Source: Candidatus Hadarchaeales archaeon
Lineage (GTDB): Archaea; Hadarchaeota; Hadarchaeia; Hadarchaeales; WYZ-LMO6
Assembly (NCBI GenBank): GCA_038736355.1
Contig: JAVYML010000002.1
Span: 376,074-440,073, forward strand
DNA length: 64,000 nt
Direction: 5' to 3'
Under the pieces are notes generated by a model, which was given only the letters and a program-made list of their open reading frames with translations, did not search any database and was not told the origin of the DNA. Below are positions 1 through 64,000 of the stretch, one piece after another (positions within the stretch are counted from its first letter, which is position 1; each line of letters opens with the position of its first letter). A program made the translations under genes and the position numbers.

Positions 1-394
1 ATCTCCTTTCTAAACATCCGAACTCCGCATTCTCTGAGGCGATCCTGAGGTCCGCCAGGCAGGCGATTTCCAGACCTCCCGCAAAACAATAACCGTTGAT
101 GGCAGCTATGATGGGCTTGAAGATGTCCGTTCCCCTAGTGTAACCCAAGAAACCCATCTCCTTTCCTTCGAACTCCAGTAGACTTTGGAAGTTCTTCAAA
201 TCCGCCCCGCTGCAGAAGCTCTTCTCCCCCGCACCGGTGATGATGGCCACGAAGAGCTCATCATCGTCTCTGAACCTCTGCCAGGCCTCGAAGAGCAATT
301 TGGCAGTTTCCCCATCTATGCAGTTCATCACTTCAGGACGGTTAATGGTGATGATGAAGATGCGGTCCCTCACTTCGGTCAGTACCTTTGGCAT
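1..394 (-). CDS. Enoyl-CoA hydratase/isomerase family protein (partial, 3' end off the window)
   Basis: The reverse-strand frame from the ATG at 394 begins MPKVLTEVRDRIFIITINRP and continues through an NG-YCFAGGLEIA segment to the left edge. The crotonase fold hydrates or isomerises acyl-CoA substrates; the GAxKxFCxGADL stretch (AGEKSFCSGADLKNF) is the usual first half of the oxyanion hole and the AGGLE stretch is the second. About 131 residues are visible of a normal 250-260, so the C-terminus lies outside. It sits near CoA-transferase and thiolase genes, so a role in acyl-CoA breakdown fits, but the exact substrate cannot be told. Confidence 0.85.
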   Translation of the reverse strand, partial: MPKVLTEVRDRIFIITINRPEVMNCIDGETAKLLFEAWQRFRDDDELFVAIITGAGEKSFCSGADLKNFQSLLEFEGKEMGFLGYTRGTDIFKPIIAAINGYCFAGGLEIACLADLRIASENAEFGCLERR

Positions 395-423
395 CCCTCT
401 TCTTTTTCCTCCAGACCTTTAAG

Positions 424-1462
424 CTATCCTATTCCTTCTGGGCCCACCACGGCCATCAGCAGGGTCCAATCCTCCTCACTCTTGGCGAAGACATGACAGT
501 TGCCCAGTTTTACCCTCTTCAGGCCCGCTTCTTTTATTACCAAGTAAGCCCTGAGCATTTCCGTTAAGGAGGGACTCCTCGTTTGGGAAAGTTTGTATTC
601 CGGGAAAAAAGCTAGGAGGGTAAAGGGGAGGTTGGGATCCACTTCTTTGATCAGCTCGGCAATTTTCCTGAGTTGCTCCTCTTCCACCCAGCCCGGAATG
701 TAGAGGGAAAGGAGCTCCAGCACAAAACCCCTATCCCTTATCTCGGCAGGGGTCTTCAGAATCCACTCGTTGGTGGTTCCGCACAGCTTCCTGTACGTAC
801 CCTCGTCATAGGCTTTGAGGTCCAACCAGAAAGAATCCACCCCAGCGCTCGCCAGGAGATCGAGATTGGAGGGGGTTAAACCATAACCGTTGGTCTCCAG
901 CAGGATCCACATTTCTTCCGTGCAGGCCCCCTTTATTTTCTTCGCCGCCTCAGCATAGAATTCGGCCCTGCATAGAAGGTCCCCCCCCCGTAAAGGATAC
1001 GATGTTCCTGGCAGGTCCGTAACCCTGTGAGCTGAGGATGATTTGGTCAGGCTTCAGTTTTTTGGGACAGAGGGGACCCCTTACTCCGAACCTGACGCAA
1101 GAACCGCAGTGATGGCAGAGGTCGGTGGCGTGCCACATGGTCGCCCTTTCCCTGGGCTCCCTAACCGTAACGGTGAGTTCATAGGTGGCAGCCCACTCCG
1201 CCATCTCTTCGGTGGAGGCCCAAAAACCCTCCGGGCGCTGGGTGAAATACCAGGAATGACATTTTAGACAGGAGTGATTGCATCCACTCTGGTAGATGCT
1301 ATAGTAGTCTTCTGGTCTGGAGAGTTGGGCGGAGGCTATGAGCCTGTGCCAAAGGCCCCCTTCCCTTTTCAGGGTGAGTTCACAGGCCCTCCTAGGTCCT
1401 GAGGGTGTGGGGAGAAGACAGGAGCCAGGTTTATAGCCCTGGGTGACCATTGCGCATTCCAT
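424..1462 (-). pseudogene. Radical SAM protein (glycyl-radical-activase-like), interrupted by a frameshift in a G run
   Basis: Two reverse-strand frames together make one radical SAM protein of about 346 residues. The N-terminal part starts at ATG 1462 (MECAMVTQGYKPGSCLLP) and holds the cluster motif CNHSCLKC (CX3CX2C), then a CHHCGSC...C cysteine group that could bind a second Fe-S cluster, and reaches FTGGG. The C-terminal part continues with LLETNGYGL, FWLDLKAYDEGTYRKLCG and a final NCHVFAK region. They lie in different frames across a run of nine Gs (forward Cs 981-989). One extra G would restore GGGDLLC, a usual radical SAM sequence. This may be a real mutation, an assembly error in the homopolymer, or slippage. 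Specific substrate unknown. Confidence 0.75.
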
Positions 1463-1497
1463 CGAGAAAGAGGGGGTTGCGGAATAGATATGGGGAG

Positions 1498-1572
1498 TGC
1501 CCCGGGCGGGATTTGAACCCGCGTCGCAGCCTCGAAAGGGCTGCATGATTGGCCGGTCTACACCACCGGGGC
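1498..1572 (-). tRNA. tRNA-Glu (anticodon TTC)
   Basis: The reverse strand folds as a full cloverleaf: acceptor GCCCCGG/CCGGGGC, a D arm containing GGTGTAGACCGGCCAATCAT (the archaeal tRNA-Glu form), anticodon stem CAGCC/GGCTG with loop CTTTCGA giving anticodon TTC, and T arm GCGGG-TTCAAAT-CCCGC. The discriminator base is A. No intron and no encoded CCA. It lies just upstream of the radical SAM gene on the same strand. Confidence 0.95.
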
Positions 1573-1639
1573 ACCATATCCTTTTCCCTGGGCCTAAATT
1601 AAGTTTGGGAAGGAGTTTAAGAAAAAAAGGAAATAGTCG

Positions 1640-2161
1640 ATGATGCCCCTTTACGAGTTCGGTGGGAAAAGGCCCTCCATCCATCCCGGAGCCTTGGTGG
1701 CCAAGACCGCCTGCCTGGTGGGTGAGGTGGTGGTGGGGGAGGGTACGAGCATCTGGCCGGGCGCCGTCCTCAGGGGGGATCTGAACGCGGTGAGGGTGGG
1801 AAGGTTCACCAGTATTCAGGACAACTGCGTGCTCCACACCGACATGAGCGTGGAAGTCTACGTGGGTGACTACGTGACGGTGGGACATGGGGCAGTAATC
1901 CATGGGGCCTTGGTGGAAGACCATGTGTTGATAGGGATAGGCTCCATCATCCTCAACGGGGCCAAAATAGGTAGGAACTCCATCATCGCGGCGGGTTCGG
2001 TGGTGAGGGAGGGGACGGAGGTTCCCCCAGGGACGATGTTCGCCGGCGTTCCCGCCAAATTGGTAAAGGAACTGGATCAGGAGGAGCAGAGGATCAGGGC
2101 AGAGGCCGGTGCTTTGGGATATTATGAACTGGCTAAGCAGCATCCCGAGCTCTTCAGGTGA
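1640..2161 (+). CDS. Gamma-class carbonic anhydrase-like left-handed beta-helix protein
   Basis: This 173-residue protein is a hexapeptide-repeat (LbetaH) protein of the gamma carbonic anhydrase/YrdA family, which forms trimers with metal held by histidines at subunit interfaces and hydrates CO2. Seen here: IHPGALVAKTACLVGEV, the SIWPGAVLRGD turn, DNCVLHTD (first metal histidine), and GHGAVIHGA (the other two histidines), ending with GVPAKLVKEL. Length is typical. The two adjacent ATGs at 1640 and 1643 are both possible starts. The next gene overlaps its 3' end, suggesting translational coupling. Carbonic anhydrase activity is inferred; many family members are inactive or act as metal-dependent acyltransferases. 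Confidence 0.85.
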   Translation: MMPLYEFGGKRPSIHPGALVAKTACLVGEVVVGEGTSIWPGAVLRGDLNAVRVGRFTSIQDNCVLHTDMSVEVYVGDYVTVGHGAVIHGALVEDHVLIGIGSIILNGAKIGRNSIIAAGSVVREGTEVPPGTMFAGVPAKLVKELDQEEQRIRAEAGALGYYELAKQHPELFR

Positions 2162-3281
2162 GAGGACGCTCGAGGGAGTAAGGATAGTGGATCTCACCAG
2201 ATATCTTCCCTTCACCACCCTGCTGGCCGATATGGGGGCGGAGGTAATCAAGGTGGAAGAACCTCGCAGAGGAGATTACGCCCGCACCCTTCCACCTTAC
2301 TTTTCCGCTGTTCATAGGAACAAGCGAAGTCTCACCCTCAACCTCAACTCTCCAAAGGGAAGGGAAGTACTCCTGAAGTTGGTGGAGAGGGGGGACGTCC
2401 TCGTGGAGAACTTTAGACCTGGGGTGATGGAGAAATGGGGATTGGACTATGATACCCTGAGCGGGAGGAACTCCAGGCTGGTCTATTGCTCTATTTCCGG
2501 CTACGGGAAGAAGGGACCTTACCGTCTTCTGTCTGGTCATGATATCAACTACCTTTCCCTCGGAGGTGTTTTGGGCCTCACTAGGGACGAGAACGGAAAA
2601 CCGGTCATACCCGGAGTACAAATAGCCGATATGGGGACCTGTCTTCTGACCACGGTGGCCATCCTTTCCGCCCTCTTCCACAGGGAGAGAACTGGAAAGG
2701 GGCAATACTTGGAAATCTCTTTCTTGGGTGCCTCCCTTTTCTTCCTCACCCTTCCTTCCTCCTTACACTTGGAGGGGTGGGAGGTGGGTGAGGAGACCCT
2801 TCCCCTCCTAGGCCACTTCCCCTGTTATGCCGTCTACAGGACCTCGGACGGAAAATACCTGAGTATCGGGTGCTTGGAGGAGGTCTTCTGGGAGAGGCTG
2901 TGTGAGGTACTTGGGAAGAGGGAATACCTTGGTCATCAGTGGGACTTGGAAAAGAGAGAGGAGATCTTCGAGGCCTTCCAGCGGATTTTCCTGACGAGGA
3001 AAAGGGAGGAGTGGTTCAGGCTTCTGTCGGAGGCCGATGTCCCCGTTGCCCCCGTCTATTCCTTGGAAGAAGTTTTCTCGGATCCTCAGGTGAAGGAAAC
3101 GGGGATGTTGGTGGAGGAAGGCGGAAGGAGGGAACTTGGTTTCCCTTTCCAATCCTCCCTCTTTTCCTACAAGCCCAGGAGGAAAGCCCCCTCCCTTGGT
3201 GAACACACGGAGGAAATCCTGAAAGAGCTTGGGTACACGGAGGAGGAGGTGGAGGAGATGAGAGCGGAGGGTGTGGTTTGA
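2124..3281 (+). CDS. CaiB/BaiF family (class III) CoA-transferase
   Basis: The protein opens with LEGVRIVDLTRYLPFTTLLAD, then MGAEVIKVEEPRRGDYAR, NKRSLTLNLNSPKGREVL and DVLVENFRPGVMEKWGLDY, the standard order of a class III CoA-transferase. These move CoA between carboxylic acids through an enzyme-bound aspartyl-CoA thioester; the catalytic Asp is probably the one in VIPGVQIADMG. About 385 residues, near the usual 390-400. I chose ATG 2124, overlapping the carbonic anhydrase gene by 38 bases; GTG 2109 is an alternative. Its stop overlaps a TTG that opens the next long frame, but that gene more likely starts at GTG 3380. Substrate unknown; thiolase and crotonase neighbours suggest acyl-CoA catabolism. 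Confidence 0.88.
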   Translation: MNWLSSIPSSSGERTLEGVRIVDLTRYLPFTTLLADMGAEVIKVEEPRRGDYARTLPPYFSAVHRNKRSLTLNLNSPKGREVLLKLVERGDVLVENFRPGVMEKWGLDYDTLSGRNSRLVYCSISGYGKKGPYRLLSGHDINYLSLGGVLGLTRDENGKPVIPGVQIADMGTCLLTTVAILSALFHRERTGKGQYLEISFLGASLFFLTLPSSLHLEGWEVGEETLPLLGHFPCYAVYRTSDGKYLSIGCLEEVFWERLCEVLGKREYLGHQWDLEKREEIFEAFQRIFLTRKREEWFRLLSEADVPVAPVYSLEEVFSDPQVKETGMLVEEGGRRELGFPFQSSLFSYKPRRKAPSLGEHTEEILKELGYTEEEVEEMRAEGVV

Positions 3282-3339
3282 ACCTCGAAGAGCAGTTTCT
3301 TAGACCAGTCAGTGTGTCGGGTACTTTCCCGGAGGAGGA

Positions 3340-3350
3340 TAATTTTATTT
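3340..3350 (+). promoter_or_regulatory. TATA box upstream of the HMGCS-like gene
   Basis: An AT-rich stretch (TAATTTTATTT) followed by more Ts lies about 35 bases upstream of GTG 3380, inside otherwise GC-rich sequence. It favours GTG 3380 over the upstream in-frame TTG 3278 as the start. Confidence 0.55.
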
Positions 3351-3379
3351 TTTTTTTGGCGAAAGCTAAAAGAGATTCT

Positions 3380-4813
3380 GTGGTAGGAATAACCTCCTGC
3401 GGAGTTTATCTTCCAAGGTACAGGATGGATAGGGCCGTTCTCTATGAAGCCATAGCTTCCTGGCTCAATCCCGCCGCCCTCCTTCCGGGGGAGAGAACGG
3501 TGGCTAACTGGGATGAGGACAGTCTCACGATGGGAGTGGAGGCGGCGAGGGACTGTTTGGGTGAAGAAAGGAAAAGTATTTCCTCGGTTTACTTCGCCAC
3601 CACCACTCCCCCTTTCGCCGAAAGGATGAACGCGAGCATCCTGGCCACTGCTCTGGACTTGGAAGAGGGGGTGAGAACGGTGGATGTTACCGGATCTCCC
3701 TCCTCCGGTATGAGGGCCTTGCTCATGGCTTTCGAGGAGGCCGAAAAGGGAAAGAGGGTTTTGGTGGTGGCTTCCGACTGCAGGATGGGAAGACCGGGGA
3801 GCGTGCAGGAGGCGATGTATGGCGATGCGGCTGTTGCCCTCTTGGTGGGGGAAGAAAGAGTGGCGAAGCTGGAAGGTTCCTATTCCCTCTCCCACGATTT
3901 CCCCGATTATTGGAGGGTGGAAGGGGAGGAATTCACCCGCTCCTGGGAGGACAGGTGGATAAGGGAGGAAGGATATCTCAAGTTCATCCGTTCCTCCATC
4001 GAGGGTTTGCTGAGGGAGAAAGGTCTCACCCCCGAGGATATTTCCAAGGTGGCTTTTCCGGCCCTTTTTCCAAGGGATCATCCACGTCTTGCCAGGGAGA
4101 TGGGTTTTTCCGAGCAACAACTCCAACCGAGTCTTTTCGAGCAGGTGGGAAACACGGGGGCCTCCTATCCCCTCCTTCTCCTGGTGGCGGCCCTGGAGGG
4201 AAGGGAGAGGGGAGAGAAGGTGGTGGTGGCAGGTTATGGGGCCGGGAGTGATTCTCTTCTCTTGACCGTCACGGGCGGAATGGGTGAGAGGAAGGTGGAA
4301 AGGGCTCTGGGCAGGAGGAAGGAACTGAGAAGCTATGAGAAGTACCTGGCTTGGAGGGAAAGCATGCCTGTGGAGAAGGGGATGAGGGGGGAAGAAATAG
4401 CCCCCACCTCTTTGTCGCTCGCTTGGAGGGAGAGGAGGGCTATCCTAGCGTTGGTGGGATCTAGGTGTAGAGCCTGCGGCACTCCCCAATACCCTCCGCA
4501 GAGGATCTGTGTGGCCTGCGGTGGAATGGACATGGAGCCATACAGGTTCTCGGAGAGGAGGGGGAGGGTCTTCAGCTACACCGAGGACATGCTGGCTTTC
4601 TCCGTGGATAGACCCGCCATTTACGGAATCGTGGATTTTGAGGGTGGTGGGAGATTTTGGTTCGACTTCACGGATTGTGAGGCCGGGGAGTTGAAGGTGG
4701 GAGCTCCCGTTAGGATGAGTTTCAGGAGGAAGTACCGGGATCCCGTGAGGGGAGTGATAGGATATTTCTGGAAGGCCGTACCGGAGGTGGAGGATGGGGG
4801 GAATAAAGGATAA
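3380..4813 (+). CDS. HMG-CoA synthase-like protein fused to a C-terminal DUF35 (Zn ribbon/OB) domain; catalytic residues replaced
   Basis: Residues about 1-320 have the archaeal HMG-CoA synthase fold: GITSCGVYLPRYRM, NWDEDSLTMGVEAARD, YGDAAVALLVG, FPDYWRVEGEEF, QVGNTGASYPL. The C-terminal ~130 residues are DUF35, with zinc ligands in CRACG...CVACG and an OB segment ending RGVIGYFWK. In true synthases a Glu, a Cys (FACKAG) and a His (FHQPNG) act together; here the aligned positions read ATTTPPF, GSPSSG and FPALFPRDHP, so all three seem lost. In archaea synthase, thiolase and DUF35 normally form one complex from separate genes. Here the synthase-like and DUF35 parts are fused and the thiolase follows, overlapping by 20 bases. 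A scaffold, aldolase or lyase role is possible; HMG-CoA synthesis is unlikely. Confidence 0.82.
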   Translation: MVGITSCGVYLPRYRMDRAVLYEAIASWLNPAALLPGERTVANWDEDSLTMGVEAARDCLGEERKSISSVYFATTTPPFAERMNASILATALDLEEGVRTVDVTGSPSSGMRALLMAFEEAEKGKRVLVVASDCRMGRPGSVQEAMYGDAAVALLVGEERVAKLEGSYSLSHDFPDYWRVEGEEFTRSWEDRWIREEGYLKFIRSSIEGLLREKGLTPEDISKVAFPALFPRDHPRLAREMGFSEQQLQPSLFEQVGNTGASYPLLLLVAALEGRERGEKVVVAGYGAGSDSLLLTVTGGMGERKVERALGRRKELRSYEKYLAWRESMPVEKGMRGEEIAPTSLSLAWRERRAILALVGSRCRACGTPQYPPQRICVACGGMDMEPYRFSERRGRVFSYTEDMLAFSVDRPAIYGIVDFEGGGRFWFDFTDCEAGELKVGAPVRMSFRRKYRDPVRGVIGYFWKAVPEVEDGGNKG

Positions 4814-5993
4814 GGTGGCCATCATAGGGATGGGATGCACTCGCTTTGGGGAGAGGTGGGACGCTGGCTATGAGGATCTCATCGTAGAAGCCTTCCAAGA
4901 GGCTTTGGAGGATGCGGGGATAGAAAAGGAAGAAATAGAGATGGCGTGGTTGGGGACCTGCTTCGATGAGGTCTCCACGGGGAAAAGTGCCTTACCCCTT
5001 TCCGTCTCCCTGAAGCTTCCCTTCATTCCCGTGACGAGGGTGGAGAACTTCTGTGCCACAGGTTCAGAGGCCCTGAGGGCAGCATGCTACGCCGTGGCTT
5101 CCGGGGCCTGTGAGGTGGCGCTGGCGCTGGGGGTTGAAAAGCTCAAGGACATAGGATATGGAGGACTTCCCGAATTCGGTTCCGGAATGGGAAGCAGGAA
5201 CAGGCTCATCTTTCCGAACGTTACGGCTCCAGGGGCCTTCGCCATGATGGCGGTGAGGTACTTCGATCGTTATGGGCTGACTCCCGAAAGGGGGAAGGAA
5301 ATTTTGGCCAAGATCTCGGTGAAAAGCCACAGGAACGGGGCGAGGAATCCCAAGGCCCACCTGAGGAGGGAAATAAGGGTGGAGGATGTTCTGTCCGCCC
5401 CCATCATCGCCTGGCCCCTCGGTCTCTACGACTGCTGCGGAGTGAGTGACGGGGCGGCAGCCGCTATCGTGGTGAGGGCGGAGAAGGCCAGGGAATACAG
5501 GGAGGATCCCATTTATGTGAAGGCGATGCAAGTGGCTACCACCTCCGGGGAGGAGCTGCTCTACCGATGGGACGGAACCCATGTGGAAACTACGGTGAGG
5601 GCGGCGAGGAGGGCCTATCAGGAGGCGGGAGTGGAGGATCCGAGAAGGGAGCTGGATCTGCTGGAAGTCCACGACTGTTTCTCCATCACGGAGCTGGTGA
5701 CCTATGAGGATCTTGGGATTTCCCCCAGGGGAAAGGCGGCGGAGGATGTGGAGGCGGGTTTCTTTGAGCTAGAGGGTGAACTCCCTTGCCAGCCCGACGG
5801 AGGCTTGAAATGCTTTGGACATCCGATAGGAGCCTCGGGTCTCAGAATGGTATACGAAATCTACAAACAACTCCAGGGGAAGGCCGGACCCAGGCAATTG
5901 AGGGATCCCAGATTGGGACTCACCCATAACTTGGGAGGTTTCCCGGCCATGAGCGTGGTCAGTGTTAGCATTTTCGGCTTGGACAGGGGCTAG
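4794..5993 (+). CDS. Thiolase-family acetyl-CoA C-acyltransferase (SCP2/archaeal type)
   Basis: A 399-residue thiolase of the archaeal/SCPx branch. It starts KDKVAIIGMGCTRFGERW and carries VENFCATGSEALR with the nucleophilic Cys near residue 86, LLEVHDCFSITEL, and GGLKCFGHPIGASG with the conserved His. Thiolases of this branch condense or cleave 3-oxoacyl-CoA and in archaea associate with DUF35 and HMG-CoA synthase. The start at ATG 4794 lies inside the end of the HMGCS-like/DUF35 fusion, so the two are probably co-translated. Unlike its neighbour, this protein keeps its catalytic residues, so it may supply the chemistry for the pair. Confidence 0.88.
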   Translation: MGGIKDKVAIIGMGCTRFGERWDAGYEDLIVEAFQEALEDAGIEKEEIEMAWLGTCFDEVSTGKSALPLSVSLKLPFIPVTRVENFCATGSEALRAACYAVASGACEVALALGVEKLKDIGYGGLPEFGSGMGSRNRLIFPNVTAPGAFAMMAVRYFDRYGLTPERGKEILAKISVKSHRNGARNPKAHLRREIRVEDVLSAPIIAWPLGLYDCCGVSDGAAAAIVVRAEKAREYREDPIYVKAMQVATTSGEELLYRWDGTHVETTVRAARRAYQEAGVEDPRRELDLLEVHDCFSITELVTYEDLGISPRGKAAEDVEAGFFELEGELPCQPDGGLKCFGHPIGASGLRMVYEIYKQLQGKAGPRQLRDPRLGLTHNLGGFPAMSVVSVSIFGLDRG

Positions 5994-6004
5994 GCAGGTC
6001 AAAG

Positions 6005-6013
6005 TATTTATAA
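6005..6013 (+). promoter_or_regulatory. TATA box for the dnaG transcript
   Basis: TATTTATAA, 3' of the thiolase stop, in GC-rich surroundings. Transcription should begin near 6032, leaving a leader of about 200 bases before dnaG. The leader contains a GGGCT/AGCCC hairpin (6042-6056) and a 42-residue open frame. Confidence 0.6.
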
Positions 6014-6071
6014 GGGTAGGAGGGGAGAAAAAAACGGGTAAGGGCTGGAACAGCCCAAATTTAGCCTGGAG

Positions 6072-6200
6072 ATGGAAGTTGCCCGCAATCTGGTCTACCG
6101 GATCGGGCACTCCGTCTTACAGGAAGCTCAGAAAAGGGCAGTTCCAACCAAAACCCTTCTGGTGAGCACTTGGAAGAGAAATCGCTCAAGGACCTGGTAA
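6072..6200 (+). CDS. Possible small protein in the dnaG leader (42 aa)
   Basis: An ATG at 6072 opens a frame beginning MEVARNLVYRIGHSVLQEAQ, ending with TAA at 6198-6200, just before dnaG. It is amphipathic and basic and resembles a coding sequence, but there is no well-spaced ribosome-binding site and I do not recognise the product. The alternative is an untranslated dnaG leader. Low certainty. Confidence 0.25.
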   Translation: MEVARNLVYRIGHSVLQEAQKRAVPTKTLLVSTWKRNRSRTW

Positions 6201-6232
6201 AGGAAAGTGCGATCGAAAAGGGAGGTGAGAGT

Positions 6233-7372
6233 ATGAAGGAAGAGTTTGGTGGATCGGTAAAATATCTCATCCACGCTAGGATAGAGGCCAACGGAGTGGT
6301 GGAGCGTCCAGACGTAGTGGGGGCCATCTTCGGGCAGGTAGAAGGCCTCTTGGGAGAGGACCTAGACCTCAGAGAACTACTGAAGTCCGGGAGGATAGGG
6401 AGGATCAAGGTGGAACTCACCACCAATCAGGGTAAGTCCACGGGTACCATCCTCATTCCCTCCAGTCTCGATAAGGTGGAAACGGCCATCATAGCGGCGG
6501 CACTGGAAACGGTGGACAGGGTGGGTCCCTGCGAGGCCAAGATAAGAACGGAAAAGATCGAGGATGTCAGGGAAGCCAAGCGCAAATACATCGTGAGCCG
6601 GGCAAAGGAAATCCTTTCGAAGATGGAGTTGGAAAGTCCTGAGAGTCAGGAGCTTTCGGAGCAGGTCAAGGAGAACATGAGGGCAGAGGAAATTATAGAA
6701 TATCAGGGACTTCCAGCCGGCCCAGGAGTGCTGGATTCGGATGCGATCATCCTCGTGGAAGGGAGAGCGGATGTTCTCAACCTCTTGAGGGCTGGTATAC
6801 GTAATGCCATCGCGGTGGAGGGAACAAACGTGCCCAAGCAGATCGTGGAGCTGTGCAAGAACAAGACGGTTACGGCCTTCCTCGACAGTGATAGAGGAGG
6901 GGATCTCATCCTGAAGGAGCTCATGCAGTTGGTGAAGATAGACTACGTGGCCAGACCTCCCAACGGAAAGAGCGTGGAGGAACTGACGAGGAAGGAAGTT
7001 TTGAAAGCCCTCAGGAACAAGGTACCGGTGGAGGAGCTCAAGGGATTCAAAAAGGAAAAGACGGAGGAAAGGAGGGCCGAGCTTTCCAGACTGAAGGAAC
7101 TCCTCACGGAAATGGCGGGCTCGCTGAAGGCTAGGCTCCTCAACCAGGATCTGGAGAAAATCGAGGAGGTACCCGTGAGGGAGCTCAAGGAAAAGTTGAT
7201 GCAGGCGAACGGAGTACACACGGTGGTTCTGGATGGCATCATCACCCAGGAGATAGCGGAGTTGGCCTCTGAGCGTGGAATAAAGAACTTGGTGGGAGTT
7301 CAATCGAGGGTGGAGAGGGTTCCCCCAGGCCTGCGCGTTTTCACGCTCAGGGACTTCGAGGGCGGGCGCTAG
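6233..7372 (+). CDS. dnaG: Archaeal DnaG-like primase / exosome-associated protein
   Basis: The 379-residue protein matches archaeal DnaG: YLIHARIEANGVVERPDVVGAIFGQ near the N-terminus, then a TOPRIM domain with IILVEGRADVLNLLRAGI and AFLDSDRGGD (acidic metal-binding residues), and VDYVARPPNGKSVEEL (here IDYVARPP). Archaeal DnaG binds the RNA exosome through Csl4 and promotes A-rich tail handling; it also shows primase activity in vitro. The start at 6233 is preceded by a strong GGAGGTGA site; the frame is open upstream to 6170 but without such a site. It lies tail to tail with the acetyltransferase gene. Confidence 0.95.
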   Translation: MKEEFGGSVKYLIHARIEANGVVERPDVVGAIFGQVEGLLGEDLDLRELLKSGRIGRIKVELTTNQGKSTGTILIPSSLDKVETAIIAAALETVDRVGPCEAKIRTEKIEDVREAKRKYIVSRAKEILSKMELESPESQELSEQVKENMRAEEIIEYQGLPAGPGVLDSDAIILVEGRADVLNLLRAGIRNAIAVEGTNVPKQIVELCKNKTVTAFLDSDRGGDLILKELMQLVKIDYVARPPNGKSVEELTRKEVLKALRNKVPVEELKGFKKEKTEERRAELSRLKELLTEMAGSLKARLLNQDLEKIEEVPVRELKEKLMQANGVHTVVLDGIITQEIAELASERGIKNLVGVQSRVERVPPGLRVFTLRDFEGGR

Positions 7373-7373
7373 C

Positions 7374-7832
7374 TCAGGTGGGGTAGGTATACCACATGAG
7401 CACAGCGGTTTCCCCGTCCTCGTAATAATGGGGGAGCTCTCTTTCTTCTTTGAAACCCAGCACCGAATAGAAGGCCCTTGCTCCAAGGTTACTCTTCCTG
7501 GCTTCCAGTCTTACGGCGGTGGCCCCCTCCTTCCTAAGCCTTTCGAGGGCCTTTTGGATGAGGGCCCTTCCCACCCCCCTCCTTCTGTATTCCGGATCCA
7601 CGGCTATGGAAAGGATGTGTCCTATTCCTCCCCATCTCATGGTGCAGATGAGATATCCCACCAATTTTCCGTCCATCTTTACCCCAAAGAAACCCTGGGG
7701 GTCGCTCTTGTAGAGATGCTCCAGTAGGCTGAGGGGATAGGGATCGGGGAAGCACTTGTATCCCAGCTCCATTACTTCCTGCAGGTCTTCCTCCTTTAGG
7801 TTGATTACTTTGATTTCTTTCACCACTACCAT
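7374..7832 (-). CDS. GNAT-family N-acetyltransferase, RimI-like
   Basis: A 152-residue GNAT protein. The acetyl-CoA binding loop is visible as VDPEYRRRGVGRALIQKAL, followed by ARAFYSVLGFKEERELPHYY, the C-terminal pattern of archaeal RimI/NAT enzymes that acetylate protein N-termini. FPDPYPLSLLEHLY in the N-terminal third resembles the peptide-contact segment of archaeal NatA/Ard1 homologues. It stands alone between dnaG (convergent) and the ABC operon. Protein N-terminal acetylation is likely, though another small-molecule substrate cannot be ruled out. Confidence 0.85.
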   Translation of the reverse strand: MVVVKEIKVINLKEEDLQEVMELGYKCFPDPYPLSLLEHLYKSDPQGFFGVKMDGKLVGYLICTMRWGGIGHILSIAVDPEYRRRGVGRALIQKALERLRKEGATAVRLEARKSNLGARAFYSVLGFKEERELPHYYEDGETAVLMWYTYPT

Positions 7833-7855
7833 TAAGTGTAACTCTTCCCTTTATC

Positions 7856-8638
7856 TTACTTAAGGTTTGATTTGGAAGGTCTGAGGGGGAGGAGGTGAAA
7901 GCCCCACGGTCTCTTTATCCTCTCCACTTTCACCCCGTAGACCCTCTCCAAGTTTGAAGGGGTAAGCACTTCCTCCGGTCCTCCGATGGCGAAAATCCTT
8001 CCCTTTTTCAGGAGCACGATCCTGTCCGAGAAGGTCGAAGCCAGGTTGAGATCGTGCAAGGCCATGAGGGCGGAGAGTCCTTTCCGCTTCACTTCCTTCC
8101 TTATCAGGTTCAGGAGTTCCAGTTGATGCCTCAGGTCCAGGTTACTCGTGGGTTCGTCCAGCAGCAGGATTTCTGGTTCTTGGGCCAGGACCCTTGCCAA
8201 GAGGACCTTTTGTTTTTCTCCCCCGCTCAACTCGTTGAAGGGTCTGAGCGCCAGCTTTTCCAGACCCACCCTTTCCAAGATCTCCGAAACCACTTTCAAG
8301 TCCTTCTCTCCCACCCTCCAGCCCAAGTAAGGTTTTCTTCCGAGCAAGACGGTGTCGAAGACGGTGAGGGGGAAAGAGGGGGAAGGACCTTGGGGAAGAT
8401 AGCCGATTTTCCTCGAAAGTTCCCTGGGAGTGAATTCCCCCATCTCTTTACCATCCAAGAAGATGGAACCTCGCTGGGGCTTTAGGATCCCGGCCACGCA
8501 CCTGAGGAGAGTAGTCTTGCCCGAGCCGTTGGGTCCCACCAAGCTGGTGATTTCACCCTTTTCGGCTTCCAGCTCCACTCCCTCAAGGATGGAGAGAGAC
8601 CCATATCCAAAGAAAAGTCCTTTTATCACGATCTTCAT
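7856..8638 (-). CDS. ABC transporter ATP-binding protein, FecCD/BtuCD-type importer
   Basis: Nucleotide-binding subunit of a siderophore/cobalamin-type importer. Walker A GPNGSGKTT, signature LSGGEKQ, Walker B ILLLDEPTSNLD and the H-loop ALHDLNLA are all present in about 260 residues. It begins MKIVIKGLFFGYGSLSIL at ATG 8638, overlapping the permease stop by 4 bases (ATGA). Third gene of a binding protein-permease-ATPase operon whose promoter region carries an 18-bp palindrome. The imported compound may be iron chelate, haem or cobamide; sequence alone does not decide. Confidence 0.93.
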   Translation of the reverse strand: MKIVIKGLFFGYGSLSILEGVELEAEKGEITSLVGPNGSGKTTLLRCVAGILKPQRGSIFLDGKEMGEFTPRELSRKIGYLPQGPSPSFPLTVFDTVLLGRKPYLGWRVGEKDLKVVSEILERVGLEKLALRPFNELSGGEKQKVLLARVLAQEPEILLLDEPTSNLDLRHQLELLNLIRKEVKRKGLSALMALHDLNLASTFSDRIVLLKKGRIFAIGGPEEVLTPSNLERVYGVKVERIKRPWGFHLLPLRPSKSNLK

Positions 8639-9678
8639 GACCAGAACTCCTTCCTTTTCTTCATGAGGAGGTGCAGGAAGAAGGGTATGCCCAGAAGGGA
8701 AGTCACCGCACCCACCGGGATTTCGGTGGGGGCGATGAGGCTTCTGGCCAAGGTATCGGAGGCTAGGAGGAGGAGGGCGCCCATCAGGCAGGAACAGGGA
8801 AGGACGAACCTGTGATCGCCCCCCACGAGCATGCGGGCCAGGTGGGGCGAAACTAGACCTATGAATCCTATCGTACCCGTGAAGGATACGATACCCGCCG
8901 TGAGGAGGGAGAAGAGGACCAATCCCACTCCCCTCACCCTTCCCACGTTTACCCCCAACCCTTTCGCCGTTTCGTCTCCCATGGCAAGGGCATTCAAATC
9001 CCAAGAATACCTCAGAAGGGGTGGAAAACAGAAAAGGGTGATGAAGAAAACGGGGAAGAACCTTTCCCAGGTGGCATGGTACAGACCGCCCATCAGCCAG
9101 AAAACCACTCCTTGTAGGGCCCTGGGTTCAGCCATGTACTGCAGGATCGAGGTAAGGGAGGAGAAGAGGTACATCACGGCGATTCCGGCGAGGATGATGC
9201 TTTCCGAGCTCATTCCCTTTTTGATGCTCAGACCCCATACCAAGAAGGTGGAGAGGAGGGCGAAGAGGAAGGCGTTGATCACCACCAGATATTCTCCACC
9301 CCAAACACCAAGGCCCAACACCAGACCGAGAGAGGCCCCGAAACCAGCAGCCGAGGAAACACCGAGGGTGTAGGGACTTGCGAGTGGGTTGCGCAGCAAA
9401 CCTTGACAAACGGCTCCGGCTAGGGCCAAGCCAGCTCCAGCGGAAAGGGCTAGGAGGATCCTGGGAAGCCTTAACTCCCAGACGATGACTTCGGAGAGGT
9501 GATCGGAGGAGAGGGGGAAGATCCTGGAGAAGAAGGCACGCCAAACCCTTCCCGGACTCAGGTTCACCGCTCCAACGGAGAGTGCTAGGAGGAAAAGGAA
9601 GAAGAGGAGGAGGGAAAGGATGAAGATTACCAGAAGTTTGCTACGGGTATAGCGGAGGTAGACTTTTTCTATTCCCAT
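8635..9678 (-). CDS. FecCD-family ABC transporter permease
   Basis: A 347-residue, roughly ten-helix permease. Family hallmarks are LRLPRILLALSAGAGLALAGAVCQGLLRNPLASPYTLGVSSAAGFGASL-type sequence (the L-R-N-P-L-A-P stretch near residue 90), GTIGFIGLVSPHLARMLVGGDHR and a C-terminal PVGAVTSLLGIPFFLHLL. It forms the homodimeric membrane channel for the downstream ATPase. 44 bases separate it from the binding-protein gene upstream. Confidence 0.93.
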   Translation of the reverse strand: MGIEKVYLRYTRSKLLVIFILSLLLFFLFLLALSVGAVNLSPGRVWRAFFSRIFPLSSDHLSEVIVWELRLPRILLALSAGAGLALAGAVCQGLLRNPLASPYTLGVSSAAGFGASLGLVLGLGVWGGEYLVVINAFLFALLSTFLVWGLSIKKGMSSESIILAGIAVMYLFSSLTSILQYMAEPRALQGVVFWLMGGLYHATWERFFPVFFITLFCFPPLLRYSWDLNALAMGDETAKGLGVNVGRVRGVGLVLFSLLTAGIVSFTGTIGFIGLVSPHLARMLVGGDHRFVLPCSCLMGALLLLASDTLARSLIAPTEIPVGAVTSLLGIPFFLHLLMKKRKEFWS

Positions 9679-9722
9679 CCGATCATCCGCTCAAGCTTTG
9701 CCCAGCCTTTTGGGTTGGGACA

Positions 9723-10793
9723 TCAGGGGTAGGTGTATATCCCTCCACTCTCCAGCCCCCAGAAGTTCACGAGTTCCCTATGGATGGAAGACGGATCGAG
9801 ATCGCCGAAGAGCTGGGGATAGAAGAATTTGGCGGCATAGCAAATGGTCACTATCTGGGAGCCTCCTCCCCAGAGATCCCAGGCTATCACGTAGACCCTG
9901 TTTTCTTTCACGGCTTTTAGTTCTCCCCATCCGGGTCTGCTAACGAGTGTCTCCCAGACTCTTTTCAGGGGTTCCGGGTTGGTCAGGGCCCTTCCCCCTC
10001 CCGGTAAAGCGCTCTTCCCGGCGTTTTTGAGGATCACGTCAGGGTTTTTCTGCAGTACCCATTCCGGGGATACTATCGGGTAGGAAACGGGTTCCCCTGC
10101 TGCCAGGTTAAGACCACCCGCGGCCGTCACGATGCCATGGGCCATGGTACCGTAGGAAGCCGTTTGGTAGTCCTTGTGTCCTTCGACGTACACACGTACT
10201 TTGTTTTCCAGACCAGAAACCCTATTTTCTATGAGCTTCAGGAGATTTTCGAAGAAGCCAGCATACTTCTCCGCCTCGTTCTCCTTCCGCAGCACGAGTC
10301 CCAAAAGTCTTATGTCCCTGGGGATGAGTTCCAGCTTGTAGGCATCCACACAGAGGATCTTGATACCTAGGGGTTCCAGCCTCTTCTTGAGTTCCTCCTC
10401 CGAACCCACCTTTCCACTGTAAGTGATCACCACTTCTGGTTGGAGTCCCAAGATCGCTTCGTAGTTGGGGGAGGAACTGCTCCCCACTTCTGGAAGGTTG
10501 TCGAACTTGGGCGCCATCTTTTGTTTGGTGGTGGGGCTTACTCCGACCACCAGGTTTTCAGCACCCAAGGCACAGAGGATTTCCCCCGCATCGCTCTGCA
10601 GGACGACTATCCTCCGTACGGGCTGGGGAAGCCTAACGAGTTTTCCCGAGTCATCTATTACGGTCAGAACGTTTTCTGGACTTACGAGGGTTCTGGTTTC
10701 CCTCGAATAGCCTAAGTAGCCGAGGAGGAGAAGGAGGACCGCGAGGACGGCTACCAAACCAACGGTGCTAGTTTTCATCTCGGTTTTTCTCAC
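9723..10793 (-). CDS. ABC transporter substrate-binding protein (BtuF/FepB-like)
   Basis: The N-terminus is basic and then hydrophobic (VGLVAVLAVLLLLLGYLGY), an uncleaved or signal-type anchor, followed by the binding-protein core: VIDDSGKLVRLPQPVRRIVVL, LGAENLVVGV, LQPEVVITY, and PIVSPEWVLQKNPDVIL. These cap the outer face of FecCD-type importers and bind metal chelates or corrinoids. GTG 10793 has an AAGGTGA site six bases upstream; GTG 10802 and ATG 10778 are alternatives. It heads the operon and is preceded by a perfect 18-bp palindrome, so metal- or ligand-responsive repression is likely. Confidence 0.9.
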   Translation of the reverse strand: MRKTEMKTSTVGLVAVLAVLLLLLGYLGYSRETRTLVSPENVLTVIDDSGKLVRLPQPVRRIVVLQSDAGEILCALGAENLVVGVSPTTKQKMAPKFDNLPEVGSSSSPNYEAILGLQPEVVITYSGKVGSEEELKKRLEPLGIKILCVDAYKLELIPRDIRLLGLVLRKENEAEKYAGFFENLLKLIENRVSGLENKVRVYVEGHKDYQTASYGTMAHGIVTAAGGLNLAAGEPVSYPIVSPEWVLQKNPDVILKNAGKSALPGGGRALTNPEPLKRVWETLVSRPGWGELKAVKENRVYVIAWDLWGGGSQIVTICYAAKFFYPQLFGDLDPSSIHRELVNFWGLESGGIYTYP

Positions 10794-10815
10794 GGATTTC
10801 ACCTTTTATTCTTTG

Positions 10816-10833
10816 TTGTTTCATATGAAACAA
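10816..10833. promoter_or_regulatory. Perfect 18-bp palindrome, candidate operator of the ABC importer operon
   Basis: TTGTTTCATATGAAACAA is its own reverse complement and lies 23-40 bases upstream of the substrate-binding-protein start, in the position of the TATA box or transcription start. Dimeric metal-responsive repressors (for example the DtxR family) bind sites of this size. The regulator is not in the window. Confidence 0.55.
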
Positions 10834-10882
10834 GAAAGGTAAATCCCGTCGATTTTTTAGCCTGTAAGAGAGAAAGAAAAAG

Positions 10883-10972
10883 GCCCCGGTAGCTCAGTAG
10901 GTAAGAGCGCGCGCTTGGTATTCCTCGTGAACGAAGAGCGCGAGGTCGCGGGTTCAATTCCCGCCCGGGGCT
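10883..10972 (+). tRNA. tRNA-Thr (anticodon GGT) with a 16-nt intron
   Basis: Acceptor GCCCCGG/CCGGGGC, D stem GCTC/GAGC, anticodon stem CGCGC/GCGCG and T arm GCGGG-TTCAATT-CCCGC are all paired. The loop between the anticodon stem halves is 23 nt instead of 7. Removing TTCCTCGTGAACGAAG (10921-10936) after position 37 leaves TTGGTAA with anticodon GGT. The intron is at the canonical 37/38 site cut by archaeal splicing endonuclease. Discriminator T73 suits archaeal tRNA-Thr. Confidence 0.93.
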
Positions 10973-11023
10973 TAGTCTTACACGTATTTCTCTTTAAGCT
11001 TTCAGGATTGCCAAGATTTTAGT

Positions 11024-11884
11024 ATGGCTTCCTTAGGTAAGCGGTGTGTGGCTTTACTTGAGGTTTGTCTAGTCTCTCTAATCCTAACCTTTGTTTGGTG
11101 GTTTTGCGAGCTTTACTTAGAGCATGGCATGTTCGGGTATTTTGGCCTCCAAAAATTTATTATGATACTTGTAGCCCTACTCGCCATCATCTTACCTGGG
11201 AGGAGTTTTAGGATTTACGGCTTCCTGCCCAGAAACCAGCGCATCACATTGAAGTGGAGCTCAGGATTTATAGCCGTCTTCATTCTTCCCGCGACGTTCT
11301 CAATTGTGGTATCGACCGCTCTGGGCGTGGCCAAGCCTGCCGGGCTTTCGCCGCTCGGCATAATTTTAAACTTGATCTTCAACATGGTCCTCATCGGGCT
11401 TGTTGAGGAGGCTTATTTTAGGGGTTATGTGCAGTCCAGGCTCAATGAGGCCTTTGAGAGACGCTGGCGGAGGCTCATCTTTAGGGCTTGGAAAGTCGAT
11501 TATGGAATGGGTTTACTTTTAACCTCCACAATCTTCGCCTCGATGCACTTGGTCAATTACTGGAACCCGATTGCATCGAGGTGGGAGCCCACCTGGTGGA
11601 TGCCCATACACATCCTAGGGTGCTTCGCCTTCGGATGCCTGGCCGGGGCTCTGAGGGAGGCATCAGACATTTATGTTTCGGCTTCACTGCACGGAGGCAT
11701 AATGACCTCCTACACGTTTCTATCCATTTATACAAGCGAATGGATCCTGAACATCACCCTATTCATCAGCTGGTTCATCTTCTTCTACCTTCTGGCTATC
11801 TTCCTCCAAGAATCCGAGGAATCCAAAAATCCAAGTGGCCTGGATTTGAGAAGAAAGAAAAAAGGAAAAAGAAATGGGGATTAG
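11024..11884 (+). CDS. CPBP-family intramembrane glutamic protease (Abi/Rce1-like)
   Basis: A 286-residue multi-pass membrane protein with the CPBP motifs: GLVEEAYFRGYVQ (EExxxR), TIFASMHLVNYW (FxxxH) and SASLHGG. Family members such as Rce1 cleave prenylated CaaX proteins; many prokaryotic ones are linked to bacteriocin immunity or are uncharacterised. It lies directly downstream of tRNA-Thr, is less GC-rich than its neighbours, and uses codons such as CTA, TTA and ATA more freely, hinting at acquisition. No repeat of the tRNA 3' end was seen on its far side. Substrate unknown. Confidence 0.82.
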   Translation: MASLGKRCVALLEVCLVSLILTFVWWFCELYLEHGMFGYFGLQKFIMILVALLAIILPGRSFRIYGFLPRNQRITLKWSSGFIAVFILPATFSIVVSTALGVAKPAGLSPLGIILNLIFNMVLIGLVEEAYFRGYVQSRLNEAFERRWRRLIFRAWKVDYGMGLLLTSTIFASMHLVNYWNPIASRWEPTWWMPIHILGCFAFGCLAGALREASDIYVSASLHGGIMTSYTFLSIYTSEWILNITLFISWFIFFYLLAIFLQESEESKNPSGLDLRRKKKGKRNGD

Positions 11885-12231
11885 GCGGCTTTGGCCAGCT
11901 GGTAGATGGCCTTTAAGGCGATGATGACCACTCCAGCCCCTATCAGAACGGTGATGTTGGTTGCCAGGTTTACGATTTCGTCCGCCAGGTGCACACCCGT
12001 AGCCTCTATCATGGAATACATTCCGAAGGCGGCTATGATGAAGGCCACGGAGCCCATGATGAACTTCTCGCTCTCTTCCGCCGTGATGTTGCACAGGGCC
12101 ACGATGATTCCCAGAATCGCCAGTACTCCGTAGAGCTTGCCGGAAGGATCCACCGCTACCGCCGCCACCAGGGCTATCAGCAGTCCTATGTAGAAGGCTA
12201 TCGGTCCGAGCAGTTTCTTCAAATCCTTCAT
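11881..12231 (-). CDS. Conserved small four-helix membrane protein, function unknown
   Basis: About 116 residues with four hydrophobic helices (IAFYIGLLIALVAAVAV, LYGVLAILGIIVALCNI, FIMGSVAFIIAAFGMY, ITVLIGAGVVIIALKAIY) and few charges. The pattern LLGPIAFYIGLLIAL followed by LAILGIIVALCNIT resembles a widespread small archaeal membrane protein family without assigned function. A TATA-like GGTTTAAAAA (12261-12270, reverse strand) puts the transcript start near 12240, so ATG 12231 with GGGAG upstream is preferred to GTG 12258. It overlaps the CPBP gene by 4 bases, tail to tail. Confidence 0.7.
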   Translation of the reverse strand: MKDLKKLLGPIAFYIGLLIALVAAVAVDPSGKLYGVLAILGIIVALCNITAEESEKFIMGSVAFIIAAFGMYSMIEATGVHLADEIVNLATNITVLIGAGVVIIALKAIYQLAKAA

Positions 12232-12332
12232 TTTTCTCCCATTTTCCTTCTTAGCCACCCTTTTTAAACCATCCGTTTTCGGGGGAAGCCTAACCCTTTA
12301 AGGGAAGGTACCGAGGAAATTCTGGTGAGGAA

Positions 12333-12884
12333 ATGGAAAAGACCACGAAAACCCTTTTGTTTCAGATCCTTTCGGTGCTCACCTTTTGCGCCGTGGCCGA
12401 TTTCAGCGCCGGTTCGGTCTTGGAGGGAATGAAGGAAAAGTTCTATGTTATTCCTGGCCTCCTAACGATAGTTCCCCCTTTGGTAGGCCTGAGGGGAAAC
12501 ATAGGCTGTGCACTCGGGTCCAGACTGGGAACGGCCTTACATCTGGGAACCCTCAGGCCCAAGTTTTCTAGGGATTGGGAGCTGGTGGGCAATGCCTTTG
12601 CAGCCATTTTCTTGAGCATCGTGGGTTCCCTGACCGTGGTGACGGTGTCCCTGGTGGTAAGGGGTCTCGTGGGGCTTCCCTCCCTTTTTGGGGATTTGGT
12701 GGTCATAGCCCTCCTTTCCGGGATCCTGGCCGGTATCCCTATCACCTTCCTGACCATCCTCGTCGCCTTTCTTTCCTTCAGGAGGAGGTGGGATCCAGAC
12801 AACGTCACGGGGCCCGTGATGACCACGCTGGGCGATATCGTTACCATGCTCAGCATCTACCTGGTGGTCCTCTGGTGGGGGTGA
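12333..12884 (+). CDS. MgtE-type (SLC41-like) divalent cation transporter, half-size, first of a pair
   Basis: A 183-residue membrane protein equal to the transmembrane domain of MgtE Mg2+ channels, without the cytoplasmic N and CBS domains. Typical segments: VPPLVGLRGNIGCALGSRLGTALHLGTL and DPDNVTGPVMTTLGDI (the P-D-N-V-T-P-D-like motif at the conduction path). Five hydrophobic helices. Its partner begins 5 bases after its stop and has the same layout, so the two probably form a heterodimeric pore. The ion may be Mg2+, Co2+ or another divalent. Confidence 0.85.
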   Translation: MEKTTKTLLFQILSVLTFCAVADFSAGSVLEGMKEKFYVIPGLLTIVPPLVGLRGNIGCALGSRLGTALHLGTLRPKFSRDWELVGNAFAAIFLSIVGSLTVVTVSLVVRGLVGLPSLFGDLVVIALLSGILAGIPITFLTILVAFLSFRRRWDPDNVTGPVMTTLGDIVTMLSIYLVVLWWG

Positions 12885-12888
12885 GCGG

Positions 12889-13419
12889 GTGCGCTTCTGG
12901 AGGACGGTGGCTGAAACCTACCTCGCCGTAGTCATATGTGCCTTCATCTCCCTTTTTTCCGGTCTGCTGGCAGAGCATTCCCTGAGCCTCTTCTACACCT
13001 TCCCCTTCCTCTTGGTCATGGTTCCCCCCATCAACGATATCGCGGGTAATGTGGGAACCATTTTGGGGGCCAGGCTTAGCTCAGCCCTCCATCTGGGTAC
13101 CATAGCCCCTAGACAGAAGGGGGAGCTCTACTTCAACATGAAAATAGTTTCGGTTTCCAGTTTGCTGATGTATGCCGTGGTCTCCCTTGTTTTCTTCCTC
13201 TACTTGATGGTGGCAGGCGGATCCGGAAGACTTGCGCTGGTCATGCTCCTCAGCGGTCTCATCCTCACTCCCATGGTGGTCCTTTCTTCCACCCTTCTCT
13301 CCCTGCTTTCCTTCGCCAAGGGTCTGGATCCGGACAACATCACCGGTCCCCTCATCACCTCCCTCTGCGATGTGTTGGGGATGTGTAGTTTACTCCTTTC
13401 CGCCAGGCTCCTTCTTTGA
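12889..13419 (+). CDS. MgtE-type divalent cation transporter, half-size, second of a pair
   Basis: Paralogue of the preceding gene (176 residues): VPPINDIAGNVGTILGARLSSALHLGTI corresponds to VPPLVGLRGNIGCALGSRLGTALHLGTL, and DPDNITGPLITSLCDVLGM to DPDNVTGPVMTTLGDI. It starts at GTG 12889, four bases after the upstream stop codon, indicating coupled translation. MgtE channels are homodimers; two adjacent, diverged halves suggest that here the dimer is made of two different chains. Confidence 0.85.
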   Translation: MRFWRTVAETYLAVVICAFISLFSGLLAEHSLSLFYTFPFLLVMVPPINDIAGNVGTILGARLSSALHLGTIAPRQKGELYFNMKIVSVSSLLMYAVVSLVFFLYLMVAGGSGRLALVMLLSGLILTPMVVLSSTLLSLLSFAKGLDPDNITGPLITSLCDVLGMCSLLLSARLLL

Positions 13420-13464
13420 ACATCCGCGGGAAGGGATTCTTAAGTTCCCAAGCTTAGAACGACG

Positions 13465-14091
13465 ATGGACAAAACCGCAGGCATCCTTTACCGTGGGGTG
13501 GGGGAAGAGATTCTGAGGACTTTTTACCGTGGAAGGGAATTCCTCGTTCTTCCCGGAGTCTACGAGCCGGCTGAGGACACCTTCCTCCTCGCCGAAAACT
13601 TGAGGGTCGAAAGGGGGGAAAGGGTGCTGGAGCTGGGAACGGGTTGCGGGATTCTAGCCGTATTGGCGGCGGAGAGAGGGGGAAAGGTAGTGGCCACGGA
13701 TGTCAGCGAGGAGGCCATTAGGTGTGCTTGGCTCAATGCTTGGAAGCACGGGGTGGGAAGGAGGGTGGAACTGAGGAAGGGGTGGCTTTTCGAACCGGTG
13801 AAAAAAATGAAGTTTGATCTCATCCTCTTCAATCCACCCTATCTTCCTGTCGAAGAGGAAGATCCAAGATGGGGTGGGGGGAAAGATGGAAGGAAGGTGC
13901 TGGATCCCTTCCTCTCTTCCCTTTCCTCCCATCTTTCCGAAAGGGGAAGGGCCCTTTTCGTTCAATCCTCCCTTTCTGGGATGGGGGAAACACTCGAGAA
14001 GGCGAGGGAGCGGGGATTGGGGGTTCGTCTCCTTTCCAGTCTCAGGAGGTTCTTCGAGGAATTGTGGGTGGTGGAGGTTAGACCTTTTTAG
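13465..14091 (+). CDS. HemK/PrmC-family N5-glutamine methyltransferase (Mtq2-like)
   Basis: A 208-residue class I SAM methyltransferase. YEPAEDTFLLAE near the start, the SAM-binding VLELGTGCGILAVLAAERG and the catalytic LILFNPPYLPVEEEDPRWGGGKDG are characteristic of the HemK/Mtq2 group that methylates the glutamine of the GGQ motif in release factors; in archaea the likely target is aRF1. The bacterial N-terminal helical domain is missing, as usual for archaeal/eukaryotic Mtq2. It starts at ATG 13465, 45 bases after the MgtE pair. Confidence 0.88.
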   Translation: MDKTAGILYRGVGEEILRTFYRGREFLVLPGVYEPAEDTFLLAENLRVERGERVLELGTGCGILAVLAAERGGKVVATDVSEEAIRCAWLNAWKHGVGRRVELRKGWLFEPVKKMKFDLILFNPPYLPVEEEDPRWGGGKDGRKVLDPFLSSLSSHLSERGRALFVQSSLSGMGETLEKARERGLGVRLLSSLRRFFEELWVVEVRPF

Positions 14092-14118
14092 TCTCCTCTT
14101 CCGAAAAGGGATGATAAA

Positions 14119-14406
14119 ATGGAGTTCAAGACCAAAGCTTCCCTTCCCTTCATGGCCTTCGGGGCCATAGCCGGCCTCCTGTCTGGCCTCCTGTCAGCCG
14201 AGTCCGGTTCCTCTTCCCCCGCCCTCCTCCTCTTCCTCCTCCTCTTCCTCCTCGCCTACAAGCTCACCCCGCCCCTGCTGAGACTCCCCCCTTCTCAGTT
14301 TCCGGAGGGGGGATGGTCGGTGATGAAAGCCCTCAAGCTGGGCTTTTGGTCTTTCTTGGCCTGCTGGTTGCTGGTATGGATTCTAGCCTACAACCTCGCC
14401 CTCTGA
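14119..14406 (+). CDS. Small membrane protein, function unknown
   Basis: 95 residues with three predicted helices: FMAFGAIAGLLSGLLSA, LLLFLLLFLLAYKLTPPLL and LGFWSFLACWLLVWILAYN. The size and three-helix layout recall the EMC6-like small proteins of archaea, but I see no decisive motif. It lies between the PrmC-like gene and the XPD-like helicase, whose start probably lies inside its last 31 bases, so the genes are likely co-transcribed. Confidence 0.65.
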   Translation: MEFKTKASLPFMAFGAIAGLLSGLLSAESGSSSPALLLFLLLFLLAYKLTPPLLRLPPSQFPEGGWSVMKALKLGFWSFLACWLLVWILAYNLAL

Positions 14407-16301
14407 GGGAATATCCCGAACTGCTTTCGATCTTTCCCTACCGGGAAATCAGGGAGCCCCAGCTGGAATTGATGGTGGCTGTGAGGAGGGCCGTGGAGAG
14501 GTCCGTTCCCCTCGTGGTGGAAGGTCCCACGGGTATGGGAAAGACGGTGGCTCTCCTGTGCGGACTCCTCTCCTCTCCAGAGCTGAGGGGGGTAAAGATA
14601 GTGTACTGCTCTAGGACCCACGGCCAGCTGGACAGAGTGGTGGAGGAGCTCAGAATGCTCTCTTCCCGTCTCAACGTACCCGGTCTTTCCCTTAGGGGAA
14701 GGAGGGAGATGTGTCTCCATCCCCTCCTCAGGAGGTTCACTTCCGGGGCGGGTGAAGCCTCACACCTCTGCACGGTGCTTAGGAAGGAAGGAAGGTGCGA
14801 ATTCTTCAGGGAATGGGAGGAAAGGGGGGAAGAGCTGCTTCCAGAATTCTTGGGAGAACAGGTCAAGGCAGGGGAGTTACTGCGAAGATGCAGGGAAGAG
14901 GGCCTTTGTCCCTATGAGATCTCCAAGCATTTGATGCCGAGCATGAGGGTGGTGGCATGTAGCTATCTCTATTTGCTCGATCCTTCCATCCGTCCCCCCT
15001 TCCTGAGGTCCCTGGGTGCGGGCCTCCCAGAACTTGCGGTTGTTTTCGACGAGGCCCATAACCTTCCGGAGTTGGCAGTGGAACTGGCGAGCGATAGGCT
15101 GACCTTGAACTCCATTCTCCAAGCGAAGAGGGAAGCTAGGGAGCTGGAGGATGGAGAAGCGGAGGAAATCTGTTCGAGGATGGAAGAGGCGATGGGGGAA
15201 CTCTCCCGTGGTCTGGGGGAGGGGGAGGAAAGGATCTTGGAGGAGGGGGAGCTCGAGGAAAGGATGGAGAAAAAAGTGGGGGGATGGGAGGGGGCGGGTG
15301 AACTCCTCTTGGAAGTGGGTGAAAGAATGCTGCTTCTCAAGTTGAGGGAAGGAAAGGCTCCCCGCTCATACTTGAGGGGAATGGGGAAGTTTCTCCTCCA
15401 GTTGGGGATGACGAGGAAGAGGAGGGATTTCATGAGGATCGTTTCGGTGGGGGAAGGTGGGGTACCCGTGCTCGAGGTACAGGCACTCGATCCCAGGTAT
15501 CTCACTTCCCCCGTCTTGGAAGGGGTGAAGGTGGCGATCTGTACTTCCGGGACCCTCTCCCCGTTGGAGGCCTATGCGGATGTGGTGGGTCTTCCCCACT
15601 CCCTAAAGCTCAGGTGCTCCTCACCCTTCCCACCCGAGAACGTGCTTGCCCTCGTGGTGAGGGGGTTAACGACCAGAGAACAAAACAGGGGTCCGGAGAT
15701 GTATGGTAGAATGGTGAAGGCCATCGTGCAGGTGGAAGGGGCCACGCCGGGAAACGTGGGTGTTTTCACGGCCAGCTATGAGGTTCTGGAAGGACTTTTG
15801 GAAGCGGGCTTGAGGGAAGCCCTCTCCAAGCCCCTCATCGTGGAAGAAAGGGAGTGCTCTTCTGAGGAAAACGAGAGGAAGATCAGGGAGTTCAAGGCAT
15901 ACGCGGAGAAAGGGGGTGCAGTCCTCTTGGGGGTGATGGGTGGCAGGAACGCGGAAGGTGGAGATTATCCAGGCCACCAAATGGACTCCGTGGTGGCGGT
16001 GGGGATACCCTATGCCCCTCCAAGCCAAAGGTTGGAGAGGACGATCGGATACTGGGAGGAGCAGTTCCCCGGATTGGGGAGAAGGTATGGGTATTATCTC
16101 CCGGCCCACAGGCGTTTGGCCCAAGCGGCGGGAAGGGCCCACAGGCTCCTTTCCGATCGAGCCGCCATCATCTTCCTGGATGAAAGGGTCTTCTCCCCCT
16201 TCGTGAGGGGAAGTCTGCCAGGTTGGATGGCGGAGAGGTTGAGGAGGGTGGGGGAGGGAGAATTACGGAAGAGACTGGAAGAGTTCTTCCGGGAAAACTG
16301 A
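14376..16301 (+). CDS. XPD/Rad3-family DNA helicase with Fe-S cluster
   Basis: An SF2 helicase of about 640 residues: VVEGPTGMGKTVALL (Walker A), IVYCSRTHGQLDRV (motif Ia), four cysteines (MCLHP, SHLCTVL, GRCEFF, GLCPYE) that should hold the 4Fe-4S cluster, VVFDEAHNLPE (DEAH), ICTSGTLSPLEAY and QAAGRAHRL (motif VI). XPD unwinds DNA 5' to 3' and acts in repair. ATG 14376 gives MDSSLQPRPLREYPELLSIF; the frame is open further upstream to 14313. The next gene, an XPF-type nuclease, overlaps its end. That pairing favours a role in excision repair or fork processing. Confidence 0.9.
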   Translation: MDSSLQPRPLREYPELLSIFPYREIREPQLELMVAVRRAVERSVPLVVEGPTGMGKTVALLCGLLSSPELRGVKIVYCSRTHGQLDRVVEELRMLSSRLNVPGLSLRGRREMCLHPLLRRFTSGAGEASHLCTVLRKEGRCEFFREWEERGEELLPEFLGEQVKAGELLRRCREEGLCPYEISKHLMPSMRVVACSYLYLLDPSIRPPFLRSLGAGLPELAVVFDEAHNLPELAVELASDRLTLNSILQAKREARELEDGEAEEICSRMEEAMGELSRGLGEGEERILEEGELEERMEKKVGGWEGAGELLLEVGERMLLLKLREGKAPRSYLRGMGKFLLQLGMTRKRRDFMRIVSVGEGGVPVLEVQALDPRYLTSPVLEGVKVAICTSGTLSPLEAYADVVGLPHSLKLRCSSPFPPENVLALVVRGLTTREQNRGPEMYGRMVKAIVQVEGATPGNVGVFTASYEVLEGLLEAGLREALSKPLIVEERECSSEENERKIREFKAYAEKGGAVLLGVMGGRNAEGGDYPGHQMDSVVAVGIPYAPPSQRLERTIGYWEEQFPGLGRRYGYYLPAHRRLAQAAGRAHRLLSDRAAIIFLDERVFSPFVRGSLPGWMAERLRRVGEGELRKRLEEFFREN

Positions 16302-16975
16302 AGATCCTCGCCGATCCCCAGGAAATGGGGGGGGAGCTGGAAAGGGAGCTGAGGAAGAGGGGGGTGGAGGTGGAAGTGGTGAGGCTTGAAGTTGGAGATT
16401 TCGTGGTGAGCGACAGGGTGGTCGTGGAGAGGAAGAGCACGAGGGATTTCCTGAGGTCCATCTTGGATGGGAGACTCATGGACCAGGCGGAGAGGATGAG
16501 GGAGAAGTTCGAAAAACCGGTGCTGGTGGTGGAGGGAAAGGAGGACCCTGAGGAGTTGGGGAAGCTTCATCCGCACGCGGTACAGGGCGCGATCCTCCAC
16601 CTCGTGATGGAATTGGGAATACCCGTCCTCAGGACCGTGGATAGTTCCCAAACGGCTTCCCTCCTCTGGCTTCTCGCTAGGAGGGAAAGGGAAGAGGGGA
16701 GGAGACCACCTCCCTTGAGGAGGAAGAGGGGGGATCTCCCCCTCCCCCTCCAACAGAGGTTCGTGGTGGAAGGACTCCCAGGAGTCTCCTCCGTTTTGGC
16801 CGAGAGGTTGCTCCAGCATTTCGGGAGTGTGGAGGCCGTGATGAGGGCTTCCGAAGAGGAACTGATGAGGGTAAAGGGGATAGGGAGGGTAAAGGCTAGG
16901 AGGATAAGGGAGCTCCTCACCCTGAGATATGGTGATGCTGTAGGAACTCCCCCAACCTCTGAAGGGTCTCCTTGA
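16223..16975 (+). CDS. XPF/Mus81-family structure-specific nuclease (short archaeal XPF)
   Basis: A nuclease domain with VVVERKSTRDFLRSI (the ERKxxxD active site) preceded by LEVGDFVVSDR, then a linker and tandem helix-hairpin-helix motifs (GLPGVSSVLAERLLQHFGS and VKGIGRVKARRI). It lacks a helicase domain, as in crenarchaeal XPF, and should cut 3' flaps or branched DNA as a dimer, often with PCNA. TTG 16223 is the only usable start codon upstream; translation from nearer KLKILADP at about 16298 would need CTG. Its last 59 bases overlap the convergent aminotransferase gene. Confidence 0.88.
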   Translation: MDGGEVEEGGGGRITEETGRVLPGKLKILADPQEMGGELERELRKRGVEVEVVRLEVGDFVVSDRVVVERKSTRDFLRSILDGRLMDQAERMREKFEKPVLVVEGKEDPEELGKLHPHAVQGAILHLVMELGIPVLRTVDSSQTASLLWLLARREREEGRRPPPLRRKRGDLPLPLQQRFVVEGLPGVSSVLAERLLQHFGSVEAVMRASEEELMRVKGIGRVKARRIRELLTLRYGDAVGTPPTSEGSP

Positions 16976-18074
16976 GCACTTCCATCGAACAGGCGAAGCT
17001 GAACCTCACATGGCCCTCCCCAAAGGGTCCAAAGCCTATTCCGGGAACGGAGGCTATTCCCACCTCTTGGAGCAGATGCTCGCAGAAGCTCGTGGAATCC
17101 TTCCATCCCTCCGGCAGACGGGGGAAGAGGTAGAAGGCGCCCTTGGGCGGAAGGCACTTCAGACCTAGGGAAGAAAGTCCCTTCACCATGAAATCCCTCC
17201 TCCTCCTGAATTCTTCCCTCATCCTCTCCACGAAGTCTTGGGGTCCCCTCAGGGCTTCCAGTCCCGCCATCTGCACGAAACCTGGTACGCAGGAGGTGGA
17301 GGCCTGCTGGATCTTGTTCATTTCCGCTATCAGTTCTTTGGGTGCTACCGCGTATCCCAGCCTCCATCCCGTCATGGCATAGGTCTTGGAGAAACCGTTG
17401 ATGTAAACGATGCCCTCTATGGATCCAGCGAGGGAGAGAAGGCTCGTGCTTTTTCCCTCGTAGACCAAACGATCGTAGATTTCGTCGGTGAGGATCCAGA
17501 GGTCCCTTTCCCTAGCGAAGTCGAGGATGGCCTTCAGGTTCTCCTCGTCGAGGATGGCCCCGGTAGGGTTGGAGGGGGAGTTGAGGACGAGGAGCTTGGT
17601 CCTTGGGGTGAGGGCCTTTTCCAGCCTCTCCACATCCACCCTGAAACCCTCCTCCATCCTGGTTTCCAAGAAGACGGGTTTTCCCCCCACGCTCAACACG
17701 ATACCGTCGTAGGTCCAACAGGGGGAAGGAAGGATCACCTCCTCCCCGGGATCCAGGATGGCCTCCATGGCACAGAAGATGGCATGCTTGGCGCCGGGAG
17801 TGATCAGCACATTTTCCCTCTCCGCTCCCACCCTCTCCGCCACCGCTTCCCTGAGTTCGGGCAATCCCTCCGAGGGGGTGTACTTGGTCATTCCCTTCTG
17901 AAGGGCCTCCCAGGCAGCCCTCTTCACGTGCTCTGGGGTGTCGAAGTCCGGTTCCCCTACTTCCAGATGGAGGATGTTTCTTCCTTCCCTCTCCAGTTTT
18001 TTGGCCAGTGAAAGGACCCTGAGGGTGCTCGAGGGGGGGATCTCCTTCATCCTTTCTGCCGGCCTAGGGGACAC
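16917..18074 (-). CDS. Class I/II pyridoxal-phosphate aminotransferase (aspartate aminotransferase-like)
   Basis: A 385-residue fold type I aminotransferase. Visible: LHLEVGEPDFDTPEHVKRA, KYTPSEGLPELREAVAER, NSPSNPTGAIL, LTDEIYDRLVYEG, the PLP lysine in NGFSKTYAMTGWRLGY, and the C-terminal RFSFACSMEVLKE. It moves amino groups between an amino acid and 2-oxoglutarate; aspartate or aromatic/branched amino acids are typical substrates. A TATA-like AAATTTTAT (reverse) about 25 bases before GTG 18074 suits a leaderless mRNA starting there; ATG 18050 is the alternative. Divergent from lysS. Confidence 0.9.
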   Translation of the reverse strand: MSPRPAERMKEIPPSSTLRVLSLAKKLEREGRNILHLEVGEPDFDTPEHVKRAAWEALQKGMTKYTPSEGLPELREAVAERVGAERENVLITPGAKHAIFCAMEAILDPGEEVILPSPCWTYDGIVLSVGGKPVFLETRMEEGFRVDVERLEKALTPRTKLLVLNSPSNPTGAILDEENLKAILDFARERDLWILTDEIYDRLVYEGKSTSLLSLAGSIEGIVYINGFSKTYAMTGWRLGYAVAPKELIAEMNKIQQASTSCVPGFVQMAGLEALRGPQDFVERMREEFRRRRDFMVKGLSSLGLKCLPPKGAFYLFPRLPEGWKDSTSFCEHLLQEVGIASVPGIGFGPFGEGHVRFSFACSMEVLKETLQRLGEFLQHHHISG

Positions 18075-18109
18075 AGTACATTTTAGAGGCTGCGAATAAA
18101 ATTTTGCGG

Positions 18110-19687
18110 ATGCACTGGATAGACGAAGTAGCGGAGGAGCTGCTCGCTAGGGGAAAGAAGCATCTGGTAGCGAGTGGGATCTCCATTTCGGGGCACATCC
18201 ACATCGGGCATTCCAACGACGTCTTCATCGCCGATGGGGTGAGGAGGGCAATAGAGGAGAGGGGAGGGGAGGTGGAGGCCATCTGGTATGCGGATGATTT
18301 CGATCCCCTGAGGCGTGTCCCCTGGCCCCTCCCTCCTTCCTACCAGCGCTACCTTGGAATGCCCTACGCCAACCTTCCCTCACCGGAGAGAGGTTTCGAG
18401 GACTTCGTGGACTACTTCACACGGGATTTTCTGGCTTCCTTCAAGGATTTCGGTCTCAAGCTGAAGGTGATGAGGGGGAGTGAGGTCTACAGGAGCGGGG
18501 AGATGGCCCCCCTCATAAGGCTCTCCCTGGAAAAGGCCGGGGAAATAAGGGAAATCCTCAACAAGTACAGGGACAAACCCCTCCCCGAAGATTGGTTGCC
18601 TTACGATCCCCTTTGCGAAAATTGTGGCAGGATCTCCACCACCAGGGCTTACGGGTGGTCGGGAGATTACGTGAAGTACGTGTGTGAAGGGTGCGACTAC
18701 GTCGGGGGATGCGGGCACGAGGGAAAGGCGGATTACACGAAGGGGGAAGGAAAACTCACTTGGAGGGTGGAATGGCCTGCCCGATGGAAGCTCCTGGGAG
18801 TGACCTGTGAACCCTTTGGAAAGGACCATGCGGTAAGGGGCGGGAGTTACGAAACGGGAAAGGAGATCGTGGAGAAGGTCTTTGGGGGGAAGGCCCCTTA
18901 TCCCATCCCCTATGAATGGGTGAGCCTCTCGGGAAAACGCATGTCTTCCTCCAAGGGGGTGGTCTTTACCCTTTCCCAATGGCTTTCCATAGCGGAGCCC
19001 GAGCTCCTCAGGTACTTCATCTTCAGGAGCAAGGCCATGAAGAGCAAATCCTTCGATCCGGGACTCCCCCTCCTCGACCTCTACGACGAGTACGATAGGG
19101 TGGAGGAGCTCTACTTCTCCAAGGCAGAGGAGGGTAAGAGGGAAAGGCAGCTTTCCAGAATTTACGAGCTTTCCCAAGTGGAAAGGATACCGACCACCAA
19201 GCCCCAGAGAGTTCCCTTCAGGTTTGCGGTCGTGCTGAGCCAAGTGGTGGGTGGAAGGGAGGAGAGGGGATTGGAGATCATGCAGAGGAAAGGGTTCCTC
19301 GTTCAGCCCACGGAAGAAGACATACAGAGGGCTCTGGGAAGGCTCAGGAGGGCTAGGAGGTGGGTGGAGGAATACGCTCCGGACTGGATGAGGTTCAAAG
19401 TGCTGGAGGTCCTTCCGGAGGAAGTGAAGGGAAGGTTGACGGAGGGTCAGAGGAAGGGTCTTTCCAAGTTGGCCTCAGACTTGAGGGAAAGGGAATACGA
19501 TCCCGTGGCCCTCCACAACAGGGTCTATGAAGTGGCCAAGGAGGTGGGGGCGGATCCCCCAGAGCTTTTCAAGGCCATCTATTTGGTGTTCATAGGGAGG
19601 GAGGAAGGACCCAGGGTGGGGAACTTCCTCTCCGCCATGGAAAGGGAGTTCGTCATTTCCAGATTGGAAGAGGCTTCTAGGATTTGA
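18110..19687 (+). CDS. lysS: Class I lysyl-tRNA synthetase
   Basis: Charges tRNA-Lys. This is the archaeal class I form, unrelated to the class II LysRS of most bacteria and eukaryotes. The signature sequences are ISISGHIHIGHSND (HIGH-like) and SLSGKRMSSSKG (KMSKS-like: RMSSSKG). A zinc-ribbon-like CENCGR...CEGCDYVGGCGHEG lies between. About 525 residues, as expected. ATG 18110 (MHWIDEVAEELLARGK) is about 27 bases from a TATA-like ACATTTTAG and is probably leaderless. It overlaps the convergent nucleotidyltransferase gene by 11 bases. Confidence 0.97.
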   Translation: MHWIDEVAEELLARGKKHLVASGISISGHIHIGHSNDVFIADGVRRAIEERGGEVEAIWYADDFDPLRRVPWPLPPSYQRYLGMPYANLPSPERGFEDFVDYFTRDFLASFKDFGLKLKVMRGSEVYRSGEMAPLIRLSLEKAGEIREILNKYRDKPLPEDWLPYDPLCENCGRISTTRAYGWSGDYVKYVCEGCDYVGGCGHEGKADYTKGEGKLTWRVEWPARWKLLGVTCEPFGKDHAVRGGSYETGKEIVEKVFGGKAPYPIPYEWVSLSGKRMSSSKGVVFTLSQWLSIAEPELLRYFIFRSKAMKSKSFDPGLPLLDLYDEYDRVEELYFSKAEEGKRERQLSRIYELSQVERIPTTKPQRVPFRFAVVLSQVVGGREERGLEIMQRKGFLVQPTEEDIQRALGRLRRARRWVEEYAPDWMRFKVLEVLPEEVKGRLTEGQRKGLSKLASDLREREYDPVALHNRVYEVAKEVGADPPELFKAIYLVFIGREEGPRVGNFLSAMEREFVISRLEEASRI

Positions 19688-20399
19688 GCCTCAGTCTTAG
19701 GGAGGAATGGGAGCGGACTAGGGAGGCGAAGACCTTCTCGAAGTTCTCGGTGGGTGAGAGTTCCCTCTTGAGGAAGAGACCCGTGTGGCCTTCCTCCTTT
19801 CTGGAAACGAGGACCTGCACCCTTTCCCTCACGATTTCCAGGCTCACACCCAGTTTTTTGGCCACTTCCCCCTCCCTTCCCCTCACGGGACTCTCCACAT
19901 GTCCTGCAGGGGTGGGTTCGATGAGCATGAGCCTCTTGTCCACTCCTGGGACCCTCTCCCCTTTCTCCAGTCCTTTCCTCTCGAGAGCTCCGCCGAAGTA
20001 GTAGAACTCCAGCTCGAGGGGTTTGGGTTTTAGGAGGGGGAAGGTGACTACCGTTCTTTCGTCCAGATAGAGGTGGGCTTTGGGGAGCTGCCAAGGGGTG
20101 GCCATCACCAGTTCCCTCTTTTCGGGAAGAAAACCTGCCTCCATCAGGGCCGTTTCCACCAGAAAGGAGGGAAAGGGTTGGGGAAGGAAGAGATCGATGT
20201 CGCTTTCCTCGTTCACGTCCCCTCTGGCGAGGCTTCCGTGGGCGAGGGCCTCCATTCCCCTTTTCGAAAGGGCCACCATCACTTCCAGCGCCCTCTTCCT
20301 TAGCTCCGCGAGGAGCTCCCATCTGCGGGGAGGATAGACCACCTCCCTCCTGTCGGCCCTTGCGGGAGCGGGGTTTACTCCACCACTTCCCTTGCCCAT
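19677..20399 (-). CDS. MNT-type nucleotidyltransferase domain protein
   Basis: A 240-residue protein with a pol-beta-type nucleotidyltransferase core: ALAHGSLARGDVNEESDIDLFL (GSxARGD then SDIDL, metal ligands), a further acidic stretch at the ERTVVTFPLL region, and a C-terminal helix-turn-helix-like part (VAKKLGVSLEIVRERVQVLV). It resembles a conserved archaeal family (COG1708-like) of stand-alone transferases without known substrate. It is not the short MNT toxin-antitoxin type, since no HEPN gene is adjacent. It overlaps cutA by 25 bases and is likely co-transcribed with it. Confidence 0.78.
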   Translation of the reverse strand: MGKGSGGVNPAPARADRREVVYPPRRWELLAELRKRALEVMVALSKRGMEALAHGSLARGDVNEESDIDLFLPQPFPSFLVETALMEAGFLPEKRELVMATPWQLPKAHLYLDERTVVTFPLLKPKPLELEFYYFGGALERKGLEKGERVPGVDKRLMLIEPTPAGHVESPVRGREGEVAKKLGVSLEIVRERVQVLVSRKEEGHTGLFLKRELSPTENFEKVFASLVRSHSSLRLRLKS

Positions 20400-20677
20400 C
20401 TCAGGTACTCCTCCGAGACCGCGGAGGCCCTCAGAACTAAGAGCTCCGGAACCTCGTATGGGTGTAGCTCCTTCAGTCTCTCCATCAGCTTCTCCGGACT
20501 CAGGGTCTTCATGAGGAGCAGGAGCTCCTCCGCTTCCTCCCTCTTCCCCTTCCAGAAATAGAAGGATTTGGCCCCAGGGAGCACGGTCACGCAGGAAGCC
20601 AGCTTCTCCTCCACTACCCTTCTCGCCAGTTCTTCCGCCTTTTCCTTTCTATCCACGGTGGTGAGGAGGATGTACAT
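20375..20677 (-). CDS. cutA: CutA-type divalent-ion tolerance protein
   Basis: A 100-residue CutA1 protein: ILLTTVDRKEKAEELARRVVEEKLASCVTVLP followed by SFYFWKGKREEAEE, LLMKTL and LHPYEVPELLVL are the diagnostic segments. CutA forms very stable trimers and binds divalent metals such as copper; the physiological role is unsettled. First gene of a two-gene unit with the nucleotidyltransferase, divergent from the site-2 protease gene. Confidence 0.95.
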   Translation of the reverse strand: MYILLTTVDRKEKAEELARRVVEEKLASCVTVLPGAKSFYFWKGKREEAEELLLLMKTLSPEKLMERLKELHPYEVPELLVLRASAVSEEYLRWAREVVE

Positions 20678-20718
20678 CAGTTCTCGAAGGAGGCTGGGGG
20701 TATTAGGATTGAGGTGGG

Positions 20719-20728
20719 CTTATACAGG
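20719..20728 (+). promoter_or_regulatory. TATA box of the site-2 protease gene
   Basis: CTTATACAGG centred 26 bases before ATG 20748, so the mRNA is probably leaderless. It supports ATG 20748 rather than more upstream in-frame codons. Confidence 0.55.
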
Positions 20729-20747
20729 GGGCAGGGAAAAGGGAAAG

Positions 20748-21944
20748 ATGGAGCTCTCCCAATCCCTTCTCCTCCTCCTCCTGGGTTTGGGTTCCTTCTG
20801 GGCGATCTTTCTCCTCTTCTACCGGGAGGGTCATCTGAAGAAGTACGGATTTTCGTTGGAAGGGGGAATGCTCCTCTGGAGGACCGAAAGGGGTCTGAGG
20901 ATCATCGATCGTGTCGCCAAGAAGAGGAGAAAGGGATGGATTTGGTTCGGGGAAGTTGGGACCTATGTGGGTCTCTTCCTCATGTTTTTCGTCTTCTTCA
21001 ACCTCCTCCTCAACGCCTACTTCATACTGAGGAGGCCCGAACTTTCCGTGGCCGGGGCGAGGTTCGTACTTCCAGGGGTAATCCCAGGACTCACCGTTTA
21101 CTGGTGGTTGATTTCGGTGGCCGTGGTTCTCCTGGTTCACGAGGTCTCCCACGGTCTCCTGATGAGGGCCCAGGGAATCCCCACGAAGTCAGTTGGTCTC
21201 CTCCTCTTCATCGCCCTTCCAGGGGCTTTCGTGGAGCCAGATGAGAAAAAACTGAATGCTTCCCCCCTCAAGAAAAGGCTGAGGATTTTCGCAGCGGGTT
21301 CCTTCGCCAACATTTTGGTGGGCCTCCTAACCTTCTTCTTTCTTTTCCTCCTCCTTTCCCCCCTCCCCGGTGTGCGCGTGTGGGGGGTAAGGGAGAACGG
21401 TCCCTGCGAAAACTTGGAGCTCGGTACCCTCCTCCTCTCTTTGAACGGTAAACCCCTGCACACCTGGAGGGATTACGTGGAAGGGGTGGAGAACTTGAAA
21501 CCGGGGGAAGAAGTGGTTCTGGAGACGGATAGGGGGACCTTCGTGGTTACAGCCGACAATAGGGACAACAGGGGGAGTCTGGGAATATGGCCCGTCTCCT
21601 CCCCCCCGCGCTCTGAGCTCCTCCATCCCCTCTCCATGTTGGGGCTCATGGTGAACGAGTTGCTGGGAAGACCCGCCCTCCCACCCTATACCCTCCTCCA
21701 TCCCTACTTCTACCGTTCTCCCCTTCCCTGGCCCTTGGTGGACCTCCTGAAATGGATCTTCGTCCTCGATTTGGGAATAGGGATGTTCAACCTCCTCCCC
21801 CTCGTGCCCTTGGATGGGGGTTACATGTTCAGGGGTCTGCTGGAGCTGAAGATGTCCAAGAAGAGGGCCAGGCAGTTCTCCAATTTCTTCTCCCTCTTCC
21901 TCCTCTTTATCCTCCTCTTGAATCTTTTCCCTTCCCTCCTGTAG
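20748..21944 (+). CDS. Site-2 protease family membrane metalloprotease with PDZ domain
   Basis: About 398 residues. After two N-terminal helices comes the zinc site LLVHEVSHGLLMR (HExxH) within a helix, then FIALPGAFVEPDE, a luminal PDZ domain (GVRENGPCENLELGTLLLSLNGKPLHTW), and the third metal ligand region LLPLVPLDGGYMFRGLLE (LDG). Site-2 proteases cut transmembrane segments in regulated proteolysis. The PDZ usually limits access of substrates already clipped by another protease. It stands alone between cutA and the SRP RNA. Confidence 0.92.
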   Translation: MELSQSLLLLLLGLGSFWAIFLLFYREGHLKKYGFSLEGGMLLWRTERGLRIIDRVAKKRRKGWIWFGEVGTYVGLFLMFFVFFNLLLNAYFILRRPELSVAGARFVLPGVIPGLTVYWWLISVAVVLLVHEVSHGLLMRAQGIPTKSVGLLLFIALPGAFVEPDEKKLNASPLKKRLRIFAAGSFANILVGLLTFFFLFLLLSPLPGVRVWGVRENGPCENLELGTLLLSLNGKPLHTWRDYVEGVENLKPGEEVVLETDRGTFVVTADNRDNRGSLGIWPVSSPPRSELLHPLSMLGLMVNELLGRPALPPYTLLHPYFYRSPLPWPLVDLLKWIFVLDLGIGMFNLLPLVPLDGGYMFRGLLELKMSKKRARQFSNFFSLFLLFILLLNLFPSLL

Positions 21945-21949
21945 GCAAG

Positions 21950-21958
21950 GTTATAAGA
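21950..21958 (+). promoter_or_regulatory. TATA box of the SRP RNA gene
   Basis: GTTATAAGA, centred about 25 bases before the first base of the terminal helix of the SRP RNA at 21978-21979, as expected for an archaeal stable-RNA promoter. It lies immediately after the site-2 protease stop codon. Confidence 0.65.
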
Positions 21959-21977
21959 TGGATGGGGAAGGTTTGAA

Positions 21978-22293
21978 TGGCGGCGGGCTAGGCGGGGGGC
22001 TAGCGGTCCCCTGTAACCGGAAATCCGCTCATGCCGGGCCGAAGTCGGGGGGCGGCGCTGGAACCTCGCACCGCCCGGTCCCGGGTGTGGAAGTCCCGCC
22101 CCGCAGGGTCGGCGGCGGAGGGGCCCCGACCGGAGGGCCGGGGAGAACCTCCCTTACCTGCTGAATCCCCCAGGGGCGGAAGTCAGCAAGGGTAGGCAGG
22201 ACGCACGGCGCTTGCGGAAAGCGGGATGGAGCCTGAGGGGCCGGTCAACGGTGTGCAGGGGAAGGCGTCCACCTTCGACGCGCCCGCCGCCTC
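21978..22293 (+). ncRNA. Signal recognition particle (7S) RNA, archaeal type
   Basis: About 316 nt of very GC-rich RNA. The ends pair exactly: GGCGGCGGGC (21979-21988) with GCCCGCCGCC (22282-22291), the archaeal helix 1. The Alu part has GGCTAGCGGTCCCCTGTAAC with the conserved TGTAAC. Helix 8 is recognisable near 22160-22203: outer stem CCTGC/GCAGG, then CCC/GGG, an AGCA-containing inner loop and a GGAA tetraloop closed by C-G. This RNA scaffolds SRP54 and SRP19 to target proteins to the membrane. Confidence 0.92.
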
Positions 22294-22381
22294 TCACGCT
22301 TCCCGAGCAGTTTCAGTTTTTGTTCTTTCCCAAGGCTATTCCGCTGGCAAGCTGTTTCAATCCCTTCACCGAGGAAAGATC

Positions 22382-23044
22382 TTATTTGGCGCTTTTGGTG
22401 GCGAGGAAATGGGCCAGCCTCAGGGGTTGTGGGATCCTGAAGGAGGTGGAGGTCCTGAGCGTGAGTTCTATGGCCGTTGGGAGGGAGAGTTTGTGACCCA
22501 CGCTCACGTACACTGGTTTGACTCCCGTTTTGGTTCTCACGGCAGCTCCCACCACTTCTCCCCCTTCCCTCAACAGGGAGTATCCCCCCCTTTGGAGGGG
22601 AGGTTCTTCACCCTCTCCGCAGAGCTTGGATTTCGCCACTCCAAGGGTTGGTTTTTCGAGCACCACCCCTAGATGGGAAGCTAGGCCCGCCCTCCTGGGA
22701 TGGGCCACTCCGTGACCGTCCACCATGTACACGTCGGCCTCCACCTCCCTTGCCACCTCCAGCATCCCTTCCAACTCCCTGAAGGCTAGGAAGGTGGGGA
22801 GATAGGGAAATTTTATCCTGACTTTTTTCACCCTCTTTTCAAGGATCTCCAGGGAGCTGAGGTCCAATACCACACAGGAGGAGTACCCACGGTCTTTTCC
22901 CGCATAGGCCAGATCGAGGCCTGCTATTCTCTCGAGTTTCTTCCATTCGTCCTTGATCAGTACTCTTTCGGCCACCCTTCTTTGGATCTCTATTAGTTGA
23001 CGTAAATCCACCGTTCTGTGGGGTTTCAGGAGGGGAAGCATCAT
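22382..23044 (-). CDS. nfi: Endonuclease V (deoxyinosine-specific)
   Basis: A 220-residue endonuclease V. AGLDLAYAGKDRGYSSCVVL (first catalytic Asp), FPYLPTFLAFRELEGML (catalytic Glu), and YMVDGHGVAHPRRAGLASHLGVVL (third Asp) follow the family order. It nicks the second phosphodiester bond 3' to deoxyinosine, starting repair of deaminated adenine, a frequent lesion at high temperature. Two adjacent ATGs (23044, 23041) are possible starts. Monocistronic, divergent from the small zinc-finger gene. Confidence 0.95.
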   Translation of the reverse strand: MMLPLLKPHRTVDLRQLIEIQRRVAERVLIKDEWKKLERIAGLDLAYAGKDRGYSSCVVLDLSSLEILEKRVKKVRIKFPYLPTFLAFRELEGMLEVAREVEADVYMVDGHGVAHPRRAGLASHLGVVLEKPTLGVAKSKLCGEGEEPPLQRGGYSLLREGGEVVGAAVRTKTGVKPVYVSVGHKLSLPTAIELTLRTSTSFRIPQPLRLAHFLATKSAK

Positions 23045-23097
23045 GAGCTTTTGGAGAGAGAACTTTTATCTTGAAGAGGAAAAGGGAGAGGGAAAAA

Positions 23098-23262
23098 ATG
23101 CGAGCCAAAGGACCGAAATGTAAGTCCTGTGGAAAACAGATCCAGCTCATGAGCTATAGTACGGGTTATCTCAAGGTGGTGGTTCCGGGAGAGGCCAAGG
23201 CCAAGTTCCTTTGCCAGGAGTGTGCCGAGAAACTGTTGGGCAAAAAGCTAGCCGAACTCTAA
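23098..23262 (+). CDS. Small zinc-finger protein (54 aa), function unknown
   Basis: MRAKGPKCKSCGKQIQLMSY followed by a short beta-rich part and FLCQECAEKLLGKK: two CxxC pairs (CKSC and CQEC) that should bind one zinc. Start at ATG 23098 behind GGGAGAGGG. The upstream in-frame ATG 23071 would add a run of KRKREREK and seems less likely. It is followed after 5 bases by the LigD-type polymerase gene, so a nucleic-acid role is conceivable but unproven. Confidence 0.7.
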   Translation: MRAKGPKCKSCGKQIQLMSYSTGYLKVVVPGEAKAKFLCQECAEKLLGKKLAEL

Positions 23263-23267
23263 TCAGC

Positions 23268-24362
23268 ATGGCGGAGCCAAGGGACCACATCCTGATGACG
23301 TTGGCGATAAAACCGAAGGGGAAGTTGGTGGATTTAGAGCATATAAGGGAAAAGGTGAGCCGCGATTCCAGAAGGGAATTTTCGGAGAAGGAGGTTTTGG
23401 ACCTCTTGAAGGAATTGATGGAAGAGAAACTGGTGGAAGAAAGGGAGGGGAACTACGCCCTTACGGAAAGGGGGAGGGAGTACTTCGAACGCAGATGGAG
23501 GGAGATAGGGAAAGAGCTGAACCAGGACTACTTGAAGGTCTATAGGGCCAAAAGATACTACCCCGTGGTTGCTCCCACCCTTCTCGAGTTCTGCAGGGGG
23601 AGATGGGTTTCGGTTTTCAGACTCTTTACGGGAAGGGCATGGTTGCAACGGAAGATGGGACCCAGATACATCACCATCCAAAGCCTCTCTGACCTGCAGA
23701 AATGGCTCGATCTCCATGGCATAGATTTCATCCCTTATATCCATCGGGTGGGTTCCGATCGACCGGACTGGTTTGTGCTGGATTTGGATGCTGGTAAGGA
23801 GGTGAAGGATGCGGAGGTCAGGAAGGCGGTGGAAGTCACGATGGAGAAGATGGAAGACTTGGGCTTGGAGCCCAAGCTGAAGTACAGCGGTTCTAGGGGA
23901 TTCCAGCTCTGGACGAGGTTCAAACCCCACGAGCTTCCCAAGGATTATCGTCCCCTGGAACTACAGGCTGGAAAAAGGGAGAAAAATTTCTTCAGCTTTT
24001 ACGCCGATCTCATAAGGTTTCTGGAGGCGGAAGTCTCCAACAAGCTTCCCGGTCTCACCACCTCCGATGTGGCCCACAAGGAGAAAAGAAGGGGAAAGGT
24101 GCTTTTCGATCCTTCGGTGATGAAGCCCATGGGTGATGTGCGGGCACCCTACTCGATGCATTACAAAACGGGACTCATCTCCATGCCTTTGACTAGAGAG
24201 GAGCTGAAGGGTTTCACCCCAGAGCAGGCCGATCCCGAAAGGGTGGCGGAGAGGTACGAGGAAAGGGGAAACGAGTTTGAACTGGAGCCCGTCGATGGGG
24301 AGGATTTCTTCAGGGAAGCCATTGAATGGTTCAAGCAGAATCCTGGAGGTAGAAAGGAATGA
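23268..24362 (+). CDS. LigD-type (NHEJ) polymerase/primase of the archaeo-eukaryotic primase superfamily with N-terminal winged helix
   Basis: About 364 residues. The first ~90 form a winged helix (EFSEKEVLDLLKELMEEKLV...YALTERG). The rest follows LigD polymerase domains: RYYPVVAPTLLEFCRGRWVS, FIPYIHRVGSDRPDWFVLDLDAG (motif I, DxD), KYSGSRGFQLW (motif II), and VLFDPSVMKPMGDVRAPYSM...GLISMPLT (motif III Asp and the APYS-PL pattern). Motif II normally has His where this protein has Gln, a notable change. LigD polymerases fill ends during non-homologous end joining, preferring ribonucleotides. A separate phosphoesterase gene is at 38878; no Ku or ligase is in the window. Start ATG 23268; it overlaps the next gene by 4 bases. 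Confidence 0.82.
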   Translation: MAEPRDHILMTLAIKPKGKLVDLEHIREKVSRDSRREFSEKEVLDLLKELMEEKLVEEREGNYALTERGREYFERRWREIGKELNQDYLKVYRAKRYYPVVAPTLLEFCRGRWVSVFRLFTGRAWLQRKMGPRYITIQSLSDLQKWLDLHGIDFIPYIHRVGSDRPDWFVLDLDAGKEVKDAEVRKAVEVTMEKMEDLGLEPKLKYSGSRGFQLWTRFKPHELPKDYRPLELQAGKREKNFFSFYADLIRFLEAEVSNKLPGLTTSDVAHKEKRRGKVLFDPSVMKPMGDVRAPYSMHYKTGLISMPLTREELKGFTPEQADPERVAERYEERGNEFELEPVDGEDFFREAIEWFKQNPGGRKE

Positions 24363-25399
24363 TCCTCACGGCGGATAGGGAAAGGGAGGTGATACGCACC
24401 CTCCTCCTGAAGAGCGGGGCGGGTGAGGAGGAAGCGGAGGACGTGGCGGAGGTATTGACGGAAGGGGATCTCAGGGGTTTCCATTCCCATGGGATGTTGA
24501 GGCTTCCATACATCCTCAGGGCCTTGAGGAGGGGAACCATCCTCCCCAGGGCGAAGGTGAGGGTGGTGAGGGAGAGTCCGGCCACCGCGCTCTTGGACGG
24601 GGGACATGGGTTGGGACACCATGTGGCAAAGAGGGCCATGCTTCTGGCCATCGAGAAGGCTAGGGAGGTGGGGGTGGGGGCGGTGGGGGTATTCAACTCC
24701 AATCATTTCGGTATCGCCGGGTACTATGCGGAGATGGCCATGAGGGAGGGCATGGTTGGGATAGTGGCCACCACCACCGATCCCTTGGTGCACCCCTGGG
24801 GCGGGTGCGAGCCCCTCTTGGGAACCAATGCCCTCGCGGTGGGCATACCCACCCGTCCACCCGTCCTTCTGGACATGGCCATGAGCGTGGCGGCTAGGGG
24901 AAAACTGGTGGAGGCGGCGAAGAAGGGGGAGAGGATACCCGAGGGATGGGCGGTGGATAGGGAGGGAAGACCCACCACGGATCCCGAGGAGGGATTGAAG
25001 GGTGCACTCAGCCCCTTTGGGGGGCCGAAGGGATATGGGTTGGCCTTTGTACTGGAGCTCCTGGCGGGTCCTATGGTCAACGCCGCGGCCGGCAGGAAGG
25101 TCAGGGGAACGCTTGAGCCCGTGGAGGGTTTTTGTACCAAGGGGGATCTGATGATGGTTTTGGATCCCTCTGCCTTCACCGATAGGGAGAGATTCCTGAG
25201 GGAGGCAGAAGAGTTTATTCTGGAAGTGAAAGCCTCCAGGAGGGCCGAGGGTTTTCAGGAGATCCTCCTTCCAGGGGAGCCGGAGTTCAGGAAGAGGGAG
25301 AGGTATCTCAGGGAGGGAATACCCCTTCCGGACGAAATATGGGAGGAAGTGAGGAGCACGGCGAAGGAATTGGGCCTCTGGCCTGAGGAATGGGGTTGA
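24359..25399 (+). CDS. Malate/L-lactate dehydrogenase family (Ldh2-type) NAD(P)-dependent oxidoreductase
   Basis: A 346-residue member of the Ldh2 family, which has a fold unlike classical lactate dehydrogenase and includes malate, sulfolactate, ureidoglycolate and 2,3-diketogulonate oxidoreductases. Seen: DLRGFHSHGMLRLP (catalytic His), NSNHFGIAGYYAEMA (active-site His), PLLGTNALAVGIP, and KGYGLAFVLELLAG in the cofactor region. It overlaps the primase-like gene by ATGA. Which 2-hydroxy acid it oxidises is not evident; archaeal relatives often use malate or (R)-sulfolactate. Confidence 0.88.
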   Translation: MILTADREREVIRTLLLKSGAGEEEAEDVAEVLTEGDLRGFHSHGMLRLPYILRALRRGTILPRAKVRVVRESPATALLDGGHGLGHHVAKRAMLLAIEKAREVGVGAVGVFNSNHFGIAGYYAEMAMREGMVGIVATTTDPLVHPWGGCEPLLGTNALAVGIPTRPPVLLDMAMSVAARGKLVEAAKKGERIPEGWAVDREGRPTTDPEEGLKGALSPFGGPKGYGLAFVLELLAGPMVNAAAGRKVRGTLEPVEGFCTKGDLMMVLDPSAFTDRERFLREAEEFILEVKASRRAEGFQEILLPGEPEFRKRERYLREGIPLPDEIWEEVRSTAKELGLWPEEWG

Positions 25400-26608
25400 T
25401 CAGCCGGTTTTGAGGAGGAGATCCACCACGGGCATGGGTTCTCCGGCAAGGAAACTTATGCACGCACCCCCTCCCGTGCTCACGTGACTCAGCTTGGAGA
25501 GCACCCCTGCCTTTTCGGCGGCGGCCACCATGTGACCTCCTCCCACGATGGTGTAGGCTCCGGAGTCCACCATCGCCCGCAACACCTCCACGGTCCCCTT
25601 CTCGAATTCCTTTTCCTCGAATACTCCCAGCGGACCGTTGGCCACCACCGTTTTCGCCCCCTTTATGATTTCGGAGTACTCCCTGATAGTCCTGCTTCCT
25701 ATGTCCTTGATGGGGGCATTCACGGGAAGGCTGGAAACTTCCACCTCCTCCCTCTTGTTTCCCCTTTCCACGGCAACATCCACCGGGAGCTTGATCTTCC
25801 CCCCATAGGTCGACAGCAACTTCTTTGCCCTCTCCCTTTCCTTCTCGAATCCCTTCTCCCTCAACACTTGAAAGCTGGGTTCTCCCAGGTCTATCCCGGA
25901 GGCGGAGAGGAAGAGCAATGCCACCAGACCCCCAGTCAATACCATGTCGGCAATTCCCTTGGAGAGTACATTTTCGATCATGCTCATGGAGTCCTTCGAT
26001 TTTCCTCCCCCGAGCACGTAGATGCAGGGTCTCTCCGGTTCCCTGGCCCTGCTCAATCCCCTCAGTTCCCTTTCCATCAGCCTCCCGGCGTAGGTGGGAA
26101 GCACGGCCCCAAAGCCCACCAAGGAGGGTTGCCCCCTGTGTGCCGCCCCGAAGGCATCGTTCACGTAAAGGTCGGCGAGGGAGGAGAGTTCCCTCACCAA
26201 AAAAGTCTTGGCCATCTGCTCGGGGGTACCGGTAAGGGACTCCTCAGCGTAGAACCTGACGTTTTCCAGTAAAAGGACCTCTCCTTCCTTCAGTCCCTTT
26301 ATGGCCTCTTTCGCCGAAGGTCCAAGCAAGTCCGGGACATATTTGATGCGCATGCCAAGGATTTCTTCCATCCTTTTCGCATGTTTTTCCAACCTGGAGA
26401 AGTCCTCATCCCCGGGCCTGCCCTGATGGGCCAGGACCACCACCTTCGCCCCTTTTCCCGCCAGTTCCTTGATGGTGGGAGCACACTCCCTTATCCTGGA
26501 GTCTTCCAGGATTTCTCCAGTTTTGGGATCCAGGGGGGAATTGATGTCCACCCTGAGGAGAACGGTTTTACCCTTCACTTCTACCCGATCCAGGGTGGGG
26601 AGCGACAT
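25400..26608 (-). CDS. pgk: Phosphoglycerate kinase
   Basis: About 402 residues with VLLRVDINSPLDP (N-terminal substrate loop), VVVLAHQGRPGDEDFSRLEKH, LLENVRFYAEE, YVNDAFGAAHRGQPSLVGF, and IVGGGHMVAAAEKAG plus STGGGACISFLAGE at the nucleotide site. It converts 1,3-bisphosphoglycerate and ADP to 3-phosphoglycerate and ATP, or the reverse in gluconeogenesis. Start ATG 26608 follows an AAGGAG site contained in the end of gap; the gap stop is 1 base before the pgk ATG. Archaeal-type sequence. Confidence 0.97.
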   Translation of the reverse strand: MSLPTLDRVEVKGKTVLLRVDINSPLDPKTGEILEDSRIRECAPTIKELAGKGAKVVVLAHQGRPGDEDFSRLEKHAKRMEEILGMRIKYVPDLLGPSAKEAIKGLKEGEVLLLENVRFYAEESLTGTPEQMAKTFLVRELSSLADLYVNDAFGAAHRGQPSLVGFGAVLPTYAGRLMERELRGLSRAREPERPCIYVLGGGKSKDSMSMIENVLSKGIADMVLTGGLVALLFLSASGIDLGEPSFQVLREKGFEKERERAKKLLSTYGGKIKLPVDVAVERGNKREEVEVSSLPVNAPIKDIGSRTIREYSEIIKGAKTVVANGPLGVFEEKEFEKGTVEVLRAMVDSGAYTIVGGGHMVAAAEKAGVLSKLSHVSTGGGACISFLAGEPMPVVDLLLKTG

Positions 26609-26609
26609 T

Positions 26610-29494
<2,885 letters not shown>

Positions 29495-29501
29495 GAAACT
29501 G

Positions 29502-29912
29502 GTGAAGCTGGGACTGGTGGCCAGCGAGTTCTCTTGGGATGTGGTGGGTCCCATGGTGGAGTTTGCGAAGAGGCACATAGAGTTCTTGGGAGCGACGCTG
29601 GAGAGGGAAGTGCTGGTTCCTGGGGTCTGGGAAATACCAGTGGCCGTGAAGAAGCTGCTTTCCGAGGGAAAGGTGGATGCCGTGGTGACGCTGGGGGCTG
29701 TGATAGAGGGAGAAACCGAACACGATGAGGTGATCATGCAGCAGACCACTAGGAAACTGATGGATTTGGCCCTGGAGTACGGCAAACCCGTGGCTTTGGG
29801 CATCTCAGGGCCAGGCATGACCAGACTCCAAGCGCTGGACAGGGTGAATGAGTACGCTAGGAGAGCGGTGGAGAGTGCGGTCAAAACGGCGAAAAGGCTG
29901 GGAATCGGCTGA
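29502..29912 (+). CDS. ribH: 6,7-dimethyl-8-ribityllumazine synthase
   Basis: Condenses dihydroxybutanone phosphate with the ribitylaminopyrimidine. The 136-residue chain has the typical FSWDVVGPMVEFAKRHIE, VPGVWEIPVAVKKLLSEG, VVTLGAVIEGETEHDEVIMQQ and PVALGISGPGMTRLQALDRV. GTG 29502 lies behind a strong AAGGAGGTGAG site. The next gene, arfB, starts 7 bases after its stop. Such proteins assemble as pentamers or 60-mers. Confidence 0.96.
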   Translation: MKLGLVASEFSWDVVGPMVEFAKRHIEFLGATLEREVLVPGVWEIPVAVKKLLSEGKVDAVVTLGAVIEGETEHDEVIMQQTTRKLMDLALEYGKPVALGISGPGMTRLQALDRVNEYARRAVESAVKTAKRLGIG

Positions 29913-29919
29913 AGGCCGG

Positions 29920-30567
29920 GTGGGGATACTGGCTTTGGGTTCCCACCAGGAGAGACATGGAGCTGTGCTTCCCCCAGATACCGATGCCAAGCTGGCAGCC
30001 CATGTGGCCTTAGAAGCGGCCAAGAGGAGCGGTGCCAAATTCTTGGGGATCCTCCTCACCTCCTACGAGCTTCCCCTCATAAGGACGGGAAAACACCACT
30101 CCCTGAAGAAGGTGATGGGGGAACTGTGTAGGAGGCTGGGGGAGGCCAAGGAAGTTCTGGGAGTGAAGGCCGTGGTGCTCGTGAACGCCCATGGAGGAAA
30201 TAAGCCCCTCAGGGAACACCTACACAAGCTGGAGAAGAGGATGGGGGTGAGGTTAGCTTTCACCACCCTTCTGGTCGACCTCGAAGGGCCACACGCTGGA
30301 ACGGGGGAAGTAAGCGCGGCTGCTGCTGCTGGATTGGCCGACCTTTCGAGGCTGGATGAGCACTTGGATTTCCAGAAGTATCCGGAGGTGGGTTTCGTGG
30401 GGATGGAGAGGGTACGCAGGAAATACACATGGGCGGAGAGGCATGCTAGGGAAGTTATGGAAAGGGGAGTGAAGGCGGATCTGGAGCTGGGAAGGAAAAT
30501 CTTGGAAGGGGCGGTGGAGGAGGCGGTAGGGGAGGTGAGGAGATTGGTTTCCGAGCTAGGGGGTTGA
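29920..30567 (+). CDS. arfB: FAPy deformylase (creatininase family), riboflavin/F420 pathway
   Basis: Creatininase-fold metal hydrolase matching ArfB, which deformylates the product of archaeal GTP cyclohydrolase III-type chemistry in riboflavin and F420 synthesis. Seen: GILALGSHQERHGAVLPPDTDAKLA (E, H and D metal ligands), LVNAHGGNKPLREHLHKLE and GPHAGTGEVSAAAAAG. It closes the riboflavin operon, which strengthens the assignment over creatininase itself. GTG 29920 is the most probable start; the open frame extends back to 29848 within ribH. About 215 residues. Overlaps the convergent DUF357 gene by 12 bases. Confidence 0.87.
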   Translation: MGILALGSHQERHGAVLPPDTDAKLAAHVALEAAKRSGAKFLGILLTSYELPLIRTGKHHSLKKVMGELCRRLGEAKEVLGVKAVVLVNAHGGNKPLREHLHKLEKRMGVRLAFTTLLVDLEGPHAGTGEVSAAAAAGLADLSRLDEHLDFQKYPEVGFVGMERVRRKYTWAERHAREVMERGVKADLELGRKILEGAVEEAVGEVRRLVSELGG

Positions 30568-30801
30568 GAGACAACCGAACTCCTTCCCCATTTCCAACAG
30601 GGCCCAAGCCCAAACCAAACATTCGAAACTCTTCACGAGGGAACGGGAGCGGAAGTGGAGAGAATCCTGGTAATAAGCTTTGATGTTTTCCAGCAGTTTT
30701 TCTCCCCTCCTATCCAAAGATTTTACACCCTTAAGGGCCTCCTCCAGTTTCTTCGACCAGACCTCTATCTCCGTTCGCAGTTCTTCCTCTAGGTCCTTCA
30801 C
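30556..30801 (-). CDS. DUF357 family small helical protein
   Basis: An 81-residue, highly charged protein of alternating helices: VKDLEEELRTEIEVWSKKLE, LLENIKAYYQDSLHFRSRSL and VKSFECLVWAWALLEMGKEF, the three-helix layout of DUF357. Its GTG start overlaps the dphB stop (GTGA), and this pairing with diphthine synthase is common in archaea. Function unknown; the family has been suggested to bind RNA or act near translation, but nothing here proves that. Confidence 0.83.
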   Translation of the reverse strand: MKDLEEELRTEIEVWSKKLEEALKGVKSLDRRGEKLLENIKAYYQDSLHFRSRSLVKSFECLVWAWALLEMGKEFGCLSTP

Positions 30802-31568
30802 AATTCCGCCCCCGCCAGGATTCTCAGGGCTTCTTCCTCCAAGAAATGCAGTTTTCCCGGGACCACCAGCGCGTGGGGTGGAGGTCCAAAGTCCTCCTCC
30901 CTCAACTTCTTCACCCTCCCTGCCTTGACCCTGCCGTCGGGGCATCCGGCGCGGGCCAGGACCACCACCAGGGTCTCCGGGGTGAAAACTCCCCTTCCCA
31001 TCCTAGCTTCCAGCTCCAGCATGATCTCCATTCCTTCTTTCGCCGTCATGTACCTCTTTTCCTCCGCCCTGAGATCCAGCAGGAGGAGGGTATGGAGTCC
31101 CCTCGCCAAATTCTCGACCAAGGTATCGTAGGGGACTGTAGAAGGATGATCCCGGAAGGGTATGGTGGCAGAGCGGCCGAACTTGTAGCTCTGCAAACCC
31201 GTTAGGCCAGGCGCGGCAGAAAGGATGGAAGAGGAAGGGACCACCAGAGTGGGAATTCCCCTTTTTTCGGCCCTGAGCCTGAGATCCACGTGGGTAGTGG
31301 CCACCATGGAGTCCCCCGGAACCAGCAGGACCACCTTCCCCTTTCTTGCCCTTTCCAAGATTTCCTCAGGATTTTCCTCCAGGGTTTGGCGGTCCACCAC
31401 TTTTATGGGTTTTCCCACCCATCCTTCCAGTTCCTTGAGGTCAAGTTCGGGGAGGAGGCTGGTATAGTGCTCCATGTAAACCCAGTCAGAATCCTTGGCG
31501 AGTTCCAATCCACGTAGGGGAAGACCCTTGTGGCTGCAGAGACCCAGTCCTACGAAGATGAGCATCAT
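30798..31568 (-). CDS. dphB: Diphthine synthase
   Basis: SAM-dependent methyltransferase that trimethylates the modified histidine of elongation factor 2 on the way to diphthamide. The tetrapyrrole-methylase-like fold shows MMLIFVGLGLCSHKGLPLRG, VVLLVPGDSMVATTHVDLRL, VVPSSSILSAAPGLTGLQSYKFG and DLRAEEKRYMTAKEGMEIML. About 256 residues. The start at 31568 lies 50 bases from the divergent PIN-domain gene. DUF357 is co-transcribed downstream. Confidence 0.95.
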   Translation of the reverse strand: MMLIFVGLGLCSHKGLPLRGLELAKDSDWVYMEHYTSLLPELDLKELEGWVGKPIKVVDRQTLEENPEEILERARKGKVVLLVPGDSMVATTHVDLRLRAEKRGIPTLVVPSSSILSAAPGLTGLQSYKFGRSATIPFRDHPSTVPYDTLVENLARGLHTLLLLDLRAEEKRYMTAKEGMEIMLELEARMGRGVFTPETLVVVLARAGCPDGRVKAGRVKKLREEDFGPPPHALVVPGKLHFLEEEALRILAGAEL

Positions 31569-31617
31569 TTTTTTAAGGAATCCCTTCTTTTTTTTATTGA
31601 GAAGGTCTCCCAGAGTG

Positions 31618-32028
31618 ATGGGATTGAAGTACTTGAAGGTAATAGCGGATACTAGTTTCTTAATGATACCTGGAACCTTTGGGGTAGATATCATTAGCGA
31701 ACTCAACAGGCTCCTGGAAAGGAGATATAAGCTCCTCATCCCCTCTCCCGTCTTGAAGGAACTGGAATATTTGGCTAAGAAGGGAACCCCGAGCGAGAGA
31801 TCTTCAGCTAGGATGGGTATGGTTTTGGCGGAGCAGGGAGAAATCGTGGAGTGGGAGGGAGAGGATGCCGACGAGGCCATCCTAAAGCTGGTCCAGAAGG
31901 AAGGAGTAAAGGGATGTGTGGTGGGCACCAACGACAGGGCCCTTCAGAAGAAACTGGAAAAGATAGGAGTACCAGTGGCCCGTTTGAGGCATCGTTCCTA
32001 TCTGATGTTGACCAAAGATTTGGAATGA
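31618..32028 (+). CDS. PIN-domain ribonuclease, Fcf1/Utp24-like archaeal family
   Basis: A 136-residue PIN protein: KVIADTSFLMIPGTFGVDII (first acidic residue), IPSPVLKELEYLAKKG, and VVGTNDRALQKKLEKIGVPVARLRHRSYL (last acids). This arrangement matches the archaeal COG1412 group related to eukaryotic Fcf1, thought to process rRNA, rather than VapC toxins, and there is no antitoxin gene beside it. ATG 31618 is preferred, with GTG 31615 equally in frame. The next gene is rpo7. Confidence 0.85.
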   Translation: MGLKYLKVIADTSFLMIPGTFGVDIISELNRLLERRYKLLIPSPVLKELEYLAKKGTPSERSSARMGMVLAEQGEIVEWEGEDADEAILKLVQKEGVKGCVVGTNDRALQKKLEKIGVPVARLRHRSYLMLTKDLE

Positions 32029-32104
32029 AATTTTCATATTTTGAGAAAAAGCAACCTTTTAATAGACTCTCCGATGAGGATGATTAGGCTTTCGACAAGG
32101 AGGA

Positions 32105-32662
32105 ATGAACTTGCACTGGAGGGTGACTTTAAAGGACACGGTTAGGGTTCCTCCCCATCGGTTCGGCGAACCACTCGAGAAAGTAGTGGCGGAAATCCTC
32201 CAGCAGACCTATGAGGGTGTAATAGACAAGGATGTTGGAATGGTGGTGGCCATTACGGATGTGAAGGAGATAGGGGTGGGGAGGATAATAATGGGGGATG
32301 GGGCGAGCTATCACGACGTAGTTTTTGAGGCCCTTACCTACCGCCCCGAGCTAAACGAAGTGGTATTGGGGGAGGTGGTGGAGGTGGTAAGTTTCGGGAG
32401 TTTCGTGAGGGTGGGACCTTTGGATGCTCTCCTTCACATCTCCCAAGTGATGGACGATTACGTATCCTACGATGAGAAGAAGGGAGCCCTAGTGGGAAAA
32501 GAGACGGGGAAAACGCTGAAGGAGGGAGATAGGGTTAGGGCCAGGGTAGTATCGGTGAGTTTGAAGAGGGATTACAGGGGAAAGATTGGACTGACCATGA
32601 GACAGCCTGGGCTGGGCAAGCTGGAGTGGCTGGCAGAAGGGAAAAAGGAGGGTAAGAAGTGA
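32105..32662 (+). CDS. rpoE1: DNA-directed RNA polymerase subunit Rpo7 (E')
   Basis: Stalk subunit Rpo7 (homologue of eukaryotic Rpb7). It begins WRVTLKDTVRVPPHRFGEPLEK, followed by the N-terminal RNP-like domain, and then an S1/OB fold: VLGEVVEVVSFGSFVRVGPLDALLHISQV and DRVRARVVSVSLKRDYRGKIGLTMRQPGLG. 185 residues, as usual. Partners Rpo4 to bind nascent RNA and help open the promoter. It overlaps spt4 by 4 bases. A TATA-like CTTTTAATAG lies upstream near 32055-32064. Confidence 0.97.
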   Translation: MNLHWRVTLKDTVRVPPHRFGEPLEKVVAEILQQTYEGVIDKDVGMVVAITDVKEIGVGRIIMGDGASYHDVVFEALTYRPELNEVVLGEVVEVVSFGSFVRVGPLDALLHISQVMDDYVSYDEKKGALVGKETGKTLKEGDRVRARVVSVSLKRDYRGKIGLTMRQPGLGKLEWLAEGKKEGKK

Positions 32663-32847
32663 AGGAGTTGGCTTGCAAGAAGTGCCACAGGATAGTGAGC
32701 AAGGAAGAGGTTTGTCCCGTTTGTAAGGGGACTTCCTTCTCAGCCGAGTGGAAGGGATACGTGGTGGTGAGGGATCCCGAAAAATCACAGATAGCCAAAG
32801 CCCTGAAGATAACGCAAGAAGGTAGTTATGCTTTGAGGGTCCGCTGA
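32659..32847 (+). CDS. spt4: Transcription elongation factor Spt4 (RpoE'')
   Basis: A 62-residue zinc protein: ACKKCHRIV and CPVCKGTSF provide the four cysteines, then WKGYVVVRDPEKSQIAKAL. Spt4 pairs with Spt5 and holds the polymerase clamp closed during elongation. GTG start within the stop of rpo7 (GTGA), the standard archaeal operon arrangement. Confidence 0.96.
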   Translation: MKELACKKCHRIVSKEEVCPVCKGTSFSAEWKGYVVVRDPEKSQIAKALKITQEGSYALRVR

Positions 32848-32857
32848 ATTTATTTAT
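32848..32857 (+). promoter_or_regulatory. TATA box of the FBP aldolase/phosphatase gene
   Basis: ATTTATTTAT directly after the spt4 stop codon and about 26 bases before ATG 32878, giving a nearly leaderless transcript separate from the rpo7-spt4 operon. Confidence 0.55.
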
Positions 32858-32877
32858 GGGCGGAATAAAAGAGAAAG

Positions 32878-33996
32878 ATGGCCAAGACGACCGTATCGGT
32901 GATTAAGGCGGATGTCGGTTCGCTGGTGGGACACCACACGGTGCCCGAACCCCTCTTGAAGATAGCCAGGGAGGAACTGAAGAAGGCGAAGGAGACGGGC
33001 TTGATCAACAGTTATTATGTGTTCAATGCAGGGGACGATCTGGAGCTTCTCATGGTGCACCGAAAGGGGGAGGACAACCCGGAGATCCATGGCTTGGCCT
33101 GGGAAACCTTCAAAAAGGCGGCGGAGAAATCGAGGAGCCTAAAGCTCTATGCGGCAGGGCAGGATATCCTGAAGACGGCTTTCAGTGGTAACGTTAAGGG
33201 AATGGGGCCAGGAGTGGCCGAAATGGAATTTGAAGAGCGCCCTTCCGATCCCGTGTTGGTGCTGGCTATGGACAAGACGGAGCCCGGAGCCTTCAACTAT
33301 CCTCTCTTCAAGGCCTTTGCCGACCCCTTCAACACAGCGGGATTGATCATAGACCCAGCGATGGTTGGAGGCTTCAAGTTTGAGGTATTCGATCTCATAG
33401 AGAGCAAGAAGATCGTGTTGAAGTGTCCGGAGGAAATGTACGAGCTCTTGGCTCTGATAGGAAGCCCGGGCAGGTATGTGGTTTCCAGGATTTGGAGGGC
33501 CTCCGATGACATGGTTTGCGCTTCCACGAGCACCACCAGGCTTTCCCTGATTGCGGGTAAGTATGTGGGCAAGGACGACCCGGTATGTGTGGTGAGGGCC
33601 CAGCATGGTCTGCCAGCAGTGGGAGAGATTTTGGCACCCTTCATGCACAGCTACTTTGTGGAGGGATGGATGAGGGGAAGCCACTGGGGACCTCTCATGC
33701 CGGTGGGTTTGAAGGATTCCAGATGCACGGTCTTCGATGGGCCGCCCAGATTGGTGGGATTGGGGTTCCAAATATGCGATGGGGCTATAGCCACTGACGA
33801 CTCGGGTAATCCTATGGTGGTGGATCTCTTCGAAGATGTGGCCTTCGACTTGGCGAGAAGGGAGGCAATGGAGTATATGGCAGTGCTGAGGAGGATGGGG
33901 GAGTTCGAGCCTGCTCGCCTAGCACATGATGCCATGGAATACACCACCCTACCGAAAGTTTTGGAGAAACTGAAGGACAGGTTCAAGTCCGTTTAA
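32878..33996 (+). CDS. fbp: Fructose-1,6-bisphosphate aldolase/phosphatase (bifunctional, archaeal)
   Basis: A 372-residue enzyme that condenses triose phosphates and dephosphorylates the product to fructose 6-phosphate, making gluconeogenesis one-directional. TVSVIKADVGSLVGHHTVPEP opens the chain, with LLMVHRKGEDNPEIHGLAWETF, GPGVAEMEFEERPSDPVLVLAMDKTEPGAFNYPL, and RGSHWGPLMPVG. Several acidic residues in these segments bind Mg2+; a Lys and Tyr carry the aldolase step. Found mainly in archaea and deep-branching thermophilic bacteria. With GAPDH and PGK nearby, sugar phosphate synthesis from C3 units is well supported. Confidence 0.96.
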   Translation: MAKTTVSVIKADVGSLVGHHTVPEPLLKIAREELKKAKETGLINSYYVFNAGDDLELLMVHRKGEDNPEIHGLAWETFKKAAEKSRSLKLYAAGQDILKTAFSGNVKGMGPGVAEMEFEERPSDPVLVLAMDKTEPGAFNYPLFKAFADPFNTAGLIIDPAMVGGFKFEVFDLIESKKIVLKCPEEMYELLALIGSPGRYVVSRIWRASDDMVCASTSTTRLSLIAGKYVGKDDPVCVVRAQHGLPAVGEILAPFMHSYFVEGWMRGSHWGPLMPVGLKDSRCTVFDGPPRLVGLGFQICDGAIATDDSGNPMVVDLFEDVAFDLARREAMEYMAVLRRMGEFEPARLAHDAMEYTTLPKVLEKLKDRFKSV

Positions 33997-34000
33997 AGGT

Positions 34001-34561
34001 TCATTGGAAATGGCCGAAGAGGAGGGAGGCGAAGAGCCCAGCTACGAGAGAGAAACCCAGCACGAGGGGTAGAGGGGAAAGGGTAGAGGATCCCTCACCG
34101 GGACGAACGGGTTTGCCCATGAGCCTGTATCTAAGATAGGTAGCCCTTGAGGTACCGAGGTGAGAGGCCCACATGCAGAGCGGGAGGTTGATGGAAAGAA
34201 CGAGGAGGATGAAGAGAACGGAAAAAAGCGAGGGAGGGGAGAGCTGGGGGAAGGAAAGCTCCGAGAGGGAGACTTCCAAGGCCCTTATGAGGATACCCCC
34301 ATCATAAGTTCCCCGCAGGAAGAGGAGAAAGGGAGCACTGGCTCCGAAGAAAAGTTGGGAAAATAGGTAGAAAGAGAGGGGGGTCAGGGTGAAGAAGAGG
34401 AGGGGTTCCCACCACCCTCCCATTTCGGAAGGTAAGGGAATGTCCATGATCAAGCTGAGCTCCCTCGAGAGATCTTTTCCCATCCAATAACCGCAAGAAA
34501 CCCCTGCCACCCAACCCGCCAGGATCAAGAACCAGAAAAGCTGGTCGAGGAGCTTTTCCAT
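34001..34561 (-). CDS. Predicted membrane protein, function unknown
   Basis: A 186-residue protein with about four to five hydrophobic segments, including FWFLILAGWVAGVSCGYWMG, LLFFTLTPLSFYLFSQLFF, LFILLVLSINLPLCMWASHLG and LPLVLGFSLVAGLFASLLFG. The stretch INLPLCMWASHLGTSRATYLRYRLMGKPV looks like a conserved loop after a helix in SpoIIM/DUF95-type proteins, but I would not assign that family firmly. It ends 5 bases after the convergent FBP aldolase/phosphatase gene. Confidence 0.6.
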   Translation of the reverse strand: MEKLLDQLFWFLILAGWVAGVSCGYWMGKDLSRELSLIMDIPLPSEMGGWWEPLLFFTLTPLSFYLFSQLFFGASAPFLLFLRGTYDGGILIRALEVSLSELSFPQLSPPSLFSVLFILLVLSINLPLCMWASHLGTSRATYLRYRLMGKPVRPGEGSSTLSPLPLVLGFSLVAGLFASLLFGHFQ

Positions 34562-34610
34562 TTTCTCCCACTTGGATGGGCTGGGTCCTCTTTATTTGGA
34601 AGGAAATCCC

Positions 34611-34823
34611 TCAAAGGGTTTTTTGATATTCCCTTTTGGCAATGGCAATGGTTTTGCTCAGATAGCCCATACGCATTTCGTTCTTTTCGTTTTTCTCGGC
34701 TTCCTGTTGGGCGGGTGGGGGGATAAGGAACCTTCTTTCCAACATTTCCAAACGTTTTTCCAACTCGTCCAAACGTCTGCTTAAGGAGGAGAGTTTCAGT
34801 TCCAGCTCGGAAAGCTTTTCCAC
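34611..34823 (-). CDS. Small coiled-coil protein, function unknown
   Basis: A 70-residue protein. Residues 1-33 are a regular heptad coiled coil (LSELELKLSSLSRRLDELEK), followed by a polar linker and a basic C-terminus (TIAIAKREYQKTL). GTG start at 34823 with AT-rich sequence upstream. It lies between the unknown membrane protein and a winged-helix gene on the same strand. It could act as an adapter for one of them, but that is a guess. Confidence 0.5.
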   Translation of the reverse strand: MEKLSELELKLSSLSRRLDELEKRLEMLERRFLIPPPAQQEAEKNEKNEMRMGYLSKTIAIAKREYQKTL

Positions 34824-34845
34824 GATTATGTTTGGAATTTTGAGG

Positions 34846-35115
34846 TTAATAATAGATAGTGTCCGGGAAGCGCTCGTTTATTACCCAGACCGAGCTTCTT
34901 CCCACCTTTAAACACTTGATCCTTCCCCATCCCTCCAGTCTTTTCAGGAGGGGCTGGATGGTGGCTGGCTTGCATCCTAGGATCTCGGCTAGGTCCTTGG
35001 CCCTTAGGTTACCGTATCTACGCAGAAGGTACTCCAGGATTTCCAACCTGGCCATGGTTATCCAGTCTTCTTCTTCCTCTTCTTCCTCTTCTTCCAGTAT
35101 TTCGGGGAATTCCAT
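34846..35115 (-). CDS. Winged-helix DNA-binding protein with acidic N-terminal run
   Basis: 89 residues. After MEFPEILEEEEEEEEEDWIT, an unusual run of acidic residues, comes a winged helix: ARLEILEYLLRRYGNLRAKDLAEIL, then the recognition helix CKPATIQPLLKRLEGWGRI and a wing with SVWVINERFP. Likely a transcription regulator; no sensor domain is visible. The acidic run could mimic DNA and block it or bind the polymerase. An alternative start at MARLEI would drop the acidic part. Confidence 0.65.
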   Translation of the reverse strand: MEFPEILEEEEEEEEEDWITMARLEILEYLLRRYGNLRAKDLAEILGCKPATIQPLLKRLEGWGRIKCLKVGRSSVWVINERFPDTIYY

Positions 35116-35175
35116 CTTTTTTCTTTATTTTTCGCACATTTTAAATTCTATTCTCGGGAGGGCCTCACCCTTAGA

Positions 35176-35186
35176 AGGTATTTAGG
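35176..35186 (+). promoter_or_regulatory. TATA box of the exported protein/desulfoferrodoxin operon
   Basis: AGGTATTTAGG, centred about 27 bases before ATG 35208. The four following genes on this strand (to 36780) overlap by a few bases and are likely one transcript. Confidence 0.5.
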
Positions 35187-35207
35187 AAGAAAGGAAAAGG
35201 GGAAGCG

Positions 35208-36140
35208 ATGTACAGGTTCTTTCTTCTTCCTTTAATTTTCTTCCTTTTCTTGGTCCCGGTGGAGGCCGCAGAACTGAACGTAGAGAACCTCCAACTTCAT
35301 TTGGAATTCACTTCCCAAGCCAGAGTTCTCGTGGAAGCTTCGGCCTTTTTCCAGAGTGATCAGATCCTTCCCCACCTTCAGCTGGAACTCCAGGCCCTTT
35401 CTTCGGATTCTTCCTTGAAGGCAACGCTTAGGGGAGAAATGAAGGGATTGCCGGAGGAGTTGGAGAATCTGCTCCTCTCCTTCTCCCCTCAATTCCTCAA
35501 TATTTTTCTTTCCCAGTACGAGGGTAAGACCCTGCGGGAGATAAGGGAAGGCTCCGGAGGTCTTCCCGCCATAGAGCTCAGGGACTTGGAGTTTCTTCCC
35601 GAAATAGAAAACTTGGTGTTGAAAGAAATAGAGATCAGGGAATTGAGGGGACTTCATCCCGGTGTAGAGTTTTCCCTTTTCTTGGTACTGAAAGGGGTGA
35701 GGAGGGAATATCTCCCCTTGAGTTTTTGGCTTTCACTAAAAAATGCAGAAGATGGAGCCTTCCTTCATCTACGTGCTGAGTCCGGTCTTCCGCATGAAAG
35801 AAATCGTGTGGTGTTGAATTCCCTCCCCTTGGGGAGGTTTTTGAAAGGGATTTCCCCAGGAAACTTCCTTTTGACCCTCAAAATACCCGAAGGGGCAGAG
35901 ATTTCAGGCCTGCCTGAGGGTTTCGAGAACGAGGGAGGTGTTTACGTTTTTTCTGGGGAGAACATGGAACTGTTTCAAACTTTGGTCAGCGAACTGGAGG
36001 GAACTGGCCTCTATTACGAATATTTCCCCCCCTCTTCCTCCCTTCCCATCCTTCCCCTCGTGGTGCTTGCTTTGGTGGTTCTTGCTTCTTTCCTTTTCCT
36101 CAAAAGTTTTATACTCCCTAGAAAGAATGTGAAAATATGA
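35208..36140 (+). CDS. Exported membrane-anchored protein, function unknown
   Basis: 310 residues. [19 protein letters not shown] is a clear signal peptide, followed by a large outside domain rich in Leu, Glu and beta-strand patterns, and a C-terminal helix ([20 protein letters not shown]) with a basic cytoplasmic tail (ILPRKNVKI). This is a surface protein anchored by a single pass. No known domain is recognised. The stop overlaps the desulfoferrodoxin gene by 4 bases. Confidence 0.7.
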
Positions 36141-36517
36141 CAGAGAGAAAGCAAATTTATAGGTGCAACATTTGTGGCAACATCGTGATGGTATTACATG
36201 CGGGTAAGGGACAGCTGGTTTGTTGCGGCCAACCCATGGAGCTCCTGCAAGAGAGAACAGAGGAAGTGGGGAGAGAAAAACATGTGCCGGTGATCGAGAC
36301 CAAGGAAAGGGGGGTAAAGGTGAAGGTGGGTTCGGTGCCACATCCGATGGAGGAGAAGCATTATATCGAATGGGTGGAAGTGGAAGGAGAAGGTCTTCTC
36401 TGCCTAAAGTTCCTCCAACCTGGTGAGGCACCTGAAGCCGACTTCCAAGTGAGGGCCACCAAGGCTAGGGAGTACTGCAATGTTCATGGTCTCTGGAAGG
36501 GCGAGCGGAAAGAATGA
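36137..36517 (+). CDS. dfx: Desulfoferrodoxin (superoxide reductase, 2Fe-SOR)
   Basis: A 126-residue desulfoferrodoxin. The N-terminal desulforedoxin-type centre is [10 protein letters not shown]...LVCCGQPM (FeCys4). The catalytic centre uses [25 protein letters not shown] and [11 protein letters not shown] (four His and one Cys). It reduces superoxide to hydrogen peroxide without producing O2, a common defence of anaerobes. It is translationally coupled to the exported protein upstream and the zinc protein downstream. Confidence 0.96.
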
Positions 36518-36780
36518 TAGATGTCTGTCCTGGGATAAGGAAGCTGATAGAACCACAGATAGTGGTAAGGACTTGCCCGGCTTGTGGTGAGGAAGTGGAG
36601 TTCTTCGAATACGAAATCGAAACCAAGTGTCCCAAGTGTGGAAAGAAGGTTCACAGGGAGGCTTCTCCCTCTTGCGTGGTCTGGTGCAAGTATGCGGAAA
36701 AATGTCTGGAAGATTTGGAGAAAAGGAAGATGGTTCCACCTTCTAGGATAGAGGAACTCCGGAAGCTGATAAGACGTTAG
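36514..36780 (+). CDS. Small zinc-ribbon protein, function unknown
   Basis: 88 residues with [26 protein letters not shown], a two-CxxC zinc ribbon, then [11 protein letters not shown], a second cysteine group, and a helical tail. The same layout occurs in small proteins next to redox or HD-type enzymes in anaerobes, without known function. It starts inside the desulfoferrodoxin stop (ATGA), implying shared expression and perhaps a redox link. Confidence 0.7.
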
Positions 36781-36817
36781 GACTACTTTTTAGGTTCCGG
36801 GTGTAGAGAAATCTGAA

Positions 36818-38722
36818 ATGGCGACCCTGCTCGAAAGGATAGTACGAAAACACTTGGTGGAAGGAAGACCCTGTCCGGGTGAGGAAGTGGCGATAAAGGT
36901 GGATCAGACCCTCACCCAGGATGCGACGGGTACTTTGGCCTATCTGGAGTTCGAGGCGCTGGGCCTTTCTAGGGTTCGGACAGAACTGAGTGTGAGTTAT
37001 GTGGATCATAATACCCTCCAGACCGATTTCAGGAACGCCGACGACCACCGTTACCTACTCTCCGTGGCCAAAAGGTACGGGATTTACTTCTCCCCCCCAG
37101 GTAATGGTATCTGCCACCAACTACATCTGGAACGCTTTGCTTCTCCCGGAAAGACCCTGTTGGGCTCCGACAGTCATACTCCAACGGCTGGAGCGATAGG
37201 TTGTTTGGGGATGGGGGCGGGGGGATTGGACGTGGCTTTGGCCATGGCCGGTTTGCCCTACTCTTTCACCTATCCCGAGGTGCTTGGATTCAGGCTGTCC
37301 GGCGAGCTCCCTGAATGGGTATCCGCCAAGGACCTGGCTTTGGAGGTCCTCAGGAGACTGGGGGTGAGAGGGGGTAGGGGTAAGGCGCTCGAATATTTTG
37401 GTCCAGGGTTAAGGGGACTGAGTGTACCCGAGAGGGCCACCGTGGCCAACTTGGGTACGGAGACAGGTGCCACCACCAGCCTCTTTCCCAGCGATGCAAT
37501 TACCAAACATTTCCTCAGGGCCCAAGGAAGGGAAGAGGATTGGGTATACCTTCCCGAGGAAGGAGGGTATGAGGAGGTGGAGGAAGTAGAGCTCGAGAGG
37601 TTGGAACCGCTCGTAGCCCTCCCCCATAGTCCTGGCAACGTAAAGCCAGTGAGGGAGGTGGAGGGTGAGGAAATACACCAAGTGGTGATAGGTTCCTGTA
37701 CCAATTCCTCGCTCAGGGATCTGAAGGTAGTAGCCCACATCCTGAAGGGAAAAAAGGTGGCAGAAGGGGTGGATTTGCTCATAAGTCCTGGTTCCCGACA
37801 GGTGGTGGAGCATCTGGTGAAGAGCGGAGAGATGAGATATCTCCTTCAAGCAGGTGCTAGGATTTTGGAATGTGCCTGCGGCCCTTGTATAGGGATGGGA
37901 GGTGCCCCCCCCTCCGGCGCAGCTTCCCTCAGGACCTTCAACCGCAACTTCGAAGGTAGAAGCGGAACTCCAGATGCCAGAGTTTTCTTGGTGAGCCCGG
38001 AAGTGGCAGCCGCTTCTGCCCTCAAGGGAAAGCTCACGGACCCTCGCGGAATGGGTAAATATCCTAGGGTGAGAATGCCTGGACGTTTCCTTTCCTCCGG
38101 ATTTTTCGTTCGTCCCCTTCCCCAAGAAGAGGCGGAGAGGGTGGAAGTGGTGAGGGGGCCAAACATTCGCCCCCTTCCCGAGTTCTCTCCGCTCCCCCTA
38201 GTAGTGGAGGGAAAAATTCTGCTGAAGGTGGGGGATGACGTCAGCACCGACCACATCCTTCCGGCAGGCTCAGAGGTTCTTCCCCTCAGGAGCAACATAC
38301 CAGAGCTGGCCAAGTATACCTTTTCGCGCCTTGATCCCACCTTTTATCAAAGGGCTAAACAGGAAGGAGGAGGTTTCGTGGTAGGAGGGGAGAACTATGG
38401 ACAGGGATCCAGCAGGGAACACGCAGCCCTTGTTTTGAGGTATTTGGGAGTGAGGGCAGTTCTGGCGAAGTCCTTTGCCCGTATTCACCTCGACAACTTG
38501 ATCAATTTCGGAATCCTCCCTCTGGTTCTTGATTCCTCTCAGTACGAGAGACTGAAGGAAGGGGAAATGCTCAGGTTGGAAACGGGAGACTTGCGGAAAG
38601 TCGTGGTGAGGTGGAAGGAAGGGGAAATGGTTCTCTCCTCCCTCCTCTCTGAGAAGGAAGGAGAAATGGTGAGGATGGGTGGGAAGCTGGCTTGGGCAAG
38701 GAAAATCCTCGGAAGAGATTAA
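36818..38722 (+). CDS. Aconitate hydratase (single-chain, archaeal/bacterial short form)
   Basis: 634 residues including both the Fe-S part and the swivel domain, unlike two-subunit homoaconitases. Seen: KVDQTLTQDATG, YVDHNTLQTDF, LLGSDSHTPTAGAIGCLGMGAGG, GSCTNSSLRDL (first cluster cysteine), ECACGPCIGMGGAPPSGAASL (the other two cysteines), DVSTDHILPAGSEVLPLRSN, and NYGQGSSREHAALVLRYLG. It isomerises citrate and isocitrate; a role on related C6/C7 acids is less likely. Start ATG 36818. The chain lies 37 bases after the zinc-ribbon gene. Confidence 0.92.
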   Translation: MATLLERIVRKHLVEGRPCPGEEVAIKVDQTLTQDATGTLAYLEFEALGLSRVRTELSVSYVDHNTLQTDFRNADDHRYLLSVAKRYGIYFSPPGNGICHQLHLERFASPGKTLLGSDSHTPTAGAIGCLGMGAGGLDVALAMAGLPYSFTYPEVLGFRLSGELPEWVSAKDLALEVLRRLGVRGGRGKALEYFGPGLRGLSVPERATVANLGTETGATTSLFPSDAITKHFLRAQGREEDWVYLPEEGGYEEVEEVELERLEPLVALPHSPGNVKPVREVEGEEIHQVVIGSCTNSSLRDLKVVAHILKGKKVAEGVDLLISPGSRQVVEHLVKSGEMRYLLQAGARILECACGPCIGMGGAPPSGAASLRTFNRNFEGRSGTPDARVFLVSPEVAAASALKGKLTDPRGMGKYPRVRMPGRFLSSGFFVRPLPQEEAERVEVVRGPNIRPLPEFSPLPLVVEGKILLKVGDDVSTDHILPAGSEVLPLRSNIPELAKYTFSRLDPTFYQRAKQEGGGFVVGGENYGQGSSREHAALVLRYLGVRAVLAKSFARIHLDNLINFGILPLVLDSSQYERLKEGEMLRLETGDLRKVVVRWKEGEMVLSSLLSEKEGEMVRMGGKLAWARKILGRD

Positions 38723-38730
38723 TTGGGTAC

Positions 38731-38761
38731 CGGGGCTTGTCCCCGTTCGTCCTGATTTTTT
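38731..38761 (+). terminator. Hairpin followed by a T run after aconitase
   Basis: CGGGG-CTTGT-CCCCG (38731-38745) is followed by TTCGTCCTGA and six Ts (38756-38761), just after the aconitase stop. This looks like a terminator, though archaeal termination depends mostly on T runs and the distance here is a little long. Confidence 0.35.
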
Positions 38762-38877
38762 CAAAATCCCTTGAAGAGCTTCAGCCCGCGGTTTTTGCCA
38801 ACGATCCCTAGTCCACACATCCATCCTTGCCTCCCCCTTATAGCTAAAAGGTTCCCTCGCAGAGAAAGCATGAGGGC

Positions 38878-39279
38878 TTGATCTACGTCATCCAAAAACA
38901 TAGGGCGAGGCGTCTCCACTACGACCTCAGGCTAGAGATGGATGGCGTGCTGAAGAGTTGGGCAGTTCCCAAGGAGCCACCCCTGGAAGAAGGAATAAAG
39001 AGGTTAGCCGTGCAGGTGGAGGATCATCCCCTTGGTTATGAAAATTTTGAGGGTATCATCCCCGAGGGACAGTATGGGGCTGGAGAAGTGGAAATTTGGG
39101 ATAAGGGGGAATACGTGTTAAAGGAGAGGAGAGAGGATAGGCTAGTCTTCGAACTGAAGGGAAAGAAGCTGAAAGGAACCTATTGCTTGCTGAGGTTCAA
39201 GAAGGGGGAACCAAAGAATTGGTTGTTTTTCAAAATCAAGACCCCAAAACTTGAAGAAAAAGAAAAAGGGAAAAGATAG
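38878..39279 (+). CDS. Stand-alone LigD-type 3'-phosphoesterase (NHEJ 3' end-processing)
   Basis: A 133-residue protein equal to the phosphoesterase domain of bacterial LigD: VIQKHRARRLHYDLRLEMDGVLKSW, WAVPKEPPLEEGIKRLAVQVEDHPLGYENFEG, IIPEGQYGAGEVEIWDKGEY, with the catalytic His in RRLHYDLRLE. The enzyme removes 3'-phosphates or terminal ribonucleotides before end joining. Stand-alone forms are known in archaea. Start TTG 38878; a TATA-like CTTATAGC about 35 bases upstream is consistent. The LigD-type polymerase lies at 23268, not beside it. No Ku or ligase here. Confidence 0.88.
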   Translation: MIYVIQKHRARRLHYDLRLEMDGVLKSWAVPKEPPLEEGIKRLAVQVEDHPLGYENFEGIIPEGQYGAGEVEIWDKGEYVLKERREDRLVFELKGKKLKGTYCLLRFKKGEPKNWLFFKIKTPKLEEKEKGKR

Positions 39280-39304
39280 GGCGGGAACGAAGGTTGTTCC
39301 TTCC

Positions 39305-39463
39305 CTATCTCCTGCGGCGCCTATCCCAGCACTCTCTGCAGTAGACGGGCCTACCCTCCGTCGGCTTGAAGGGAACTTCACACTCCCTTCCGCAATCGGA
39401 GCACACGGCCTTGTGCATCTCCCTAGGCCTGAAGCCCCGACGCATGCCCCTGCTCACGTCCAT
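39305..39463 (-). CDS. Small CxxC-x17-CxxC zinc-ribbon protein (52 aa)
   Basis: Encoded from ATG 39463 to TAG 39305-39307. It reads MDVSRGMRRGFRPREMHKAV, then CSDCGRECEVPFKPTEGRPV and YCRECWDRR. Two CxxC pairs with the PFKPTEGRPVYC signature mark a widespread tiny zinc-ribbon family of unknown function found in bacteria and archaea. A strong AAAGGAGG site lies seven bases upstream, and a structured leader of about 90 bases precedes it. Probably nucleic-acid or ribosome related, by analogy only. Confidence 0.85.
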   Translation of the reverse strand: MDVSRGMRRGFRPREMHKAVCSDCGRECEVPFKPTEGRPVYCRECWDRRRRR

Positions 39464-39487
39464 TTCCTAACCTCCTTTCGTTTTTTT

Positions 39488-39553
39488 GGATATACCACCA
39501 AGAAACTCTCGTTTCTCGGTTTCTCCTGGACAAGTCCAGAAGACGGTATATCC
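39488..39553 (-). ncRNA. Structured 5' leader (three-way junction) of the zinc-ribbon gene, candidate cis-regulatory RNA
   Basis: On the reverse strand the outer arms GGATATACC (39545-39553) and GGTATATCC (39488-39496) pair over 9 bp. Between them lie two hairpins: CTGGA/TCCAG with a four-base loop and AGAAAC/GTTTCT. A TATA-like TTTTTTATAC (39575-39584, reverse) is about 26 bases before the first arm, so the transcript should start exactly at the outer stem. A poly-A stretch and the ribosome-binding site follow. A regulatory role is inferred from structure. Confidence 0.45.
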
Positions 39554-39574
39554 GCGTTTCTCTCGTAGGACCAG

Positions 39575-39584
39575 TATAAAAAAG
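39575..39584 (-). promoter_or_regulatory. TATA box for the structured leader
   Basis: Reverse strand TTTTTTATAC, centred 26 bases before 39553, where the first arm of the leader structure begins. Confidence 0.5.
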
Positions 39585-39696
39585 TATCAGTGGGCAGGGG
39601 TACCCTTCTTCCCCCCTTTGGAGCAGTACACCCGCTTTAGAGGACTTCAGCCCCAAGCAGAAACATGAAAACTCTAGAGAGTGTCCGTTCGCGCTC

Positions 39697-40482
39697 TCAT
39701 CCCTTTAGCTCCTTGATTCTCTTCACCAGCGCGGGGAGGATTTCTCCCACCTTTCCACGTAAGGAGAGATCGGAGAGAGGTGTGAGGGGGGTGGGTTCCA
39801 GATTTACCTCAACCAACAAAGCACCCTTTTCTTTGGCCAAACGGGGAAGATGGGCGAAGGGATAGACCACCGCCGAAGTACCGCATACCAGCGCGAGGTC
39901 ACACTTCCTTACCTCTTCCAGGCTCTCTTCCATCACATCTTCGGGAATGGGTTCCCCAAAATAGACCACATCGGACTTCAGCGGTCCTCCGCATCTGCAC
40001 CTTGGTGGAAGTTCCCCCCTTTCCCTCATACCCTTCAAGTCAAATTCTTTCCTGGAATACCTAGTACCGCACCTTGGACATCTGAGCTTGAAGGCGTTGC
40101 CGTGATATTCCAGTACCCTCTTGTTCCCGGCCTTACGGTGCAGGTCATCTATGTTTTGGGTGATCACGCACTTGAGGATTCCTATTTCCTCCAGCTCGGC
40201 TAAAGCAAGGTGTCCAGGATTGGGAGAGTAAGAGTCCAGGTCCCCGAAGGGAGAGGGTCTGCTCAAGACTTCCTCCCAGTATGCCTTGGGATCGGAAAGG
40301 AACTTGGGGTAGAGCAGATAGGCCCTAGCCTCTTCTTCGGGGTACTTGGTCCAGATTCCGGAGGGTCCTCTGAAATCCGGAATCCCCGACTCCGTGGACA
40401 TTCCAGCCCCGGTGAGGGCAATGGCATAACGGGAGGAAAGTAGGAGCCGGGCACCCCTCCTGAGCAGTTCCTCCTGCCCCAA
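39697..40482 (-). CDS. Sir2-family NAD-dependent protein deacylase
   Basis: 261 residues. YAIALTGAGMSTESGIPDFRG and TQNIDDLHRKAG provide the NAD pocket and catalytic path; EYHGNAFKLRCPRCG carries the catalytic His and first zinc cysteines, and PPRCRCGGPLKSDVVYFGEP the others. Sir2 enzymes remove acetyl or longer acyl groups from lysine, in archaea for example from chromatin protein Alba. TTG 40482 is the likely start, 30 bases from a TATA-like AAGTATATAG (reverse, 40511-40520). Divergent from the XRE-CBS regulator. Confidence 0.93.
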   Translation of the reverse strand: MGQEELLRRGARLLLSSRYAIALTGAGMSTESGIPDFRGPSGIWTKYPEEEARAYLLYPKFLSDPKAYWEEVLSRPSPFGDLDSYSPNPGHLALAELEEIGILKCVITQNIDDLHRKAGNKRVLEYHGNAFKLRCPRCGTRYSRKEFDLKGMRERGELPPRCRCGGPLKSDVVYFGEPIPEDVMEESLEEVRKCDLALVCGTSAVVYPFAHLPRLAKEKGALLVEVNLEPTPLTPLSDLSLRGKVGEILPALVKRIKELKG

Positions 40483-40548
40483 AGCGATCTCCCGGATTTT
40501 TCGGGAGAATTCTATATACTTTTGCTCCTTAAAATAACTGATAGGAAT

Positions 40549-41124
40549 ATGAGAATCCTTAGGCCTTCAGAGCTAAGGACGTTGCGTCTTGAGAAGGGTT
40601 TGACCCAGGCCAAATTGGCTGAGCTCACCGGTCTTACCCAAGCCTATATTGCGAAAATAGAAGCGGGAAAAGCCGACCCAAGATTTTCCACTTTAGAGAA
40701 GCTTTCTTCCGTGCTCCTCCGAACGGAGGAAGAACCCCTGCTTAGGGCAGGAGAGATGATGACTTCCCCCGTGCTCTATGTGAGACCCTCCGATTCCCTC
40801 GAAAAGGCGATCAAACTCATGGGAGCCAAAGGTATTTCCCAGCTCCCCGTGCTGGAGGAGGGAGTGCAAGTGGGTTCTCTCTCGGAGGCGGACGTAGTGC
40901 GGAAGGTGGCAGAGGGGGAAGGTAAGGAGCTCTTGAAGAAAAAGGTTGGAGAGGTAATGGGTGGGCCCTTTCCCGTGGTAGGACCAGAGCTCCCTGCCCC
41001 CGCCATTCTCTCAATGCTGGAACATGCACCCGCTGTTTTGGTGGTGGAAAGGGGGAAAGTGAAGGGGATCGTCACCAAAGCTGATGTTTTAAGGGCCCTA
41101 GTGGAAAGGGCGGAAGCCAAATAA
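40549..41124 (+). CDS. XRE-type helix-turn-helix regulator with two CBS domains
   Basis: About 191 residues. The N-terminal domain is a classical XRE helix-turn-helix (LRTLRLEKGLTQAKLAELTGLTQAYIAKIEAGKADPRFSTLEKLSSVL). Two CBS repeats follow: MMTSPVLYVRPSDSLEKAIKLM...ISQLPVLEEG and VVGPELPAPAILSMLEHAPAVLVVERGKVKGIVTKADVLRAL. CBS pairs bind adenine nucleotides or related ligands and would adjust DNA binding to energy state. ATG 40549 is chosen. The same architecture is widespread in euryarchaea. Target genes unknown; divergent from sir2. Confidence 0.9.
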   Translation: MRILRPSELRTLRLEKGLTQAKLAELTGLTQAYIAKIEAGKADPRFSTLEKLSSVLLRTEEEPLLRAGEMMTSPVLYVRPSDSLEKAIKLMGAKGISQLPVLEEGVQVGSLSEADVVRKVAEGEGKELLKKKVGEVMGGPFPVVGPELPAPAILSMLEHAPAVLVVERGKVKGIVTKADVLRALVERAEAK

Positions 41125-41152
41125 AGTCGAGCAACAACTTCTTATAGGAAAA

Positions 41153-41713
41153 ATGGGTGAAAGAGCGCTCCATATAGGTCTCCTGCTTCTCTCTTTAGCA
41201 CTCTCGGTGGGTCCCTTTCTGGTGGCCTTTGCCTCGGAGAGCTGGGATGTACGTTCCACCTTGTTGGGAGATCTTGGACCCTTTGAGGAACTGACTTCGG
41301 AAGGTAAGGAGCCGAAGATGGAGACGGGGGACACCACCTTTCTTGCCCCCGTGACCAGAGAAAATGATCTACCTACCCTGCTTTCGTGCGTCACCCTCGC
41401 CAACTCCTATTCCTTCAAGTTGGGGGTAAGGGAAATTTCCTTAAAGATCTTCTGCTCGGAGGATGGTTTTGAGGTGGGAAGGGGAAGGCTGGAGGAAGCC
41501 GTAGTGGTTGGGCCAGCGTCGAGGGAGAACCTGAAAATTTTGTTGACTTTCACATCCGAAGGCTCCCGTCACCTCTTGGAAAGGCACGTGGTTGGTTCTT
41601 ACCTCCAGGTACGCTTGGATCTGAAGGGGGACTTCACGCTGGACATTTACGGTTTGGAGATCAAGGCGCGCGTGGAGGATTCGATAGAGCTCTATCAGGA
41701 GGTGGAGGGATGA
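41153..41713 (+). CDS. Membrane-anchored protein with LEA14-like extracellular domain, function unknown
   Basis: 186 residues. One N-terminal hydrophobic helix (ALHIGLLLLSLALSVGPFLVAFA) is followed by a beta-rich domain with ENLKILLTFTSEGSRHLLERHV and LKGDFTLDIYGLEIKARV, resembling the strand pattern of LEA14/WHy domains. No catalytic motif. Its stop overlaps the next membrane protein gene by 4 bases, so the two are surely an operon. Confidence 0.6.
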   Translation: MGERALHIGLLLLSLALSVGPFLVAFASESWDVRSTLLGDLGPFEELTSEGKEPKMETGDTTFLAPVTRENDLPTLLSCVTLANSYSFKLGVREISLKIFCSEDGFEVGRGRLEEAVVVGPASRENLKILLTFTSEGSRHLLERHVVGSYLQVRLDLKGDFTLDIYGLEIKARVEDSIELYQEVEG

Positions 41714-42294
41714 AATCCTCCTCGAGAGTTGGTAGAAGGAGTATGAACTGGTTTGGACTCGTGGCTGGACCCCTCATGATCCTCCTTCCCTTCTTGGGTT
41801 TTTGGTGGAACTTGAGGATCGGTATGGGAGCTGTGGATCTCTCCTTCTCCCCCTTCAACTTCAGGCTGATGGCACTAGAACAACCCATCTCCTCCCCGCT
41901 GATAAGGTTCATATGTTTGGGGGCCACCCTTACCCTTGTCATCTCAGGGATCTTCCTTATTCTGGCTTCCCTCTACCCCAAGAGGTGGTGGTCGAGGAGG
42001 CTGCTGAAGTTCGGGGCCACCAAGCTGCTCTGGATGTGGGTAAGCTTCCTCGTCCTGCTCTTGGCACTTTCCTTGCTGGGCAACTTCCTTGCAGGAAAGG
42101 TCCCCGAACTGCGGGGCTTCAGCCTGCCCTACCTCTCGGGAAGCTCCACCGCCGTGCTGGAGATGGAGAACACGACCATCACCCTTCCGCTCAGAATGTC
42201 CTTGGGCTGGCCCTTCTTCTTTGCCCTCGTTCCGGCGGTGCTGGGTGTACTGGCAAGGATTTACCACCGCAGGTTCTCATCTCCTGAGGAGTGA
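41710..42294 (+). CDS. Multi-pass membrane protein, function unknown
   Basis: 194 residues with about four helices: FGLVAGPLMILLPFLGFWW, LIRFICLGATLTLVISGIFLILA, LWMWVSFLVLLLALSLLGNFL and LGWPFFFALVPAVLGVLARIY. The segment between helices three and four (PELRGFSLPYLSGSSTAVLEM) is outside. No family recognised. Coupled with the LEA14-like gene; convergent with the second ABC importer. Confidence 0.6.
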   Translation: MKSSSRVGRRSMNWFGLVAGPLMILLPFLGFWWNLRIGMGAVDLSFSPFNFRLMALEQPISSPLIRFICLGATLTLVISGIFLILASLYPKRWWSRRLLKFGATKLLWMWVSFLVLLLALSLLGNFLAGKVPELRGFSLPYLSGSSTAVLEMENTTITLPLRMSLGWPFFFALVPAVLGVLARIYHRRFSSPEE

Positions 42295-42335
42295 GCTGCG
42301 GAGGGCGAAAAGCACGGCACACGGAAACCCATGCC

Positions 42336-43085
42336 TCACGCGGGCACGATTATCCTGTGTGTGGGCAGCACGAGCATTCTCACCCCGTATACCTTGAGGA
42401 GGTTTCCCGGAGTCAATACTTCCTCCGGGCTACCCAAGGCAAAGACCCTGCCTCCTTTTAACATGAGGACTTTATCCGAAACCCTGTAAGCATGGGTCAG
42501 GTCATGGGTGGCCAAAACAAGGCAAAGACCATGGGAGCGCAGTTCTTCCAGCAGCTCCAGGGTCTCCAGCTGATGTTTGGGGTCTAGGTTTGCCGTGGGC
42601 TCGTCTAGCAACAGGATTTCTGGATCCCCAGCCAGTGCCCTGGCTAAGTACACCCTCTGGAGTTCCCCCCCGCTGAGTTCCTCCAGCGTTCTTCCTGCCA
42701 ACCGCAGTGCTCCCACCTTCCGAAGGCTCTCGTAGGCTTTTTTCTCGTCCTCTCTGGAAGGCGCCCATTTCATGTATGGCCTTCTACCGGTCAGCACGAA
42801 GTCGAAGACCGTGAGCATCCCAGTGGGCAGAGTTTTTTGGGGTACCATTCCCATTCTCCTCGCCACCTCCCTCCTGGGCATCTCCTCCACCGCTCTCCCG
42901 TCCAAGAACACCACTCCCCTGTGGGGTCTCAGCACTCCATCGATTACCTTAAGGAGGGTGGTTTTTCCCGCCCCGTTGGGTCCCACCAGCGAGAGGATTT
43001 CACCTGCCCCCACCTCCAGCGAGACTCCCTCTAGGGCCCTGAAGCTCCGGTAGAGGACACTCACCCCCTTTACTCTAATATCCAC
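42336..43085 (-). CDS. ABC transporter ATP-binding protein, second FecCD-type importer
   Basis: Walker A LVGPNGAGKTTLL, signature ELSGGELQR, Walker B EILLLDEPTANLD and H-loop LATHDLTHA in about 250 residues. It couples ATP hydrolysis to import through the permease at 43075. GTG 43085 has a GGAAGG site at suitable spacing; GTG 43100 is an alternative. Last gene of the FmdE-binding protein-permease-ATPase operon next to CooT and CooC, so nickel or a nickel chelate is a plausible cargo. Confidence 0.93.
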   Translation of the reverse strand: MDIRVKGVSVLYRSFRALEGVSLEVGAGEILSLVGPNGAGKTTLLKVIDGVLRPHRGVVFLDGRAVEEMPRREVARRMGMVPQKTLPTGMLTVFDFVLTGRRPYMKWAPSREDEKKAYESLRKVGALRLAGRTLEELSGGELQRVYLARALAGDPEILLLDEPTANLDPKHQLETLELLEELRSHGLCLVLATHDLTHAYRVSDKVLMLKGGRVFALGSPEEVLTPGNLLKVYGVRMLVLPTHRIIVPA

Positions 43086-44130
43086 CGCCAAGCCTTCCAC
43101 CCCTCATGAGCAGGTAGACTAGGAGGGGGGCACCCACCAGCGAGGTCATGATGCCCACGGGTATAATCGTTGGCGAAAGGATGGTTCTCCCCACGGTGTC
43201 CGAGAGGAGGAGGATGAGGGCACCCATGACCATGGAGGCTGGCATCAGGTATCTGTGTCCTCCCCCCAACAGAAGCCTACAGGCGTGAGGTGCCACTAGG
43301 CAAACAAAACCTATGACGCCCGCGAAGGAAGTGGCCAGGGCCGTGCCCAAGGCCGCCACTATACATGTTTCCAGTCTTATCCTTTCAGGGCTCACCCCGC
43401 TCGAGCGGGTGAGTTCGTCACCGCTGGTCAGAAGGTCGTAGTCCAAGCTGCGGTACAGGAAATAGGGGAGCACAAGGAGCAGGGAGGGTAGGGAGAGGAA
43501 CCAGAGTTCCGTCCAGCTTACCCTCCCCAAATCCCCGAAGGTCCAAAAAATCACGGTGGAGACCAGGACCTCGTTGAGGACGAAATATTGCAGCAGGTAG
43601 AGGAGGGCCTGGTAGAGGAAGGAAATGGCGATAGCGGAGAGGATCACGGCCCTGGTGTCAAGCCCGGCCCTGCGGGCGAGGAGGAGGATGAGGGCCACTT
43701 GCAGGAGGGAAAAGGAGAAGGCGGAGGCGGAGACTAGAAAGGGGTTGTACACGGAGATGGTGAACCTGCTCACGTTTCCGCCGTGCATGAAGAGGAGAGC
43801 CACCGCTACTCCCAAAGAGGCAGCGAAGGAAAGGCCGAAGGTGAAGGGGGAGGCGAGCGGGTTCCTCATGGAGGCCTGTACGGCAGCTCCCGAGGAGCCA
43901 AGCACCGCACCTATGAGAAGGGCTGCCAGAATCCTTCGGAGCCGTAGATCCCAGATGACGGTCGAGAGGGGACTACCGTCGGGCCTGAGAAGCACCCTCA
44001 GGACGTCGAGGGGCGAGGCCCTGTAGGTGCCGAGGCTCAGGGAGAGGGGAATGAGGAGGAGGACGAATAGGATCAGGGAGAGGAGGACAAGCCTCTTCCT
44101 GCGGATTAGCCTTCTGAACTTTGGGTCCAT
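43075..44130 (-). CDS. FecCD-family ABC transporter permease, second importer
   Basis: A 351-residue permease with LRLRRILAALLIGAVLGSSGAAVQASMRNPLASPFTFGLS near residue 65-100, ATSFAGVIGFVCLVAPHACRLLLGGGHR and a C-terminal PVGIMTSLVGAPLLVYLLMRGG. About ten helices. It differs clearly from the permease at 8635, so the two operons are not recent copies. Spacing to the binding protein gene is 3 bases. Confidence 0.93.
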   Translation of the reverse strand: MDPKFRRLIRRKRLVLLSLILFVLLLIPLSLSLGTYRASPLDVLRVLLRPDGSPLSTVIWDLRLRRILAALLIGAVLGSSGAAVQASMRNPLASPFTFGLSFAASLGVAVALLFMHGGNVSRFTISVYNPFLVSASAFSFSLLQVALILLLARRAGLDTRAVILSAIAISFLYQALLYLLQYFVLNEVLVSTVIFWTFGDLGRVSWTELWFLSLPSLLLVLPYFLYRSLDYDLLTSGDELTRSSGVSPERIRLETCIVAALGTALATSFAGVIGFVCLVAPHACRLLLGGGHRYLMPASMVMGALILLLSDTVGRTILSPTIIPVGIMTSLVGAPLLVYLLMRGGRLGGGY

Positions 44131-44133
44131 GAT

Positions 44134-45267
44134 TCAGGAAGGTGGAAAGAGGGCGGAGAGGTTGCGGAAGCCCCCATAGGCGTTCTCGTAGGCTGAGTAG
44201 AGAGGTTTACCCACAAAAGTTCTGAAGATTTCGTCGGCTTTCTTCACTGGGTCCACGTCGGCGAAGCGGTCTGGGTATAGTATTTTCCCCAAGTAGTAAG
44301 CGTTGGCGAGGGCCACGCTGAAGTTGGTGGCATAGTAGTTGTATGGTAGAAGGCCGTAAACCCTCCCCTCTCGGAAGGCGGAGAGATGCCGGTACTTCGC
44401 CGGGTCCTTGTTGAAGTCCTGTAGTACGGTGTTCAGATTGTTCTGGTCTATGAAGACGAAGTTCGGATCCTTCTGGAGGATGAATTCGAAATCGACGGTG
44501 GGTGGTTCGCCACTGGTTGCGTTATCCGCTATGCTTGGCGTGTTGAGGAGCTGGAGGGGAGGGTAGGGCGACTGGGTGGTGGTGAAGGGCTGGGGCCCCT
44601 TGTAGGAAATGGCACCTACGTAAACGCTCGGCCTGTTTTCCAGACCCGCGGTTCTGAGGTCCAAGTCCCGGCGCAGTCCCTCGATGAAATCCACCAGCTC
44701 TTTGGCCCTTTCTTCCCTGCGGAGGGCCCTCCCCAGGGTACTGATCATGTTTTCCAAGGCCTCCAGCGCCACTCCGGTAGCCCCGTACCCCGTCACCATC
44801 ACGACGGCCCCGGTTTCGTTCTGGAGGCGGTCGGGATCATACATGCTGGCGTAAGTGGGGGAGAGGAGAATGAGCTGGGGCTGCACGGCCAGCAGTAGTT
44901 CGGGAGAGGGGGGTCTGCCCGGACCTCCTGGGCCTATCACAGGGAGGTTCTCAAACCGCTGGCCATAGGCCATGGCGTAGTCACGGCCCGTGAAGCCCCA
45001 GTTCTTCTCCGCCTCCTCCACACCTACGAGCAGGTCGGTGGCATCTAGGTAGCAGAGAAGCCTGAGCGCGCCCGGTCCTGCCGCCACCACCCTGTTGAGG
45101 TTTTCGGGTATTACCACTTCCCTTCCCAAAAGGTCTTGGATTACTACAGGTCCTACAGTTTCTTTTTTCTCCGCCGGACTGATTAGGAGAAAGACCGCGG
45201 AAGAGAGGAGAATGAGGGCGAGAGCGCCCACCAAAACCACGGGGATGTTCAGGCCTCCTTTCTCCAT
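44134..45267 (-). CDS. ABC transporter substrate-binding protein, second importer
   Basis: About 377 residues. The hydrophobic N-terminus VVLVGALALILLSSAVFLLI anchors or exports it, followed by VVIQDLLGREVVIPENLNRVVAAGPGALRLLCYL, the usual binding-protein start, and PELLLAVQPQLILLSP, DFEFILQKDPNFVFID. ATG 45267 overlaps the FmdE-like stop by 1 base (TGATG) and follows GGGGAAG. It resembles metal-chelate binding proteins. Genome context with CODH maturation genes suggests nickel. Confidence 0.9.
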   Translation of the reverse strand: MEKGGLNIPVVLVGALALILLSSAVFLLISPAEKKETVGPVVIQDLLGREVVIPENLNRVVAAGPGALRLLCYLDATDLLVGVEEAEKNWGFTGRDYAMAYGQRFENLPVIGPGGPGRPPSPELLLAVQPQLILLSPTYASMYDPDRLQNETGAVVMVTGYGATGVALEALENMISTLGRALRREERAKELVDFIEGLRRDLDLRTAGLENRPSVYVGAISYKGPQPFTTTQSPYPPLQLLNTPSIADNATSGEPPTVDFEFILQKDPNFVFIDQNNLNTVLQDFNKDPAKYRHLSAFREGRVYGLLPYNYYATNFSVALANAYYLGKILYPDRFADVDPVKKADEIFRTFVGKPLYSAYENAYGGFRNLSALFPPS

Positions 45268-45950
45268 CAACTTCCCCTCCTGAGGGGTACCTCCATTCCC
45301 ACCACTATCCCCCTTCCCATCACGGCGTTGCACCTCCCTTCACAACCGAGGCAGAGGTTCTTTCCTTCCCTTTTCTTGATCCTGGTTTTCATGACCAGCT
45401 CACCACATTCTTCGCACCTCACGCTGTCAAAGATGGGGGCCAGCTCCAGCTCCTTAACCCCCACTTCCTCGATCTTGAACTCCTCCTCCGGGAGTTCTGC
45501 CATCTTGTAACCTATCTTTTCCCACAGCTCACCCAGTTTTCTTGCCTCCTCTTCCGTTCCTTCCCTCCTGCTCACCACCTTCTCGAAGAGTTCCAGCGCC
45601 TCCCTGCTGAAGTGCTTCGCCCTGAGGTACTCAGGGTCCACGCACACCCTTATCCCCTTCCACTCCCCCCTCTTCACCAGCGTGACTGCAGTTTTCCCTA
45701 AATCCAGGTAGATCAGGCAGTTGTTCCCCAGCGTGCATCCCGTGGCCACCTGTACCCCGTCCGTGAAGCAGCTGTTGCACTCCACTAGGGCCAGGAGCCT
45801 TTCCCCCACCGTTTCCCCCTCTCCGGCCCTTTTCACCCCCAGCCTTTTCATGGCGATCTCGGAGGCTCTCACTCCCAGAGAGAGGAAGGGACAGAGATGT
45901 CCGTGAAACCTTTTGGCCTCCTCTACCAGTTCCCTAGTCCTGCTCAGCAA
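45267..45950 (-). CDS. FmdE-family protein with C-terminal zinc finger
   Basis: A 227-residue member of the FmdE/formylmethanofuran dehydrogenase subunit E family: AKRFHGHLCPFLSLGVRASEIAM, CNSCFTDGVQVATGCTLGNNCLIYLDLGK, and a C-terminal treble-clef or TraR-like zinc finger, VRCEECGELVMKTR...NLCLGCEG. Such proteins often sit beside chelate ABC importers and may hand over or sense a metal. It is not associated with the other fmd subunits here. TTG 45950 is the only start that suits the TATA box (45979-45988). It heads the importer operon. Confidence 0.85.
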   Translation of the reverse strand: MLSRTRELVEEAKRFHGHLCPFLSLGVRASEIAMKRLGVKRAGEGETVGERLLALVECNSCFTDGVQVATGCTLGNNCLIYLDLGKTAVTLVKRGEWKGIRVCVDPEYLRAKHFSREALELFEKVVSRREGTEEEARKLGELWEKIGYKMAELPEEEFKIEEVGVKELELAPIFDSVRCEECGELVMKTRIKKREGKNLCLGCEGRCNAVMGRGIVVGMEVPLRRGS

Positions 45951-45978
45951 TGGAATCGATACACTGTATCATCCACTC

Positions 45979-46011
45979 TATTTAAAGATTACTTTTTTAC
46001 AAAAAAGTAAT
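45979..46011 (-). promoter_or_regulatory. Promoter with 24-bp inverted repeat upstream of the FmdE-importer operon
   Basis: ATTACTTTTTT-AC-AAAAAAGTAAT (45988-46011) is a perfect inverted repeat with 11-bp arms. It directly abuts a TATA-like TCTTTAAATA (45979-45988, reverse) placed about 33 bases before TTG 45950, so a protein bound there would cover the TFB recognition region. A smaller inverted repeat GATAC-ACT-GTATC (45958-45970) lies near the expected transcript start. Together they suggest regulation by metal. Confidence 0.55.
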
Positions 46012-46034
46012 ACTAACTTTCTTGAATTCTCAAG

Positions 46035-46202
46035 CTATTCCAAGAGCACCAAGTGCTGTTCCATGTCTATCTTACGAATTTTGCCCTTGATTTCCACCCT
46101 TTCTCCCAGCAGGGTGGTGACCACGTATCCCCCCTCCCTCTCCTCTATCAGCACCACGTCCTTGATTTCCCTCTCCCCCGACTTAACGGTGGCAATACAC
46201 AT
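46035..46202 (-). CDS. cooT: CooT-like small nickel-binding protein
   Basis: A 55-residue protein beginning MCIATVKSGEREIKDVVLIE, then GGYVVTTLLGERVEIKGKIR and KIDMEQHLVLLE. The N-terminal Met-Cys and the MCxATV...TLLGE pattern are those of CooT, a small nickel-binding protein of CO dehydrogenase maturation. ATG 46202 is preferred because GGGGTGA lies six bases upstream; ATG 46208 would add MK. Its start overlaps the end of cooC by about 20 bases. Confidence 0.88.
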   Translation of the reverse strand: MCIATVKSGEREIKDVVLIEEREGGYVVTTLLGERVEIKGKIRKIDMEQHLVLLE

Positions 46203-46965
46203 CTTCATTCACCCCGAGCAGGAAGTCCAGCACCTTCCCGGCCTCCTCCCAGGCCTTTCCCGCTCTCAGTTCCCTCCCCTCCAGTTCGGATTCGAAGAGC
46301 TCTCGGTCCTCGTGGATCACTCCTGCCACCCTCAGCCCCCTCCTCTCCACCTCTGCCCTAAGCCTTTCCTCCATCCTTCCCTGCCTTACCTTGTTGAGCA
46401 CGGCGTAAACCCTTTTCTCCATTCTCTCCACCATCTGCGCCGTTCTGCCCGCCAGCACGATCGAGTCGAAGGAAGGGTCCACCACCACCAGCACCACGTC
46501 CACCCCTTCCTCCACCCCTCTCCCGAGGTGCTCCACCCCAGCCTCCAGGTCGGCCAGCAGCAGCTCCCCTTCCGCCAGCCTCAGCCTCCGCAGGACCTCC
46601 CTAGCCAGCGCTCCCAGGGGGCAGGCGCACCCCTCCTTTACCATCGTGATTTTCCCCACGCACAGGAGGGAAAGCCCTTCCTTCCTCCCCACATACTCAG
46701 GTGGGAGTTCCTCCACTCCGAAACTTTCCTTTGCCAGCACTCCCTTTCCACCCTCCAGAGTCTCCCACACACCCTTCCTTCCTCCCGCAAGCTCCAGCAG
46801 GGGGGAGGGAGGCCTCTCGAAACCTAGCAACCTGAAGAGTCCCGGGTTGGATTCGTCGGAGTCCACCACCACCACGCGAAACTTTCTGGAGAGGGCTTCT
46901 TGGGACAGGAGGGCCACCAGGGTACTTTTACCGCTTCCACCTTTCCCACACACTGCCAGCTTCAC
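46183..46965 (-). CDS. cooC: CooC-like nickel-insertion ATPase
   Basis: A 260-residue MinD/ParA-type P-loop ATPase: AVCGKGGSGKSTLVALLS (deviant Walker A), VVDSDESNPGLFRLLG, the metal-binding CxC in KEGCACPLGALAREVL, and LLLADLEAGVEHLGRGVEEGVDVVLVVVDPS. CooC dimers use ATP to insert nickel into the C-cluster of CO dehydrogenase. GTG start at 46965. The cooCT pair lies directly upstream of the FmdE-importer operon on the same strand. No CODH structural gene is in the window. Confidence 0.9.
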   Translation of the reverse strand: MKLAVCGKGGSGKSTLVALLSQEALSRKFRVVVVDSDESNPGLFRLLGFERPPSPLLELAGGRKGVWETLEGGKGVLAKESFGVEELPPEYVGRKEGLSLLCVGKITMVKEGCACPLGALAREVLRRLRLAEGELLLADLEAGVEHLGRGVEEGVDVVLVVVDPSFDSIVLAGRTAQMVERMEKRVYAVLNKVRQGRMEERLRAEVERRGLRVAGVIHEDRELFESELEGRELRAGKAWEEAGKVLDFLLGVNEDVYCHR

Positions 46966-47044
46966 GTTTTGTGCTTTTGGGAGGGAGATTTAAAGGTTGG
47001 GGGTTGGTATCGTTAAATAGCCAGAAGGAAGAAAGGTTGAGAGC

Positions 47045-48310
47045 TTGAGGTCCTCCCGACTACCAGGCTTCCACGAAATCCCTCCAGAGGAGAGGCTGAA
47101 GCTGGTGAAAGAATTCGCGAATTTAACGGATGAAGAAGTGGAAATCCTGAGGAACACAGGCTCCCTCCCTCTCGACCTGGCCGACCGGATGATAGAGAAC
47201 GTGATAGGAGCCACGCACCTCCCGCTGGGCATAGCCACCAACTTCCTCATCAATGGAAAGGATTACCTCATACCCATGGCTATAGAGGAGCCAAGCGTGG
47301 TGGCCGCCGCCTCCAACGCTGCCCGTATGGCCAGGATGAAGTACGGTTTTAGGGCCAGCGCCGATGAACCCATCATGATAGGACAGATTCAGGTTTGCAA
47401 ACTTTCCAATCCCGAGGAGGCCAGGAGAAAGATCTTGGAGAACAAGGAAAAAATTTTGGAAAAAGCCAACGAGAAGGACCCCCTTTTGGTGAAGGTTGGG
47501 GGAGGGGCGAGGGATTTGGAGGCAAGGGTGTTGGAGACCTACATGGGCCCTATGATAGTAGTACACCTGTTGGTGGATGTGAGGGATGCGATGGGAGCCA
47601 ATGCCGTGAATACGATGTGTGAGGCCGTGGCTCCCGTGATAGAGCAACTCACGGGTGGAAAGGTCTATCTCCGAATCATCTCCAATCTAGCTGTTTACAG
47701 AAAGGCCAGAGCTGAGGCCTCCTTTCCCAAGGAAGCCTTGGGTGGGGAAGAGGTGGTGGAAGGTATTCTTTATGCTCACGCCTTGGCGGTTGCGGATCCT
47801 TACCGCTGTGCCACTCACAACAAAGGAATTATGAACGGAATCGTGGCGGTAGGTCTAGCCCTTTCAAACGATGTAAGGGCATTGGAGGCTGGAGCCCACA
47901 GCTATGCTGCCTTGGGGGGTTACAAGCCCCTCACCACCTGGGAAAGGGAGGAAAATGGAGACCTCAGGGGAAGAATAGAACTACCGCTGGCGGTGGGCAT
48001 CGTAGGTGGAGCAGTGGGTGTGCATCCCGTAGCTAAGGTGTGCAGGAAAATCCTTGGCGTTAGTTCTTCGAAAGAACTTGCAGAGGTAATGGCAGCAGTA
48101 GGTCTGGCTCAAAACCTTGCTGCCCTCAGGGCACTGGTGGCAGAGGGCATCCAGCGCGGACACATGAAGCTTCACGCCAGGAACATAGCGATAGCGGCTG
48201 GGGCCAAGGGTAAGCAGGTAGAAGAGGTGGTTAGGAGAATGGTGGAGGAAGGATGCGTCAGGATGGACAGGGCAAAGGAGATCCTTGCCGAGCTAGAAAC
48301 ACGCCAGTAG
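47045..48310 (+). CDS. hmgA: Hydroxymethylglutaryl-CoA reductase, class II type
   Basis: 421 residues: LPLGIATNFLINGKDYLIPMAIEEPSVVAAASNAARM, DVRDAMGANAVNTMCEAVAP, and PYRCATHNKGIMNGI (active-site region) plus a C-terminal GHMKLHARNIA with the catalytic His. This is the class II (Pseudomonas mevalonii/Archaeoglobus type) rather than the class I enzyme of most archaea, and may use NADH or NADPH. It supplies mevalonate for isoprenoid lipids. TTG 47045 is about 29 bases after TATA-like CGTTAAATAG (47011-47020), hence likely leaderless. Confidence 0.95.
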   Translation: MRSSRLPGFHEIPPEERLKLVKEFANLTDEEVEILRNTGSLPLDLADRMIENVIGATHLPLGIATNFLINGKDYLIPMAIEEPSVVAAASNAARMARMKYGFRASADEPIMIGQIQVCKLSNPEEARRKILENKEKILEKANEKDPLLVKVGGGARDLEARVLETYMGPMIVVHLLVDVRDAMGANAVNTMCEAVAPVIEQLTGGKVYLRIISNLAVYRKARAEASFPKEALGGEEVVEGILYAHALAVADPYRCATHNKGIMNGIVAVGLALSNDVRALEAGAHSYAALGGYKPLTTWEREENGDLRGRIELPLAVGIVGGAVGVHPVAKVCRKILGVSSSKELAEVMAAVGLAQNLAALRALVAEGIQRGHMKLHARNIAIAAGAKGKQVEEVVRRMVEEGCVRMDRAKEILAELETRQ

Positions 48311-48319
48311 TCTTTTTCC

Positions 48320-48328
48320 TTTATAAGA
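48320..48328 (+). promoter_or_regulatory. TATA box of the RPA-radA-pcc1 region
   Basis: TTTATAAGA centred 27-28 bases before ATG 48352, immediately after the HMG-CoA reductase stop. It supports ATG 48352 as the RPA start and a leaderless mRNA. Confidence 0.65.
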
Positions 48329-48351
48329 CTGTCCGGACGAAGTGGGAAGAG

Positions 48352-50412
48352 ATGGGATTGGGGTTTGAGCGCGTGGTGGAAGAGATAGTTAGGCAGACTG
48401 GTGTGAGCAGAGAAGAGGTAATGGCTAGGATAAGGGAAAAGGAAAGGGAGTTCGGCTCCATCACCACCCCCGAGGGCTTGGCCAAGATGGTGGCGGCTGA
48501 GCTTGGGGTAAGGCTCCCCGGGGAGAAGCTCAAACCCAGGGAGATCACCTTGAAAGATCTGGTTCCTGGTATGTCGAATGTGAATTTATTGGCAAGGGTG
48601 GTGAGAGTATATGAGCCCAGGAGTTTTCCCCGCTGGGATGGGTCGGTGGGGAGGGTAGCTTCCCTCATCCTTCAGGATAGCACGGGAAGGGTTAGGGCTT
48701 CCCTTTGGGACAACAAGGCTTCGCTGGTGGAGACGGGTGCCATCCAGAAGGGGGATCTGCTCAGAATCAGCGGGGCCTACGTACAGGAAGGAAGGGAGGG
48801 GGAACCAGAACTGAAGCTTGCTGCTAGGAGCACGGTGGAAGTAGTCAAGGATCCTTCTCTGGAGGCCAAGTTCCCCCTTCCGGAAGAGGATTTGGTGAGG
48901 ATCTCGGACTTGAAAGAGGGACACAGGGAAGTGGATTTGGTGGGAAGGGTGGCGGCGGTGGGAGAGGTGAGGGTCTTTGAGCGCCCAGATGGAAGTACCG
49001 ATAAGTTCGCCTCTTTCGTTTTACTCGATGAGACGGGAAAGATCAAGGTCTTTCTCTGGGGAGAAAAGGCAGACTTGGTAAAGAACCTACGCAGGGGTGA
49101 AGTGGTTAAGCTTGAAAATGCGCAGGTTAGGGTGGATCCCAGTGGAAAGCCCTACTTGAGAGTGGGGAGTGGTGGTAGGGTAATCCTTTCACCCGATTCA
49201 CCCAGAGCTTCTCAGTTGCCCGAAGTGGATGGAAAGTTGTTGAAGCTCGAAGAGGTGGAGCCGGGTATGCCTTGGGTGGAGGTGGCTGCCAGGGTGAGGA
49301 GGAAATATCCGGAGCGCGAGTTCAAGCGTCAGGATGGAAGCGTGGGGAAGGTAGTGGGGATGATGCTCGAGGACGAGACGGGATTGATGAGGGTCTCCTT
49401 CTGGGACGGAGCAATCGAAAGGGCTGGGAGTTTGAAGGTGGGAGATGTGGTACTTTTGAGAGGTGCTTACACGAGGGAAAGTCCCTCGGGGAGACCGGAG
49501 CTACACGTGAGTAGATCTGCCTCCGTTGAAGTGAATCCCCCCGGTGTGGAAGTGGGGGAGTTCAAACCCAAGAGGGTAAGGGTGGGTGAGTTGGAGCCAG
49601 GTATGGATGGGGTGGAGGTAGTGGGGAGAGTGGTGGAAGTGGAGGGGGTAAGGGAATTCGTAAGGGAAGGGAGGAAAGGAAAGGTAGCCAGCCTGATCTT
49701 GGGGGATACGACGGGGAAAGTGAGAGTCCTCCTCTGGCAGGAGCACGCCGAGCGGGTTCCCAAGGTGGGGGAAATTCTGCTTCTGAGAAACGCCTACACA
49801 CCGCTGGGCTCACCCCAGCTGGAACTGCACCTGGGAAGAATGGGTCAGCTGGAAATCAATCCCCCGATGGAGGAAGAACTCCCACCGGCTGAAATCCTCT
49901 CCCGTCTCTCCCAGGTTCCAGAGACGAGGGACATAGGGGAAATTCAAGAACCAAATCTACAAGTAAGGGTGAGGGGAACGATAGTACAGGTAATCAAGCG
50001 GCGCCCCATCTTCGATCTCTGTCCCTTGTGTGGGAGGACTTTGGGTACGGTGGATACCAGTCTTTTCTGCGAGGAATGTGGTAAGGTAGTTTCTCCAGAG
50101 CACAGGGCAGTGTTAAACCTACTCCTGGACGATGGAACGGGTGTAATCAGAGCAGTTCTCTTTGGGAAGGTGGCGGAGGAGTTGGTGGGTATGAACTCCA
50201 CGAGGATTTTTGAGGAGTACAGGAAATCGCCCAATCTGATCGAGTTCTATCGATCGCTTGGATTGGAGGGAAGGGAAGTGATCTTTTCAGGTACTACTAG
50301 AAGGGATGAATATTTGGATCAACTGGAGTTGAGGGTTACCTCCGTGGAGTTTCCGGATGCCAGGGAGGAGGCAGAACGTTTGCTGGAAAGGGTTAAAGCG
50401 TTGAGAAGTTGA
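48352..50412 (+). CDS. Replication protein A (single-strand DNA-binding), multi-OB-fold with zinc finger
   Basis: 686 residues. After a short helical head (MGLGFERVVEEIVRQTGVSR) come four related OB folds, each opening with a line such as LEPGMDGVEVVGRVVEVEGVREFVR and containing KVASLILGDTTGKVRVLLW. A fifth OB-like part follows, containing the zinc finger CPLCGRTLG...FCEECGKVV. Multi-OB single-chain RPA is the euryarchaeal type. It coats single-stranded DNA during replication, repair and recombination. RadA follows after 14 bases, a sensible partner. Confidence 0.93.
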   Translation: MGLGFERVVEEIVRQTGVSREEVMARIREKEREFGSITTPEGLAKMVAAELGVRLPGEKLKPREITLKDLVPGMSNVNLLARVVRVYEPRSFPRWDGSVGRVASLILQDSTGRVRASLWDNKASLVETGAIQKGDLLRISGAYVQEGREGEPELKLAARSTVEVVKDPSLEAKFPLPEEDLVRISDLKEGHREVDLVGRVAAVGEVRVFERPDGSTDKFASFVLLDETGKIKVFLWGEKADLVKNLRRGEVVKLENAQVRVDPSGKPYLRVGSGGRVILSPDSPRASQLPEVDGKLLKLEEVEPGMPWVEVAARVRRKYPEREFKRQDGSVGKVVGMMLEDETGLMRVSFWDGAIERAGSLKVGDVVLLRGAYTRESPSGRPELHVSRSASVEVNPPGVEVGEFKPKRVRVGELEPGMDGVEVVGRVVEVEGVREFVREGRKGKVASLILGDTTGKVRVLLWQEHAERVPKVGEILLLRNAYTPLGSPQLELHLGRMGQLEINPPMEEELPPAEILSRLSQVPETRDIGEIQEPNLQVRVRGTIVQVIKRRPIFDLCPLCGRTLGTVDTSLFCEECGKVVSPEHRAVLNLLLDDGTGVIRAVLFGKVAEELVGMNSTRIFEEYRKSPNLIEFYRSLGLEGREVIFSGTTRRDEYLDQLELRVTSVEFPDAREEAERLLERVKALRS

Positions 50413-50426
50413 GGAGGTAGGAGAGT

Positions 50427-51371
50427 GTGGAAGACGATAAGAACTTGGAAGAGCTTCCCGGGGTGGGACCGGCCATTGCGGAGAGGTTGAGAGAAGCAGG
50501 ATACAGGACCATTTCCTCGCTTGCCGTGGCGACCGTGGAGGAGCTGAGGGAAGTGGCGGAAATAGGGGAAGCACAGGCTCGAAGGATCATAGAAGCGGCC
50601 AAGCAGATGGCGGACATAGGTAAGTTCATTACGGGAGAAGAGGTCCTAGAACTGAGGAAAAAGCTTGGATGGATCACCACTGGGAGCAAACAGTTGGATG
50701 TTTTACTGGGAGGGGGGATACCTACTAGGTCGGTCACCGAGGTCTTTGGGGAGTTTGGGACGGGAAAAACTCAACTGGCCCATCAGCTCTGCGTTAATGT
50801 ACAACTACCCGAGGAGAGGGGAGGTCTGAACGGTAAGGCGGTCTTCATCGACACGGAAAACACGTTCAGACCGGAGCGTATTCAGGATATGGCAAGAGCT
50901 TTAGATTTGGACGAAAGGGAGGCCGTGAGAAACATCTTTTTCGCCAGAGCCTACAACACGGACCAGCAACTCCTCCTGGCCGAGAAGGTGGAGGAGCTGG
51001 CAGAAAGGGAAAACATCAAGTTGTTGGTGGTGGATTCCCTCACCTCCCTTTTCAGGGCGGAGTTCGTGGGAAGGGAAGCCCTAGCGGCCAGACAGCAGAA
51101 GCTAGCCAGACATCTCCTGACCCTCCACAGGCTTTCGGAGTTCAAGGACTTGGCAGTACTGGTGACCAACCAAGTACAGGCTAGGCCAGACATGTTCTTT
51201 GGAGACCCCACCAAGCCCATAGGAGGACACGTGCTGGCCCATTCCGTGACCACTAGGGTATACCTGAGGAGGAGCAAAGGGAACAAGCGTATAGCCAGGG
51301 TGGTGGATAGCCCCTCCCTTCCGGAGGCCGAAGCCATTTTCTCCGTCTCCGAAGTGGGTATAAGGGACTGA
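50427..51371 (+). CDS. radA: DNA repair and recombination protein RadA
   Basis: 314 residues. The N-terminal helix-hairpin-helix domain ([20 protein letters not shown]) is followed by the RecA-type ATPase: [19 protein letters not shown] (Walker A), [28 protein letters not shown] (Walker B), and [41 protein letters not shown]. It forms filaments on single-stranded DNA and drives strand exchange. GTG start. The gene follows RPA and precedes pcc1 with 1 base between. Confidence 0.97.
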
Positions 51372-51372
51372 G

Positions 51373-51609
51373 ATGCGGTTGAAGGCCAAGGTATGTTGTT
51401 ACTATTCTCAGGATAAGAAAGCCGAAGCCGTGGCTAAAGCCCTTTCCCCAGACAACGTTGGAGGGAAGGGAGTGAAAGTTTGCACGGTTAGAAGGGGAAA
51501 GAAGGTGGTAACCACCATCGAAATGGAAGGGAGGATAGAGACCCTTCTGGCTACCCTAGATGACCTTCTCGCCTGTACGGAGGTGGCGGAGAGTCTAAGC
51601 ACCCTGTGA
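51373..51609 (+). CDS. pcc1: KEOPS complex subunit Pcc1
   Basis: A 78-residue Pcc1 protein: KALSPDNVGGKGVKVCTVRRGKKVVTTIEMEGRIETLLATLDDLLACTEVAESL. Pcc1 dimerises and holds the KEOPS complex that makes the universal t6A modification of tRNAs reading ANN codons. The pattern of a conserved L-S-P-D-N near the start and the final DDLL-C-AE is standard. Directly downstream of radA, separated by one base. Confidence 0.88.
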   Translation: MRLKAKVCCYYSQDKKAEAVAKALSPDNVGGKGVKVCTVRRGKKVVTTIEMEGRIETLLATLDDLLACTEVAESLSTL

Positions 51610-51642
51610 AATACTTATTTTCAGAGGACAAAGGGGACCGGC

Positions 51643-53121
51643 TTGAGGTTCCTTTTAAAAGCGAGGCTGAGGTTCAGCGGAGGGCTGGAGGGACTAAGGG
51701 AAGAAATAGGTGAGCTGCTGGAAGGATCATCCGATCTTTTGAGGAAGGGTGCCCCGCCGGGAAGGGAGGGGGCAAGGGTGGAGAGATGGGAGGTGAAAGG
51801 TGAAGAGTTAGAACTCTGGTTGGTCTCCGATAGATATGTGAGGGCCCATAGCGCCCTCCTTCGTTTGGCGAAGGAGCTGAGAGAAAAACTGGGGAAGCAT
51901 AGGCTAGGGCTCAGAGAAGTGAAGGGGGAAGAATACAGGATAGAGTTACCCTTCGTTCCCGAGGTGAAGGATCTGGGAGGTCTCAAGTGTAGGGTGGAGA
52001 GGGTAAAAGAGAACGCCCTTTTGGTTCTGGAGGATCTCTCCGAAGGTGATCTGAGGAGGGGGACGGTGGATCGCCTGCTTTCCCTGCTGGAGAAACAACC
52101 TCCCCAACCAGAGAGGATCCAGGAGATTCCAAAGGTGGTGAAAGAAGAGGAGGGAACTCCCCCCCTTTTCTCAGACAATCCGACGGAGGAAATGGAAAAG
52201 AGAGGATGGATTCAGGAGTTCCCCGGAAGGGGGCAGTGGCTTTATGGTCCTCCCTTCACCTCCCTACTGTTGGCTTTGGAAGAGCTGATTTTGGAAGAGG
52301 TGGTAAGACCTTTGGGCTTTGTGGAGGTCATGCTTCCAAAGCTCATCCCCTTGGAAGTGATGAGGAACATGCCTGGTTACCTCGACGGTATACCAGAGGG
52401 AATGTATTATGTTTGCTCCCCGCCCAGGGATCCTCAGGCCTTCGCAGACTTCAAGAGTGAAATAAGGCTCCGCAAGAGGGTGGCTTCAGAACTGCTCAAG
52501 GAAGCGGTGGAGGCCCCCTCCTATGTCTTGGCGCCCGCCCAATGCGAGCCCTTTTATCAGATGTTCAGTAGGAAGCTGGTGAAGCTGGAGGAACTTCCTG
52601 TCAAGTTCTTCGACAGGAGCGGTTGGACGTACAGATGGGAGGGAGGGGGGGCGGAAGGTCTAATCCGTACCCATGAATTCAGGAGGATAGAGCTGGTTTT
52701 CTTGGGCTCCCCCCAACAGGTGGTGGAGATAAGGGAGGGGGTGAGGGAGAGGAGCGAGAATCTTTTGAGGAAGTTGGGAATGAGGTGGAGGTTGACCGTA
52801 GCCACTCCCTTCTACCTCAGGGAAGGTGAGAAAGAAAGGGGAGGACCAGAAGTGGCAACCTATGACTTGGAGGTGAGGCTACCCTACAAACAGGACTGGT
52901 TGGAGGTGGCTTCTTTGAACGTCCATGGGGAGAAGTTCGTGAAATCCTTCGGGATAAGGGAGATGAAGGGAAGGGAGATTTGGACGGGATGTTGTGGTTT
53001 CGGAACCACGCGTTGGGCGGTGGGTTTTTTGGCTCATTATGGCCTGGAAAAGGGGTCTTGGCCAGAGCCCGTGAGGGCACGCGTGAGGGTTTTATCCGGT
53101 GGAGAGAAAGATGAGGGATAG
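51643..53121 (+). CDS. serS2: Type 2 (methanogen-type) seryl-tRNA synthetase
   Basis: A 492-residue synthetase matching the rare archaeal SerRS, not the ordinary class II SerRS. The zinc-binding residues are visible: LAPAQCEPFYQMFSR (Cys), EGLIRTHEFRRIEL (motif 2 with the Glu) and EIWTGCCGFGTTRWAVGFLA (second Cys and motif 3). The N-terminal ~170 residues form the distinctive tRNA-binding domain (LRREEIG-type helices and KGEEYRIELPF strands). This form is known mainly from methanogenic archaea. TTG 51643 is the start used here. The next gene, rps3ae, follows after 2 bases. Confidence 0.92.
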   Translation: MRFLLKARLRFSGGLEGLREEIGELLEGSSDLLRKGAPPGREGARVERWEVKGEELELWLVSDRYVRAHSALLRLAKELREKLGKHRLGLREVKGEEYRIELPFVPEVKDLGGLKCRVERVKENALLVLEDLSEGDLRRGTVDRLLSLLEKQPPQPERIQEIPKVVKEEEGTPPLFSDNPTEEMEKRGWIQEFPGRGQWLYGPPFTSLLLALEELILEEVVRPLGFVEVMLPKLIPLEVMRNMPGYLDGIPEGMYYVCSPPRDPQAFADFKSEIRLRKRVASELLKEAVEAPSYVLAPAQCEPFYQMFSRKLVKLEELPVKFFDRSGWTYRWEGGGAEGLIRTHEFRRIELVFLGSPQQVVEIREGVRERSENLLRKLGMRWRLTVATPFYLREGEKERGGPEVATYDLEVRLPYKQDWLEVASLNVHGEKFVKSFGIREMKGREIWTGCCGFGTTRWAVGFLAHYGLEKGSWPEPVRARVRVLSGGEKDEG

Positions 53122-53123
53122 GC

Positions 53124-53774
53124 TTGCCAGAGAAAGCGAGCTCGGCTAAGGAGTGGAAGAAGAAGACCTGGTACGAGCTTTATGCTCCCCCGATGTTTGG
53201 GGGAGCTAGGATAGGGGAGACTCCGGCATCCGATCCCCAAAAGGTCCTGGGGAGAAGGGTAGAGGTCTCTTTGGGGGACCTAGTTCAGGACCCTTCGAGG
53301 ACCTATCTGAAACTCTTTTTCCAAGTGGTGAAAGTGGATGGGGAAAAGGCTTATACGGACTTCGTGGGCCATGATATGGCCCAATACTTCATCAGGAGCC
53401 AAGTAAGGAGGAGGGCCACCAAGATTACCCATATCCTCACCGTGAAGACCAAGGATGGAAGGGAGATCCAGATCACTGCCGTGGTGTTAACGTTGAAGAA
53501 AATTTCGAGATCGCAGGTGAAGGCCATTCGTTCGGAGATAACCAATCTCCTCACGACAAGGGCTTCGGAGCGCACCTTCGATCAGTTCGTTCAGGAGGCC
53601 GTGCTAGGCAAGCTCTCAGCCGATATCTACAAGGTGGCGAAGAAGTATTGTCCTATCAGAAGGGTTGAAATTCAAAAAACAGAAGTTCTCAAGACTCCGA
53701 AAAGGGAAGTGGCCGAGCCGGGTACTCCAGTTCCTCAGGTTCCGGTTGCGGGGGTTACCGAGTCTGGAGCTTAA
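53124..53774 (+). CDS. rps3ae: 30S ribosomal protein S3Ae (eS1)
   Basis: 216 residues: WKKKTWYELYAPPMFGGARIGETPASDP at the N-terminus, then GRRVEVSLGDLVQDPSRTYLKL, GHDMAQYFIRSQVRRRATKI and LSADIYKVAKKYCPIRRVEIQKTEVL. This is a small-subunit protein of archaea and eukaryotes at the mRNA exit site. TTG start. The last ~20 residues (PGTPVPQVPVAGV) form a low-complexity tail. Confidence 0.96.
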   Translation: MPEKASSAKEWKKKTWYELYAPPMFGGARIGETPASDPQKVLGRRVEVSLGDLVQDPSRTYLKLFFQVVKVDGEKAYTDFVGHDMAQYFIRSQVRRRATKITHILTVKTKDGREIQITAVVLTLKKISRSQVKAIRSEITNLLTTRASERTFDQFVQEAVLGKLSADIYKVAKKYCPIRRVEIQKTEVLKTPKREVAEPGTPVPQVPVAGVTESGA

Positions 53775-53820
53775 GCTGTTCTACCAAACGTATATTACGG
53801 TTTGGGGGAGGGTTTGAAGG

Positions 53821-55152
53821 GTGCCACATCTTTTCGGTACTTCCGGTATTAGGGGCTTAGCCAACCTTGAGGTGGATTCTACCCTCGCCATGAGGGTGGG
53901 ATTGGGCCTAGCCCATCTACTGGGGAATTCCGGAAAAGTGGTGGTGGGAAGAGATAACCGGACTTCCAGCGAAATGCTTGAGAGCGCCCTCCTTTCCGGC
54001 CTCCTCTCCGGAGGATGTACGGTGGTGAGGGCGGGAATGATCCCTACACCCGTGCTGGCCTTCGCCACCAAGAAGTGGAAGGCAAAGGCTGGGGTGATGA
54101 TTACCGCCTCCCACAATCCTCCGGAGTACAATGGCCTGAAATGCTGGGATGGGGAGGGTGCAGCCTTCACGCCCGAAAAAGAGGAGGAACTGGAAAGGGA
54201 AATGGAAGGGGCGAAGGGCGTGGAATGGGGGAGAGTGGGAAGGGTGGAGGAGAGAGATCCTGTGGCGGAATATCTGGAGTGGGCCCTGGACCGTTTCACC
54301 CCCGGGGAAAGGCATAGGGTAGTGGTGGACGGTGGAAACGGTGCGGCTTCTAGGGTGACCCCCCTCCTCCTCAGGAGGGGAGGGTGTGAAGTTTTATCCC
54401 TCAACTGTTTTCCCAGTGGGGAATTTCCGGGAAGGGATCCGGAGCCTTCTCCCGAGAGCCTTCAGGATCTTTCGAGGGTGGTGGTATCGAGTGGGGCAGA
54501 GCTTGGGTTTGCCCATGATGGTGATGCCGATAGGATAGCCGTAGTGGATGACAGGGGAAGATTCGTACATCCTGACAGGTTACTCGCTCTGGTGGCCTCC
54601 CACTTGGTGGGAAAAGGGGAAAGGATGGTGACTACCGTGGATGCTTCCACCGTGATAGAGGAATGGGTGGAAAGGAAGGGTGGGAAGGTGGTGAGGACGA
54701 AGGTAGGGGATGTGAACGTGGCTAAGACCCTCAGAGAAGTGGGGGGAAAGTTCGGTGGGGAGCCCAGCGGGGCTTGGATCTTTCCTGAGGCCCACCTAGC
54801 ACCCGATGGTCCTCTAGCCACCCTCCTCATCCTCAGGATGCTGGAGGAGGAGGGAAGGAGGCTTTCTGAACTCCTGGAAGAAGTTCCCTGTTATCCCCTC
54901 CTCAGGAAAAAGGTGATGTGTGGTCAGGCGGAGAAGGGGGAGAAAATGGAGAAGTTGAAAAGGGACCATGTGAAGCTGAAGGGGGTGAAGGGAGTGGAGG
55001 AAGTGGATGGCCTCAGAATCCTTTTCGAGGAGGGAAGCTGGGTGCTGGTGAGACCTTCTGGAACTGAACCATGCTTGAGGCTAACCTGCGAGGCGAGGAA
55101 GGAGGAGGATGCCAAGAAGAGGATGGAGGAGATTCTTTCCCTTCTTTCCTGA
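53821..55152 (+). CDS. Phosphoglucosamine mutase / phosphomannomutase family (GlmM-like)
   Basis: 443 residues: HLFGTSGIRGLANLEV at the start, VVVGRDNRTSSEML, the phosphoserine loop ITASHNPPEYNGLKCW, metal site GFAHDGDADRIAVVDDRGRFV (DGDADR), GGEPSGAWIFPEA and LVRPSGTEPCLRLTCEA. It interconverts hexosamine or hexose 6- and 1-phosphates. Position beside a GlmU-like gene favours glucosamine 6-phosphate as substrate, on the way to UDP-GlcNAc. GTG 53821. Confidence 0.9.
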   Translation: MPHLFGTSGIRGLANLEVDSTLAMRVGLGLAHLLGNSGKVVVGRDNRTSSEMLESALLSGLLSGGCTVVRAGMIPTPVLAFATKKWKAKAGVMITASHNPPEYNGLKCWDGEGAAFTPEKEEELEREMEGAKGVEWGRVGRVEERDPVAEYLEWALDRFTPGERHRVVVDGGNGAASRVTPLLLRRGGCEVLSLNCFPSGEFPGRDPEPSPESLQDLSRVVVSSGAELGFAHDGDADRIAVVDDRGRFVHPDRLLALVASHLVGKGERMVTTVDASTVIEEWVERKGGKVVRTKVGDVNVAKTLREVGGKFGGEPSGAWIFPEAHLAPDGPLATLLILRMLEEEGRRLSELLEEVPCYPLLRKKVMCGQAEKGEKMEKLKRDHVKLKGVKGVEEVDGLRILFEEGSWVLVRPSGTEPCLRLTCEARKEEDAKKRMEEILSLLS

Positions 55153-55200
55153 TCTATCCATTTAGGTAAAAATAAATCCGGAGGTGGAAGAGGAGAGTTG

Positions 55201-56505
55201 ATGAAGGCAGTGGTATTGGCAGCGGGGTTGGGGAAGAGGATGCGTCCCCTCACCTTCACCCGCCCAAAGTTCCTCCTTCCGGTGGCGGGTAAGCCAGCTT
55301 TGGATCGGGTTCTGGAACTCCTCATCGATGCCTTTGACGAAGTTGGAATGGTGGTGGGATACGGAAAGGAACAAATCATGGAGAGGTATGGGGATGGTTC
55401 ATCGCTGGGACTGAAGATAACCTACTTCCACCAGCAGCAGCTCTTGGGCACGGCACAGGCCGTTTCACTGGTGAGGGAATGGGTGGGAAAGGAGGATTTC
55501 TTGGTCATCAATGGGGATACCCTCACGGATGAGGCCTCCATCCGACGCCTTTTGGACCTTCATGCGGAGAAGGCTTCTTCCCCGGACTTCGGGGGGTGTT
55601 TGGCCATCTCCGAGGTGGAGGATGCAAGCCAGTATGGGGTGGTCTTTTTGGAGGGGGAGAGGGTGGTGGGGGTGGAGGAGAAGCCCAAAGTGTGTGAAGT
55701 CAAAACCGTTAATGCAGGGGTTTACATCTTCACTCCCGAAATCTTTAGGGCCATAGAGAGGACGGAGAGATCTGAGAGGGGGGAATACGAGATCACCACC
55801 TCCCTGCAGTTGCTCCTCGATGAGGGGAAGAAGATCTATGCTTCCCCCCTGAACTTTTGGGCCGATCTCGGAAGACCTTGGGACCTTTTGGTGGCCAACG
55901 AACACTTCCTGAAGAGACAGAAGGGGGAAGTCCATGGAAAGATAGAATTTGGAGTGCACATAGAGGAAAACGTCTATGTGGGGGAAGGAACTAGGATAAG
56001 ATCTGGTTCTTACATAGAGGGTCCGGTTTACATAGGAAGATACTGTGATATAGGACCAAACTGTTACATAAGGCCCTGTACTTATATAGGAGATTACGTG
56101 AGGATTGGGCATGGAGTGGAGATCAAGAACAGCATCATCATGGATCATACGCACATCGCCCACCTTTCGTATGTGGGTGATTCCGTGATAGGAAGCAGGT
56201 GCAACCTTGGTGCCGGGACCACCATTGCCAACCTGCGTTTGGATGAGGCGGAGGTGGAGATGGAAGTGGAGGGAAACAGGGTGGGGACCAGGAGAAGGAA
56301 GCTCGGGACCATCATAGCCGATTATGTGAAGACGGGAGTGAACTGCATGATCAATCCCGGAGTGAAGATTGGTCCTTATTCGGCGATAGGACCTGGAGCG
56401 GTGATCTACGAGGACGTTCCCCCCAGACAGATCTTCCTCGCTAGGCCCTTCATAGAAAAGAGGAGCTGGGGAGGGGAGGCCGAGGCGGGGACTTCGGAGG
56501 AATAA
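55201..56505 (+). CDS. GlmU-like bifunctional sugar-1-phosphate nucleotidylyltransferase / acetyltransferase
   Basis: 434 residues. The N-terminal pyrophosphorylase domain has KAVVLAAGLGKRMRPLTFTRPKFLLPVAGKP and INGDTLTDEAS; the C-terminal left-handed beta-helix has hexapeptide repeats such as YIGRYCDIGPNCYIRPCTYIGDYVRIG and NLGAGTTIANLR. It should acetylate glucosamine 1-phosphate and transfer UMP, giving UDP-GlcNAc, as shown for Sulfolobus ST0452 and Methanocaldococcus homologues. ATG 55201 is preferred to TTG 55198. It follows the GlmM-like gene, strengthening the shared pathway. Confidence 0.9.
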   Translation: MKAVVLAAGLGKRMRPLTFTRPKFLLPVAGKPALDRVLELLIDAFDEVGMVVGYGKEQIMERYGDGSSLGLKITYFHQQQLLGTAQAVSLVREWVGKEDFLVINGDTLTDEASIRRLLDLHAEKASSPDFGGCLAISEVEDASQYGVVFLEGERVVGVEEKPKVCEVKTVNAGVYIFTPEIFRAIERTERSERGEYEITTSLQLLLDEGKKIYASPLNFWADLGRPWDLLVANEHFLKRQKGEVHGKIEFGVHIEENVYVGEGTRIRSGSYIEGPVYIGRYCDIGPNCYIRPCTYIGDYVRIGHGVEIKNSIIMDHTHIAHLSYVGDSVIGSRCNLGAGTTIANLRLDEAEVEMEVEGNRVGTRRRKLGTIIADYVKTGVNCMINPGVKIGPYSAIGPGAVIYEDVPPRQIFLARPFIEKRSWGGEAEAGTSEE

Positions 56506-56506
56506 C

Positions 56507-56845
56507 TTGGAGTTCACCCCGGAGCAGTTCAAGAAACTCTTCCCCCATCTGGCGAGGGAGATGGGGAAAGAAGGTACGGTGAGGATTTCGGGGAGCAGAA
56601 CGGATGAAGGGGAGGCGGAAAAAGCGGCGATGGGTGAGGGGTTTTCCCCCTCCGCGGTGGACTTCCTGCGCAGGTGTGACACGGAGAGGGAGGCTGAAGA
56701 GATCATCGATTACTTGGAGAAAAGAGGAGAGATCACGCACGAGTATGCGGAGGCACTGAGGAAGCAGCTGAAGGAAAAGGGAGTGAGGAGCTTCGGGAGC
56801 AAAAAGGAACCTGGTTATTACTTTGAGCACTTCGGTTTTCCATGA
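56507..56845 (+). CDS. DUF2095 family archaeal protein
   Basis: 112 residues, starting EFTPEQFKKLFPHLAREMGK and ending FLRRCDTEREAEEIIDYLEKRGEITHEYAEALRKQLKEKGVRSFGSKKEPGYY. This combination, RRCDTxxEAxEIIxYLExRGEI then RSFGxKKExGYY, is the DUF2095 signature of euryarchaea. Function unknown; helical and probably soluble. Its start is TTG 56507, one base after the GlmU-like stop; its end overlaps the YchF gene by 4 bases. Confidence 0.85.
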   Translation: MEFTPEQFKKLFPHLAREMGKEGTVRISGSRTDEGEAEKAAMGEGFSPSAVDFLRRCDTEREAEEIIDYLEKRGEITHEYAEALRKQLKEKGVRSFGSKKEPGYYFEHFGFP

Positions 56846-58020
56846 TAGAACTGGGTTTAGTGGGGAAGCCCAACACGGGTAAGAGTACCTTTTTCAATGC
56901 CGTCACCCTCGCCAATGTGCCAGTGGCCAACTATCCCTTCACCACCATCGAACCCAACGTGGGAGTGGCTTACGTGAGGGGGAAATGTCCATGCGTGGAA
57001 TTTGGGGTAAAATGCCATCCGAGAAACTCCACCTGCATGGGAGGAGTGAGGTACATACCCGTGAGGATAATAGATGTGGCTGGTCTGGTGAAGGGGGCGC
57101 ATCAGGGAAAGGGGTTGGGGAACAGGTTCTTGGATAGCCTTCGCATGGCCTCGGCCCTGCTACACGTGGTGGATGCAGCTGGTTCCACCGATGAAAACGG
57201 AAGGCCCTGTCCCCCCGGAACCCACGATCCCCTCGAGGACCTGGCTTTCCTGGAAGAGGAAATAGATCTTTGGTTGTGCGGTATTCTGGAGAGGGGATGG
57301 AAGAAATTCACCAGGACGGTGGAGCTCAGAGGAGAAGATTTGGAAAAGGAACTTTCAAGGAGGTTGAGCGGATTGGGCATCACGGAGGAGCAGGTTTCTT
57401 TGGCCCTTCAGCGGGCACCCCTGGATCCCTCCCATCCGCTTGAGCTGGCGAGGGAGCTCAGGAAGCTGAGCAAGCCCATCATGGTGGTGGCCAACAAGGC
57501 CGACCTAGAACCAGCCCAAAGAAATGTGGAGAGGATGCGCGCGGCAGGTTATGTGGTGGTTCCCGTAAGTTCGGAGGCCGAATTGCTCCTCAGAAGGGCC
57601 GCGGTCAAGGGCCTCATCTCCTATCGTCCGGGCGATTCTTCCTTTTCCATCCTCAAACCGGAGGTCCTCACTCCAGAACAGCTCAAGGCGCTGGAGGCCG
57701 TGAAGAGATACCTAGAAAAATGGGGGAGTACGGGGGTGCAGGAATGCCTGGATACTGCCGTTTATAAGTTCCTGAATCTGATAGCGGTATATCCCGTGGA
57801 GGACGAGAACAAGCTTACGGATAAGGAAGGAAATGTTCTCCCTGATGCCTTTTTGGTTCCGCGGGGGACCACGGCCAGACAATTAGCCTATAAAATCCAC
57901 ACAGAGTTGGGAGAATCCTTTCTCTACGCCATAGATGCGAGAACGAAACGTAGGGTTGGGGAAGACTATCAGTTGAAGGACGGTGACGTGATAAGCATCG
58001 TGGCCGCCAAGGGTAGATAG
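56842..58020 (+). CDS. YchF/Obg-family P-loop NTPase with TGS domain
   Basis: 392 residues. G1 GLVGKPNTGKSTFFNAV, switch PVANYPFTTIEPNVGVAYVRG, G3 IIDVAGLVKGAHQGKGLGNRFL, and MVVANKADLEPA (NKAD) give a GTPase fold of the Obg family. The archaeal insert has CPCVEFGVKCHPRNSTCMGG cysteines. The C-terminal TGS domain reads LPDAFLVPRGTTARQLAYKIH. YchF-related proteins bind ribosomes and often hydrolyse ATP. Starts at ATG 56842, coupled to DUF2095. Confidence 0.93.
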   Translation: MIELGLVGKPNTGKSTFFNAVTLANVPVANYPFTTIEPNVGVAYVRGKCPCVEFGVKCHPRNSTCMGGVRYIPVRIIDVAGLVKGAHQGKGLGNRFLDSLRMASALLHVVDAAGSTDENGRPCPPGTHDPLEDLAFLEEEIDLWLCGILERGWKKFTRTVELRGEDLEKELSRRLSGLGITEEQVSLALQRAPLDPSHPLELARELRKLSKPIMVVANKADLEPAQRNVERMRAAGYVVVPVSSEAELLLRRAAVKGLISYRPGDSSFSILKPEVLTPEQLKALEAVKRYLEKWGSTGVQECLDTAVYKFLNLIAVYPVEDENKLTDKEGNVLPDAFLVPRGTTARQLAYKIHTELGESFLYAIDARTKRRVGEDYQLKDGDVISIVAAKGR

Positions 58021-58023
58021 CCT

Positions 58024-58140
58024 CTAGGAAGATTCGGCCTTTCCCATGGGCTCCTCCGTCTTATAACGGCGGAGGAGGAGATAAAGGCCCAAGAAGAAGA
58101 AGGCAAGGAGTAAGTAAATCAAACCCTTCAGGACCATCAT
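58024..58140 (-). CDS. Very small single-pass membrane protein (38 aa)
   Basis: MMVLKGLIYLLLAFFFLGLY followed by a basic and then acidic tail. One hydrophobic helix anchors it, with the charged end in the cytoplasm. Its ATG overlaps the stop of the preceding 65-residue gene by 4 bases (ATGA), which is good evidence that it is translated. Function unknown. Confidence 0.5.
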   Translation of the reverse strand: MMVLKGLIYLLLAFFFLGLYLLLRRYKTEEPMGKAESS

Positions 58141-58334
58141 CCCATCCCCAGTTCTTCCAGCAACCTCTTGCTCTTCTCCCTTCCCACCAACCTCTCCAGT
58201 TCTTCCCTCCATCCCTCCCCTTGAACCCTCAAGAGCTCCTCCACCTTCTCCGCGGTTTCGGGGCTCAAATCCCTCAGGGCCTTCCTTATCCAGTCCCTCC
58301 TCCTCACGTCTTCCGGTCTGAAAACCGCTCCCAT
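58137..58334 (-). CDS. Small charged helical protein (65 aa), function unknown
   Basis: MGAVFRPEDVRRRDWIRKAL then an amphipathic helical region (LSPETAEKVEELLRVQGEGW) ending LLEELGMG. Very rich in Arg and Glu. It lies 3 bases after the metallophosphoesterase stop codon and overlaps the following small membrane protein gene, so the three are one transcript. Confidence 0.55.
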   Translation of the reverse strand: MGAVFRPEDVRRRDWIRKALRDLSPETAEKVEELLRVQGEGWREELERLVGREKSKRLLEELGMG

Positions 58335-58337
58335 CTT

Positions 58338-59129
58338 TTATCCTTCTTCCTCAGGATAGTTATTCCTTGCTGGAAGGGACTTCACCCTTCCCAGATAGGT
58401 ACCATCCAAAAGGAAGGCCTCCATCTCTTCCAGGCGCACGGCGCCGCATCTGAAGAGGGGACCCAAGAGTTCTTCCGAAGAAGGTCCGTTCACGGCATAC
58501 CCTCCTACCAGCTCCCCGAAGGCAGGCATCACGATGAGTTCCCTTTCGCCCTCCACCCCCTTCTTCCTTTTCGGGGGGAGGAGGGAGGTGTCCACCCTTC
58601 CCTTCAGCCAGACTGGGGCCACCAGTCTGCCCCCTAGGGAATCCCTGAACTCCACGGCAGGGTGGCTATGGGCACAAACCAGTACTCCCGCATTCCACAG
58701 CTCGGGGGAAGGCCAGGTGTGGCCATGCAGGAGTCCTACCTTTCCCACCCTTATCCCCTCAGGGTCATGTACTTTTATCCCCGGAGGTACCATCCCTTCT
58801 ATGTCTCCGTCATGGTTTCCCTTCACCACTTCTACCTCCACCAGTTCCGACAACGCTTCGAAAAAGGAGGGAAGTTCGGCCCATTCCCTCCAGGTGCTGG
58901 TAGGAACGTTGTGTTTCACGTCTCCTAGGAAGATCAACTTGTCGGGTTTTTTCCTCCTTATGAGCTCCTCCAGTTTTCTTCGTGCGGAGGGAATTTGGCT
59001 GGGAAGAGAAATACCTTGTTCTGCCAGCTCCCCTTCTATCCCCAAATGGAGATCGGCCACTACCAGTACCCGCATGCCTTCGGAGGAGAGAAAGAGCGCA
59101 GGAGAGCCCACGACAGGGCAAATCTTCAA
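58338..59129 (-). CDS. Metallophosphoesterase, archaeal COG1407-type
   Basis: 263 residues with the calcineurin-like metal site: VLVVADLHLGIEGEL (DxH), LIFLGDVKHN (GD), EVVKGNHDGD (GNHD), LLHGHTWPS and LVCAHSHPAVE (H-x-H). This arrangement, with LHLGIE and GDVKHNVP, matches the MJ0037/COG1407 group often found beside helicase genes in archaea; nuclease or phosphatase activity is likely but unproven. First of a three-gene set with two tiny genes; the upstream membrane gene lies 4 bases away. Confidence 0.85.
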   Translation of the reverse strand: MKICPVVGSPALFLSSEGMRVLVVADLHLGIEGELAEQGISLPSQIPSARRKLEELIRRKKPDKLIFLGDVKHNVPTSTWREWAELPSFFEALSELVEVEVVKGNHDGDIEGMVPPGIKVHDPEGIRVGKVGLLHGHTWPSPELWNAGVLVCAHSHPAVEFRDSLGGRLVAPVWLKGRVDTSLLPPKRKKGVEGERELIVMPAFGELVGGYAVNGPSSEELLGPLFRCGAVRLEEMEAFLLDGTYLGRVKSLPARNNYPEEEG

Positions 59130-59133
59130 GGTC

Positions 59134-59421
59134 TTAGAGCTTCCAGAGCCCTAGCAGCAGGCCTAGGATGAAGCTCAGGGAAGTGTAGGGAAGGATGTCT
59201 TTAATGGTGTTTCCCGTTTTCAGGAGATTGGGTAGGTAATCCATGGCCCTTTCCAGCAGGTTTTCGACGGAGAAGGCGATGGATCCAGTCACGGCAAGAA
59301 TGGCCACCAGCACCAGCAAGAGGATGATGAACTTTGCAGCCGCTTTGATCATAGCTCCCACTACTAGTCCTATCAGGAAAGGAGCAACGAGGGGAACGAG
59401 CCAGCTGGGGTCGACTCCCAT
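59134..59421 (-). CDS. Small membrane protein, function unknown
   Basis: 95 residues with three hydrophobic helices: WLVPLVAPFLIGLVVGAMIK, FIILLLVLVAILAVTGSIAF and LPYTSLSFILGLLLGLWKL, separated by a polar part (SVENLLERAMDYLPNLLKTGN). The Gly-containing helices recall FUN14-like proteins, but the match is weak. ATG 59421 follows a GAAAAG region. It may be co-transcribed with the metallophosphoesterase. Confidence 0.6.
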   Translation of the reverse strand: MGVDPSWLVPLVAPFLIGLVVGAMIKAAAKFIILLLVLVAILAVTGSIAFSVENLLERAMDYLPNLLKTGNTIKDILPYTSLSFILGLLLGLWKL

Positions 59422-59455
59422 CTTTTCTCTTTTCCTTCAAGGAATTTAAAAAAGT

Positions 59456-61150
59456 TCAGTAAGCGATTTGAAGTGGGGCGAGTTTCATTTCCCTCTTTCT
59501 TTCCCTGAGCAGTTCCCTAGCTGTCTTGAAGGCATAGTCCAAGTCGTAAACCCCTTTTCCCATCGTCTTGGCCCTGGTGAGTATCTCCTTCTCCGTCTTG
59601 TTCTTGAGCTTGCCCACTGCCAGCGCTCCTATGCCGAAGATTCTTGGGCGGAACTCCTGTAGATCGTAGTCAGGTCTCAGTCCCGCGATTCCACTCGGTG
59701 GAACGGCGTTAACATCAGCCATGATTTTCTCGCTTCCCTCCAACCTCTCCAGGGTTTGCTCGGAGACCAGCTCCACTCCGGGTGCTCCACTCGCTACCAC
59801 CACGTAAGCATCCCTGAGAAGCTCGAAGGTTTTTTCTTGATCGTCCACTTGTATTCCTTCCACTTTGACACCCCACCTCTCCAGGATTTCCTGGGCGCTT
59901 TTTCTGGCCCTCTCTTCTTTTCTAGAGGTGAGGTACACTTGGAAGCCCAACCTACCTAAGAGAGTGGCCGAGGCCATCCCCACCGGTCCCGTTCCAGCGA
60001 GCACCACTGCTTTCAAGCCCTCACTCACCATCCCCAGCTTTTTCACTCCTTCCTCTATCTTGGCCACCAAGGCCGCGGAGGTGGTATAGGCCCCATGGGG
60101 ATCTATCACCACGGAGGTCTCGAAGGGTGGAAACATGCTCTCCTTCACCACCTTTAGGATTTTCTCGGCTTCCTCCAGAGATTTCCCTCCTATGAGAAAA
60201 GTGGAGCGTTTCACCCCCTTTGGACCTCTGGAGAAAAGGGCATCCTGAACGATATTTCTGGCATCTTCCGCCTTAACTCCTGCATACGGGATGACGGCGT
60301 CGAATCCCACATCGTAGGCTAAAGAGATGTCGAAGGGACTAACGTGGGGCTCGGTATCGAGGAAAAAAAGGAGGAAAGGCATCTCTTCTCTTTCCACGAT
60401 CCTCACCGCAGGGGTTACCTCGAAACCAGGCAATTCGAGGTCCCTCCCCAACCTGGTGGGGGGAAAATTCATTTTCAGGTTGGGGAGGGCCTTCTTCTCC
60501 AGTTTCACATGGATGAGGTTCGCCCCCATCGATCTGAGAAGCTTCGCCACACCTTCTATGTGTCTGGGACTACTCAGGTGTACCACCAGCACTTCGTCTT
60601 TTTCCACCTTCCTAGCCCTTTCCAAGATTCCCATGGTGATCCAAGCTTCTCTAACTTCGAACTCGGCCTTCCTCATCTCCTCTTCCAGTTCTTGGTGTAG
60701 GTACTGGACATAGGCCTTCAGATACTCGAATTGCTGTGGGGAGAGCTTCTCGCTTTTCTTCTTGCGCGCCAATACTTTCAAGATTTCATCCCTTTTCTCC
60801 TTAAGTTCACTCACTTTTCCTTCTAGGTAATATCTGGCATTTTCGTCAACGTCAGCGGGGTAGAGGGGTATTCCTTTCTCAGAACATATTTGGGCTATTG
60901 GGTTTTCCTCGTAGAATTCTCTCTCGCTCCTCCTTCCCCTCTCTTCGGTGACGAAGTCAGGCTTTTCCTTCGTCAAGAGTTCCCAAAGGAATTCCCTGAA
61001 GGCCGCTGAGGGTGTTCGAATCACTTCGAGGGCTTTTGGAAGACGGGGGAACAGAACCTCGTCGTGTTCCCAGAGGGGCTCGTCGTACTCCTTTTCCACC
61101 ATCAGCACTGTCCATTTCTTTTCCAGGGGTTCCAACTCGAGGGTTTTCAT
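59456..61150 (-). CDS. Methylene-H4MPT/H4F dehydrogenase (MtdB/MtdA-like) with an extra TraB-like N-terminal domain
   Basis: 564 residues. The C-terminal ~330 match NAD(P)-dependent methylene-tetrahydromethanopterin dehydrogenases: HVSPFDISLAYDVGFDAVIPY, FSRGPKGVKRSTFLIGG, DPHGAYTTSAALVAKIEE, and the Rossmann part VVLAGTGPVGMASATLLGRLGFQVYLTSRK, then DVNAVPPSGI and FGIGALAVGKLKNKTE. The first ~230 are unusual: DFVTEERGRRSEREFYEENP, a long charged helical hairpin, and VVHLSSPRHIEGVAKLLRSMG, arranged somewhat like TraB/PrgY-type proteins. A methylotrophic MtdB has only the second part (about 290 residues). ATG 61150 is chosen because GGAGGTGA lies six bases upstream. Its place in C1 oxidation or the reductive acetyl-CoA pathway is likely. 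Confidence 0.82.
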   Translation of the reverse strand: MKTLELEPLEKKWTVLMVEKEYDEPLWEHDEVLFPRLPKALEVIRTPSAAFREFLWELLTKEKPDFVTEERGRRSEREFYEENPIAQICSEKGIPLYPADVDENARYYLEGKVSELKEKRDEILKVLARKKKSEKLSPQQFEYLKAYVQYLHQELEEEMRKAEFEVREAWITMGILERARKVEKDEVLVVHLSSPRHIEGVAKLLRSMGANLIHVKLEKKALPNLKMNFPPTRLGRDLELPGFEVTPAVRIVEREEMPFLLFFLDTEPHVSPFDISLAYDVGFDAVIPYAGVKAEDARNIVQDALFSRGPKGVKRSTFLIGGKSLEEAEKILKVVKESMFPPFETSVVIDPHGAYTTSAALVAKIEEGVKKLGMVSEGLKAVVLAGTGPVGMASATLLGRLGFQVYLTSRKEERARKSAQEILERWGVKVEGIQVDDQEKTFELLRDAYVVVASGAPGVELVSEQTLERLEGSEKIMADVNAVPPSGIAGLRPDYDLQEFRPRIFGIGALAVGKLKNKTEKEILTRAKTMGKGVYDLDYAFKTARELLRERKREMKLAPLQIAY

Positions 61151-61183
61151 TTTTCTCACCTCCATCTATACATACTTTCTGCC

Positions 61184-61197
61184 CTTTTATATACTTT
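61184..61197 (-). promoter_or_regulatory. TATA box of the MtdB-like fusion gene
   Basis: Reverse strand AAAAGTATATAAAAG-type stretch, placing the transcript start near 61163, just before the GGAGGTGA site. It lies in a strongly AT-rich region of about 350 bases, the most AT-rich of the window. Confidence 0.6.
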
Positions 61198-61236
61198 TGG
61201 AATAGATTTTTTAAATTCTTCTCGACAGTATATACT

Positions 61237-61404
61237 TTATTTAAAAAAATATAAGTCAACATTTAAATTTTTGAGGAAAGAAGTCAGGGATTTTTTGGGG
61301 GAGATCCTGTATCCGCCGTTGGACATCCATTTATTATTTGGCTTTGGAAGGTATACCACCACTTTGAGCTTTCCGAAGCGCTCTTCCACCCTTATCTTCA
61401 GCAT
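61237..61404 (-). CDS. Possible leaderless small protein (55 aa)
   Basis: From ATG 61404 the reverse strand reads MLKIRVEERFGKLKVVVYLP, then KPNNKWMSNGGYRISPKKSL and TSFLKNLNVDLYFFK, stopping at 61237-61239. A TATA-like AAAGTATTTATTTT (61424-61437, reverse) lies 27 bases before the ATG, fitting a leaderless gene. The sequence is basic and alternates strands and a helix. I do not recognise it. It fills most of an intergenic gap between the MtdB-like and PhoU-like genes. Confidence 0.4.
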   Translation of the reverse strand: MLKIRVEERFGKLKVVVYLPKPNNKWMSNGGYRISPKKSLTSFLKNLNVDLYFFK

Positions 61405-61512
61405 CCTTTTCTTCGGAAGCTATTAAAATAAATACTTTTTCCTTATAATACATATAACAACTCAAATGTATATACTAAAAGGGAAGAGAGAAATTTAGAA
61501 ACTGGACCAAAG

Positions 61513-61522
61513 AAATATATAT
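61513..61522 (+). promoter_or_regulatory. TATA box of the PhoU-like gene
   Basis: AAATATATAT, centred 27 bases before GTG 61545, supporting leaderless translation from that GTG. Confidence 0.6.
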
Positions 61523-61544
61523 GCGTAAAGAAAAAATATAAACT

Positions 61545-62573
61545 GTGCAACCGAGAAAGGTAGTCCAACTGGGAAAATCGACCCTAGTAATATCACTTCC
61601 CAAGCAATGGGTGGACTTGCATGGATTGAAACCAGGTAGGACCGTTTACCTGGGTATGAAGGGAGATGGATCTTTGTTTGTTTACCCAAAGGAGCTCAGA
61701 GAAGAGGAAAGGGAGCTCACCATCAACTTCGAGAAGGACAAGAAGAAGGAAGTATTCATCAGGGAGGTGGTTTCTGGATACTTAAATGGGATCTCCCGCT
61801 TCCGGATTGTATCCAGGGAGGTTTTCAACGCCGAACAACAGCAAACGGTGAGGGACATAGCTGGCAAACTTTACCTGAGAATCATGAAAGCCGATTCCCA
61901 AGAATTTCTCGTAGAGAGTCTACTCGACATGTCGAAGATTTCCCTTCACACTGGCATGAAAAGGATGCATACCATTGTGGCTTCCATGTGTGCGGACATG
62001 CTTAAAGCTCTCCAAGAAGAGAACGCGGAGCTGGCTAAGACCGTTGCCTCTCTAGACGAGGATGTGGATCGTTTTTCCCTCCTTCTTCTTAGAATGTTGC
62101 GGAATGCAGCCTTTGATCCCGTGATAGCGGGAAAGATAGGGATCAATCTCTTGGATTGTTTGGATTATCAGAATTTCATCCAACAGATGGAAAGGGTGGC
62201 TGATTTGACGGTAAACATTTCTAACTTGCTTATCCACCAAGAGGAGAAGTTCCATCCTTCCGTGCTGGAAAAGATGGTGAACATGGGACAAGCTTCCTAT
62301 TTGTATTTTGAAGAAGCGGTGGAAGCTTTTTGGAACAAGGACACAGAAAAGGCCAACAAAGTACTGGACGCAGCGGGAGAGATGGACGAGCTGAACATGC
62401 TGGTATTGGGGGAGATGGCCAAGAAGGAAAAACGTCCTTTCGCGGTGTGTTCAACCTGCTTGGTGAGGGCCAACCTCATGGATATCTATACCTGTGGAGG
62501 GGAAATAGCTAAGACAGTGATCAACCATACTTTTGGTTACCCCATTCAGAGTCAGGACGGATCCAGTGAATAA
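61545..62573 (+). CDS. PhoU-like regulator with N-terminal AbrB/SpoVT domain
   Basis: 342 residues. Residues 1-50 form a swapped-hairpin AbrB domain (KVVQLGKSTLVISLPKQWVDLHGLKPGRTVYLGMKGDGSLFVYP). The remainder is a pair of PhoU three-helix bundles with ISLHTGMKRMHTIVASMCADML and QQMERVADLTVNISNLL (E-R-D metal-site pattern). Archaeal members are thought to regulate phosphate uptake or bind DNA in response to it; no pst genes are nearby. GTG 61545 is 27 bases after TATA AAATATATAT, indicating a leaderless mRNA. Confidence 0.88.
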   Translation: MQPRKVVQLGKSTLVISLPKQWVDLHGLKPGRTVYLGMKGDGSLFVYPKELREEERELTINFEKDKKKEVFIREVVSGYLNGISRFRIVSREVFNAEQQQTVRDIAGKLYLRIMKADSQEFLVESLLDMSKISLHTGMKRMHTIVASMCADMLKALQEENAELAKTVASLDEDVDRFSLLLLRMLRNAAFDPVIAGKIGINLLDCLDYQNFIQQMERVADLTVNISNLLIHQEEKFHPSVLEKMVNMGQASYLYFEEAVEAFWNKDTEKANKVLDAAGEMDELNMLVLGEMAKKEKRPFAVCSTCLVRANLMDIYTCGGEIAKTVINHTFGYPIQSQDGSSE

Positions 62574-62574
62574 A

Positions 62575-62793
62575 ATGAAAAAAGAAGAAGTGGTCAGCGT
62601 TGTCTGTGCTTGGTGTAGGGGAAGCGGCTGGGGATGTTGTAATGCGAAATGTCCCGCCTGTAAGGGAAAGGGAAGTGTGATGGTGGCCTTCCCTCCCACT
62701 AAGTGTGGGTTATGTGGAGGAACCGGTAGAACCAAAGATTATTTGATGTGCCCATCGTGTGAGGGAACGGGATGGGCACATGTGCGATGGTGA
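62575..62793 (+). CDS. DnaJ-type zinc-finger protein without J domain (72 aa)
   Basis: MKKEEVVSVVCAWCRGSGWG starts a protein with the DnaJ central repeat: CAWCRGSGWG, CPACKGKGSV, CGLCGGTGRT and CPSCEGTGWA, four CxxCxGxG units that bind two zinc ions. There is no J domain or substrate domain, so it is a free-standing zinc-finger protein of the chaperone-linked type. ATG 62575 lies 1 base after the PhoU-like stop, so the two are coupled. Confidence 0.82.
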   Translation: MKKEEVVSVVCAWCRGSGWGCCNAKCPACKGKGSVMVAFPPTKCGLCGGTGRTKDYLMCPSCEGTGWAHVRW

Positions 62794-62872
62794 TTTTAAA
62801 CCACTATGTCTCTCTAAGGAGGTAAAATACAAAATATATTCGATTAATCCAATTTATATATTATAAGGGAAA

Positions 62873-62883
62873 AGTATATAAAA
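62873..62883 (+). promoter_or_regulatory. TATA box of the NuoE/NuoF-like operon
   Basis: AGTATATAAAA, preceded at 62853-62866 by another AT-rich TTATATATTATAAG. The transcript should start near 62905, with GTG 62913 behind a GGTTGGTGAG site. The stretch 62811-62830 contains an unused ribosome-binding-like AAGGAGGT. Confidence 0.55.
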
Positions 62884-62912
62884 TCCGGGGAAAGAATTAG
62901 GTTGGTGAGTAG

Positions 62913-63581
62913 GTGAGTAAGGTAAAATGTCAGCACTGTGGATACGTCTGGGATTACCGCGGAAAGGGGGCTTTCTATACCACCTGTCCCCGCTGCAGGT
63001 TTAAGGTCAAGTTGCCAGAGGGAGCGAAGGAGAGGGGTCCAGAATCACAGCCCGAACAGCAAATGAAGTTAACCGGAATGGGCAATCTCGTGAACAAGGT
63101 TTTGGAAGAATTCGGTTATGACAGAACCAAACTGATTCAAATCCTGTTGAGACTTCAGAAGGGATTGGGCTGGCTTCCGATGGAGGTCCTCTTTGAAGTG
63201 AGCAAGCAACTCAACGTGCCTTTGAGCAACGTTTACCGCATCGTAACCTTCTATAAGGCTTTCACCCTGAGTCCAAGGGGAAGGAACCTGATCAGAGTTT
63301 GTATGGGTACTTCCTGCCAAGTGAGGGGTTCGCAGATGATTTTAGAGAGGATAATGAATCTGCTGGGCATCTCTCCCGGAGAAACCACCCCAGATCTCCA
63401 GTTCACGCTTGAGACGGTCAACTGCTTGGGATGTTGTGCGATAGGGCCTGTGATAATGATAAACGATGACTACTACGGGAACCTCACGCCAGCTTCCGTG
63501 GCGAAGCTGCTGGAAAAGTTCGGAGTAAAAGCCGCGCCTTCAGCCGTACCCGCAGAAGTGGAGGCGAGGGTGAGAAAATGA
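62913..63581 (+). CDS. NuoE/HymA-like [2Fe-2S] protein with an N-terminal zinc ribbon
   Basis: 222 residues. The first ~38 form a zinc ribbon (VKCQHCGYVWDYRG...TTCPRCRFKVKLPEG). The rest is the thioredoxin-like 24-kDa subunit family of NADH dehydrogenase and [FeFe]/[NiFe] hydrogenases: the helical head LIQILLRLQKGLGWLPMEVL and NVPLSNVYRIVTFYKAFTLSPRGRN, then 2Fe-2S ligands RVCMGTSCQVRG and ETVNCLGCCAIGPVIMINDDYYGNLT. Normal NuoE is about 160 residues without the ribbon. It overlaps the next gene by ATGA and should carry electrons from or to NuoF. Confidence 0.9.
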   Translation: MSKVKCQHCGYVWDYRGKGAFYTTCPRCRFKVKLPEGAKERGPESQPEQQMKLTGMGNLVNKVLEEFGYDRTKLIQILLRLQKGLGWLPMEVLFEVSKQLNVPLSNVYRIVTFYKAFTLSPRGRNLIRVCMGTSCQVRGSQMILERIMNLLGISPGETTPDLQFTLETVNCLGCCAIGPVIMINDDYYGNLTPASVAKLLEKFGVKAAPSAVPAEVEARVRK

Positions 63582-64000
63582 GGCTGAAATCACCTGCAGA
63601 CTTGAGCAGATGGAGGGAGGAGCTTCTTAGGGGTAGGGATCCCAATCGCCCCCTCCTCACCATCTGCACCAAATCGGCCTGTGGCCTGGCGGCTGGGAGT
63701 GATAAGGTCCTAGCAGCTTTGGAGGAGGAAATAGAAAGCAGGGGATTGGTGGGAAGGATAGAGGTAAAGGAGACGGGTTGTAACGGGTTCTGCCAGAGGG
63801 AGCCCGTGGTCACGGTTTATCCGGACGAGACCTTTTATGTTTCGGTCAGACCTTCCGATGTTAGAGAAATTGTGGATGCCGTGGTTTCGGGAGGGGTGGT
63901 AGACCGCCTCCTCTATCAGGATCCCGTCACGGGACAGAGGATCAGGAAGGCCTCCGACCTCCCCTTCTACCGCCACCAGCAAAAGCTCCTCCTCTCCCTC
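63578..64000 (+). CDS. NuoF/HymB-like subunit (partial, 3' end off the window)
   Basis: The visible 141 residues are the N-terminal thioredoxin-like [2Fe-2S] domain found on HymB/HndC-type proteins before the flavin domain: LTICTKSACGLAAGSDKVLAAL and KETGCNGFCQREPVVTVYP carry its cysteines, and VVSGGVVDRLLY and SDLPFYRHQQKLLLS match the linker that follows. The FMN/NAD-binding and 4Fe-4S parts would lie to the right. Starts at ATG 63578 inside the NuoE-like stop. Probably NAD(P)-linked hydrogenase or formate dehydrogenase. Confidence 0.9.
   Translation, partial: MRLKSPADLSRWREELLRGRDPNRPLLTICTKSACGLAAGSDKVLAALEEEIESRGLVGRIEVKETGCNGFCQREPVVTVYPDETFYVSVRPSDVREIVDAVVSGGVVDRLLYQDPVTGQRIRKASDLPFYRHQQKLLLSL

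Follow-up and report, generated by a model that had tools for sequence, protein, structure and literature searches.

The genome of a Candidatus Hadarchaeales archaeon encodes a protein in which a domain resembling HMG-CoA synthase (HMGCS) and a DUF35 domain are joined in one chain, the catalytic residues of the synthase being replaced, and the next gene encodes a thiolase with intact motifs. What such a protein could contribute to the chemistry of its neighbour is the question considered here. The stretch of 64,000 nucleotides that carries the locus, referred to below as the window, has been analysed together with homologous loci of archaea and bacteria.

Domain organisation and catalytic positions of the fusion protein

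The fusion is encoded on the forward strand as a single open frame (3380-4813) with a GTG start at 3380 and a stop at 4813, corresponding to 477 residues; the longest possible frame opens earlier, at a TTG (3278). The HMGCS-like part covers residues 1-325 and the DUF35 part residues 345-470, approximately. Pfam matches comprise the C-terminal domain of KAS-III/HMGCS, zf-ChsH2 and OB_ChsH2_C, and both DUF35 models (the latter two) exceed their cut-offs, describing a Cys4 zinc ribbon followed by an OB fold. The archaeal HMGCS models of NCBIfam match below cut-off (187.3 of 244 bits and 129.6 of 353 bits), short of the score required of an archaeal HMGCS equivalog.

The catalytic positions were mapped by sequence alignment to the canonical HMGCS of the same genome (30% identity over 330 columns) and to chain I of 6esq. 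The catalytic Glu is replaced by Thr75 (3602-3604), the Cys by Pro107 (3698-3700) and the His by Pro227 (4058-4060), so that the triad expected of an HMG-CoA synthase is absent. The four cysteines of the zinc ribbon (363, 366, 377 and 380; Cx2Cx10Cx2C, 4466-4519) are all kept. The sequence-only reading of this DNA had claimed exactly this, a replaced triad with fold and zinc cysteines retained in a fused HMGCS/DUF35 chain, and the alignments, the Pfam matches and the fold comparison bear it out. That reading had named a Cys/Glu/His triad at the same positions as evidence against itself; such a triad was looked for in the fusion and not found. The statement on the triad refers to the sequence alignment, since the structural matches came without residue mapping. 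Judged from its sequence, the protein is confirmed as an HMGCS-like/DUF35 fusion that has lost the HMGCS catalytic residues.

AlphaFold models of the fusion and the thiolase, each folded as a single chain from shallow alignments, have mean pLDDT values of 78.9 and 77.5 and pTM values of 0.80 and 0.84. In the predicted model the HMGCS-like part is closest to 6esq_I (VIA Z 37.6, rmsd 2.1, 314 residues), followed by PhlA-type chains (36.5-37.1) and chains of MucABC (about 35.9), all of which rank ahead of other HMGCS. A profile search with the HMGCS domain places PhlA-type chains first and 6esq_I third.

Conservation, phylogeny and origin of the fusion

The family alignment comprises 37 sequences including that of the window, of which 35 lack the triad and 2 retain it. 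The non-catalytic sequences come from archaea, Chloroflexota, Pseudomonadota and Actinomycetota. The occurrence of the same fused gene in independent metagenome-assembled genomes rules out chance or an assembly artefact as its origin. The position of the Glu is held by Thr in 34 of the 35 and by Ser in the remaining one; the position of the Cys is occupied by eleven residue types, never by Cys, and that of the His by nine, Pro being the commonest, with His retained in four gammaproteobacterial sequences only. The zinc cysteines are conserved in all 36 fused proteins.

In the tree of the HMGCS domain, which is unrooted and has some long branches, a starred branch (99/96; present in 100% of bootstrap trees) sets the 35 sequences apart from canonical HMGCS, from PhlA and from the two fusions that retain the triad. 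As the loss of Glu and Cys recurs in every member of a group with this support, it is not a matter of chance. The non-catalytic fusions do not group with PhlA in this unrooted tree, from which they are separated by the same branch, and are not identified as its orthologues.

The recurrence of Thr raises the possibility that the HMGCS-like domain has acquired a new active site, formed for example by Thr75 or by the His of a PR(D/E)H motif that recurs in the Hadarchaeal/Dehalococcoidia branch, and carries out a separate step such as hydrolysis or decarboxylation of a CoA ester. We regard this as very unlikely, given that the residues at the Cys and His positions vary without constraint, that the PRDH His is missing from the members in Pseudomonadota and that the precedent, PhlA, is non-catalytic. 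Thr75 and the PR(D/E)H motif, present in part of the family, could nevertheless point to some residual function of the domain.

One homologue (L078) is unfused and lacks the triad; its genes are ordered HMGCS-like, DUF35, thiolase, and in the tree it lies nearest the canonical side. On these grounds the catalytic loss may have preceded the fusion, which would then have joined two adjacent genes. Two archaeal HMGCS-DUF35 fusions (L077 in genome G052 and L079 in G138) retain Glu, Cys and His and have no adjacent thiolase. They probably represent a separate fusion of a true synthase, and because of them the joining of HMGCS to DUF35 has probably arisen more than once. Fusion does not by itself imply loss of catalysis, as L077 and L079 are fused with the triad intact and L078 is unfused and yet triad-less.

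Homologues on plasmids are labelled in databases as 'OB-fold domain-containing protein' or '3-oxoacyl-ACP synthase III C-terminal'. The family is large, widespread and generically annotated, and our search of the openly accessible literature returned no description of it as such. The sequence-only reading had regarded the two chains as normally separate and the fusion as a departure from this; its wide occurrence in databases and the existence of fusions with an intact triad speak against that view.

The adjacent thiolase

The thiolase (4794-5993, forward strand) is of the HDCF, or SCP2, type and has its nucleophilic Cys87, the H293-D-C295-F motif and His343 of the GHP motif, in agreement with the earlier observation that Cys and His are kept. 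The Cys of the CxG motif is replaced by Asn379. The mevalonate thiolase of the same genome and chain A of 6esq carry the same Asn, which is therefore no sign of inactivity. The ATG of the thiolase gene lies within a 20-nucleotide overlap with the 3' end of the fusion gene and is closely preceded by a GGAGG resembling a ribosome-binding site; this arrangement suggests that the translation of the two is coupled. Structural matches of the thiolase model include zebrafish SCP2-thiolase, 6esq_A and BbsB, as well as 6ok1 and 9myr.

The last two are aldolases of the Ltp2-ChsH2 and Sal-Shy kind, and the sequence-only reading had proposed a retro-aldolase or lyase of this type, which would cleave a beta-hydroxyacyl-CoA without thiolysis. 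The fold and the dependence on DUF35 are held in common, and many fusion homologues reside on steroid- or aromatic-degrading replicons. Ltp2 and Sal are, however, devoid of the nucleophilic Cys, Sal having Gly at that position (PMC12329534), and such aldolases have Y-D-x-(F/Y) where the window thiolase has HDCF; Cys, HDCF and GHP are invariant across the thiolases paired with the fusion. The estrogen cluster of Novosphingobium ES2-1 contains both kinds: a separate Ltp2/DUF35 pair, its Ltp2 having Gly in place of the nucleophilic Cys, YDAF and no GHP motif, and, a few genes away, a fusion whose thiolase keeps Cys, HDCF and GHP. The proposal is not upheld, and we give retro-aldol chemistry hardly any credence.

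Neighbouring genes and catabolic context

The genes in the window are ordered as hexapeptide protein, CaiB-family protein, fusion, thiolase and DnaG. The hexapeptide (left-handed beta-helix) protein (1640-2161, forward strand) is a conserved neighbour within the archaeal family. A crotonase of the enoyl-CoA hydratase family (1-367) is encoded on the opposite strand and cut by the left edge of the window.

The CaiB-family gene (2109-3281, forward strand) is the sole family III CoA-transferase/racemase gene (CaiB/AMACR type) of the genome. His144, in the motif GHDINY, and Asp174 of its product align to the His and Asp of the M. tuberculosis MCR chains, as expected of an alpha-methylacyl-CoA racemase; we take these to be the catalytic His126 and Asp156. 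In overall similarity it is closer to CoA-transferases, scoring 199 bits to succinate-HMG CoA-transferase and 165 bits to MCR. The crotonase and the CaiB-family gene reported earlier as neighbours are thus both present, the former on the other strand, whereas the CoA-transferase label of the latter sits uneasily with its racemase-type His/Asp pair. This pair hints at methyl-branched substrates, and a racemase adjoining an SCP2-type thiolase would, speculatively and by analogy, be reminiscent of the peroxisomal pathway for 2-methyl acyl-CoAs.

The genome scan yielded 23 fusion genes at 21 loci, and at every one of these loci a thiolase gene follows directly downstream; the same holds for further non-catalytic homologues, plasmid-borne and archaeal, whose flanks were read. 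In Dehalococcoidia a CoA ligase lies upstream, and the pair is accompanied by two MaoC-type hydratases, two SDRs and two acyl-CoA dehydrogenases (ACADs). A gammaproteobacterial locus comprises CaiB, fusion, thiolase, ACAD, CoA ligase, MaoC and an HpcH-type lyase, and a locus of Syntrophaceae contains fusion, thiolase, CaiB genes, subunits of 2-hydroxyacyl-CoA-dehydratase type and a crotonase. The sister genus of the window's organism has CaiB, ACAD, MarC, fusion and thiolase. The gene surroundings of the fusion are those of catabolic CoA-ester metabolism.

A single Chloroflexota contig has two fusion-thiolase pairs in tandem (L012, L013) with four further genes between them, suggesting paralogous complexes for different substrates. 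In actinobacterial plasmid clusters (L082, L085) a ring-hydroxylating dioxygenase and a CoA ligase accompany the pair; these clusters resemble those for aromatic side-chain removal.

These contexts also bear on a biosynthetic reading, in which the proteins would form an acyltransferase or Claisen condensation complex joining acyl units, comparable to PhlABC or to the acetoacetyl-CoA thiolase of archaea. In its favour, thiolases are reversible and the solved assemblies nearest to the pair belong to this kind. On the other hand, beta-oxidation genes adjoin the pair in most lineages, no polyketide synthase or mevalonate gene is found nearby, and a canonical set fills the mevalonate role; a biosynthetic complex seems to us improbable.

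Distribution in Hadarchaeota

The genome carrying the window (1.27 Mb) has Hadesarchaea WYZ-LMO6 among its nearest relatives and encodes MCR-alpha genes, six ACADs, three crotonases and 3-hydroxyacyl-CoA dehydrogenases. On the basis of these relatives and MCR-alpha it is assigned to Ca. Cerberiarchaeaceae, the alkane-oxidising Acr family of Hadarchaeota, to which beta-oxidation and Acr are confined within the phylum (PMC10811742). The fusion is encoded in all four genomes of this family and in none of the 24 other Hadarchaeota genomes. Elsewhere the genome of the window encodes an unfused HMGCS of the canonical type (FACKAG, FHQPNG) together with thiolase and DUF35, so that the fusion is an additional system.

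The fusion is not unique to Hadarchaeota, as homologues are also found outside them in archaea and bacteria. A strict link to alkane oxidation does not hold outside Hadarchaeota either, six other fusion-bearing archaea having no MCR match; the tie between the two is by lineage only. A Hadarchaeon outside the Acr family has an unfused PhlA-like protein (GTCTNP/FSGKSG/FQQP; L065, G010:C148:2961-3998 and flanks) with a thiolase-fold PhlC-like protein and DUF35, a PhlABC-type cluster in an archaeon.

Proposed function

We infer, with a probability of roughly 0.7, that the fusion acts together with the thiolase in a single complex, a degradative 3-ketoacyl-CoA thiolase with a role in beta-oxidation, and that its HMGCS-like domain is a pseudoenzyme. 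All covalent chemistry would take place in the thiolase, where Cys87 would take the acyl group and His343 and HDCF would provide the base and the oxyanion hole. The HMGCS-like domain and the fused DUF35 would dock on the thiolase and close a shared CoA/acyl pocket in the manner of PhlA and PhlB on PhlC, the fusion supplying the HMGCS-like wall and the DUF35 lid; fusing the chains would fix their ratio at 1:1. This role is suggested by analogy with PhlABC and the methanogen complex. The alternative idea of the sequence-only reading, a channelling scaffold, fits this picture well, since 6esq, PhlABC and MucABC hold the thiolase against the HMGCS fold through DUF35, and the fusion may do likewise. 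Two points weigh against a degradative role: the direction, thiolysis or Claisen condensation, is not readable from sequence, and 6esq, the nearest thiolase with a solved structure, is biosynthetic. In this archaeon the complex would most likely serve beta-oxidation, whose substrates may be methyl-branched or otherwise bulky acyl-CoAs. In the family at large, bacterial as well as archaeal, such fusions would probably shape the substrate pocket of thiolases that degrade fats or steroids.

A broader proposal, which we offer tentatively and consider rather doubtful, is that of a widespread two-gene class in which a catalytically dead HMGCS-DUF35 fusion determines the specificity of a degradative thiolase. 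In Acr archaea it would act together with an AMACR-like racemase on methyl-branched (isoprenoid or iso-alkane) acyl-CoAs, paralleling in archaea the peroxisomal AMACR/SCP2-thiolase route.

The analysis proposes a role for a protein annotated in many genomes only as 'OB-fold domain-containing', 'KAS-III C-terminal' or 'HMG-CoA synthase', and cautions against reading such genes as mevalonate enzymes. It makes testable both the setting of a thiolase's substrate range by a pseudoenzyme and the fate of branched acyl-CoAs in Acr archaea. The proposed role extends to a gene left unassigned in bacterial estrogen degradation. The ES2-1 cluster and the edc estrogen cluster of N. tardaugens are syntenic, and in the latter the authors could assign no step to the 'HMG-CoA synthase' EGO55_13555 (PMC7793797). 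From this synteny we infer that EGO55_13555 is a member of the fusion family and the partner of thiolase EGO55_13550. It is bacterial, and its comparison with the window fusion is made through the ES2-1 counterpart only, which is about 36% identical to the latter.

Comparison with known systems

The benzoylsuccinyl-CoA thiolase BbsAB (7pxp) resembles the pair in being a degradative thiolase with a DUF35 zinc-finger subunit; we know of no HMGCS-like domain in it. The aldolases Ltp2-ChsH2(DUF35) and Sal-Shy (6ok1, 9myr) also combine a thiolase fold with a DUF35 partner and differ in lacking both the nucleophilic Cys and an HMGCS domain and in their retro-aldol chemistry.

The methanogen thiolase/HMGCS/DUF35 complex (6esq), in which CoA is bound at the interface of all three proteins (PMC6392133), has the same three folds, and its thiolase is about 35% identical to that of the window and shares HDCF and the Asn-for-Cys pattern. 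Its HMGCS is catalytically intact and unfused, and it serves the mevalonate pathway.

In PhlABC (PpATase; 5m3k, 5mg5) PhlA is without the key Cys and Glu, only residues of PhlC act, and the HMGCS-like chain takes no catalytic part in the transfer of the acyl group, the three chains lining one cavity (PMC6392133). The genes of the window show the combination known from PhlABC and MucABC, a non-catalytic HMGCS-like part, DUF35 and an adjacent active thiolase-fold gene, and PhlA-type chains are the top sequence-profile match of the fusion's HMGCS domain. PhlABC differs in its three separate genes, its own replacement residues (Cys/Gly/Gln) and its phenolic C-acetylation, and PhlC is more distant from the window thiolase than the methanogen thiolase is. 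The pair is not categorically new: it is a fused and probably degradative form of the HMGCS/DUF35/thiolase assembly in which one part is a pseudoenzyme.
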